Source: Hysterium pulicare CBS 123377
Lineage: Eukaryota > Ascomycota > Dothideomycetes > Hysteriales > Hysteriaceae
Direction: 5' to 3'
Assembly: GCA_000467715.1 (NCBI GenBank)
Contig: AJFK01000238.1
Span: 1-53,036, forward strand
Length of the DNA: 53,036 nucleotides
Every line of letters begins with the position of its first letter. The stretch's first letter is position 1. The position numbers and the translations under genes are program-made. This document shows, in pieces, positions 1-53,036 of the stretch. A model generated the notes under the pieces. The model saw only the letters and a program-made list of their open reading frames with translations, ran no database searches and was not told the DNA's origin.

Positions 1-539
1 GCCGGGGCGATTGCGGCTGAGGGCGCCGCGTCCAAGGAATATAATGCTGTTATTGCGCTGTATTTGCTTGTTTGGGGCTTTGCGCTTTTCACGTTTTGGA
101 TCTTTACGCTGAGGATTAATGCTGTTTTTGCCGGGATTTTTGGTTTCGTTACCATTGGTGCTTGGGTCTTGAGTGGGGCCTATTGGAAGGTTAGCACAGG
201 AGATTATGTTATGGCGAAGAAGTTACAGACGGTAAGTACACCACCTTTCTCTTACCCCTCCCCTTTCCCTCCTTCTTCAGCTATGGAACCCGAATCACAT
301 GGGATAGAGGCCTATTGGAATGTGTACATCTGTGTGTGACAAAGCTAATTCGTAAATGGTGAATCTAGACCGGAGGTGCATTACTCTTCATTGTAGCTTG
401 TCTCGGCTGGTATATGATCTTCGTCATCATGGCTGCGGAAATGCGGCTTACGCTTAGGCTGCCGGTGGGCGATTTAAGCCATTTTTGGAAGAGGACGGAT
501 GTTGAGTTGGCAGCGATTGAGACGGAGAAGAAGGATTAG
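1..539 (+). CDS. Gpr1/Fun34/YaaH (SatP) acetate transporter-like protein, 3' part only
   Basis: The gene enters from the left edge, so its start is not seen. Exons are 1-231 and 369-539, in frame, joined over a 137-bp intron with a gtaagt donor. The visible protein has three or four hydrophobic helices (around LYLLVWGFALFTFWIF, FAGIFGFVTIGAWVLSG and GGALLFIACLAGWYMIF). It ends with the family's LPVGDLSHFWK tail. Known members are plasma-membrane or organellar acetate/ammonium-linked channels of about 270-300 residues; roughly the last 130 are here. The NPAPLG signature would lie upstream of the window. An alternative acceptor inside the intron is possible but breaks the match to the family tail. 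It is probably a housekeeping flank rather than part of the metabolite locus. Confidence 0.85.
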
Positions 540-1988
540 ACTATGCTGGAGGGAGAGAGAGGGAGAGGAACGGCGCGTCGGTTATACGCTAGGATTGTAG
601 GGCTCCTTTGGTTGTTAGTGCTGAGGAGGTGTTTTGCCTTGGAGTCGGTTGGTGGGAAAGGGCATGGAGGAGCCTCTGTCGGTAAGGTGTGAACATTATG
701 CTTAATCGTAGATGTTATTCTACTTGTTGAAACTATTGTTGATGTTGTTATGTGCTGTTGTCCTTCGCGCGTACTTGTCACCTCTCAAAGTGCTTCTGTA
801 GCCGAAGTCTGATAAATATAGTCCCCGTGTTGCTGGTTTTACTTTGATGAACAATCTGAGCAGCATGCATCGTATGCTAACCCTGACTTAGGGGTAGTGA
901 ACTGGATTTCGAGGAATAAGGTGTATCACGTGACAATCCAGAAGCTCCTCGAAATCCGAGGTTGGAATAAACTCAAGGAGGAGTGGACCACGATCTTACT
1001 ACTAGCAGCATGGCAATCAGTTTCCCGGTATGTTCCTCGGATCTGGAACGGGAGAAAACGCGGCGAAGCATTTTCTGAGCGGGCTTGTGAACGATGTTCG
1101 AAGCACAAGAGTTCATTGGCCCGGATACATAATGCTAAGCATACTACATCTTTTATTAACAGACTAGCGAAGCTATGAGAGTGAAGAAATGCTTTAACTA
1201 TTAGTTGAACGGCTCTGTTCAGAAATTACAAGCGACTTTCCTGCAAACGCCACAGTCTTGGCACGAAGGCTTTCGGAAAGCTTCTTCCAGGATACACATG
1301 GCCATCTCTCCAGCTCTCCATCACGAATCTCCATCTCCAATGCATCTTCTGTCTGGCACCATCACGCGGTATAGATCTACTTTGCATCACGTACACTGTA
1401 AATCCTTGCATCACCATCCACTACTGGGCCCGTCGCAATGGTAACTGGATGGTGCCACGAGCCTCTGATGGCTCATTCGACGGCATTCATCTCCAAACGC
1501 TATACTCCAGTTTCTACCTAATGTCTGGCACCCTCCCATCTACTGTCTCCCTTTCTACTTCCACGGCTCGCCTCCTGTATTGTCGTTGGAAATATGCTCT
1601 CCTAAATGGCCCTTACTTTGCAATGGCGGCTGACATTTTCCGCGACGAGTCGCAGAGTCGTAGCGCCAAGCACCGATGGCCTTGGATTCCACCACCCCCA
1701 TCCCAGGACTGGGGATATCAAACAACTAGGGCCATGTTCTGGCCCACTTCTCTTCGCGGGTGCTCGGAGATCGGTTCGTTAGCTCCCTTGCGCGAATATG
1801 CGGAGACGAGCCAAACCCCAGATTTCGGCTTCGCTAGGGAACGTGTTTCCAGAGTTGAATCCTGGCGATACATGTATAAGTATGCCCTACTGCATGCCCC
1901 ATTATCGTCTTGTTCCATGTGAGCCATTGCTTAGGATTCTCCAACTGTCGGAACCTATTTGTGTCATACTTCGTCGTCTTGTCGCATC
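540..1988. other. Intergenic, no supported gene
   Basis: About 1.4 kb between the acetate-transporter stop and the TRI12-type gene. Open frames here (for example 1449-1922 on +) are rich in Ser, Cys and Arg, match no family I recognise and lack a consistent splice continuation. I see no tRNA-like or repeat structure. It probably holds the downstream gene's promoter. Confidence 0.5.
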
Positions 1989-4178
1989 ATGGATCCAGTC
2001 ACAGACAAGAACCACCCAGCTCACGTGGATGCTATCGAGACTGCAAACAGCGACCATTATGATCCCAGCAATGCGGAAGAGAAGATTATTCGCCAGTTGG
2101 AGGTGACTGGAGAAGACGTTGGGATGACATGGCGAACCATCTTAGCCGTAGCTGTAAGTCCATACCGCCATCTTGTTCGATCGCATGTATCTTACTGCTC
2201 CTAGTCTATGATGCTGTGCTACAACGCATATCTCTTGACTCTCCTAGTTCCTCCCGCTGTCCTATCCTTCATCAATGCCGAGCTAGGACCAGATCCTCGC
2301 TACACGTGGATTACTGTTTCCTGGAATTTGGGCGGTGCCATCTTCGTCACCGCTGGGGGTCGACTGTCCGATATCTTTGGCCGAAGATACTTCTTTCTCA
2401 CTGGAAGTGGTCTTCTGGTCCTCGGAAGCATTGTCTCTGCTACTGGAAAAAACATTACACAGATGATTGTAGGCGGCGCTATATTTGGTGCGGGCTCTGG
2501 TTTCCTTGAGATGTCATTTGGGGCCGTTCAGGTACGTATTATTTCCAACAGAAACGCCATGGAATGGACCCGGGTGAGCTATGGGCAGGGTGGTGAAATT
2601 ACTTCAACCCCCAGCTCAAAGCCCAAACGTTACCTACGGGCGGCTGGAAAGGTGTTTCGACTCGCCTCATAAACACAAAATATTGCGCAAGGAGAGGGAA
2701 AAGTATGCAATGAGAATGTGCTGACAAAATGAAGGAAATTGTCCCGAACCGATATCGTATGGTGACTATTGGTCTTTTCGATGCATCATCCGTTATCGTA
2801 CAAATCATGCCCCTCGTCGCATGGGTCATGATACAGAACACTCACACGTGGCGCAATATGTACTACCTTATGATCGCCTTCCAGACTTTCAACTTTTTCT
2901 TCCTGTTTACCTTCTACCATCCGCCTACCTTCGAGACTAAGCATTCCGAGGATAGAGCATCTATCCCGACTCTTCTAAAAAGATTTGACTGGATTGGACT
3001 TTTCCTCTTCATTGCGGGAGTCACGCTGTTCATTTGCGGAGTCAGTTGGGGTGGATCATTGTATCCATGGAAGAGCGCAACAGCTCTTGCGCCTATCGTT
3101 GTGGGATTCCTGACTTTGGTCGCACTGGGGTTCTACGAAGCGTTCGGCAACCTCAAGGAGCCCCTTTTCCCTCCTCGCCTCTTCAAGCAGGTTAGACAGT
3201 AAGTTCACCTCTCTACCTCGAATTAGGTCCGACTCTCTGACTATTGTCTAGCTTCTTAATGCCGATAATTTGTATGTCAATCACTGGTATGCAGTATTAC
3301 TCCAATGCGACTCTCTGGACCAGGTTATCTCAGCTTCTATATGCGCACGACGACATTTCCAAGGGTCTTTATGCTGAAGTCCTACCATTGGGCTCCGTCA
3401 GTATGTTTATCTATCCAGCAACTATCTATAAAACATATCACTAACGTTGCTATTTCTTAGTTGGTGGCATCGTTGTTGCGTTTAGCAAGAAGATTGGTTA
3501 CCAGAGATACCAAATCTTCGGTGCCATTGCACTCCAAACGGCCTGCGTGGGCGCTATGTCCACGGCTACCCTCGATAACCCCGCGAGATCCATTGTCCTA
3601 ACGTTCTTCATTTCCCTTTGCACTAGTCTCGTCATTCTTAACTCCTTGGTCCTTGTGGGCTTCGGTATCATCTACCAAGAAGACATGTACGTTCTTCAAC
3701 ACTTGAAATTGTTTCCAAGCTATTACTAACTACTTGTAGTGGTACCGCTGCTGGTCTTGCAGGAACAGCTCGACTCCTCTTCGGTGGTGTTGCAACAGCT
3801 ATTTTCAGCAACGTGACGAACAACAAGTATGCAGCGACATTGCCCGGCCAAGTAACTTCAAGCGTCGCCAAATACGGCCTTCCCAAGGCGAGCCTCGCCA
3901 AATTGATTGTGGCAGCCAAGCTCGGAACCGCTGCTGCTTACAAGGCTGTACCTGGACTTACACCTGCAATCCAGGCCGCAGCGGTCTTGGCCAATAGGCA
4001 GGCTTACTTGACGGGTGCACACCTGTCGTACGAAGTTGCTTTGGCGTTCGGTCTATGTGGATGCATTGCAGCGTTATTCATTCCAAACATTGATAGCAGG
4101 AAGTACACGAGAAAGACCGTGGCTCTCCAAGAGGCCGACCGTAAGCATTTGCAGGAGAAGAAGCTTACTGGAGTTTGA
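1989..4178 (+). CDS. TRI12-like MFS efflux transporter
   Basis: Six exons (1989-2153, 2205-2531, 2735-3198, 3252-3400, 3461-3686, 3740-4178) give 589 residues, the usual size for fungal TRI12/siderophore-type 14-helix MFS proteins. These plasma-membrane carriers export small metabolites or handle siderophores. Visible landmarks are a polar cytoplasmic N-terminus, WRTILAVA opening the first helix, the loop 2-3 motif GGRLSDIFGRR, GAIFGAGSGF in helix 4, and EIVPNRYR, characteristic of TRI12-type members. The second intron (203 bp) is longer than the others and ends in AAG, but a CTGAC branch site lies about ten bases before it. An in-frame ATG at 1959 would add ten residues; 1989 gives a cleaner start. 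The next gene downstream is a broken monooxygenase, so the pump may have lost a partner. Confidence 0.88.
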
Positions 4179-4985
4179 TTGAGCTGCTAAGAAGTATCAT
4201 GGTAGTGGGAGGTAACAGGCGCCGGCGGCACTATCGATTTTGTGCGTTTACAGCGTTCCAAAGTCCTGTTTTAGGGTATCACGGAAATACCCTCTAATAA
4301 CATACATACCCGAGCGAACGAATCAGAATCTATTGTCTTTCGCAAGGTCACCAATCAGTTGAGTTTTCGCATTATAATCTCAGTGCACCTGGGCACATGT
4401 CAGCACCAACAACAGCGGTTCAAAGTATTAGCTGGCAGTGAACCCCAATGAGAGTTACTCCGCGACTCTCTGTACCAATGATGTGTACGAGAACCACACT
4501 ACAGCCGAATATGGCGAAGTTCGACCTCGCTGAAAACGACTCAAGGAGCACAATAGCCACACTCATCGGTTTTTTGTGGAGATGATACCTCGGTAAACCC
4601 CGCAAGACCGTTCTGCTCAATCTACAAGGTCACGGAGAAAGGCATGCAGGGCGTAAGTATCAGCCACACTTAAGCTTTCTTGGGGTACAATAGAAGAATT
4701 GTTGCGTACTACCGCGGCTTTAAGGTCCACTTCGGACGTCGTGTTATGGAGACGTTGTCCACTCCTATTTGCCAGCTCGAATGTATATGGAGACTTGTAA
4801 AAGCGAAAGCATGGTTCAGAGTCTACGTGTGATATCTGTATTTATAACCAGTCCTCCCTATCAGTGTGACGGTGGCAGCCCTTTTCTGGAATTATTGAAG
4901 TCTCTGATTCCTTCTCATTCATCCTTACTCTACTTTTGATCGATCACTTTTCATTTCATCCGGATTAACTTACAGAGACGTAAAT
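4179..4985. other. Intergenic, 5' region of the BVMO pseudogene
   Basis: About 0.8 kb with no convincing coding frame. A TATA-like stretch (TATTTATA) at about 4839-4846 sits roughly 140 bp before the pseudogene start, followed by a pyrimidine-rich leader. The promoter therefore seems preserved although the gene is not. Confidence 0.45.
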
Positions 4986-6090
4986 ATGGCCACAACCAAC
5001 GGCACCGCTCTCAATGGATCTACCCCCGAACTGTACAACCTAGACGTTATCATCGTCGGCGGCGGCTTCAGCGGCATCGGCGCCCTCCACCGCACCCGCA
5101 CCCTCGGCCTACGCACCAAGATCTTCGAAGCTGGCAGTGATTTCGGCGGGGTCTGGTACTGGAACCGGTACCCGGGCGCACGCGTCGACTCCGAAACGCC
5201 CTTCTACCAACTCAACATCCCGGAAGTGTACAAGACGTGGGATTTCTCGTGCCGGTTTCCCGACCATCGCGAGTTGAGACGGTATATGGTGCATCTGGAG
5301 ATTTCTGGCGGAAGAAGATTCGAGCCAGGATGAGTGATCCCACGAAGAGAGATCTGATAGCGCCGGAGGAACCGCCTTATCACTTCGGTACTAAGAGATC
5401 CCCGCTCGAACATGATTACTATGAGATGTTGGATCAGCCCTACGTCGACATCGTCGATTTGAATGTGTCTCCGCTAAAGACTTTCACTGAAACGGGTATG
5501 TTGATGGAGGATGGGCGGAAGTTCGAGTTCGATTATGTGGTGCTGGCGACGGGGTTCGACAGTTTTACGGGGAGCGTGACGCATATGGGGTTGAAGAATA
5601 CGGATGGGTTTGATTTAAAGGAGATTTGGAAGGAGGGGGTTAGAATTTATTCAGGGATGATGATGCATGGGTTTCCGAATTGTTTTATGGTTTATACTCC
5701 GCAGGATAAGTTTTACTCCCTTTTCCTCTTCTCAATCAACGAGAAAAGCGGGGATTAATAACGACAGCCCCAACCGCCCTCTCAGACGGCCCCACGATAA
5801 TAGAAGCACAACTCGACTTCATCATTTCCGCTATCTCTATCTCCAACTCCTCTTCCCCCAAAATCAAATCCATAGAACCCACCCTCGCAGCCGAGCAGGA
5901 ATGGAAAGACAACGTCAACAACGTGAATCAGTACACCCTCTACCCTTTCACAAGCTCTTGGTGGAACGCTAGAAATGTTCCCGGGAAGAAGGCCGAGAAT
6001 ATGACGTATGTGTTGGGGATTCGGGAGTACGAGAGGACTTGTAGGGGGAAGTTGGAGGGGTGGCAGGGGTTTGAGGTTGTGGAAGCGTGA
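4986..6090 (+). pseudogene. Baeyer-Villiger flavin monooxygenase, internally deleted
   Basis: The first 348 bp encode a good FAD-binding N-terminus: the GGGFSGIG Rossmann loop, then FGGVWYWNRYPGARVDSE and FPDHRELRRYM, typical of BVMOs. At about 5295-5305 the sequence jumps, in another frame, to the late part of the enzyme (DFWRKKIRARM, FGTKRSPLEHDYYE, then DYVVLATGFD). Roughly 180 residues are missing, including the second NADPH Rossmann motif and the FxGxxxHxxxWP fingerprint. Near 5700 the natural exon end CCGCAG is followed by gataagt instead of gtaagt, so the last intron's donor also looks broken by one inserted A. Beyond the intron the C-terminal frame resumes with APTALS and runs to a stop at 6088-6090. 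Both ends remain readable, so inactivation is probably fairly recent. No activity is expected. Confidence 0.82.
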
Positions 6091-7071
6091 AGTGGGGACT
6101 CATCTCATTCGGTCGGGCGTTAGGATTCGTTGTCTGGGGGGTCGGGAATGGGTCTATGAACTGCTTTGCTATCAGCGTATAAAGATGATATGGACTCCGG
6201 GAAAGGCTTTAACGCAAGTTGCCATCGTGGAGGTCGGAAGGGGTTATGGCTGAATGGTCATAGATGGTAAAGAGACCTGTAATTCCTGTATAGTGGAAAC
6301 CACTGTGAATGCGAGTACGAGCAAGTAGAGACTAAACCAGTGATGACAACTGGAGCTGTTGGGCGGCTTGAGAATCGAGTGTGGAAATCCAGTACGGATT
6401 TAAGATAGTGCATGTCGAAAGTAGAATGGTAACTAGTGAAGAATGAAGTCGAGGATTTCTCTTCACAGCATATGCGCGAGTTTTGGAATCTAGTATCGTA
6501 CCACATGCACGTGACTGTTGGAACACGCGTTGGACGCCAGAAGCCGAACGAAACTTACTTAGTTCGTTATCGTCCTTTTAAACAGGACAAGCTTTTTCAA
6601 TTCTTCGTCTAACAAATGCCGGGGTTCTTTGTCGGTATCAGATTTGCCACAGCCCACATGACGTTGTATTACCCCTGAATGAATATGTTCTGGGCTATCG
6701 AAACTAAAATACTATGTGTAATATGCATAACAAGTAGTCAGACGCGAAGTAATTCATCAGTCCTGATCGCGGTTATATACCATAGGTTGGGAATGCGGTT
6801 GAGCTTTGGTAGGACTTTGTGGGGGTTTTGAAGTAGTGAGGGAGGTGCGTAGTACGAGAAGAGATAGTTAAGAAGGGATAGTAGTATGGAAAGCTATGTA
6901 ATCACAGGTACTCTTGCTCGCAGCGCTTTAGAAGTCAATATTCAATATAGAATAGGTAGAATAGGTAGAGCGAGGATATGTACTCAAACGCTGTGTACCT
7001 CATAATTTCACGGAAGCAGTAGCAGTCAACTCCGCAGTCCGCAACACTAAATACTTGGGCGCTTGGGATTT
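6091..7071. other. Intergenic, no supported gene
   Basis: About 1 kb between two convergent gene ends. Only short unconvincing open frames occur. Composition is moderately AT-rich with a few short TAGA-type runs near 6940-6975. Nothing else seen. Confidence 0.45.
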
Positions 7072-9099
7072 CTAAGCATTATCAACATACTCAACCCTCT
7101 CCGTCGCATTTTGCTTATGCACAGAAAATTCAGTCTGGTAAGCCGCTGCAATACGCCTCTGCTCCGCCTCGATGGCTTCCAAAGGACGCTTATGCTGCTT
7201 AGCTACCTTATTACCAATTGGGATGATGGTTCGATGAGGAGAGTCGCGATCGAAGTAGTCGTCGAGATCCTCTAGAGTGCGATTTGCAGTTTCTGGGTAG
7301 AGGAAGTAGACGATTGGGAGGAAGGCTAAATTGAAGATGGCGAACACTGCACGGGAGAAATTAGGCTCAGGATATTTTGTTGGAGTTGTGGCGGAAGGGA
7401 AGAACATACTGATATAGAACTTGTATCCTAGATTTCGAATACCAACGGATGTGAATTGGGTGCAGACGAAGCCGAAAAGCCAGTTCATTGATGTTGCGGC
7501 GGCTGCGCCTCGGGTTCGCATGGCCAGAGAGTTTACTTCGGCTTGGTAGATCCAAGGGACCTAATGGAAATTGTTAGTTGATTCAGTCTTCCCAAGGCAA
7601 TTCATTGTTCACGTACCATTCCCCAGGTGCATCCGAATGCAGCGTAGTAGAAAAACAGGAATGTTATAGCAACGGCACCCCACTATAAAATATTAGTAGA
7701 TACTTAGTCATAGTATGAAGTATTTCACGCACCTGATGAGGGGCAGTCGCAAGCAAACCGACCGCGATAGATACCATGATGTAGGCGAAGCACTGGAGAG
7801 CAAGACCCGACATCATCAAAGATCTCCGACCGAATCTGTCAATCATCCAGAAGGCAAGTGCGGTGGAAATGCAGTAAGAAGTGGCGTTGGCCCCGGTCAA
7901 GACACGTGCCATGAGCTCACTGAAACCGAGATTGTTTTCGAGGATAATGGAGAAGTAGTAGTTCAACGCATTGATACCACCCATTTGCTAATAATCATGT
8001 GTTAACACTTACGGAAACGTCAACGATGATGGAACGTGTCGATCTCACCTGCATGAATTGTCCACCCATTCCAAGAAGCATGCGTTTAAGGTGACCAGAT
8101 CTGTCTCGGCAAAGGATGACCTCCTTAAAGGTGATGCTAGATTTTCTTTCCAGCTCGAGAGCTCCTCTGATGGACCTGTACTCGTTCTGGACGGCCTCAT
8201 CATCAGTCGCAAGGCCCTTGCCCATGTACCTTCGCAGCGCCTCGAGGGCTTCCTCGTGCCTGTCTCTAAGCATGAGCCATCGAGGAGACTCCGGTACGAG
8301 AAACAAAAGGGAAAACAAAAACATCGCCGGTACCAGCTGGAGAAACTCGTCAGTCTAAACTTCTTTATCTGATCCATAATTTCCCCCCAGATTGTGAGAT
8401 GGAGTAAACAGACCTGCAGAGCAAGTGGAACTCTCCATTGAGCGTCGTTTCGAAGATACGAGGTTCCCAACGTAAGCCAGCTCCCCAGCATGTAGAAAAT
8501 GACATTGTGAAGTACGACAATGACCGATAGCTTTCCACGTCTTGGGCCACGGGATGATTCAGCTTGGAATACCCCGCAGGTCGAAGAAGTCATCCCTTGC
8601 CTCGACGTTAGCTTTGCCAAGAAATATTTTCTTTGATAGAACGCTTACCATTTCCGAAACCATTAATAATACGACCGACCATAAGCTGTGGAAAGGTAGT
8701 GGCGGAAAACTGAAGGATAGCTCCAATGCAGCTGATCGTGGCACCGACGCGGAGAGTGTTCTTTCGTCCCAGTCTGTCACCAAACAAGGCTGCGAGAAGA
8801 CATCCTATCAAGTTGCCGAGCTGGAAACAGTCAGCATTCTTTGAACTGAAGCCGTGAAGAAGAGCAACGAACCGAGAAACTGCTGGTAAAGATTCCCTCA
8901 ATGTTTGCTTTCCGGATCTGTGGGAATGTTCCCAGAAAATGGTCGGTAATCAAGATTCCCGCAACGATTCCCTGACGAACGTTAGTTCGATTCAAATGAT
9001 GAGAAGAGGGCGGAAAGGTACTTGATCATATCCATACCAGGCTTGAGCAGCCGAGTTGGCCGCAGTCAGGGTAACCTCCAAAGCATAGCCTTCAAGCAT
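7072..9099 (-). CDS. Sugar-porter family MFS transporter
   Basis: Nine exons on the minus strand, in transcript order 9099-9022, 8971-8873, 8820-8649, 8595-8414, 8336-8049, 7987-7733, 7682-7617, 7560-7410 and 7346-7072. They encode 521 residues, normal for a 12-helix hexose/polyol or quinate-type proton symporter in the plasma membrane. Landmarks in order: WYGYDQG in helix 1, GDRLGRK in loop 2-3, GFGNG in helix 4, PESPRWL after helix 6, QQMGGINALNYY in helix 7, DRFGRRSL, and PETANRTLEDLDDYF after helix 12. The last intron is 63 bp, a multiple of three without a stop, so a retained form would still read through. The start at 9099 is the first ATG before the helix-1 exon. The gene shares a 442-bp divergent promoter region with the Zn2Cys6 regulator. 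Substrate cannot be told from sequence. Confidence 0.88.
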
Positions 9100-9541
9100 G
9101 ACGGCCTCGCAGTCACGAAGATGGATCAGCCCAAAGCGGTATATAGAAGAGTGAAAACCAAATTACCTGACACCCAAAAGCTCCACTATAAAATCCAAAA
9201 AGAAGGAGCAATTGATGATCAGACACCACGTGTGTGAGTAGTGGAGCAGAAAAGGAGGCTTATGTAGGTTTGGTCTCCACATTGTGAATCTGGGGAAAAG
9301 CTGGGCAATCTGGGGAGTGTTCGGCACCATACCTAGGTATCCTCGGAAGACGTGTGCACTTGTGGGCTCGGAGGGGACCCGGCGCCGTGACTGACTCGCG
9401 CAGAGCCGTTTTAGGTTAGCCACTGAATCGTGTCCGCACTAGAATCCACATCCCTCACGTCTCTCCACGCACAATGATGCCCCGACTCCCGCGACTCGAC
9501 TCCCCCCGACTCCCCCATCTGCCAAACCTCTGCTCCGGAGC
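9100..9541. promoter_or_regulatory. Divergent promoter region between sugar MFS and Zn2Cys6 gene
   Basis: This 442-bp gap lies between two outward-facing genes and should hold both promoters. It is GC-rich with runs of CGACTC/CCCGACTC near 9475-9515. I see no clean CGG-N-CCG palindrome. Confidence 0.4.
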
Positions 9542-11744
9542 ATGGCCTCGTCCGACAAGAAGATAGCGTATGCATACTGTATCTCGCCTCACTTTCCAGA
9601 GTGCATTGGCTGACCTGTTGGTAGATGCAGCGTATGTCGGCGCCGCAAGACCGCATGCGATCGAAGACGGCCAAAATGCGGTCTTTGCACGAGAAATAAT
9701 TTCGACTGCGACTATGTGAGCACCGATCGCCAACCAGGGATCAGAGCTGGCTATGTCTCGCAGTTGGAGCAGCGAATAGGTTGGCCGGCCTCCTTCGGCC
9801 CTGCGCTCCGAGACTATACTGACCTTGGCCAGTCCTTCTTGAACAACGAATGTCAGATATAGAGCTGCGAGTTCCGACAGCTCCTTTGCAGCCTCCTGTA
9901 CGTACAGACGAGACTAGCGATGTGGAAAACGGCTTTCCCTATCTGGCCAATGATGTCCGCCCTTCTCCCATCGACGTGCCCAATGTGATCCAGGAGTCCG
10001 GCCCGGCTTCTCAACTTCATGTCCCAAACGGGGCATCTCCGACTATAGGCATTGAGCCTGGAGATGTCGGTGCCGTCGATAACATCGATATTGATCATCT
10101 GACCGATCCTCTTTCCTACCCCGTAATTACGCAGCTATGCTCAATATGGTTCCAAAAATACCATCCTTGGTTTCCAATACTACACGAACCATCTTTCACC
10201 AAGTCTCTGCAATCCTCCACCAATCTTAGTCTTTCATCACGATATCTCCTTTTCCAGGCTATTGTTGCCGTCACCCTATTCCATTCACAATCTCTTATCT
10301 CCGACCCCCAGCAAAGGCGGCAATGGCAAGATCAGCTGAGCTGCTCCGTACTCTTAGGAGCAATGGATTCCATGTCTCTTGAATCCATTCAAGCGCTGTT
10401 GATTCTGTCTATCATGCATTACGGGGAGGGGAGAGTGCTTCAATCGTGGAATATATTTTCCATGTGCCGCAGGTAAGGCTTTGCTACCTACATCTTTAAT
10501 CTCCTTCCTTTTAGCTACGGCATGTCATGCAACCCATGTTGTCCACGACCTAAGCTTGGCTACTCATGCCACGGCCATCAGCATTTACTGAACCAGTCCG
10601 AACTCAGTAGTGACTTTTCAATACCTTTTGATCTTTCCGTTCAATACTATTCGGAATCTAAGTAGGAGCGAAGCCCAATCTATCTTAGCTAACTGCATCT
10701 AGAATCGGTGCTCACCTGGGTCTCCGCGACCTGGTTAGGAATCAAGATGAAGCGATGGGTACCAGCCCAAGCGCTCAAACGAGGTTACAGCCCTCCACCA
10801 ACACCATCATCGACAAAGAAGAAGGTATCCGAGCGTACTGGATGATCGAAATGCTCGATAGCATTTCTATTATCGGTGCGACCTGCGATGTCGGGCTTTC
10901 ACCGCCGCCCCCTAACCTGATATTGCCCTGCAGCGACTCGATCTGGGCATTTCCCGAAGACATTATGACAGACGACCCTTTGCGGCCATTTCATTACTCC
11001 TCCGCATTCTCTATGTGCATAATTCTCGCCGTCAGCGAACTGACCCACGTCCACAATTTTCTTCGCAAACCGGTCGCCTTGGAGCAATTTGAAGAGCGAG
11101 ATGCATGGCAGAGTGAAGCCCAACGTATCGATGAGCGACTCACTATCTGGCGGGATGAATTTGTCGCTGCTGTCTACCGCTTAATCAACGCCGAGTATGC
11201 TCACAATCATCGGCCGGAGATGGATCCTTATATCGTCTTGACGAACTGTGTGCTGAATACCGCAGTCATAACTCTCCTTCAACGAAGAGCCCCTTGTCCT
11301 GAAGGAATCGAACAAGTCGTAAACCCATGGGCCTTCGCCACCAGTCGCTGCGTATATGCTTGTGAAAACATGGCATTCAAAATACGGCAGATGCACGAGG
11401 ATGAACTACTTACTTGCCATCCCCATCTTATTTTCTCCATTTTTGTCGCAGCTCGATTCTATATTGTGCATTCCAAGGCTTCGGATGCCGATGTGCCGAC
11501 AAATCTCCATTCCTTGGCCTTCGCTCTGCACACATGCGGCAACCGCTGGCCATTGGCTCGCACATATGAAACGACAATTCGAATCGCGGTAGCCGAGTAC
11601 CGAACGCCTATCGCAGTGTCGAAGGTCCCGAAACAGTTCTATGATCTCCGATATACCGCTCTAGATATTCATGATGCCCTTTCGTCATGGGCAGATAATC
11701 TCCCACCTGAACAAGCAGACCTAAGCCCGGAATATATCGCCTAA
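9542..11744 (+). CDS. Zn2Cys6 fungal transcription factor
   Basis: Four exons (9542-9567, 9625-9779, 9833-10472, 10703-11744) give 620 residues. The zinc cluster has cysteines at 10, 13, 20, 27, 30 and 37, spaced C-x2-C-x6-C-x6-C-x2-C-x6-C with the basic RRRKTACDRRRPKC core. It is followed by a heptad-like dimerisation stretch (QLEQRI, then LLEQRMSDIE). The middle part (from about residue 155, with IWFQKYHPWFPILHEPSF) matches the fungal-specific regulatory domain PF04082. The second intron has an unusual gttggc donor but a CTGAC branch site and removes an otherwise immediate stop. The third intron is long (230 bp). Such proteins are nuclear and often control adjacent genes, so this is the best candidate pathway regulator of the left part. 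Its position beside a transporter fits either catabolic or metabolite control. Confidence 0.88.
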
Positions 11745-12185
11745 AGGAAGCCAAAGCAGAAGTGGCTTACACCCTACAGGTTTAATGTATATTGAGGTGC
11801 TCTTTTCGAAGGAACTGGGAGGGATTCGCTTGTGGCAACGGAGCTGAGAGCTCAATCGCGATTTGCCTCAAGAGACCTTCAATCCAAGGAAGGGTGCGGC
11901 TGGAAGAGAACAAAGCCTTGGCAAAGATCCGGAGTCGACAATGTTTCGACGATTCTATAGCCTCGCCCGCATGTCGATGCTCTTGTGTCTCCTGAGATTC
12001 CAATACCGAGATACTTATGTAAATATTTTCCCTTTATTGAAAAGAACTAACTCCTTCATCCACCGCAGCACGAACTTTCTGTGCGTACAACAAACTAAAC
12101 ATTTTAAGGTTTTCGAATACGATTCCCAGCTATATACAGCTTGTTCAACATCGACTCGACCTCGGGAGACAATGCAAGGAGACAA
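11745..12185. other. Short intergenic between convergent genes
   Basis: About 440 bp between the regulator stop and the SDR stop, which converge. Open frames here run through likely 3' UTR only. No gene seen. Confidence 0.5.
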
Positions 12186-13057
12186 TCACGTGAACAACAT
12201 TCCCCCATTTGCACATATCACATCCCCTGTAACCCACCTCGACCTCTCCTCACACAGAAAAGTAACAATATCAGCAACATCCCCTTCCCTCCCACACCTC
12301 GGCGCTGCGGGAACCTTCGAATTCTCCTCCTCAATCCTCGCTAAATGCACCGGTCCCGCCGCCCTATACATCTCCGTATCCACAGGGCCCGGATTCACAG
12401 CATTGACCGTAACATTATACTCATGTCCCAACTCCTTCGCCCACACCTTCGTAAACCCTTCGACCGCCGCCTTACTCGCCGCGTAGACCGTCTGTGTGGC
12501 ATATCCGCCGCGTGCAGACACAGATGAGAGATTAACGATGCGATTGGAGCCTCGCTCTCGCTTGAAGTACGGTAACACAGCTTGTGTCATGAAGATGACG
12601 GAGCGCACGTTTAATGTCATGAGGCGGTCGTATTCTTCTAGTGTTACTTCTGAAAGGGGCGCGTTGCCGCCTAGACCGGCGTTATTGACTAGTATGTCGA
12701 TGTGGGAGACGCTGAATGCTTTCAGGGTTGCGGAGATAATTTCTTGAGGGCCTGTGAGGGAGGATATGTCGGCGCGGATGGAGGTTGCGGTGCCGCCATT
12801 AGCCTTAATGTCAGAAACGAGTTTCTGGGCGTGGGACTCCGAGCTGGGGGAGATGTAGTTGAATGCCACCTAGGCTTCTTTGTTAGTGAACCGGCATGGA
12901 ATGTATGGTTCGAAGGGGAGTTGGGAGCTGGGTGTCACGTATGGAGTGCTTGAGCTGTACTCACAGAAGCTCCCTGAGCAGCCAAAGTCCGTACAATGCC
13001 TGCGCCTATGCCCCTCGCGCCACCGGTCACGATGGCGATTTTACCATTGAGCGACAT
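12186..13057 (-). CDS. Short-chain dehydrogenase/reductase (classical, ketoreductase-like)
   Basis: Two exons (13057-12965 and 12869-12186) joined over a 95-bp intron give 258 residues, the standard classical SDR length. The cofactor loop TGGARGIG is at residues 12-19, NNAG at about 93-96, the catalytic Ser in LSSVSARGG, and the YAASK catalytic Tyr/Lys about 14 residues later. The C-terminus SRWVTGDVICANGGM is the usual end of FabG/versicolorin-reductase-type enzymes. It should reduce a ketone or oxidise an alcohol with NADP(H) in the cytosol. The intron falls between the conserved cofactor loop and the second strand. It converges with the regulator gene. Confidence 0.92.
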
Positions 13058-13804
13058 TCTCGATACAGTACTATAACTCGAAGTTTATTTACACATGCCT
13101 CTCCATGCAATATCTACTCTTTCCCTTGAACCTCTAATTCTTCGCAATAATTTATCATCATGCAGGGCAGTAGAACGCAGTAGTGCACTTCGGTCTAGCA
13201 AAGTCCGAGGGACCTTCGCAGTGCGGTCCCGGGTCATGGCGGGCCGACACATGTCCGTCGGTGACGATATGGCCCGAGAATATCGGCATCATGTTTGATG
13301 AAGATCTATGTGATGCTGCGGTTCTCTATGGTATGATTCCAATGACGCCGTTGTGGTCTGATTGTTCATTTCCCCATCCAGCCGATCGAGCAAGACCCAG
13401 GCTGATGGGTCTTGTTCTCCGTGTCTTGGTCCTTTGCTTCGTCTTGTCGGGAGATATCGATTTATCGTGGTTTGGTTGAGTTACAACGGAGAAGTCCCAG
13501 TCGTGGATGGACGCACTGAATTATGAAGTCATAAAGAGAGAAAACTCTATTGAGAGGGATCATCGGCGTGGATATCAAGTGGGAGGTAAAGCTCGAACTT
13601 CAAGTCCTCAATATTGATGGGATGTATATCTCTTTTTTAGGAACCACATATTATCCACAGAGTATGCGAAAAGCTAGAACGTGAAGATATTCAGTATGAC
13701 TTAAATTTAATAGAAAACCAGCTCAATCTAGGATTTCGAAATTCTACATGCATGAAGAAGTTACCTGATCATGAAATCCACCATATGCGCGCTGAGTAAC
13801 ATTT
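13058..13804. promoter_or_regulatory. Intergenic, SDR promoter with an inverted CCGAC motif
   Basis: About 0.75 kb upstream of the SDR start and downstream of the flavin monooxygenase stop. At 13244-13261 there is a CCGAC-N8-GTCGG inverted repeat whose spacer contains ACATGT, about 190 bp before the SDR start. This shape fits a dimeric regulator site but is not identified. Nothing coding seen. Confidence 0.3.
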
Positions 13805-15735
13805 CTACACCTTTATAAGTCCTTCTTCAGTAGCCTTTATTTGTAGGGCCACAAACTTCGACATAATACGGCAAAGTGCGAGACTGCCACCCATGAACCA
13901 TAGTTTGGGATGTCCGGACGGTCGCCACATCTATAGAAAGCATGTTAGTCATAATATGAGGATACGGAGAAGGGGTATGTGGAACTTACAGCATTAACTT
14001 CACCCTCTTCATCTAAATCCCAAACATCATTCGCTCGATTAGCGACCTTATCTCCGAGAGTCTTACGCAGAGTAGTTCGCATATTATCAAAACCAGTCGC
14101 CAGCACGACAACATCGGCCTCGAGTTCCCGTCCGTCAGCGAGTACAAGAGCATTAGGCTTGAATCCTTTGATCCCATCGGGGCTCTGAACGAGTTTGATC
14201 TTGCCGTCAATTAAAAGCTGGCTGGCGCCGACGTCGATGTAGTAACCACCACCTCGAGTGATGTACTTCCGGTAGATGCCCGAGCCATCGTTGCCGTAGT
14301 CAAGCTTGAAGCCAATTTTCTCGAGTCCTTCGATGTTTTTCTTCTCCGCAGCCTTGATTTTCTCGGTCATGCCAACGTTCAGCGCAAATTGTACCGGAAT
14401 AGGCAAGCTTTGGCCAAAGATATCTGCATCTTCAATCGGTGGGCCGTGCTCGTCGTATAGCCCTTCATGCAACATGAAGAGACCGGTGCTAGCAGAGATG
14501 ACGTAAGTTCCGCTCCTTTGCAACATGGTGACCTCCGCGCCGCTTTCGTAGTAGTTTTGTGAGATATCATGACCGGAGTTCCCAGTTCCAACAACGATGA
14601 CCTTCTTGCCCGCGACATTCTTCTGGAATGAGGCATCCTTGTGCTGGCTACCGTGATAAACCGTTCCATTGAATGCGTCTTGGCCGGGGAAAGTGGGAAT
14701 CCTAGGTTCGCCGGCATGTCCGGTGCAGAAGACGATGTGCTGTGCTTTTACCTCAATCGTGCGGAGAGGACCGCTATCACCGCGCGTGATCTGAACCGTC
14801 CATGATTGAGTTTCATCCGAGTACTCGGCAGTCCTGACCGTGGAGTTCAACCAAATGTTGAGCTCCATTGCGCTGGCGTATATCTCGAACCAATCCGCTA
14901 ATTTATCTTTTGGAGTGAATAGCGGCCAGTTGGACGGGAATGGCATAAATGCCATATGAGTATATTGGACTGGGTCATGGGTCACAAGCGTCCGGTAACG
15001 GTGTCTCCAATTGTCACCGACTCGTTCGTTCTTGTCGATGATCAGGGTTGAGAGGCCTAATGCTTGGAGACGGGCTCCCATGTTTAGCCCGGACTGGCCA
15101 GCTCCAATGACGAGTACGGTAGGTTGCCCATCGAGAAATTCCTTCTGCCGTTGTCGTCGCTCGTACCAATTCCCCTCTGCCGTACCGCCGCGAAGGGAAT
15201 TGTTACCACCGTGGGGGCGGAAGTCTCCTGCGGACTCTGGATGACCCTTAAGTTCGGCAAGGGCTGTGTATATCATATGTGCTTTCCAGGTACCATTGGG
15301 AAGGGATACGAGTCGAATCATTCCTTTTCCGGACCCCACGGCAGTGTCGAAAGAGAACATGGTCTCAACCCATTCTAAGTCTCGAATTGGCTCTTCTCTG
15401 TGTGGCGCAAACTGCCCTGATTCTTGCAGTTGGAGGTTCTTGAGGCCCGCCCTGGAAAGATTGGACTTTAGGTAACTGGATATTTTTGATTGGCCTCGGA
15501 GAGTGTGAAAGTCCCAGGAAAGAGCTAGTTGATCCCGCCACCAGCCATCTTCATGGATCATATTCGCGACCGCACCCGCATCTCCAGTGGAAAGTTTTGA
15601 TTCAAACTCGGAAAGCCATGATTGGGCAATATCTTTGGGGGAGGTAATCTCCTTCACGGACACAGAGGCATGATTTTTTGGAAATATAGGAAGCTCAATC
15701 GTGTGCAGAGCTTCAAGCTGAGCAGCAGCAGACAT
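13805..15735 (-). CDS. FAD/NADPH flavin monooxygenase with N-terminal NTF2/SnoaL-like domain
   Basis: Two exons (15735-13990 and 13930-13805) with a 59-bp intron give 623 residues. Residues about 35-165 form an NTF2/SnoaL-like fold region. Then come the FAD loop GAGQSG (211-216), the FMO signature FNGTVYH (355-361, pattern FxGxxxH), the NADPH loop GTGNSG (383-388), and DVVVLATGFD near the C-terminus. This arrangement is shared by a family of about 600-residue fungal flavin monooxygenases of the CzcO/YUCCA-like group. Likely chemistry is NADPH- and oxygen-dependent hydroxylation or Baeyer-Villiger-type oxidation; the substrate is unknown. The last 41 residues lie on the second exon and are lost if the intron is missed. 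Every key motif is intact, unlike the broken BVMO at 5 kb. Confidence 0.9.
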
Positions 15736-18174
15736 GTTGAAGACGGAATATGGAGTAAGAAGCGGTTGCGTATTGTGTTGGCCGGGAAAGTGGGAGGCTC
15801 ATCGAGCGTATTTGAATGACTGACATCGCTCTTACGCCCCGAGCGCCGGAGTGGACTATGGACAGTATAGCGCATCGTTCCGTCATGTCAAAACACAAAC
15901 AAATCAAAGGTATTCCGTGTATCTAGAGCGGGGATCGAGCGGGGAGGCTTTTTGCGTAGCTATCAAGACGCGTTATCACGCGGGGATGTGTGGAGAAACT
16001 GGAATTCGGAGGTGCATCCAGCCGGTCACGAGATGGCCCGGCGCATCTTCTCAAAAGCGGGCCGATCCCATCACTTCTACCTTTTCCAAACTTCCGGTCC
16101 GACTATTCTAGTTCTCTATCTTTAGGTATACTTTGAGATGTTATCCACTCTAACCCTAGCGCAAAGTCTACGTATTGTGCTGCATCCTCTGTAACTTCTA
16201 ACGGCTAGCTCGGCTGCTCGACACACACAGACCACAGGTCAATATAATTGGTTAGTCATTCCGTACATTGTTTGTACCACAAGGCATTGCGATGATTCTT
16301 GCCTCGGCCCATTAAGTACCAGAGATATTGGAGATCTCGCGGTAAGGTGACACTCAGTTGATGAGCTTGTGGGAGCGGAGTTCACCGAGGAATACCAATT
16401 GCCTAACATGCACCTCCGGTGCTAAAGGTACTTGATTTATTTTGTGGTCCAGAATAGTCCAAGCCTCAAATGCTTTTTTGTACGAGGATAAATGAATACC
16501 TTAGCTTTCGCAATGGTTGCCTCTAAATTGATGAAGAGGCCAACCAAGTCTAAATCTATTGATAGTTAGGCTATCAGCTCCACGGATCAGCAACTTCACA
16601 AGGGTTCCAAAAGATTGACGACCAAGACACTGATCGAATTCAGCCCATTGGATTTGACCAGCCGGAACGCTGAGAATCACCCTTTGCGAGTCTTGTTTTC
16701 CCGGAACCGATCACTTTCTGATTGGAAACGGCCATGAACTCGCAATAGATGGGATAGTTTATTAGATTTTAGCTTTTTACTGCTAATGTAATAACGGAAA
16801 GCCTTGCGCACGACATCTTTAATGCCCGTTGAGGGCTCGATACTCCTCTTAGACGATGATACCCAGGTCGAACCGCATATACGGACAGCAAGAAGGATCT
16901 CCACGAGGTTGATGGGCAGCCCAGACTCTATCGTGTTCTAACACCCACTGTGATATGGTACGATGAGGGTTATGCCGGAGGCCAAGGCCTTTTACAATGG
17001 GGTTTATTTAGTGAAGCTGGTGGAAAAGACGAGTCAAAGTGCTCATAGTACAGATAAAAGAGGTTTAAGTAAGAAAGTACTCAAGGGGAAGAGGATGGGA
17101 AGAGGAAAACTGAAGAAGGGGGATAGAATTGACATTATATAGGGCTTTGAGGCCGCCCTACATAGCACGATTGAGCTCAGGGAACGAACTCAAATCCAGT
17201 TCGCTACCGGAACCCCAAGGAATAGTTCCCAACAACACCTACTGTATTTTGCTATGTTGAGGAAATTGGATTCTAACATGGTAAAACTGAAGATTCAGGA
17301 GATGAGATGTTTAGCGAAATTAAAGGGGGAGGCTTAGAAGAACAAGTTACATGATCGTATTGATCATGTGACTTATCTTGTTCCGCTAGTTTGGAGTCGC
17401 ATATATGTAGTAGACTTAGCTAATTGAGTTATTAGAACCTTGGAGTGATTGAGGAGGGTTATCTTGAAGTAGATGGCCCATGGTGTCGTGTACATGTTTT
17501 TCAGATCTCAAAGCCGGGGTCGGGTGACTAATCCCGCGGAAGACCGAAGAGGATCGAAGTATAGTATGCCAGAGATAACATGTATAGGAACTCATCAGCA
17601 CGAGGAAAGAGGAAAACACTATATGAAAGGAGGTAACGATCTAGATGGCTACTGAAACCTGAAAAGCTGAGAGTAGGCGAGAACGTGACGATCGAGGTAA
17701 CCTGAGCTGGGAGCGAAAGCAAGGAAACAACGATACAATACTGAGAAGGGAAGAAGTGGCACCATTTAGGAAGCAGTGACATCGTCAAATTCCATGCATG
17801 GGCGCTCTAGCCCACCGTAACTGCAGCCTTAATACTCAACTTCTTCCGTACCTGAGCAATCCGGATTCAATTCCTCCCACTTATACGACTCCATCCCTTG
17901 CAGGTTGAGCGCCGCCTTCATAGCTGGAAATCTCACATACTCCAGCTTATCACCTCTCAATTATCTATCACCCAGACGGGAGCGGATGGCCGCCAACCTT
18001 GAGACACGAGTGGAAAGTGGAAGCCACATATACGTGTGGACAATGGCCGCAACAAGGAGCTACAAATGTACCAATTTCCATAAAATTAAGGATGAACACA
18101 AGCAAACTATAACCCATGACAGTTCTAAGATGAATCGCACTGCAGTAGCCAGAAATATTTCAAAATTTGAAATG
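15736..18174. other. Long intergenic with a possible C-terminal gene scrap
   Basis: About 2.4 kb with no intact gene. On the minus strand at about 17841-17970 a short frame ends in a plausible protein tail (with YVRFPAMKAALNLQGME then YKWEELNPDC) directly before a stop. A stop lies about 43 codons upstream, so at best it is a remnant; I do not recognise it. A palindrome occurs at about 17339-17383 (ACATGATC, 5-bp loop, GATCATGT, with flanking AACAAG/CTTGTT). The rest is unremarkable. Confidence 0.35.
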
Positions 18175-19387
18175 CTAGCGCCAGTTCTCAAGGCATGTCT
18201 CTCTATCCTCCAACTGCGTATAGCGTAGCGTATCTCTCCACAACATGGCTCCATTGGCGAGGTCCTTGGCTTCTGGATTTCGAGAACCCAGCTCCGAACC
18301 ATTAAGGTACAGACCCTTTGGTCTAGCGCTGAGTGGTGGAGGACCACTCTTCAGCGCAGCGGCAACGATATCGCTCGCTGATTTCTTAGCCGGACGAAGG
18401 GGCCCATTGGGAAAGAAGTAGACCAGAATAGCTGCTATGCCTGGCAACAAGAACCGCCACAAGAGTACACGCAAGAACCAGCTCCCGCTTCGGCGAACTA
18501 TACCGGTATTAACTAATCCAGGATCGATTCCAAGGACTGAAATGTTTTTGAGAACCGAGTCCTGATCGAGACGACGTTGAAGCTCGGAGCTTTACACAGA
18601 AAGGTCAGATGGTCCTAAAGACCGAATCGATGGAAGAGAGTGGACTCACATAGTGGTTACGCCGCACAGCTTGGATGCGCCATACCGCCTGTATCCTGCA
18701 GCCCATCCAGTCTTATCATCCTTGCTTGAACTCCAGCTGCCTTTGGCAATACGATCAATGCTTCCGGAGTTGAAAATGGTGTTGTATTTAGCCTCTTTGA
18801 AAGATCCGTTCCACGAGTTACGCGGGTCATGCGGGCTGATAACGAGCGATACGTCAGCTTATTATCATCTCAAGACATTGGTGCTTGGAAGCTTTCGAGT
18901 AAACTCACTTGTGAGACCAGCTACTAATCCAGAGCACTCGCCCTACCTCCCAATCCATGCTCTGCAGCAACAATACCGTGAGGAGCCAATGGCCCAGATA
19001 GTTGGATGCGAAGGTCGTGTCCAACCCATCTTCAGTCCACGTCTGGTTCTCAAACTCCTCGTAGCCGGCATTGAGGATGATAGCGTGGATGCGAGGGATT
19101 ATACCAGCAGCGACGCGCTCGTTGATTTCGGCCGCCACCTTCCGGACGTTGCTGAGCCGCGATAAGTCCAGCGAGATCTTCTCGTGCGAATGTGACGAGG
19201 CTCTATTGCCCCGCTGCGGGCTGACAAGGGCGGCATCGAGAGAGTGTGCAGTGGCGGCATTACGGACTGTATACACTCCATGGTAAGATGCGTTCAGTTG
19301 CGGCGATGAAACGATTTGGGAAACGGTAGCGCTGCCGAGACCTCCATTTGCCCCGGTCACGACAATTGTGCCTTTCAGATCGGCCAT
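18175..19387 (-). CDS. Short-chain dehydrogenase/reductase (retinol-dehydrogenase-like, membrane-tailed)
   Basis: Three exons (19387-18909, 18835-18650, 18589-18175) give 359 residues, longer than a classical SDR. The cofactor loop TGANGGLG is close to the start, LNAG replaces NNAG, the catalytic Ser sits in WISSWSH, and YGASK carries the Tyr/Lys pair. A hydrophobic segment (RFLLPGIAAILVYFFP) lies in the C-terminal third and may anchor it to a membrane. This layout is seen in fungal SDRs annotated as retinol or protochlorophyllide reductase-like. The chosen start gives MADLKGTIVVTG directly before the nucleotide fold; an in-frame ATG at 19447 would add 20 poorly SDR-like residues. It lies head-to-head with the GST over an 870-bp gap. 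Confidence 0.88.
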
Positions 19388-20257
19388 GGTTGCATTCAAA
19401 CGAGGCAGAAAGAAAACAGGAGCGTGCAGGCTATCATATCTATACATCTATTAAATACGCCCCAGGCAGACAGCGGGTAAAAAGGACCAATGCAGTAGCC
19501 GCCCACGCACTCAACATCCTCCTAATTTTGGATCTGGGTTCTATAGCCAGTATTCCGGAGCTAGTGTTAAATAATAGCTGACGGTAATAGGTGACGGTGG
19601 GCTTGCTTACAGCTTCTCTGAGGTTACTATGTCTTGATTTAGGTTTTAGTCTATTCTAGTTGTCATCTCTGTGTCGAATATTCGATACTTGATATGGACC
19701 TGGGACAGCGATTGGCAACGACGTTCTTGAGCTCGGTGTGGGGAGGAACATATGGCCCCTGCACTGCCCTAAGTCGATCAACGCTAAGGTTAGAATATTC
19801 AACTCCAAGCCTCCAACCTTCTCTTCGACACCGTGTCCATTGAAGGAGTCGCTCTAACAACCCAATCCAGGGCACGAGCGTTACTTTTGACATTGTTGAA
19901 GTTCCACCAGACACGCCGCCCCGCATGTGGAGGTTTAATTACCTCAGAACTGCGCCGCACAACTGCGCCGCACACTCCTTTTCAGCTTTGTTTCACGTCG
20001 TCCCGCTGTCGACACTTTAGTGTCTCGTAGCATTACACAAAGCTTGAATAACAACATCTCTTCTATTTGAACTTGTCCCTCGCATGAATACTCAATTCGA
20101 TCAGCAAGACATACGCCTTGTCAGCTGGTAGGCCGACTCACTCTCGGCTGAACTTAGGTAGCGCTTCTCGCCGACTCAAACCCCACGTTCACCCTCTCAA
20201 CAACTTAACACAATTTTCCCGCGGGAAACATACTCGGAGAAGTTAGTAGAATTCATC
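19388..20257. promoter_or_regulatory. Divergent promoter region between SDR and GST
   Basis: This 870-bp gap has no convincing gene. Around 19950-19975 the 13-mer AACTGCGCCGCAC occurs twice in direct tandem. Its core CTGCGCCGCACA also appears at about 28354-28365, upstream of the second, broken GST copy. It could be a shared control element; no binding protein is known to me. Confidence 0.3.
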
Positions 20258-21242
20258 ATGACGAAGCCGATTCGGATTTGGATGTCTCGTCAGTGCAAAC
20301 CTCAACCAAAGAGAACCCCTTCACTCTGAATCCCGCTAACGAATCAATAGCTCCGGGCCCAAATCCTTGGAAGGTAATTACGCCTTTCGTAGCATCCATA
20401 TCCTCGTGTTGATGACAACGTAATAGGTCATCATAATCCTAGAGGAGTTGAACGTGCCTTACGAGATCAACTCGATCAGATTCGAGAACGTCAAAAAGAA
20501 GCCATTCATCGACATCAATCCCAATGGCCGTGTTCCAGGTTCGTATTCGCCTACTAGCAATGCTCACTTGACTCCCGAATGCTGATGGCATCTCTAAGCC
20601 ATCGAGGATCCCAACACCAACCTCACCCTTTGGGAGTCTGGTGCCATTATCCAGTACCTCGTGGAGCAGTATGACACGGAGAAGAAATTGACTTTCGATT
20701 CTTTGGTTGAGAAACATCATCTCAACCAGTGGCTCATGTTCCAGATGAGCGGACAGGGCCCTTACTTTGGGCAGGCTGGATGGTGAGCATCCCTGCCAAG
20801 TCATTTAACTTCAAGTTTTATGAAGTGAAACGCTGACGACAACAGGTTCAACGTTCTCCACCAAGAAAAGCTCCCATCAGCTATTGAGCGCTACAATACG
20901 GAAGCCAAGCGCATCGTAGGCGTTCTGGAGAGCTGCCTGGAGAGGAAATCATGGCTCGTGGGCGACAAATGCACATTTGCCGATCTTGCCTTTGCTCCTT
21001 GGAACGATAGATTGGATGCCACTCTCATGGCGCCTCCGGAGCAGGATAAATTTGAGGGTTTTCCTAATGTCAAGGCCTGGCATGAGCGCATGACTTCGAG
21101 GAACTCATGGAAGAAAGCCATGGAGCTTAGGGCGAAGTTGATGGATGAGCAGGGTTTGATGTGGAATGGTATGCCAAAGGGCATCAGCAATATGGCGGAA
21201 TACCAGGAGAAGATGAAGCAAGACGAAGAAGCATTGGGATAG
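20258..21242 (+). CDS. Glutathione S-transferase, Ure2-like
   Basis: Five exons (20258-20288, 20351-20373, 20427-20538, 20599-20782, 20846-21242) give 248 residues. The thioredoxin-like N-terminal half shows GPNPWK, ILEELNVPYEI, INPNGRVP and WESGAIIQYL, which places it with fungal Ure2/theta-like GSTs. The helical C-terminal half contains GPYFGQAGWFN and CTFADLAFAPWND, the usual H-site region. It probably conjugates glutathione to electrophiles in the cytosol or protects the producer. The first two exons are tiny, and the model depends on them for the PNPWK motif. A degenerate homologue lies at 28.6 kb. Confidence 0.9.
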
Positions 21243-21479
21243 GAGTAGCTATGTTGGGAAGAGCTAAGAACATATCTAGGGTCTTTGCCCTAGCATATTT
21301 CGAGGCCCAACATTGGCGCTACGATAAACGGTAGTCATGGAAAGGAGTAACTACCTTCCTCCAGCAATCCATGGTCCAGTTTTTCTTTCCCTACCGCTTG
21401 AATTGAGAAGCTTCCCAACTTCGGGACACGTGTTGCGTGTCCACGGAGTGTTCGAGTCATTTAAGGAGGAACATTCGTT
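21243..21479. other. GST 3' flank
   Basis: Short non-coding flank between the GST stop and the start of repeat copy A. No gene or structured element seen. Confidence 0.4.
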
Positions 21480-22130
21480 CAGGTAACGAGGGAGTCACGC
21501 TCGCCCCATGAACACCTTGCAAAGAACTCAATAATGGACCTGTCATGAATTGTGGCTCTTTCAGCTGGGAGTCATGCTTCGCCTGTTTTTTGTCACGCAA
21601 GGCATGTTTTCATGGTTACATTCGATAGGGAATCATTCGATCACTACTGTCACTATGGGACTTGATTCGAAATCAAGCTGAAAGCTACCCTTGCTACGCA
21701 TGGAAATCGTAACAAGTTGATACGGATTAGTTCCACGGTTTTGGTCTCTGAATGCTCACTTTCTCCGAGACTGCCCAGTAAGCTAGCACATTCAGATTAA
21801 TGTTTATTTGAGAATGTTTACTCGAGAAAAGGCCGACGGGATCTCCGAAACACCCGACTTCGCCGCAGGATAGTCGGAAAGCTGAGGCAAGGGTGTCTCT
21901 GAAGGACTTCCGATCGACCTGCGGCACAGCTGCCTGCAAGTCGGCGGCTGTCCAGCACGGAATGTCTAAATAAGCCGGAGGATTGTTGAGCATTGCAGAT
22001 CGCCTAAAGCCACCGGCTCCACGATTTCCACCATTGCAAGATACGAAAAGATCTACTTATCCGCTGCAGTCAGCCATGGGATTCAGCTCCTTCGCACAGA
22101 CCACAGTGAACGGTGACCACATAGGGCGTC
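21480..22130. repeat. Dispersed repeat, copy A (not mutated)
   Basis: This stretch aligns base by base with 52190-52960. Shared blocks include ATGAACACC, TAGGGAA..GTTCGATC-type segments, AGCTGAAAGC, TAAGCTAGCACATT (TAAGGTAGCACATT in B), CGCCGCAGGA, GGCAAGGGTGTCT and ATGTCTAAATAAGC. Copy A keeps normal GC content; copy B shows C-to-T and G-to-A changes throughout. An imperfect hairpin is present: CTTCGCCGCAGG..TCGGAA at 21858-21879 against CTTCCGATCGACCTGCGGCACAG at 21907-21929. A minus-strand open frame (21727-21993, 88 residues) exists, but I do not recognise it. The element type is unknown; ends are approximate. Confidence 0.75.
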
Positions 22131-22882
22131 GTCCGTGCAGCGCCCCTGCTGGCTGATTAGGGTTAGATTTTGTCCTCTGGATGGGGGAGGCACATTATAT
22201 TGCCGAAATCTCATGCGGAGCGCTGAACAGGGACCGGGAGAGGGTGCATTGCGTGGAGATGGAGACCGAGTATCCATGACGGTGGCTCCTGGGATGCTCC
22301 ATGAAAGCCTCTTTGCCGAAAAATCGGTACCGACCTGGGCGTATCCTAGCCTTACTTGAAACAACCCTGCTTGCTTCTGCATAAACGCCCGAAGCCGTGA
22401 TGACTGCGCGACTGTGCCGCAATCAATTCTCGAATTTGCGCGATGTGTTGGCTAGGCAAACGGAGGATAGCCAGTAAGACGGTCCGAGTTATCCGTTGAT
22501 GTATTGCGTCCTGCAGATTGTTGGTGTACTCACCGTTTGAGTAGGTTTATTCGATGGCTGTCAATACGAAGATGGTGGGCATGGTTCCGTATATGGCAGG
22601 ATGCATACAGAATTGACCCGTTCTCCCCAGCAGACTTACAGATGCAGACGCCTCTACCATTAAAGGATGAGGCCTCTCCCGCAGTACCTACCGCCTCTTC
22701 CGGAGATAGCTGATCGGTTGCATGCACACCGTCACTGCTACCCTACAATGCATAGCAAAGTGTAATATCTTAGCTATGTGCAAACCTCACATGATTAGCT
22801 GACATATTCCAATCACAGCAACATTGAAGAAATAATCTGAGCTTGAATTGGTGCTCACACTTTGATAAAGGCAGACTTCAGT
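22131..22882. other. Intergenic, no supported gene
   Basis: About 0.75 kb. The repeat may extend a little into it. No coding frame or RNA structure that I can support. Confidence 0.4.
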
Positions 22883-23458
22883 TCAGCCTGTATTATGCAA
22901 GAATACTTGAACATAATGATAGCTGGTGTCATCGGATCCGCTGGAACGGACCCATTTGAAATAGTTGTTTCGGGATACATCTTCAGGGATGTATTTGTCG
23001 TATTGATTCTGTCGTATTGCTTTCCAGGAGAGGTTGTCCCTATTGTGGTTGATGTGCGCCACGAGAAAATTGTGAATCTCGACTGCTAGTTCTCGCTGGA
23101 CCCAATCGGGAGATTGGAGAACACATGGGTGTCGAAGAACATGTCTGATGAAGTCTCTCAAAATCTTGATGATACTTTCAATGGATACTAAGTCTGATGC
23201 ATGATCAGTGCTCAAATGTGAGGTTCTGTTGTACAGTTTCCTTCTCTTCTGGGGCTGCTCAGTGAGTAAAATAGCATCTGTATCCTCTTCCAGGAGCAAA
23301 GGGCAATCATTCAGTCCACACTCATACCGGATGGTTGTCAAAAGTACTTGAACCTTCGCCTCTGTTAAGTCCACAACAACTGACTCCATAAACTCGTCGA
23401 TTTGATAATCGTACAGGCAAAAATGGTGGTCCCGAGAAAAGTAACCTCCTCCAATCAA
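22883..23458 (-). pseudogene. Fragment resembling a fungal bifunctional (CPS/KS-type) diterpene cyclase
   Basis: An open frame of about 191 codons carries pieces typical of the class I half of fungal copalyl diphosphate/kaurene-type cyclases. These are YDYQIDEFMESVV near the start, VQRELAVEIHNFLVAHI in the middle, and YFKWVRSSGSDDTSYHY near the end. In the family the last piece sits just before the NSE metal motif. Neither the DDxxD region on the N-terminal side, the NSE region, nor the class II DxDD half is present. On one side the fragment abuts the 3' end of the rhodopsin-type gene; on the other it ends at a stop after a probable frame change. About 0.6 kb of a gene that is normally near 3 kb remains. 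The identification rests on remembered motif patterns, not a search. Confidence 0.5.
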
Positions 23459-23530
23459 AACCCATCAGCTCAATACCCAAGCTTCTTTGCCCCCAAAAAG
23501 TGGCTACTCGTGGCCTTGGATCACTCGTCC

Positions 23531-24941
23531 TCAGTTCCTTGATAATTGGACTCCTCTCGTGACATTGATCCCTCCAGAGCGATTGTCGATTAGCTGCTCA
23601 TCGGTTTGGTGGGAAAGGCGCTCTACATTGACGGTGGTGTGACCCTGGTACATAGGGTTAAAATCCCTAGGAGAAGTCTTAAGTGCAATGTGTGTTTCGC
23701 TGCTGGAACCGGGAACGTCACCGTCCCCAAATTTAGAATAGTTGCTATTGTCGCCAGCAGTGCTGGAGCTCCCGCTACGAAGAGAGAATATCGATCTGAC
23801 GCTCCGTATGAGGGATTCCGGTTTTCTGTGCCCTCGGACAAGCGGTCCATAGCAGGGCAAACAGGCAGCAATGATGGAGCAATTGCACTCGAGAACCACG
23901 AAAATAAAATTCTTGGATTGGAGGACTGATTGTGTTAGTGGACATATTCTTGGATTTGGAACAATTTGACGGGTACTTACACACTTGACTAAATCCCTGT
24001 GAATCAATGACTTGGTGAATTGACTGGTTGAGCAGCACCAGACGAACAACGGCCGCAATGCAACAGCTATATGAATTCAGTGATCTGATGCGTGGCAGGT
24101 AACTGACAATTACTTACAAGGCGCCCAGCCAAAAAATCATGCTTATCGTCACCTTTCGTTTTGTTTGCAAGTGAAGGTTGGTGATGACGGGCAGGGGAAA
24201 ACACAGAATAACAACATCGAGGGCGATGCTCGATCCAACTTGAGCAAATCCAAGTTTTGCGGAATCGAATCGTAATCTGCCTTGACCAGTCCAGGAGCCA
24301 GAGAATGGATCACTCTGGAACAGCATCAACTATAGCATGATTAGCTTTGTTCATTTGGAATGATAGACTTCAACTTACAAAGAAAAATATGAGGCTCCAG
24401 CAAGTCACTATGGCGATTGCAACCCACACAGCAATCTTGAATTTCCGAGACAGCCCCGGGATATCGAAGATTCTCTTGTAAAACAGTAGGACGGAGATCT
24501 TTACAGCGGCAAGAGGCGCTTGAATGTATGCGCTTGAAAGCCATAAACACTGTCGAGGCCTTCTCAGCATCACAACTCCAAGTTTGCGGTAAGCGATTCG
24601 GCAAACAACATACCTTGAGAGATCCCGTAATTCCCTTCAAGAGACTGACGCTAAAATAATCGATTCCAATCTCCGCGGCAAAGACCCAGATGATTATGCT
24701 CTCCCCCAAAGTGAAAATCTACACATGCCTTGTCAGCACAAGTTCACGTACACGCGGAGCCGTTCTGTACCCATGAAGCCACGATCCACCAGTCGTCGTA
24801 ATAGGATGGCTGTCGAGCGACTCTACGGGCTCGGTATCGAAAGAAGATCGCCAGAAACGATAAAAATGGGAAGATGACCGATACAACCACGAGTGCTGTG
24901 GTGATTAGAGAAGGTTGCTTTGTAGCGCTTACTGAAGACAT
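23531..24941 (-). CDS. Fungal-rhodopsin-domain (Pth11-like) integral membrane protein 1
   Basis: Six exons (24941-24771, 24718-24614, 24549-24379, 24329-24118, 24066-23981, 23925-23531) give 379 residues. There are about seven hydrophobic helices with the family's marks: DDWWIV after helix 1, KISVLLFYKRIF in helix 3, ALDVVILCFPLPV in helix 5, IFWLGAFCCIAAVVRL in helix 6 and NFIFVVLECNCSIIAACLP in helix 7. A polar tail of about 100 residues follows. Such proteins sit in the plasma membrane and are often found in fungal metabolite clusters; some relatives act in surface sensing. The role here is unknown. It is head-to-head with a P450 over 510 bp, and its 3' end abuts the cyclase fragment. Confidence 0.88.
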
Positions 24942-25451
24942 GTTGTGTTAACTGGTGTTTTAAGAGTGCCTAGAAATCCGACATCCAACTGAAGTTAAGG
25001 TAGCATTCTTGTGATCAGCACCGCTCTTTAAGGATGATGAGAGACGAGAGGGAATGTCTCCGTTCAATCCCGTATACCGACTCTCCGTACCGACATGCTG
25101 TGCCTCGCTTACTGCATATCTTACCCCGGTCCATTGGTGTGAGAGCCAACGCACATCCAGTATTGTTACATTAATTTTTATTAACTCGACCGTTGGCCGT
25201 AACTTTGGCCCCAACTTCCACGATCTGGAAGGTCTTATTTTTTTTTGGTTTCGAGCATCACTCCCCTGCGCTACCCTGGTAGGCGATTTAGGTGCGGCTC
25301 ATCATAACCACCCGGCGTCTATCTTCTATATTACAGCAAAAAGCCTCGCCGCAGGCAGTGCTTCGACTTGATATACCAATGCAGGGCCGGAGGCTTCGAC
25401 ACCGGCATCCCTCACTGAAACTTTGGATTTGATTTGATCTTTTCACTTACG
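24942..25451. promoter_or_regulatory. Divergent promoter, membrane protein 1 / P450
   Basis: The 510-bp gap between outward-facing genes should drive both. It has T-rich tracts near 25170-25250 and no coding frame that I trust. Confidence 0.4.
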
Positions 25452-27109
25452 ATGGCAAGCAACACACATTTTTACCACCCGAATATTGATCTCGCTCTTT
25501 TGGGGCCTACAAGCTTCCTAAGAATTGCAGTGTTTACTTCCGTCATACTGTCTTTGTCATACCTTATTCGTCGCCTTGCCTCTTATAAGGAAAATGACAT
25601 TCCAACAGTGAACCGTCGTTTTGCTCTTGAACCTAGCATTTTCGCCCGGTTTCGCTGGGCATTTGGGTCGATCAAGATCTTGGACGACGCATATGAGAAG
25701 GTAAAATCCACCCTTCGCCGCGAGTTCCTGATGCTGAGGGCTTTTAGTATCAAGGTCGACCATATCGACTTGCCCGTGGAGACGCCGATGTGATCGTCCT
25801 TCCACCACAGTTCATAATGGAGCTCAATAAGTTGCCTCAGGACATGATAAGCTCTAGGAAGTCGCATTCAATGTCTCTGACCGGATACTTGAACGGAATG
25901 GACGTAGTAAAGAAAACCAATCACCATGTCAAGATGCTGCTCTCTCGAGTAACTCCCGCCCTTCCGACTTTACTCAAGCCTGCGAGCAGCCGAATCCAAT
26001 GCGCCATCATTGAGTTGTTTCCACAAGATACTGTCTCCTGGAGCGCAGTAAACCCGCTCGATAAGGTGGTTCATTGTATCAGTCAAGCAATAGCCCTGTC
26101 AACTTTTGGTGCTCCAACCTGTGATAACCCTAAGCTGATACGTCTGTGCTATGAGCATACATTGAATGGTATGTGTGAACACTGAGCACGAACCAGACCA
26201 GAACTAACTTCAGTGATAGTATTCTCGATTATGTTTGTCATGCGACTTGTCCCACGGCCCTTGCAATTCATCCTTGTTTGGACTCTTCCGCACAAGTGGA
26301 AGTTGCAGCGGAGTTGGAAGGCCTTGGAAGACTTCGTTGTTCCTGAGGTTCAAAGACGCCAAAGGGAGGAAAAGGGTTCAGTCAACCAGGATTTGATATC
26401 ATGGATGCTTGCGGAAGATAAGAACGGGGAGTATACCGACCCGTACATGCTCACTCGCCTCGTAGGATCTATTATCGCTGGCGGCACATACAGCTCCGCT
26501 GCCTTTATCGTTGGCGTCATAGCAGATCTAGTTGCTCATCCAAATTTTCTCGAAGAAATTCGCGAAGAGATCCGTGAGAAACAAAACGAAGTGCAGGGAA
26601 AGTGGGATCAAGCAGCCTTTGACAGCTTGGACAAACTGGACTCAGCCATGAAAGAGACATCGAGACTCGCACCTGGAAGCTTGCTTGTTTACAGTCGATA
26701 CGTGGAAAAAGATCTCACTCTATCAAACGGCCTGAGACTTAAAGAAGGACAATACATCACCACTTCGGGTCATTCCACGTCCATGAATCCGAACGTTTTC
26801 CACGATCCAAAGCAATACGATGCTTTGCGCGCCTATAATCACGACTTTGAGAGCCACCGTGCGCAGCCATTCAGGAGCGTTGAAGGCGAAGACCATAGAT
26901 GGGGTGCCGGAAGATGGGCATGCCCGGGGAGATTTATTGCAAGTCTTGTGTCCAAGGTCATTCTGGTGAAGCTTCTTGACGAATACGACTTCAGATTCAC
27001 TGACGGGCAGCGACCACCAACCTCGGTCATGCACGAATTCGTCTTCATGAATCCCTCGACAAAGTTCATGATGCGACGCAGGGAACATAACTCAGGCATA
27101 AAATATTAA
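25452..27109 (+). CDS. Cytochrome P450 (first of five)
   Basis: Three exons (25452-25700, 25748-26168, 26214-27109) give 521 residues. A membrane anchor lies at about residues 24-42. The first intron is needed to enter the frame reading YQGRPYRL then VIVLPPQF. The I-helix reads AGGTYSSAAF, with Ser where most P450s have the conserved Thr and no acidic residue. The ExxR pair is in KETSR. The haem loop is WGAGRWACPGRF with the ligand Cys at about residue 460. ER-bound haem monooxygenase; the substrate is likely a terpenoid or other lipophilic scaffold, judging by family feel only. It shares a promoter with membrane protein 1. The start at 25452 follows an in-frame non-ATG stretch. Confidence 0.88.
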
Positions 27110-28554
27110 TCATTTCTTCGCGGGGATAAGGCATGCTTCACACCTTCATTTAGCGCAGGCCTCTGTAGTTTTTGCTAGAGATTACTCCACGAGTAGGAAG
27201 TTACATTGTACCTTCAGTATCGTTCTCTATAGACAATGGATATTATTAAGTTTCCTTAGTATCTTATTGAATGCCATATAATGAAAAGAATCACAAATGA
27301 GAGCTTCAAACATTATCACCGCTTACACGTGGTTGAGCTTTACCAAACTCTTCTGCACAAGCAGGAGCTCTAAGACGATGTTACCACTAACGTTTAATTC
27401 ATATCTCGCATCCAATCAAAAATGGAGTAACTAGTCAATATCCCTTCATTTGGAAAGCGCCGTAAATATCGGTCCGGCAGTCTGTACCCACAAGTCGGCC
27501 GTTCCTAGCGAACGAATCAAACTCTTCTTCAATGCTTACTCGATCCAAATTTCGAAGGCTTTAAGGCAACCCTAACACTAATCGCCAATCGGATTACTTC
27601 CCTTGCCAAATCAAAAGCAACAAATTGTGGTATTCCACCTAGGAATAGCCATATGAGGTCTCACAGCTGTCAATAACATGGGGCCGATTTCACTGAGTGG
27701 GTAGGGATGTAAAGAAAGCAAGCGGATTGAAACAACAACCGTGGTAAGTAATAGCTTCGGGGACCAAACGGCTGGGTTAACGAGCTGATGGTATATCAGT
27801 TGAATGAATGGTTGACTCTCATGCACGTAGCAAAGATAGGACGCATGTCTCTGGCATTAATTTCGAGCCCATTATAAGTTAGTTGTATTTATGCTGCCGC
27901 CTGCGTGAGCTGCTAGAAACAGTAACGTGAAACAACTGTCGCATATCAAGGGACATCTAGATCATGAGCCTGGCACAATGGTGAAATCTGGGGCATAACC
28001 CACGCCGCATTGCACATAGCTAGCCACAGCGAGTGTAAGCACTAAGCAAGGGACATGACGCCCGTTCATCACATATTTATCTGTAAGGATGTAAGCTATA
28101 CACCACGGCAATACACGGACCACGAGGGCAAGGTTGGCAAGGCGCGGAAGGAGCAAGCAGATTAGAACCACGAAGGCATACAGATACCTAGAGATATCAT
28201 CTAACAAATGCAGATAGCCGGATTCAGCTGGGAACACCCCCGAATACCCGTTCGCGATATCGAAGTAACGGCACCTAAGTTGCTCGACCACCCAAGTGCT
28301 AATGCATACAGCCGGAACTACTCGAAGAGTCGGGAGGATCCTCCCGTTGGGGGCCGCTGCGCCGCACAAGGGTACGCGCACCAGCCTTGCTGCATTTCCG
28401 CCTATGACACCGCCGTTGAAGTCTCCCTCACTAGGCCCCCAAGCTCTTACTTCAATCCACATCACCTTTTCCAATTACCTCACTTCAATTCCTGGCAGCC
28501 TCTTTCCAAAAGTTTGACAGCAATCTCTCGTCACTCAATACTACTATAAACAAA
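27110..28554. other. Intergenic with a short sequence shared with 29.7 kb
   Basis: About 1.4 kb. Bases 27291-27357 resemble 29711-29776, and a 19-mer at 27515-27533 recurs exactly at 29760-29778. Frames at 27962-28474 (minus) and 28208-28549 (plus) overlap on opposite strands and neither looks like a known family. CTGCGCCGCACA at about 28354 matches the tandem motif upstream of the intact GST. Confidence 0.4.
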
Positions 28555-29412
28555 ATAGCAAAGCCAATTCGTGTGCATTTGGTCCGTGAGTACAATATCC
28601 CTTTCCAGCAGAAGCTTAAGCTATGCTTGGCTAATTCATTGCCAGCTGCGGGCCCAAATCCCTAGAAGGTCGTCCTGATTCTGGAGGAACTGGGAGTGCC
28701 ATAGAAGATTAACTCTTTCAAGTTCAACGACGTAAAGAACAAGCCTTTTACAAACCTTAACCCTAACAGTTGTGCCCTAGGTATAAGTTTAATTACTAAT
28801 ATACTAAGTTCTATTTAGGCTAATATATGTTATAAGAAAAAGCAATTAAGGATCTAAACACTAATCTTGTGCACTAGGAAACTGGTGCTATTATACTTTA
28901 CCTTGTAGAGTAATAAAACACTAAGAAAATTCTAACCTATAATACCTTAAAGAAGCGCGACTATCTCAATCAATAGCTCATGTTTCAAGTCAGCAGTCAG
29001 GGACCCTACTTTGGACAGGCCGGCTGGTTCAATGTCCTCTACTCCAAGAAGCTTCCTTCTGCGATTGAGCAATGTAACACCAAACTTAAGCGCGTTCTCG
29101 GCGGTCTGGAGGGCTGTCTAGAAGGCAAGCAATAGCTCATAAGAGATAAGATTACCTTTCGCATTTACCACTTGGAACGACAGAATCAACTCTCTGATCC
29201 TCTGTGCCCCGGATGCTAAGTTTGATGGCTTTCTAAATATAAAGGCCTAGCACGAGCAGATAACTTCTAGGCCCTCTTGGATAAAGGCTATGGAGACTAG
29301 GGCTAAGCTAATGGATGATTAGGGCTTGCAGCCAAATGGTATGCTGAAGGGAATCAATAGTATGGCTGAGTACAAGAAATTAATGAAGCGTTATGCAGAG
29401 GGAAAGGCATAG
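28555..29412 (+). pseudogene. Glutathione S-transferase pseudogene with RIP-like decay
   Basis: This stretch can be followed along the whole intact GST at 20.3 kb: AKPIRVHL, GPNP, VVLILEELGVP, SSQGPYFGQAGWFNVL, and a near-complete C-terminus ending KGINSMAEYKK. The start codon reads ATA instead of ATG. Tryptophan codons are TAG at several places (after PNP, in KAWHE and elsewhere) and a CAG codon has become TAG. This is the G-to-A / C-to-T pattern of RIP. It lacks two introns of the intact gene (after PNPWK and inside GQAGW) but keeps the first, so it is an older paralogue rather than a simple recent copy. The part at 28780-28960 is the most degraded. No product is expected. Confidence 0.85.
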
Positions 29413-29945
29413 GAGTACTTAGTAACGAGACACTTAAAGGACCTAAGCTTTCCTCTATAAATTGGCCAGTCCTTTCTTTAGGTTCCACTCGGTGGAAATA
29501 AACTCTAAGAACCCGCACATCACTATTCTCTATAAGGTAATAAGAGCTAGTCTCTACCACCCAGCATCATTTCGAGAGCAAACTTATTTTGCTATGTGCT
29601 ATGCCTTTCAATCCTGCTAACTCTGCTATCCTAATCACTCGCACACCTAAAACCTTCAACGAAATCATTTCAAACGTTGCAACACCGTTACATCATTCAA
29701 TGAAATTAGCGATAAATAAGAGCTTTAAATATAATCACTGCTTACGTGTAGTTAAGCTTAATCAAACTCTTCTTCAATCATTTCAAAAACAGCATACATT
29801 TCGATGCTACAACCGGAGCAGAAGATCCCATGGACCTAACCTTGGCTTCCTCTAACCCACCAATGAGAAAAGTACAACTTATCTAAGCAGCCCAGGAGAA
29901 TTTCTAAACGTCTCATAAAACAACTTATCCATTTTCTTGCAAGTG
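29413..29945. other. Non-coding stretch between two pseudogenes
   Basis: AT-rich, many TAA/TAG triplets, no gene. It contains the 29711-29776 match to 27.3 kb. It probably shared the RIP exposure of its neighbours. Confidence 0.45.
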
Positions 29946-31214
29946 CTAGGGGCTTATTCTATTCGCTTCCAAGAAATCTAACATTTTGCTGAATGCTTCA
30001 GAAGCACCAAAGTGAAGGTTAATGTTGTGCCCCATGTTCGGAATAGAGTCGGCCTGGGACGATGCAGAATCGGGATAGAAAAGTAAAAGCGCCTGTGCTG
30101 GAATATCGCTCGGCTGTAGGCAGTCACCTTAACAGAAAAGGAAGTCCTGTCGGCCATCGATTATGTAGACTGGCTTTTTATATGCGGTTAGATATGTAGG
30201 GTTTATGGTCAATAGTTCACCGAGAGACTGGGTTTGTCGCGAAAGGAATTAACGCTCGAAAACTACAGAGCATTAGCATTGCCTCAGCTCCACACTACGG
30301 CCTGGCTCACTTTGAGTGTCAAAATATGGATAATGGTAGAATCCAAATAGTAGGGATTGGGGGACTGCAGCCTGGGTCATATAGCCATTGTCGAGTCCTT
30401 TGAATTGTTTAGAGGGTTCAGTGTTGGCAATTTGGAATGCCATTGAAGGAATTCCAAGGGACGATCCCGTTAGAAAAGCCGAATAACCACTGAGTATCAC
30501 TGCTAAGAAATCATCAGGGTACTTGGCCGAGACACTCAGAGTGAGAGCCGAGCCGAGAGAGTGACCAATGCCAACAACGTTTTGGAAGGAGATGCCTCCT
30601 ATGTCACCCTTCTTCAACCATGAAACAATAGTATGCGCAAGCTCTAGTTGAACAGCCTGCTGGACGATCTGAGTGCCATCTGGATGCTGCGACCTCCCGG
30701 TGCCTAGCCTATCGTATAAGAATGTCGCATACCCTCTTTCCGCAGCAGCGTCAACATAGCTATAGTCCTTTGCAAAATCCCAATACGTATTGTCTATGGT
30801 ACCTCCGTGGGTAAGAAGTTGAATAGTGGTGAACTTATTAGCGGTGTTCGTGGTCCTGTTTGCGGGGACACAGAGCCTTGAGAAAATAGTGTAGGTTTCG
30901 ACAACAGGGGCTTCTCCGCCATCAAAGCGTATGCTTAAATTGGAACCAATTGTAAAGAAGTCCGTTAGAAATGCGGTTAGCTCTAAGTTGTCTTTTGGTC
31001 CATCGTACAGGATCTTCTTATTCTTCGCTATGACCGGAACTTCGAGAAAACCTTCGGTGCACACTGCTTTGCGACCGGCCGAAAGCGTAGTGGAAGGTTG
31101 AGTGATATTCTGATAATTAAACTCGTTATAATCAACGACATCGAAGGCGGTCGTATTGAAGGGTAGTAATTGAAATAAAATGCCTAGAAGAAACAGAGTA
31201 AAGAGATCAACCAT
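29946..31214 (-). pseudogene. Secreted alpha/beta hydrolase with premature stops
   Basis: An open frame of 313 codons (31214-30273) starts with a signal peptide (LFTLFLLGILFQLL). It carries LLTHGG near the oxyanion region, YDRLGTGRS and the nucleophile elbow GHSLG (Ser219). After YFDTQ the frame meets TAA twice, yet the same frame then resumes good protein: GELLTINPTYLTAYKKPVYI, IDGRQDFLFC, a further TAA, then GDCLQP, and a last block with NMGHN ending at 29946. An intron could remove the first two stops, but the third lies inside the conserved CxGDC loop. The Asp and His of the triad would lie in the lost part, so the long frame alone cannot be an active hydrolase. Unusual splicing is the alternative. 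Confidence 0.7.
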
Positions 31215-31724
31215 GACTGCGACAACAACAAAAAACTTAGAAACTGTACTTCTGGTGCGCCTTTCCTACTATATATAGCAGTAGCATGACGTTAAGAGGG
31301 GCGTGTCCGTGATTTCCGAGTCAGCAAGCCACAAATTTGTGATGAGGACTAAGAGCGCCTAGTGAAATCCTTAGTATGACCGCCAATCCTTCCAAAGCTA
31401 ATCTTTCTTCGAACCACAACTAGACGAAGGCAATGAAACCTAGGAGGCACGAACTCTTGTTATTTCTACAAAAAGACTACGCTTCAACTAAATTTCCCTG
31501 ATTAGTTTATCCAGATTTGACTCTCTTTGGAAAGAGGTTCTGACGAGCTTACCGGACAAGCGGTGCGGCATTCAACCCACCCTTAAGAGAAGTGAGCGAT
31601 CTGACCACACGATAATTAGATCGTCAGGATGATGTTTGCGGAGCGTAGAAGGATGAGCAGTTAGCTGTGGTGCTTGTGCCGCAATGTTGCTTGTATGTAA
31701 TAAGTTTCCCCGCTCCCAACATCC
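31215..31724. other. Intergenic, hydrolase promoter side
   Basis: About 0.5 kb without a coding frame, apart from the TATA-like box. I could not find upstream exons for the Hsp70-like scrap here. Confidence 0.4.
31269..31278 (-). promoter_or_regulatory. TATA-like box before the hydrolase
   Basis: CTATATATAG lies 55 bp before the hydrolase ATG (31214), a normal distance for a fungal TATA box. The promoter seems intact although the coding region is broken. Confidence 0.4.
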
Positions 31725-32000
31725 ATGCTCGGTTACAATCTTTATAAAATTAGTCTACTAACACCTGAGCTGGGCGCGGGATTGGCCCGCATTGAGTCTC
31801 CCGAATTCCTTATCAGAGCAAATCTTGATCATATTCCAGAAGACCGGTTGCTAAAACAAGTCGGCTCAGATGGGCAGATGTATAATGTCGCAAACTTTGA
31901 TATTGAAATGAAATTGAATTCAGCCAGTATGAGTTTCAAGCTAGTGTATGGCGGTATAACTTATGAAGATGAGGAGGTTATTGAGGTGGAGTTTGTCTAA
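31725..32000 (+). pseudogene. C-terminal scrap of an Hsp70-like protein
   Basis: A 91-codon frame whose second half reads NLDHIPEDRLLKQVGSDGQ, then ANFDIEMKLNSASMSFKLVY and GGITYEDEE. This resembles the extreme C-terminus of fungal Hsp70-like (actin-fold ATPase) proteins, where a DLS.IPE..L..G.DGK motif precedes the final strands. The ATPase core of about 500 residues is absent upstream, so it is probably a remnant rather than a small gene. Assignment is by motif memory and tentative. Confidence 0.4.
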
Positions 32001-32519
32001 GTTGTAGGTCTTCGTTATCTGTATTCGGATTTTTCGATAGCTACAGACTAAAGTCTGTCTGCCCTACAATTGGAAGCGATTATGCATGAGACATTTTTGA
32101 ATTCAGTACGAGCACTGGCTTTGTATACCTAGGCGAAGCTTTCTGGCTAGGTTTGATGAGGGCAAGTGGCTTTGATGACCTTCACTGAGTCCAAAAGAAC
32201 TATGCACACCCTTTACAGTGGCGCCGATTGAAGGCAACTAGATCCTAGAACTACACACCATAACTTTAACGGTAAATTGTTGAAGGTATAAAAAATGAGG
32301 GCTAGGTGCTCCATTATTGCGTGAATCTAGAGGCCACTAATCCACACTCCTAAAATTCCACCTAACGCAACGCCACTATAGCCTTTCATGAACTCATGCT
32401 CATGCCTTCTGGAAACACGGTAACTCCAACTAATTGCTGCAAAATCGGTACTCCTTCCTCCATTTTGCTCCTCGTATCTCCTTATCCCGTTTCACCGCTA
32501 CTCATATATCCATGGTATA
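32001..32519. other. Intergenic, no supported gene
   Basis: About 0.5 kb. No protein family, repeat or RNA gene seen. Confidence 0.4.
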
Positions 32520-32876
32520 CTACCCCTTTCCACCATGCCCATCTCGGCCATACAGATGCTGCCCTCTCCGCACATCCCCATCACCTCTGCCCCGTCCATT
32601 ATTCTGTCTTCCATATATTCGTTGGCCCTGCGCGATGGGTCGTGGATCTGGAGGAGGTGGAAGTGGAGCTGGAGCTGGAATCGGCTCTGGCATGGGCTCA
32701 GGTTCTGGCAGTGGCTCGGGTGATGGTAATGGCGGACTATAAGTGCCGGTTTCTACCGATGAGGATTTTGTATTCGACGCGTCCGTCATTGTTCGCCGTA
32801 AGTAGATTCCGAAAGCAATGCCAAGCAATATATAGACCACAATAAGGATTGCAATCACATCGTTTTCTTTGACCAT
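32520..32876 (-). CDS. Hypothetical small single-pass membrane protein, proline-rich tail
   Basis: A single open frame of 118 codons. Residues 7-24 (VIAILIVVYILLGIAFGI) form a clean transmembrane helix followed by a basic YLRR stop-transfer sequence. A tail rich in Pro and Glu (SPEPLPEPEPMPEP, PAPAPLPPPPDP) comes next, and the end is rich in Gly, Arg and Asp. The layout of helix, basic flank, then disordered tail looks designed rather than random. However, low-complexity DNA can create such frames, and the opposite strand encodes Gly/Ser repeats over the same bases. Not recognised; no function proposed. Confidence 0.4.
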   Translation of the reverse strand: MVKENDVIAILIVVYILLGIAFGIYLRRTMTDASNTKSSSVETGTYSPPLPSPEPLPEPEPMPEPIPAPAPLPPPPDPRPIAQGQRIYGRQNNGRGRGDGDVRRGQHLYGRDGHGGKG

Positions 32877-34089
32877 GCTTGGTTTTCGCAGGTATTTTGG
32901 GTCGACTAAAGACCGTGTAAAAGTGGGAGGCGAGCGCGGTGTAAATGGACAATAAGTAGAGTCTTGGTTCCTTTGGCTTCTGTTGATTGAGGTCTGATTT
33001 CATAGGAAAATAGCTTGTTATTTCGGAGAAGGTAATGTGGCGCTCATCTCATTGGGATCAAGGGTTAAAAAAATTCAGGAAGTCTGGGACAAAGCTACGA
33101 GCGTTGAACCCAGGTTTGCTGTGGTACTTCTCACGTAAGTATAACATGATTGATATTGCGAAAATCCTCGTTGGCCTGGTGATTTTGAAAGGTAATAATG
33201 AGTTACACAGGGTGGGGGTCCGGATTGGAGCTCCGAAAGAGGTCAGTTTTATTCAGTCCAACTGTGATAGAAGAATAAACAAAGCCTTACGCACGTAGCC
33301 GCGATCGTTACTTGAGCCAAGAGAAATATGCCCAATGAAACTATTTTGAAGGAGGAGTTGTCCTAGGGGAAGATATGAGCTAACGAGATTGCGATGGACT
33401 TGGCTTGAAACACATCCCCCTTTCAGTGCGTCCAGTAACTAGTTCTGTTTCCTTCCCCCACAGCAGAAGACTAGGTACATAGTACTTACCCAGATTAAGA
33501 ACAGTCTGGAACAGACATTACATCATTACCGCGTCTGCAAACGAAATAGTCTTTTCCGAGATTCTTGCTCGGTCCAGTAACAAGTAAGCCCATTTAGTAG
33601 TGATGGCGTTTCATCGACATTCAGCTCCATATCCGGATTGTCGAGATCTCATCCCCACAAGCTAACTCCAGGCAGCAGGAGCGCTTCCACCATCGAAGTT
33701 TTCAGAGAAAGTGCCTGCTAATAGTAGTCCAGGAGGCTTATCTCAAATCTTTTTAGCGGTCGCCTGCCTTCTAGCACGGGGTGATGTGGAGGACGCGTAC
33801 GAATCGAAACCTTATACTGCTCTTGGGAAGAGAGGACAATGCTCCCCAAAATTTGTTGGCGGCGGTGTGGCGATAATGGAGTTTGGTCCCCGCTTGTGGT
33901 AAGTGCGGTACACTCGAACTAAGGCAAAAGTCGCGGACGATAGAGTCCGCCGAAGACGCAAATGGAATTTGGGATGTTGAAAATCGCCTCCAAGATATTT
34001 GAGGAGAACTCCTCAATACTCAACCTTTGGCTTCCCACCTCGCCCATTTCTTCCATTGCCATCTCATAACTCTTCCCATCAATAAGCCG
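32877..34089. other. Intergenic, no supported gene
   Basis: About 1.2 kb. Short frames on both strands (for example 33035-33298) resemble nothing I know. Nothing else seen. Confidence 0.4.
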
Positions 34090-34353
34090 TCATTGCCTGT
34101 AGCGTTGCCGAACCTCTTCAGCCTCCGTACGCATCCAATCCAAATCTTCGAAGTCCTCCAATTGCTCTCCTCCTACCGGGCAGATTATGACAGACCCATT
34201 ATTCGCCGTCTTATCTAATATAGCGAAATGGTGTGCATCGAGGTCCACCTTGTCCGGTTTGTTTCTAATCCAGTTGGCCACATCCTCGATTTTTTTTCCG
34301 ATGAAGGACGACTTGAACGACTGTGTAATCGGAACGCTGTTGCCGTCATGCAC
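34090..34353 (-). CDS. Hypothetical small protein or gene remnant
   Basis: An 87-codon frame with an acidic, balanced composition (KKIEDVANWIRNKP, LDAHHFAILD and GGEQLEDFEDLDW) that reads like a genuine globular protein rather than noise. A possible acceptor (AAGAAGGCCAG) lies just upstream, so it may be the last exon of a longer gene, but I could not complete one. Not recognised. Confidence 0.3.
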   Translation of the reverse strand: MHDGNSVPITQSFKSSFIGKKIEDVANWIRNKPDKVDLDAHHFAILDKTANNGSVIICPVGGEQLEDFEDLDWMRTEAEEVRQRYRQ

Positions 34354-35183
34354 CTGGCCTTCTTTCTTCTTAGGCGCATTGGAGTAGCTCGAGGACGCAA
34401 GTCACAAGATGTCAACTCCTCCAGCGCCTCGCCATGCTTGTTTCAGCAGTCTGTCGATGGTCTACATTGCAGAGATAGTGTTAAGTATGGTGAAGTTGAC
34501 CATGGGGTTTTGCTTACCTCTTTAGATATTTCGACTAAGGAGAACAGTGCGAAGGGCATATGACTCCACATGTTCACCAAAACCATCAACATCTTTCAAA
34601 ATATAAGTAGAAGGACTTTAGCTAACTTTGCTTGCACCAATGATGAGGTTATTATGGGCGTTGAAAATCGAGATTGCGAGTTCGATAAGGTCATCTCAAG
34701 AGCTTCGCCCCACAACTAAGGGTGGCCTCCACACGACCGATTCAAAGGGAACAAATCGTCCTATTTAGAGGATAGAAACTGCCCCTGCCACTTTCTCTTC
34801 TACCAGCCTGCAGAGTGGATTTAACCAGGGTACAAGGCCTTAGACTAAGTTACCATCCTCAGGATTATCGAAAGAGCAGCTTATAATAGGATCTACCTTA
34901 ACTTGTGTGGCTTTGGAAGTCTACAGTACGACGAATAATGATACCTGTCGTCGTTGGAATCTACGTTAATCTATCGTTCCAAGGCAGCTGTGGGATTTGG
35001 AAGACAATATTACGGAGCACGCGAAGGTAATGGTACGGAACCCAAAGTTTTGTCAATTTCGTATGCATGTAAAGAGAGTCCAAATTTCCACCTTTGGAGG
35101 GAGCGTCCGCCACAGCAACGGTGAAACATGAGTGATTAGAAAGCATTTCGCCTTTCCACATCCCAGCATTATTGCTCGCCGGA
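34354..35183. other. Intergenic, no supported gene
   Basis: About 0.8 kb before the P450 stop. Only short unconvincing frames. Confidence 0.4.
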
Positions 35184-37009
35184 CTAACGACCTCGTTTGA
35201 CAATACGAATCGGCAGTTTCTTCAACATCTGGATATTGATATTGAACTCCACATCATCCTTTAGCTGAATAACAGCTTGATCCCGCGTCTTCTGCCAAGC
35301 CATCTGCGTATCGTCATTGCAATCTTTCAACATCTGATCGTTCACTATCAGCTCTATCGAGTAGTCCTTTAGCAGGGTTGCCAGAAACGCAACCATCTCA
35401 ACTTGCGCAAACGGTTTTCCCGGACATTGCCTCGAACCGTATCCAAAAGGCCAGTACACATCGGTATCTTCCGGAGCCCCAAGCCATCGCGTGGGATCGA
35501 AATCAATGGCTTGCGAGTGGTGAAGCTCAGCTCGTCTTTCAGGGGAAACGTTTTGCGGGGTCCATGTCGATGGATTTTGGAAACAGGCAGAGAAGTTGAT
35601 TAAGCAGGTCGTGTTTGGAGGAATGAGATGAGTTTTGCCCATAGAGTCGGTCATTGTGGTTGGTGCGACAGTTAAGCGGAATATGAACTGGACCACGTTG
35701 TAGAGGCGGAGTACTTCCTTGAGAACCGCTCCAAGGTAACCTTTGTTGAGAACCTGATAATCATGTTCCGAGGTCCACTCTTGCTTTGGACGATCGCCAA
35801 GTTGACGGTCCAGTTCTTTCTGGATCTCTTTCTGATGCTCGGGATAGACGGCGAGAAGGAGTGTCGTGAAAGCCAAGGTATTTCCCGTGGTTTCGTGTCC
35901 GGCCATCAAGGTGAAGAAGATGTTGCCTAAGACGCTTTTTTCCGGGAGGGGACGACTACCCATTTGTGAAGCTCGATCAGATCCGGCAATCACTATAGAT
36001 TCAAGGATATTCTTTTTCGGTTTAGCGGAGACCTCGTCAATCTTTTCGAGCGCTTTTGCACGTAGATCTTGCATGTACTTGGTGAAGTCTGTGAAAGCGA
36101 CATAAGTCTCCCGGCAAACCTTGAAAGGTAGTACGCTCAGAAGAGCTCGTGGCACCATGAAAATGAGCCCAAGACGTTGGAGAACCGTGAATAGTGCACT
36201 CTCGAAGCTGATCTTGTAGTTTCCGGCTGAATGCTTGCCATCCTGGGTATACTCCCTCCAATCAATCTCACGATCGAAGAAGACGCTCGAGATGACATGA
36301 AGCGCCAACCGTGATGTCCAATGTTTAGGGGTTGGAATAACAAATTTATCTTCGGCCCAGCGGTCAATCAAAGTGTCGGTCTGGTGAATGGTTTTCTTCC
36401 ACACGGTTGGGAGGGTCGAGGGATTTAGCCCATACGTGACAATTTTTCGATGGTTCTTCCATTCATCTCCTTCCACAGATCCGATGGTTGGGCCCCATAT
36501 ATCGTAGAATCTGAGCATATCGACTGGGACTTCAACGGAATGGAGAGTGAAGAGCTGCTTGATTATCGCGGGATCGCAGGTCCAGAGCATATTCTCCTTG
36601 GGAGTCGCCAGAAACAGGGTGTCGCTGCCTGCCTCCTGGAACGGTTGATATCCGAACTTCCAGATGTTCCCGATTTGAGAAAGGCTATAAAATCTTAGCG
36701 AGTTCAACGCATAATGGATGAAGTAAATCCTTACGGAAGCCATGGGGCTCGCAAACTACGGGGAAGAAAATTCACCCAAGGCGCCAGGAGTGGATAGAGC
36801 ATGATCCACCAGACGTCGGTAATGTGTACTCTACTTGCAATTAGCATGTACAAGTGATTGACCCGCGATGTTTAGGGAACGTGCGGTGAATAAAAGGTCG
36901 GGAAGCCAGCTTGTCGGGCAGCCGCGTAGTTCTTTCGCCATGTCGAGACTTTTGAGTATATGAAAGCAACAGCGATGGCTGCACAGCTGGCAAGAATGAT
37001 GTTCACCAT
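35184..37009 (-). CDS. Cytochrome P450 (second), with a probable GC-AG intron
   Basis: Three exons (37009-36885, 36830-36735, 36684-35184) give 573 residues. The N-terminal anchor (IILASCAAIAVAFIYS) and a proline-rich turn (GFPTFYSP) are on exon 1. Exon 2 adds TDVWWIMLYPLLAPW. The I-helix AGHETTGN is at about 335, ExxR (KEVLR) at about 397, FDPTRW at about 470, and the haem loop FGYGSRQCPGK at 487-497. It is a full-length ER P450 with all classical residues. The frame between exons 1 and 2 closes only if the donor is GC (gcacgt), because the nearby GT gives the wrong phase. The remaining exon boundary is ordinary. Substrate unknown. The 3' neighbour region is empty. Confidence 0.88.
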
Positions 37010-37382
37010 GGTTGGAGGAGGAAAGAAGAAGAGGCTGGATGTTTGGTAGGCAGCGGCGGCGGGGTGGGTATTTCTACGTTGAAAAGCCACCTCGATAGTA
37101 TGTTTGATTGCGGCACAGCAACAGCTCCACATCCAAGGTTTTCAATCGCTTCCCACAATTGCTAATGTATTTCCCGTTCAAAAATGAAGATTCTTGGTAT
37201 AAGGGCTTCCTGTTGTACTTTTCTTCAAGTATTCTCTCTTTTGTCTCTAATACTTGTATCTCTAGCTTTTCAGCCTCCTACCGCCCGATCCGGACCCATA
37301 TATAATCTGCACATGACTCTCAACCATCACATGTTATGTGCATATCAAAGATGCAATAAAGATTAAATTTATCAAATTTTCT
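37010..37382. other. Short gap between two P450 genes
   Basis: About 370 bp; it holds the promoter of the P450 ending at 35184 and the 3' side of the next one. A TATATAA run lies near 37299-37305. Confidence 0.35.
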
Positions 37383-39205
37383 TCAACAATGTTTACCCTC
37401 TTTCTCTGTCCCAGCTCTCCTTTGAATCCGAATCTTAACATCCGGCGGATATCTAGCCCACATTATATAAATAGGCTTCGGCCTCTCCTTAATATACTCC
37501 ACCTCGTAATTTAAAAGCATTTCCGCAACGAAGATCTTCAGCTCAAGAAGAGCAAAAAATCGTCCCGGACAAGCCCATCTTCCAGGAACACCAAAGGCTA
37601 GGAAGCTGTCGTCAAGCGTCACGGTCGATTTCACCTTAACATTCTCTTGGTCGTCTGGGTGCGCGAAGCGGAATGGGTTGTAGCGATGTGCGTCTGGGTA
37701 AATACTGTCGTCGTATTGAATTGCTTCCGTTGGCAGTGCTATGCGTGTACCTTTCGGTATACAGAAGTTCCAGTTATCTGCTCTGATCCCGTCGGGATGT
37801 AAAACCTACACGTACACATAAGGAATCAACTTTTTGTTATGGAGGACAGATTTAAAAACCTTACCTACCTTTCGCGGGAGCGATAGTGTTCCAAAGGGAT
37901 TCATTCTCATGGACTCTCGTATCGCAGAATCTACAAGTCGAAGCCTTTTCACGGCCTCCGGAGTCCATTTGCCATCAGATGCATTCAGTGCCTGTTCACA
38001 TTCTTGACGTAGAATGTCAACATAACCTAATGAAGGGTCCGTACTGAAAAGGTCCAAGATAAAATTCTGGGCGGTGTATGCTGTCGTCAACATGGAAACA
38101 TCGTTTACAAATAGTAAGCGCTGGCTCACACGCTTGGGATGAAGCTGCGCCTCCGGATTTTTGCTTGCGTAGCATTCATCGATGATCCATTGGAGAGCGT
38201 CATTCTATACGTAATTGTTAGTTTTTGGAACACACGCGTGCTTTTGAAAGTTGAGGATCGCACAGGAGGTGTCCAGTTGTAACCAGGCTCGGCTTTCCAT
38301 CGCGCTGTCTTCTCCAATCGATCCTTAACAACTGGCCTACTTCTCTTCATCGCCCTCTCCGCCGTGAAGCCTGAAACCCAGGAAAGCACAGGCCCGAAGA
38401 AGGGTTGCAGAGACTTCGGAAAACAGTTCAGGATGAGGGCGCCGGAGAAAATGACCATAGCATGATCTTTCATCCTGTCTAAGAATACAATATCACGACC
38501 TGGCCCGGAGTAGGATGCAATTAACAAATGAAGTATATAGTTGGGATTGTGAAGACGAACATAGCGGTAGCCCACAGAATGCACCATTTGCAGCACCTGC
38601 TACTATACGTAACGCTGAGGTCCAAACCCTGACCTCCTTCCATTCGGTGTCATGGCCCCAACTCCGCTGGAAGCCGAAGTCAATTTCGGCCGCTACGCGG
38701 GGAGTTACTTTGGGGATGCTTTGGGTGAGTTGGTTGCGAACAACATTGAATTGTAGCCTTTCAGCGAGTAGATGTGGATCCGGAAAAACCCATTGCAATT
38801 GCATGGTTTCATCCTGCACTCCATGTACGTCCAAGACATCTTCGGGCAGTCCGTAGACAGTCTTGATCAGTTGTCGTGGCAGCACCACAATAGGTCCAGA
38901 ATCTAGGGTAGGAATGGTAAAGGGCTTATTTGCTCTGCAGTACTGATATTAAATTTAGAGATAGTGATACGAGATAGAAGTGCGGTATGACCTACCTTCG
39001 CATACCCTTCAGAGGTCCATACGCATGTGCACTGAACTGATTTCAATCCGGCCCATAGGCAACTGAACCGCTCGCCACGAATCCCCACTACAGGCTGCAT
39101 CTTCAGGAACTGGGTTTCATCATTCTTACGGATTGAAGCTCGACTACGAGACCATAATAAGGCAAGAATGAGTAATGCAACAAACACCTGTATCAACACA
39201 GCCAT
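37383..39205 (-). CDS. Cytochrome P450 (third), paralogue of the 47.4-kb gene
   Basis: Five exons (39205-38996, 38942-38561, 38499-38264, 38204-37869, 37805-37383) give 528 residues. The N-terminal anchor is VLIQVFVALLILALLW. The sequence continues with PFTIPTLDSGPIVVLP and YGLPEDVLDVHG, typical of ascomycete P450s acting on terpenoids. The I-helix region SMLTTAYTAQN has no acid-Thr pair. ExxR is in RESMR. The haem loop reads FGVPGRWACPGRFF, one residue longer than the FxxGxRxCxG consensus, with Cys at about 467. The exon layout matches the P450 at 47.4 kb intron by intron. Donor gttcgt at the second intron is shared by both. No inactivating change seen. Confidence 0.88.
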
Positions 39206-40194
39206 TTCGCAAGTAAGCGTGGAGTATGTTTGTAACCGGCTATATCTGGAAAGCAGGGGGAGTGATAAACAATCGTATGATGAATTTTTCCCGACCATGT
39301 GATCGTTAGCAAATATGAAGCAAAGGTTGTTCGATCGCGGATGTTTAATCTGCGTTGAAATGGCCGAAATCCAGTACGAGAGGCACAGCCCCAGACACGC
39401 ATAACTTGGATTGACGTCCAAAATGACCTGGTAGATGATCTCTATGATTCGGCTTATGCCACGGTCTTATTTCCAGGCAACAGGCTGATCTCGCTGCGAG
39501 GTGAGACTCCAATGAACATTAACCGATAATCATTTTCCTTCTCAGATGCTGTTAGCTGGGCTGAAAAGGACGACCACGGCGCCGATCCCCAGCGCTGAGC
39601 ACAGAGATTTGAATGCTCTTACGGCGGCAGTGCAACATGCTAGGGACCCTGTCACCGTAGTTTGGGTTTCCAGAACTGGGATTGCGGGAAGGGGCCGCAA
39701 TTTCGTGTGCTGGAGCCCAGCCTCCACGACATGGGAAGGCAGCTGTAGAATTTGCTATACGTCACCACGGAAGATTGGATCAATTGCTGGATATTAAGAA
39801 TGATTGGCTAGACCGATGATCGATCGACAGTTGCCAGATGTCGGAAACTCCGAAAAATCGACCTAGGGTCCCATGCACCACCTAGTCTAGTATCACCTGG
39901 GTGCAAGGTCTTACTGCGACCATATCTGACACCAGACAACGGGTGCTCGATCAATGAGCAGGTCGAGCACGATGTCAAAGTAGCAAACTATGAATAGTTT
40001 ACAGTTCTTTCAAGGGACATATGCTATTCATTACGCTTTCCCGTCACCCCACTGACTTATTCACAAGTACCAACTACCTACTCACGTCTTCTATCACTGA
40101 ATCCGACCCCTTTGTGATCCGAAGGCATACCGTTGCTCTAAGAGCCATAGCAGCACCTGCCATCTAACTGGCCGACCCTTTTATGTTTCTTCAT
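39206..40194. other. Intergenic, P450 promoter
   Basis: About 1 kb upstream of the P450 start and downstream of the FAD oxidoreductase stop. Frames at 39542-39797 overlap on both strands and look random. Nothing else seen. Confidence 0.4.
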
Positions 40195-41758
40195 TTAGGA
40201 AAGCTTGAAACCACCGGGAACTCCCTTTTGGAAAAGACCCTGTGCATCATACTTCTCGCTGACCTCGCGCAGAATTTTGTGAAGTTCAGTACCGTAGGAG
40301 GTGATGGGATTCTGGAAGTTGTATGCGTAATTCATGTACTTGTAAGGGACCGCGGTGTCCCGAGAGGCAGCATCCTCATCAATCTTTTCCAGCACGCCCC
40401 TGAACGTTTGGATGACGAGGTCATCATCACCCTTGTTCTTCCACCAATTTAGGAGCAGGATGGACACAAGGGGACCATTGGCAGCGTCTAATCCAAGGCT
40501 ATTATCGCACTTTTTGAGCAATGACACAGGGTAGGCCTGCACTGTGAAAGCACTTGTAAGACCCTCGAGAGATTTAAGGGGTTGAAAAGCATCTGTAAAG
40601 ATGTCAGAGGCAGCGATGAGCGTGGCAGCATCGGCTTTGACTGTCGTGTTCATATAAGCACACCTACAGATGAATTAGCATGTGTGACAGATACTGCCTC
40701 TAAGTCATGAGCGCCTACCTGACACCATCTGACGACTGTTGCGCTTGCTCGTTGGCGGCGTCCTTCAGCGTCAACATACGCATCGAATTCAGCTGATCGA
40801 CCTGGGGTTGGACGTTAACGAATGGCTCTAGCACCGCTGGTTTCTCGACTTCACGCGTGTAGTAGAGCTGGTTCATGCAAAAGTGACCGCCGAGGTCTGC
40901 GAAAACGCCACTAAATCCCTGGCTGACCATGATATGCGTCTCCTCGCTAGCATCGGGCTTGTTTAGTTCGTTGCACAACTGTTGGACCTGGCTGGGAAAG
41001 CTAGCAGGAAAGTAGAAGACGGCTCCACCCCAGAATTTTCCTTGCTTGAAAGTCCTTAGGTCGAAACGAGTGACGATACCAAAATTATTTCCTCCACCGC
41101 GTAGCGCTCTCCATAGATCCGAATTCTCCTTGGCGTTCGCATTGACAATCTCGCCTGTGGACAGGACAACCTCGTAGTTGACGACATTATCGCAGATGAA
41201 GCCTTCTCGCGAGGAGAAAAATGAGAGTCCACCTAAAAGAAGCAATTACGTGTGAGATACACTGAGAGTCAAATACAGAGGAATGCAAAAGAAGAGGTTG
41301 GCGATACCTGCTAATGCGAGCCCTCCGATGCCTCCCAGTGCGGACCGGCTTCCAGTCACCCCGAGGCTTTGTTCGGTCAACTTCTCATACACTGGGCCCC
41401 ATCGCTCGCCTGCTCCAAGCTCGATGATGCCGTCTTTCAGCTCGATGCCCGTGAGAAAACGTAAGTCAAGGGTGATGCCGTTGCTGGTGATATTTGAGCA
41501 GCCAGGCACGGGCTGCTGCCCGGCGCCACGAACAGCGAATTGGGCGTCGCCATTAAGCGCAAGCGGCTTGATTATCTGCACGAACTTGGCCACCTCATCT
41601 TTGCTTCGTGGCAGGAAGATAGCGGCAGGCTTAAGGTCGCTCTGCAGTAAGGAGAGATAGGACTTGTTCAGCTTGTCGAACTCTTCGGTGCCACCAACAG
41701 CTAGTTGGTGGCTTGGAAAGGCCTCCTTGAGGGTTTCGATAGCCTTGGAGACAACCAT
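40195..41758 (-). CDS. FAD-linked oxidoreductase (berberine-bridge-enzyme-like)
   Basis: Three exons (41758-41308, 41232-40719, 40663-40195) give 477 residues. An FAD-binding PCMH-type domain covers residues about 40-210: PAAIFLPRSKDEV, the pyrophosphate loop RGAGQQPVPGCSNI, then GGLSFFSSREGFICDNVVNY and RGGGNNFGIVTRF. The C-terminal BBE patch is near NYAYNFQNP. In most relatives the loop is RGGGH, and that His holds FAD covalently; here it is Gln, so FAD is probably bound by at most one covalent link or none. Such enzymes oxidise alcohols or drive oxidative cyclisation in metabolite pathways. There is no obvious signal peptide from the chosen start; an ATG at 41827 would add 23 residues. It is head-to-head with membrane protein 2. 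Confidence 0.88.
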
Positions 41759-42383
41759 GTTGAGAGGGAAGCAGAAGGTCAGAGGATAGAAGCCGGAACG
41801 CAAAAGACTTGGGGATTCCGTCGACAAAGAAAGAATGCTGATATCAACTCTCTATATTCAAGCTCACAAAGGTAGGTGGGTAGGGAAGTGTGAAGAAAAC
41901 ACGCAGGCAGCTCGCGTCGCGAGGAGCGTAGCGGCGTAGCAGCGAACAGGGCAAGCTGACAACAGGCCAGCATCCACAATCCATGCAATAAGGTTATGTA
42001 CTACTGGCGGGCCGCACCGTTGGGTCACCGCGCCATTTACGCCCCCACTGCTAGGGCACCGTTAGCGCAGACCCCTTGACGATTACTATGCTTTTGCTGT
42101 CAGGATCAACGGTCGATTTTATCTTACGTGATAGTATAGAGGGATTGGTCGCGTCCCGATGCAATACAAGATGCATTGCACCCTTGCCACATCGTTCCCA
42201 CTCATGGCCATTGGCTCCTTCTGGCCCTTCACCGTTGATGCATTTGAAGTTGGCTTCGTCAGATCCCTCCGTCTGTAGATTATAGGTCGGCTCGCCCACC
42301 TCTCGCTCTGCTGAACAACTGTCCTGCTTAAATTTTGCCCCAGAGGGTGAGACTTGTACGAAAAGGCTGTGTCACTTGGCAAT
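41759..42383. promoter_or_regulatory. Divergent promoter, FAD oxidoreductase / membrane protein 2
   Basis: This 625-bp gap separates two outward-facing genes. It includes a GC-rich stretch with CGTCGCGAGGAGCG near 41915. No coding frame is supported; a reading frame on the minus strand here is not protein-like. Confidence 0.4.
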
Positions 42384-43685
42384 ATGTCTTCCAGCGCCTC
42401 ATCCAGCACTTCCGAGCAGGTCTCCAACAAGGGCTTTCTCATAGTATCCATCACCCTTACTTGCCTTGCCGGCTCGTTCGTCGTTGCGCGCCTTGTTGCC
42501 AGCTGGCAACGTAAGTCAAAGAGGCATGTCGACCATATTGATGATTGTACGCTCTTACCCAGCCACATTGGAGTGCCTAACAGCCTGTTCTAACTCTTTC
42601 TCTTCTCAGACATCTGTCTTACCGCTCTGGTGGTACTGGCTGCGTCCGTTGCTGGATACAATGAACTTATTCTCGGTCAGTGTTGCTCAAAGCCGCCTCT
42701 TATTTCGAAGAAGGGCTTACCCGACTTTAGCATTGTCGAACCCTAAAGTCACACTTGGCTACTTAATGAGAGTGAGTAACTTCTAGGATCTAGACTTTCA
42801 TGACAAAAACATGCTTATCTGAAGAACGTAGTTGAGCCATGCTTTGACTTGGGTCGGAGCGCTCATGCTGTGGGGCTGTAAAGCACCCATCCTCGTCCTC
42901 TACATCACCCTTTTTGGCATCAAGACTTGGCTCAAAATTGCCTCGTACACTATCCTAGTTGTCACCGGTGTGATCTTCCTTATCATGGCTTCCTTTGTCA
43001 CTGCAAGGTGTAGCGGACACATGGATGAAATGTTCCTTGCACGTTGTCAATCAGCTACGACTAGAGCTGGCTTTACTTTGGGACTTATCTCCGTCATTAC
43101 CGATGTTCTCATCTTTGTGTTGCCCATTTCTGTTATCGTCCGCCTACACCTTCCTGTTCATAAGAGAATAGGTGTAGCTATTGTTTTCGCCGGCGGTCTT
43201 GTGTAAGTTCTTCAACATCACTCATGTCTCCGATAGCCTTTTCAGCAACCTGACACGTATATCCACAATAGGGCCATTGCTGCCAGCGCAGTTTCAACCA
43301 GCTACAAGTGGAAGTCACTCAAATGGTCCTCCTCCGGCGGCACAAATGACATGATCTGCACGTGAGTCACATTTACAATCCTTTCCTCTCTCTTAAATCT
43401 AACCTACTCCCAAGTATCATCGAATGCGCCGTCGCTATCATGGTCGCTTGTGTTCCCGGTGTGTACGGTCTATGGTCCCGCAACATTGCCACGAGCGGCC
43501 TCTACTCCAGGCTCTCGTCTGCCTTCTCGCAGGTATTTCTCGCCAGGTCTAAGCGCTCGAGATCTGGAGCATCCAACACCTCCGCCAGATCGAACAGTTC
43601 TCCTCCCTCGATTGGCAGCATGAAGATAGGTCAAGTCAAACATTCCGAATACAATCTCTCCAGACTTTCCGAAGAGGACAGATAG
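42384..43685 (+). CDS. Fungal-rhodopsin-domain (Pth11-like) integral membrane protein 2
   Basis: Six exons (42384-42510, 42610-42675, 42731-42771, 42832-43202, 43272-43361, 43415-43685) give 321 residues. Helices: GFLIVSITLTCLAGSFVVAR, ICLTALVVLAASVAG, LTWVGALMLWGCKAPILVLY, a long ILVVTGVIFLIMASFV, LISVITDVLIFVLPISVIV, VAIVFAGG and IIECAVAIMVACVPG. A basic/Ser-rich tail ends in LSRLSEEDR. The WGCKAPILVLY and DVLIFVLPISVI helices mark the family. Exons 2 and 3 are tiny (66 and 41 bp) but close the frame. Same family as the protein at 23.5 kb but clearly diverged. It probably acts in the plasma membrane; role unknown. Confidence 0.85.
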
Positions 43686-44325
43686 AAGTCTAGCGCTGAA
43701 ACCCAACTACCTTTTTTGGTCACCTTTAAGAAGAGTTCGGTAAAGCCTAATCACGCGTAAATGGTGATTATTTTCAAAGCTCTCATTTATGATTAATCTC
43801 GTTGAACGATGTAACAGTGCTTCTTCGATTTCACGTTTCGTTTCAATTTCATTGGTTTTGCTTCATTGGTTTTGCTTCACACGCTATCGTCACTGTTGAC
43901 GATGAAAAAGGGCAATGAGACGATGATCACCTCGAATGAGAACTATAACTTTCATATAGTATAAGTATTGAGTGGGTTTGTAAGAGAGAATGGTTATAGC
44001 ATGCTTATCGGAAGTTGTTTCGTTGTGACCATTTTCGTTATGGAAATCTTCGTAGTATATAGTCATACTCTGGCGAGGCAGGTGAGGCCACCGAGGTATC
44101 GCAGAGAATATGTACCAAAGAACGCCGATCGGTCGGCTTTTTGTGCACATATCCTTAACCTCTCATTTTTCCTTGATAAGGTGTAGTTGGAGAGCGCTCA
44201 TTTTATCGTTCATTACGTACACGAAAATCTATAATGGCTGTCGTTGAACGATAAGCCAGCAAGCTATAATAAACCAGTCATACAATTTCCCAATACTTTG
44301 CTCGCCCGTAATCGTAATTTTATAC
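43686..44325. other. Short intergenic between convergent genes
   Basis: About 640 bp between converging stops. A tandem TTTTGCTTCA(C/T) repeat at about 43855-43880 is the only pattern. No gene. Confidence 0.45.
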
Positions 44326-46489
44326 CTACTCCTCCCCCCGTGCCGAAAATTGCACCGTCGTACTTTCCATTGGCAACATACTTGATCGCCACGTCCACCA
44401 TCGCCTAGCGTCTTTATCTACAAGATCAATGTCGTAATTCGAAATTACTTGCGCAATCAAAAGCTTCATAATAGCCGCAGCATAGAACCTTCCCGGACTA
44501 ATAGGACTTAGAAGCTTATAACATAGAGCCAAGAGGGGAAACGTACCACGCCATGCGCCCAGTACCCCATACGTGGTAAACGTCTCCGACATCGGTAAAT
44601 TTGGAAGGTTGGGGTTGAAAAGCGTCGTTTATGGACATGTCCACATCATTGAAAAGGCTTGGATCAACAAAGCGGAAGCCGTTGAAGCCGAGTGGCTGGG
44701 GGTAATGAGAGCCGCTTTGCATGAGCGCTTTTACTGGTGTGCAGGCCCAGTCGCCGACAGCGAGCTTTGTGCCATCGGAGAGGGAGAATGGCTTCAAGGC
44801 TTGACGGCGCGTGCTTACTGCAGGACGCCTATGTCAGCGTCGACTTCTTACCCTCCTTTTCTGTTGCAGTTTGGATCACACTCACGGGACTCTACTGGAG
44901 TAAGACGGGCTGACTCTTTAATGAAGCTATCGAGAAGTGGAAGGCCCCTGGCTGTTTTCTCGAAAGTGGTGTACTCTGGACTTTGAAGTTCCTTTCGAAG
45001 TGGCTCCAGATATTCTGGGTGAATGCACAGATCTTGGATTGCAAATGTTGCTGTCTTTGAGAAAAGTAAGAAATAGTATATAGCGATCGAGTGAAGATAA
45101 AAGGGATCTCTTTCTTACTGTTGACATGGCATGGACGGACCCAAACCAAATGGCCATCAGCTCGAATACAATTCTTTGCGCAGACCAAGGCTTTTGCTTC
45201 GGGGATGTCTCCATAATCCACTGGATGCAGTCATTCTGCGAAATGCACAATCAGAAATTAATGTAGATGTTCTGTGATGTAAAGTCGGCTCACATGTGTC
45301 TTGGTCTTGATTCCAAGATCTCTTTCCCGCACTCGCTCCTCGGCGACAGCTATCAATGCCTTGTACACGACCGCTTGTGACGTGGCTCGCTTTCCTAGCA
45401 TTGGACCGATTATTCTAGATCAAGTCAGCCAGTATACGTTTTTCGCTTGTCGCAAGAAATTATCATTGGACCATTGGACGATAGCGGGGTTCGTGGGCAA
45501 GTGTTTCCAGGATAAAACGTACGGGGCGATGAAACGCGGTAAAAGCCTGACAATTTCTGCGATCAAGAGTGTTTCTTCGACGTATGATAGTGCCGCTTTC
45601 ATGAAATCTTCGTTTCTTGCTAGTGGCTACGTCAGTTTCCGAAAGAAATTACATGCAGCTTATATCTACCGAGGTCTTCCCCGAAAAAGGAGAGTGAATT
45701 TGCCAGAACAACAAGCCTCACTGTTATAGGATATATCGGCACTTGGCTTGTTCCTGAGTTAAAGTGTAAGTATAGTTCGCCTACATCGCAACGCATTCAC
45801 CGCACCATTTTGGCTTTGACATCTCGCTATTTCAATCTTTATCCTATCCAAGGTCGCGATGCGGAGGTCTGGTAATATTGCAGGCAAGTGGTTTGTCAGA
45901 AGAGTGCGAAGAGCTCGGATAAAGCCAACACCTTCTGTTCCTCTTCTGTCGAACCAGTTAAAGCCGTGCATAGAGTATATAGGTTGAAGCATCTACACAC
46001 TGTCAGAGTGTCGCGCCAGACAATATACGACAAAATAACAAACCTGCTTTGAGGCGGCTTGTAGCGACAGGACTGTATCCGGAGCACTATCCACTTCCTT
46101 GATCCGATCCGGTGAGGATACGAAAATATATCGATTGTCAGGAGCAAACATCTCAAAGGGTCGGCCGTTGGACTGTCTCATAGTCAATCTTTGGTTTGAG
46201 TCTTGCTTGAAGAAGACTACCTTTTCGAAGGCAGATTGGATCATGTCAGGGCCCTTAATTAAGAAAATCCAGGCATTGTACCGTGCTTTTAGGAACCGCA
46301 GCACAGCTTTCACGGAAATGAAAGACCCATACTACATGCCAAAGGATCAGCACTAGTAAGACAATGGACATGAATGATACTTGCCAATCCTGCACTCCTC
46401 CAGCTATGGAATGCAGCAGTGATGGCGAAGGTAACGGTAGCCAAAGCAATGACATTGCGACTACTCTCACCAAAGGTGAAGAAGTCCAT
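44326..46489 (-). CDS. Cytochrome P450 (fourth), 11 exons
   Basis: Eleven exons, in transcript order 46489-46381, 46306-46221, 46172-46044, 45992-45806, 45720-45670, 45619-45523, 45414-45294, 45235-45119, 45054-44886, 44817-44547 and 44497-44326. They give 502 residues and the frame closes at every junction. Landmarks: an anchor near residues 12-28, YSMHGFNWFDRRG, IRALRTLLTNHLP, FFGEDL, an I-helix region FGSVHAMSTTATF, KESAR (ExxR), and a haem loop WGTGRMACPGRF whose Cys codon (about residue 446) is split by the last intron. Without splicing, the haem ligand is lost. Full-length and apparently intact. The fourth intron's donor (gtgcgg) is the least certain boundary. It is head-to-head with the next P450. 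Confidence 0.85.
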
Positions 46490-47417
46490 TGTTTGGAGTG
46501 GAAAGAGCCTTTAGCAGTCGCTAGTAAGGGGAGGTTCGGATTTTTAAGCCCCCTAGAGTTTATAAGACAATCGGGAAGTAGAAAGAGCTTCGGTGGACTG
46601 AACGACCTTTGATTCGAATTGAAGTCTGTTCATCCCTCTGCTTATCTAGGAAATCTCCAAATTAATATCACCCCCAGTCGGGTTCTTACAGCCATTACAG
46701 TCTATTGTTATTAAAATTTTGTATGAAATGAGGATTCTCCAAGTAATCGGGGGTGGAACGGAATGTGGACAGAACGGACCAAATTGTTAGCAGGGATTAT
46801 GAGACGTTTCCGGATCAGTTCAACGTTTGGAAGGCTGACCTTGTCTACGGAGTCCGAAAAGAATACCTCATATCTGTGAATAGAAAAACATGGTAATATT
46901 TTCCTACTAGCAAGGCGACGAGATGAAACCGGCCCCCTTCCAGCAAGGCTGCGCTTACACTGGTGTTGGTCGGCTTTGCGGAAACTACCCTAGTGAGGAA
47001 ATCAACTCATGAGCACCTGGTACCTTGTTGGCGCTCTCCTGGTGAGATCATTTGTGCATGAAATTGAATGTCATTAGCCCGATTCTCGACTTCCAAGGAT
47101 GTATGTGATCGCCATGGGCAGCCTTTCATGCTCCGAGTTTCAAGGGCGCAGCTAGCCGCGCTTGAAAGTGGTGTGGTTGCTACGCCTCTTCTATTCTTAG
47201 AAGCATCTTGCGGGAAACGGCGAGGGCAGCTCCCAGGCGCAGCCATTTGAGCATCGAATCAAAGCGATCTGAATGCACGGCTTGGAATGGGCTTTAGTGC
47301 ACCATACTTTGGCGACTCCGTTTCATAAGCAATTTATACATCCTTCCTCATTGAACGTTTAATGTCATCACAAATCGCACTAGAACTTGTCATGAAGAGA
47401 CGCATTCCTCCTTCATC
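46490..47417. promoter_or_regulatory. Divergent promoter between two P450 genes
   Basis: The 928-bp gap separates the fourth and fifth P450 genes and should contain both promoters. No coding frame is supported; 47007-47250 carries overlapping random-looking frames. Confidence 0.4.
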
Positions 47418-49262
47418 ATGTACTTGTTGACAGGGCTGGTCATTTTCACGCTTATTGCACTTTCTTGGGTGTATCTCAGCAATCGCGACAATGTGCAAGC
47501 AAGGTTTTGGAAAGCTCATCCTATTTCAGGCGCTCGATCAGAATGGCTCTGGTGGGCACGCGTGGTCATGAGATCTGTCTTTGGAAGCAAAGCGATGGTG
47601 GATGATGGATACAACATGGTCAGTCCATTCCAGCCTCTCTTAACGTAAGCAGGTATTGATACAAGGACAGTATTCGTGCAAGAACAGCATCTTCGGCGTG
47701 CCAAGCGTCGACCGTGGAGCCTTTATTGTGGTTCCGCCACAACAAATCAAGTCGATCTATGACCTCCCCGAATCGCTCGTTGATGCACACTGGACGCAGT
47801 CGGAAAATATTCAAGCAAAGTATACAATTGGAGATCCCGAAATATTTTCACAAGCCTTCCACGTTAACGTCATCCGCAATCAAATAACGAGGAGCCTAGA
47901 CTATCTCACTGCGGGCATTGTCGATGAGTTATCGCTCAGCTTTAAGAGACACTGGGGTATCGACGAGCAAAACTGGAGATTGGTACCGGCCTGGCCAAGC
48001 TGTCTTCAAATCGTTGCCGAAGCTGTCAATCGGGTGTTTGTTGGGGTGCCTCACTGTTCGTGCTTGAGCCCAAAAAATACCTAGCTAGGTGCTAATCTTA
48101 ACTTCATAGGTCGCAATAAAGAATTTTTGAAGGCGACGAAATGGCATGCTGAGTGGGTTTTTACGAACGCCTTTCTCATCCATGCCGTACCTTGGTTTAT
48201 CAGGCCTGTACTCGGTAATTTGATATGGGTATACGGCAAGAGAGTGCGCAGCAGATGCCTCAAGCCGATGCTCCCTTTGATTAAGGAACGGCTGTCTCAA
48301 TTCCTACAGCAACAAAATGATCCATCTCCCCATTGGAACCCTCCGGTAGGTCATTGCGCCCCGTTTACTGTGTGCCATAGCTTCTAACAAGCTACTTAGA
48401 GAGATGGTTTGCAGTGGCTGATTGAAGAGGCCTGGAAGACGGGTAACCAAAAATACATCGACCCCATCCGTATCAGTCATCGTCTCCTTATCTTGAATTT
48501 TGTCTCTATGCATACGACTAGCTTTACCTTGGCGAATACTATCCAAGATCTTTTTAGCCAGAATCCACGTATTGGAACCGTAGAAGACCTGCGCGAAGAA
48601 TGCGCTCGTATCTTGGAAGAGACTGGAGGCGTCTGGACGCAAGATGCTGTATCTAAGCTACATCTCGTCGATTCAACCATTCGAGAGTCTATGCGAATTT
48701 CTTCCTTCTCTGTCCTCGCTCTGCCACGACGTGTGAGTGCACCCTCGTAGCCTCAAAATGCGAGCTCGCTGCTAAATTATCTCAGGTGGTAGCTGAAAAA
48801 GGCATCACTATCGACGGTGACGTTCACATTCCCAAAGGAATCTATCTTGCCACGCCAATGGACGCCATTCATATCGACGGAAACTTTTATAGCGACCCAA
48901 CGAAATTCCATCCATTCCGTTTCTGCCACTCATCTCACGTACAAGGAACACGAACACAAACTTTTTACAAAGCCCATAATCGAGATGCTACGGTGCCTCT
49001 ACAAGATGTTGAAATCACTTCCGGCAAGGCGAAATCCACAGTCACCTTGGATGATAGGTTCTTGGCTTTCGGACTCGGGCGGAATGCATGCCCAGGGAGG
49101 TTTTTCGCTCTTCATGAGATAAAATTGATGATGGCGCATATTTTGCTTAACTACAATATCCAGTATTTTGAGAAGCGGCCCGAGCAGTTTAAGATCATGT
49201 GGGTGCAGCTGCCCCATGACAATACCCATTTTACAATTAGAAGGAGGCAAGGGACGGTTTGA
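47418..49262 (+). CDS. Cytochrome P450 (fifth), paralogue of the 37.4-kb gene
   Basis: Five exons (47418-47618, 47671-48055, 48110-48345, 48400-48732, 48786-49262) give 543 residues. The anchor is LLTGLVIFTLIALSWVYL. The middle reads GAFIVVPPQQIKSIYDLPES. The I-helix region is SMHTTSFTLAN, with the HTTS motif common in fungal terpenoid P450s. RESMR holds ExxR. The haem loop FGLGRNACPGRFF is at 480-492, Cys about 487. A 25-residue insert before the haem region distinguishes it from its paralogue. Intron positions and the third exon length (236 bp) are the same in both, so the two arose by duplication and diverged. The first intron's acceptor is placed to match the paralogue. ER-bound; substrate unknown. 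Confidence 0.9.
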
Positions 49263-50028
49263 TGAAGAGCATTCTGGCTTGGGGTGTATTGGCTTGGATT
49301 TATCGCTTGTTTATTGAGCTATACCTCTGTCTTTCGCTATTCTCGCACCACTACATACGTTGAATCTCAATAAACTCCTTGTATTAGCACTGTCAGTTTA
49401 TCAAATTGCTGCTGTGAAGGAAAATACGAATCATCACGGCAAGTCAGCTCATGCCTAGGTACTTACAAGCACGAGCACTAGCGTGAGCACAGACACTAGC
49501 ACTGGTCCTAGGAGCAAGACACGGGGCCAGGAGGAACCGCTGGCTTGCACAAGCCTTCTCCCTTGGTAGCGAACAAGTCATGGCTTTCCCGATCATAAAA
49601 AATCGGGCAACAAGATGCTTTAGAAAAGACGGAGGTGAGAGTGCTGCGATCACGCAGTTCAGATAGACGGCAGATTTTGATCAGCGATGAGCAACCCGAC
49701 TCCAGAGCCAAGACAAGCGTGCCTTATTTATCGTGCTGAAGTACAAGGATCGATATTCCTAAGTTAGAATAGTCCGCGCACCGACACGCAGGAACACTAT
49801 CCATGACTGGGGGCGGCGATTGCACCCATCCTTGCAATTTTCACTCAAATCATGTTGCTTCTGACACTGATGCAATAAGAATCTCGCTGTAGCAGGGCTA
49901 GGTCATCAACCAGCGTCTTTTTGTCTTTTTCTTCCACGCCACTCTTTGCTCTCCCATCGAATCTTTTCTATATTCCCCACTCCCTCCAGTCTTTCGTCGT
50001 TCACCATTAATTATTGGCTGCTCTCACG
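49263..50028. other. Intergenic, MFS promoter
   Basis: About 0.77 kb. A short GCACTAGC(G/A)/AGCACAGACACTAGCAC repeat lies near 49470-49505. Pyrimidine-rich leader before the MFS ATG. No gene. Confidence 0.4.
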
Positions 50029-51800
50029 ATGGCCGCAGCAGAGCGTGCATCAGACTCGTCACCCGCAGCTGGCGCCCCCACTCCACCAACACAACAAGAT
50101 CGCGACCTGCGATTCTGGGGCACTTTCGTATGCCTCTGCATGCTCGCCTTCATATCAGCCTTAGACGTCGCTGTCATCACAACTGCCCTACCAACCATTA
50201 CCGCAGAAATTGGTGGAGCTCGTCAGTACGTCTGGATCGCCAACTCCTTTGTTGTGGCATCCTCAGTACTGCAACCCCTATTTGGCCAACTCGCTGATGT
50301 TTTTGGCCGGCGCATACCACTCGTCTCTTCTGTGGTCGCGTTTGCGCTGGGAAGTGGGCTTGCCGGCGGCGCTCTTAATGCGGGTATGCTAATTGTGGGC
50401 CGCACAATTCAGGGCGCTGGCGCAGGTGGCGTTTATGTCCTGCTTGATATTGTGTGCTGCGATCTAGTCCCGCTACGTGAACGAGGCAAGTACTTAGGCT
50501 TGATGTTCTCATGGTCTGGCGTTGCTGCCGCACTGGGGCCACCAGTTGGGGGCGCTCTAGCTCAAGCTGACTGGCGTTGGATTTTCTGGATCAATCTACC
50601 TATCTCCGGTCTGGCCTTAGGAGGGCTTCTGCTTTTCATGCAAGTTAGAATTGGCGCTGCTGATGCTAGAGAGTTGAGCACCATGGCCAAGATCGGACGG
50701 TTGGACATTGTCGGAAACCTTATCTTTACTCCCAGCATGATCTCTTTACTTATCGGCCTGATCGAGGGCGGCACTAAGCATCCATGGTCATCCTGGAGGA
50801 TCATCTTACCGCTCGTGCTTGGAGGTGTTGGTTGGATATGCTTTCACATTCAACAGTCTTTTGCTAAGTGAGTACTCAAACTCGTGCGAATTCTTGGTCG
50901 AGGCCTCACTTCCTATCAAGCTTCAACAAATGCTAACATAATGGACAAAGGTATCCAAGCGTACCACCGCCCCTATTCAGTAATCGCACCTCTGCCACGG
51001 CCTTACTTCTGACCTTTACCTCTTCCATACTCTTGCAGGCCCTCTCCTATTTCCTGCCTGTGTACTTCCAAGCCGTCAAGCGCACCACAGTTCTCTACTC
51101 CGGCACACTGTTCCTTCCCTTTGCCTTGGGTTCCCTGGTTTTTGCTGTCGTTGCAGGTAGCCTTCTCAGCAAATTCGGTAAATATAAGCCATTGCATGCG
51201 GTTGCTTTCGCGCTAGCATCCGTTGCTTTTGGCCTATTCACACTGCAAGGACCTAATACGCCCAAAGCCGCCTTCATATGGTATGAATTGATTGCAAGTG
51301 CAGGGATGGGAATGATCATGTCGGTTCTCCTACCAGCTATTATGGCTCCGCTACCTGAAAACTACGTCGCCTCAGCCTCCGCTACATATAGCTTTATACG
51401 TACATTTGGCTACATTTGGGGCGTAACCATTCCAAGCCTCATTTTTAACGCCATCTTCGATCAAAATATTCCCACTATATCCGACCCAGCTGTACAGTCA
51501 ATGTTACGCGGAGGCGCAGCCTATGCTTTTGCAAGCCAGGCCCATGCCTTACGAAACACGTTCAACGATGTGGTATGGGACGAAGTTATTGCAGTCTATC
51601 TGAAAGGATTCAGAGCCATCTGGTGGGTGTGTTTAGGTATCAGTCTTTTTAGTTTGTTTGCAGTTGTATTTGAGCGCAGCGTAAAACTGAGAGAAGAGCT
51701 TGACAGTGAGTATGGCTTAGATAAGGGAAACATTGGTGCGAAAGAATTGGGCTCCTCGCATCAGGGAGGTGAGCCGTTCGCTCACCAGGAAAAGCCCTGA
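50029..51800 (+). CDS. DHA2-type (14-helix) MFS exporter
   Basis: Two exons (50029-50867 and 50951-51800) give 562 residues. A disordered Ala/Pro-rich N-terminus precedes helix 1. Motifs: LDVAVITTALPTI in helix 1, GQLADVFGRRIPL in loop 2-3, GRTIQGAGAGG in helix 4, GVAAALGPPVGGAL in helix 5 (the antiporter signature), and a long final cytoplasmic tail. Such pumps use the proton gradient to export drugs or a cluster's own product. The N-terminal ATG is preceded by an in-frame TTG only, so 50029 is the natural start. Placed at the cluster's right edge next to the P450 block, it is the best candidate product exporter. Confidence 0.92.
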
Positions 51801-52189
51801 GCTGATTCTATTTGCGCAGTCATATTTAGCTGCGTGATGAGATGTCCCATGAGTATTGAGGGCTGATATGCTTACCAGGAGGTTTCAGCCTGGGTGGGTT
51901 GATTGGGTTGGTTAATGAGGGCATTTTAAAAACAGACAAGAAAATGGCTAGAGAGAGACGGCGAGTGCAAGTCGCTGTCTCGAATCTTGTCTGAAGCATC
52001 AATTACGACGTGAACGGCAGAGAAACTCGCAAGCACAAAGTGTAGCCCTGAAATGATCTCGTCCACCGACGGCCTAGTCCCCGACTGACATGCTGCATGT
52101 GCAACTGTTTTGCTCTCAAGTAGAATTATAGACGAAGAACTTTGGAGCAGGTAATATCACCCTTTGATCGAGCAGTTTGGTTTCAACCA
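51801..52189. other. MFS 3' flank
   Basis: About 0.4 kb of non-coding DNA of normal composition before the repeat begins. Nothing seen. Confidence 0.45.
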
Positions 52190-52960
52190 TAGGTAGCAGG
52201 AGAACCCATCCTTGTCCTATGAACACCTTATCTACACTTGAACTAGCCCATTGTGCAACGAACCGAATTATGGACCCATGATAGATTATTACTCCCTCCA
52301 TTAAGAATTATACCTTACCAGACTCTTGTCCAGTAAGGCATTCTTTTATTGTTACATTTGGTAGGGAACTGTTCAATCCCTACTTCTACACTAGGGCTAG
52401 AATCAAAACTAAGCTGAAAGCAATTCTTACTACGTAGGGAAGGTTTTAACACATAGATATTAACTAGCTCTACTATTTCAGTCTCCAAATACTCCCTTTC
52501 TTATATATTGGTCAATAAGGTAGCACATTGAAATTGATTTTTACCTTGGAAGCAATTGATAGAGTCTCTCTTAAATACCCGGCTACGCCGCAGGACGATT
52601 AGATTATTACCTTAGAAGAGATTGACAGGGTCTCACTTAAATACCTAGCTACGCCGCAGGACGATCGGAAGGCTATTGCAAGGGAAGGCTATTGCAAGGG
52701 TGTCTTCAACAGCCTTCCAATTATCCTGCGGCGTAGCCACCTACAAGTTTACAGCTTTTTAGCACAGAATATCTAAATAAGCTAGAGAAACGTTAAATAT
52801 TATAGGTTGCCTAAAAGTACTAGCTCTATATTAATACTCTATTATAAGCTATAAAAAAATCTATTTATCTACTATAGTTAGCTTTAAAATTTAGCTTTTT
52901 TTATATAAACTATAATAAAAAATAATTATATTTAGCTTTATTTATATAAAAATTTAATAA
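52190..52960. repeat. Dispersed repeat, copy B (RIP-mutated)
   Basis: This matches 21480-22130 along its length, but C has become T and G has become A at a high rate, and AT content climbs steeply after about 52740. It also carries changes of its own: a 66-bp tandem duplication (52541-52606 and 52607-52672), a 16-bp tandem GAAGGCTATTGCAAGG near 52669-52700, and a 29-bp inverted repeat (arms 52646-52674 and 52711-52739). The same hairpin exists in weaker form in copy A. Ends are approximate. Confidence 0.75.
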
Positions 52961-53036
52961 AGTATTTTTAAAAAAGCTTTATATATATTTTAAATAAAAG
53001 TAGTATAATATTTTTTATACTAGTAATTTTAAATAT
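52961..53036. other. AT-rich window edge
   Basis: Almost pure A/T with TATAAAA- and TTTAAA-type runs. It is consistent with the start of a RIP-eroded AT isochore, possibly subtelomeric. No gene. Confidence 0.5.

Follow-up and report, generated by a model that had tools for sequence, protein, structure and literature searches.

The window analyzed here, a stretch of 53,036 nucleotides, is the whole of one contig (C186) of the Hysterium pulicare CBS 123377 assembly, which comprises 37.2 Mb in 596 contigs. On its minus strand lies a stop-to-stop frame that we read as the probable relic of a diterpene synthase gene (Table 1), and which is the sole stop-free frame among the six over its interval. 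The G+C content by codon position in this frame is 0.51/0.32/0.49, against a flat 0.52/0.52/0.51 in the adjoining intergenic DNA, and resembles that of coding frames of the window such as the monooxygenase frame at 13945-15798 (0.57/0.42/0.54). When searched against its own genome, the frame matches only itself at E <= 0.001. No RIP-like mutation was seen (relic indices 0.54 and 1.32), the repeats around the frame are short and weak, and an AlphaFold model made from the single sequence was uninformative, with a mean pLDDT of 38. Among 55 pattern matches in the prokaryote collection and 5 in the viral one there was no relative.

Upstream of the relic frame, and outside it, lies a rhodopsin-like gene, in which PF20684 exceeds its cut-off only at the frame 24370-24636. 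The frame at 23531-24076 is matched by the same family below the cut-off (E 0.041) and is presumably the last part of this gene; it ends 66 bases short of the relic.

The window lists 48 frames of at least 130 aa, and the Pfam scan covered 27 window frames, among which there is no backbone enzyme. P450 matches (PF00067) occur at four places, in frames 26186-27109, 35184-36755, 37383-37805 and 48657-49262; their I-helices, read by eye and given in the same order, are AGGTYSS, AGHETTGN, SMLTTAYT and SMHTTSFT. Also present are frames for a flavin monooxygenase (PF00743) and one more Rossmann-type protein, a pair of short-chain dehydrogenases, a GST, an FAD-linked oxidase and an alpha/beta hydrolase, besides MFS and sugar transporters and a fungal transcription factor. 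With this gene content the window resembles a neighborhood of tailoring genes.

The initial annotation had suggested that, if the relic was correctly identified, the locus once made a diterpenoid, in keeping with nearby P450s that have HTTS-type I-helices. As judged by eye, this description fits one of the four window P450s and not the other three, and P450s with this type of I-helix are not known to be specific to diterpenoids. The GGPP synthase family (PF00348) has at least three loci in the genome, on C231, C588 and C82; none of those found lies on C186 or on C78, the contig that carries the second relic described below. These three presumably are the housekeeping synthases of FPP, GGPP and long-chain products. 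A cluster in which a pathway GGPP synthase lies beside the cyclase and P450s was found at neither place. With no GGPP synthase family member found in the window and the HTTS form in a single P450, we treat the production of a diterpenoid by this locus as a weakly supported possibility.

Table 1. Positions of the features discussed in the text; coordinates refer to the window unless a contig is named.
Feature	Position	Strand	Description	Basis
Relic frame, 193 codons	22883-23464	minus	Probable class I domain fragment of a fungal diterpene synthase	Stop-to-stop, no internal stop
YQIDEFME	23384-23407	minus	Fungal class I metal-binding motif DEXXE	PMC4617483 Table 1 (rows as printed there) and block profile
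SIESIIKILRDFIRHVLRH	23129..23185	minus	Conserved class I stretch; reference NIEASLRRFVDHVLHH	tblastn and alignment
RELAVEIHNFLVAHI	23051-23095	minus	Conserved class I stretch; reference ILWRELRAFLHAHV	tblastn and alignment
FKWVRSSGSDDTS	22922-22960	minus	Conserved stretch ahead of the NSE region; reference FDWVRTTAADHVA	tblastn and alignment
Rhodopsin-like gene	23531..24947	minus	Neighbor outside the relic	PF20684
SMHTTSFTLAN	48505..48537	plus	HTTS I-helix, the only one among the four window P450s	Read by eye
Second diterpene synthase relic	C78:85904-87807	minus	Class II domain and class I tail	Reference alignment, frames read at locus

Similarity to class I domains of fungal diterpene synthases

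In the intact bifunctional enzyme the class II domain, with its DxDD motif, folds GGPP to a copalyl-type diphosphate in an acid-started reaction, and the class I domain then ionizes this product, with the DEXXE and NSE motifs binding Mg2+. As reference we used a provisional full-length fungal CPS/KS sequence, in which the three blocks printed for P. nodorum_a recur without a mismatch; only these 57 residues were checked against print. The best tblastn match of this reference in the window is the relic (reference residues 716-799, 35.8 bits, E 2.6e-4), followed by a match at E 3.3; none of 61 control queries, made by shuffling or reversing the reference, reaches 35.8 bits, the best of them scoring 32.3. 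A local alignment of the relic with the reference class I domain spans 169 frame residues with a score of 83, compared with a mean of 33.6 and a maximum of 65 for 1000 shuffles of the relic frame. The two sequences are 26-28% identical, and the relic covers reference residues ~653-799, possibly starting at ~626. The similarity runs in register over the class I domain.

A profile of the DEXXE block was built from 53 of the 57 rows printed in PMC4617483, with identical rows counted once; R. rufulum_a, Z. passerinii_a, P. marneffei_a and T. stipitatus_b offered no alignable block and were dropped. On the window this profile gives its top score, 36.1 bits, at HFCLYDYQIDEFMESVVVDL; the runner-up among 105,954 positions reaches 3.6, and 30 shuffled windows reach 20.1 at most. 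The relic thus carries DEXXE in its proper sequence context, as frame residues D23, E24, F25, M26 and E27. The initial annotation had named three patterns in this frame, and YQIDEFME, RELAVEIHNFLVAHI and FKWVRSSGSDDTS are indeed present on the minus strand in the stated order. It had also reported neither DDxxD nor NSE. Both are literally absent; the class I metal motif, however, is present as DEFME, and the earlier point was wrong in substance because DDXXD tends to give way to DEXXE in fungi, according to PMC4617483, and QIDEFME is such a DEXXE. Just ahead of this motif the alignment shows the relic to be a net 8 residues shorter than the reference, perhaps owing to a small deletion.

When the class I reference was run by tblastn against a small set of nine loci, the only answers came from C186, C78 (E 0.013) and L018 (E 0.21), the last being one of the PF19086-type loci described below. 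The C186 alignment was here carried beyond the stop of the relic without gain, with 35.8 bits both times, and we do not count the added stretch as homology. An open frame that resembles diterpene synthases by chance would fit the low identity to a provisional reference and the lack of any match in Pfam or PDB; yet the observed scores were not reached by any control, and the strongest block sits at a published catalytic motif. We therefore hold chance resemblance to be extremely unlikely.

The silence of the databases was itself subjected to a positive control. In Pfam the relic frame has no match at E <= 1, and a sequence search of PDB yielded nothing above noise, with 0.66 as the best E. The reference's class I part (381 aa) is matched by PF19086 at the NSE region, below the cut-off (E 2.9e-4), and otherwise only by PF01830 (E 0.069), while its class II part (565 aa) has PF13243 (E 0.13) as its sole Pfam match. 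In PDB the control reached a best E of 0.49 and matched no terpene synthase. The PF19086 match of the control lies essentially past the end of the relic frame, so the portion of the reference enzyme that corresponds to the relic is equally invisible in both collections, and their silence is no argument against the relic. The initial annotation would have taken a complete lack of hits as a refutation; such silence would have misled, as PF19086, the terpene cyclase model that picks up the control, does so at the NSE region alone, a part missing from the relic. Judged by the one reference used, Pfam and PDB overlook this portion of fungal diterpene synthases.

Recognizable homology ends about 20 bases past FKWVRSSGSDDTS, at 22901, which is ahead of the NSE region and explains why no NSE/DTE signature is seen in the relic; 26 out of 300 shuffles equal the score of the flank downstream. 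The upstream flank shows no significant similarity to the reference either, with an equal score in 63 of 300 shuffles. Neither a class II domain with DxDD nor a C-terminal class I tail was found in the window by tblastn, in which all other reference matches have E >= 3.3. The proposal of a relic of a bifunctional cyclase is thus upheld for the class I part, by tblastn, profile and shuffles alike, whereas its class II part was not found in the window.

Since class I homology is kept while the NSE region and the class II domain are not recognizable in the window, we consider it very probable that the frame is an internal piece, now dead, of a bifunctional diterpene synthase of the fungal CPS/KS type, a reading drawn from sequence comparison. 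Some 150-170 class I codons would remain, with DEXXE kept and no recognizable NSE region, class II domain or C-terminal tail, and from this anatomy the product would not be expected to work as an enzyme. The decay is shown by truncation and not by lesions, as the frame is free of stops and coding-like in composition. These same properties might be taken to indicate an exon still in service, within a short or spliced gene that has acquired a new role: 193 stop-free codons have a chance of about 5e-5 given the base composition, and the G+C content by position is that of coding frames. A young relic, however, would also be expected to keep the open frame of the coding gene from which it came, and the recognizable class II and NSE parts are missing, which makes continued use very unlikely in our judgment.

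A second relic and the number of genes

Searched against the H. pulicare genome, the reference protein gave a single match at E <= 10, on the minus strand of C78 at 86107-87783 (reference 5-546; 182 bits, E 7.8e-53, 30% identity), with two TGA and two TAG stops inside. Alignment at this locus extends the class II domain, which contains DADD, to reference residue 547, and places the class I tail (reference 872-939) directly next to it; at 86104-86109 these alignments have two codons in common. The relic therefore lacks residues 548-871, which form the class I core, and the reading frame continues across the junction. In shuffle controls the tail was equaled in 0 of 200 cases and the short class II end in 4 of 200. 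Further damage is visible as a frame change near 87650, a stretch within 87182-87283 that is matched in a different frame, an in-frame stop near 86912 (perhaps part of an intron), and another near 86516 at a reference tryptophan. The DADD motif was found only on C78. A P450 that adjoins this relic (L004:5718-7368) is split over two frames, for which breakage of the gene or an intron may account.

No intact bifunctional diterpene synthase was found in the one genome search made with the full-length reference. The same search detected C78 and failed to report the window relic, so its silence elsewhere is weak and further decayed pieces may be missed; searches with the C-terminal part and the class I start of the reference, of low power for decayed pieces, returned nothing at E <= 10. 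PF03936 likewise gave nothing at E <= 10, which is uninformative because this model responds in no more than a single one of 14 control genomes and exceeds its cut-off in none. PF19086 matched 10 times, on 7 contigs, with 9 of these matches above the cut-off and none on C186 or C78, and responds in 0 of the 14 control genomes. These other terpene cyclase matches lie on C1, C43, C62, C258, C411, C450 and C498 (L011-L018), and some, on C258, C411 and C498, contain a stop inside the matched stretch.

Consideration of the two relics together raises the question of whether one gene or two were lost. The window piece (~653-799) falls inside the C78 gap (548-871) without overlap, and the two relics may be halves of one gene, from which the class I core was cut at C78 and a part landed in C186, both then decaying. 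This complementarity, together with the usual single copy per genome (39 of 48 species in PMC4617483), suggests one gene, as does the failure of the reference to reveal a third relic. By simple arithmetic, however, chance alone would place a fragment as long as this inside the gap in roughly one case in five, and the power to find more decayed class I pieces is low, given that the genome search with the reference did not pick up even the window relic. Comparison with 42 of the 57 printed rows, leaving out 15 (near-copies, odd lengths, empty fields and further rows), places T. reesei_a at the top for C78 (joint score) and in shared second place for the window piece; across rows, on the other hand, the similarities of the two relics are not significantly correlated (Spearman 0.22, p 0.16). 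The DNA common to the window and the 15.4 kb around the C78 relic amounts to three matches of 17-21 bases. On balance we regard a single former gene as somewhat unlikely.

We lean instead towards two separate diterpene synthase genes, each lost independently and leaving one fragment, and consider this more likely than one gene. The genes that neighbor the relics differ between the two places, the window relic being flanked by the rhodopsin-like gene and the GST gene and the C78 relic by an OST3/6 gene and the P450, and the scarcity of common DNA points the same way. Two or three such genes occur in 9 of the 48 species (PMC4617483), and six kinds were counted across Magnaporthe oryzae strains (PMC10512213). 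Against this stand the prevalence of single copies and the requirement for two genes and two losses, with no piece of either gene overlapping the other's. Should the relics nonetheless derive from one gene, the class I core may have left it by in-frame excision, part of it being re-inserted on C186 beside other tailoring genes. We think this course of events unlikely; if true, the gene left on C78 may for some time have encoded a cyclase reduced to its class II domain and a stub of the class I tail, until it decayed in its turn.

Proposed pathway decay and comparison with known systems

Taken together, the two relics observed on C186 and C78 and the lack of an intact member in one genome search lead us to propose that the pathway of a diterpene synthase was removed by gene decay; it seems that a diterpenoid pathway was lost in this way. 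The prediction of a relic in the window is in our view settled, and the genome is one where a two-domain cyclase is found only as complementary pieces. Relatives that carry an intact gene could reveal how bifunctional enzymes break up.

Like fungal CPS/KS enzymes, the relic has the DEXXE block and the same order of conserved stretches up to FxWVR. Its nearest counterpart among the DEXXE blocks printed in Table 1 of PMC4617483 is that of A. niger_a (11 of 20 residues identical), followed by several rows with 10 of 20, including T. reesei_a and A. sojae_a. It differs from the intact enzymes in being cut down to this core segment. Cases of enzymes with no product are described for Magnaporthe, where the authors (PMC10512213) weigh pseudogenes or an experimental artefact.

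A further likeness is to the degenerate gibberellin clusters of Fusarium, where partial clusters with pseudogenes remain after loss of the diterpenoid pathway (PMC3694855). According to that paper the partial clusters always lack P450-2, GGS2, CPS/KS and P450-3, whereas in H. pulicare pieces of the cyclase itself persist, on two contigs; the likeness concerns the decay and does not extend to a gibberellin cluster. The decay is ordinary gene decay, a new case of the known loss of fungal diterpenoid clusters, and its unusual feature is that the cyclase pieces on the two contigs are complementary.
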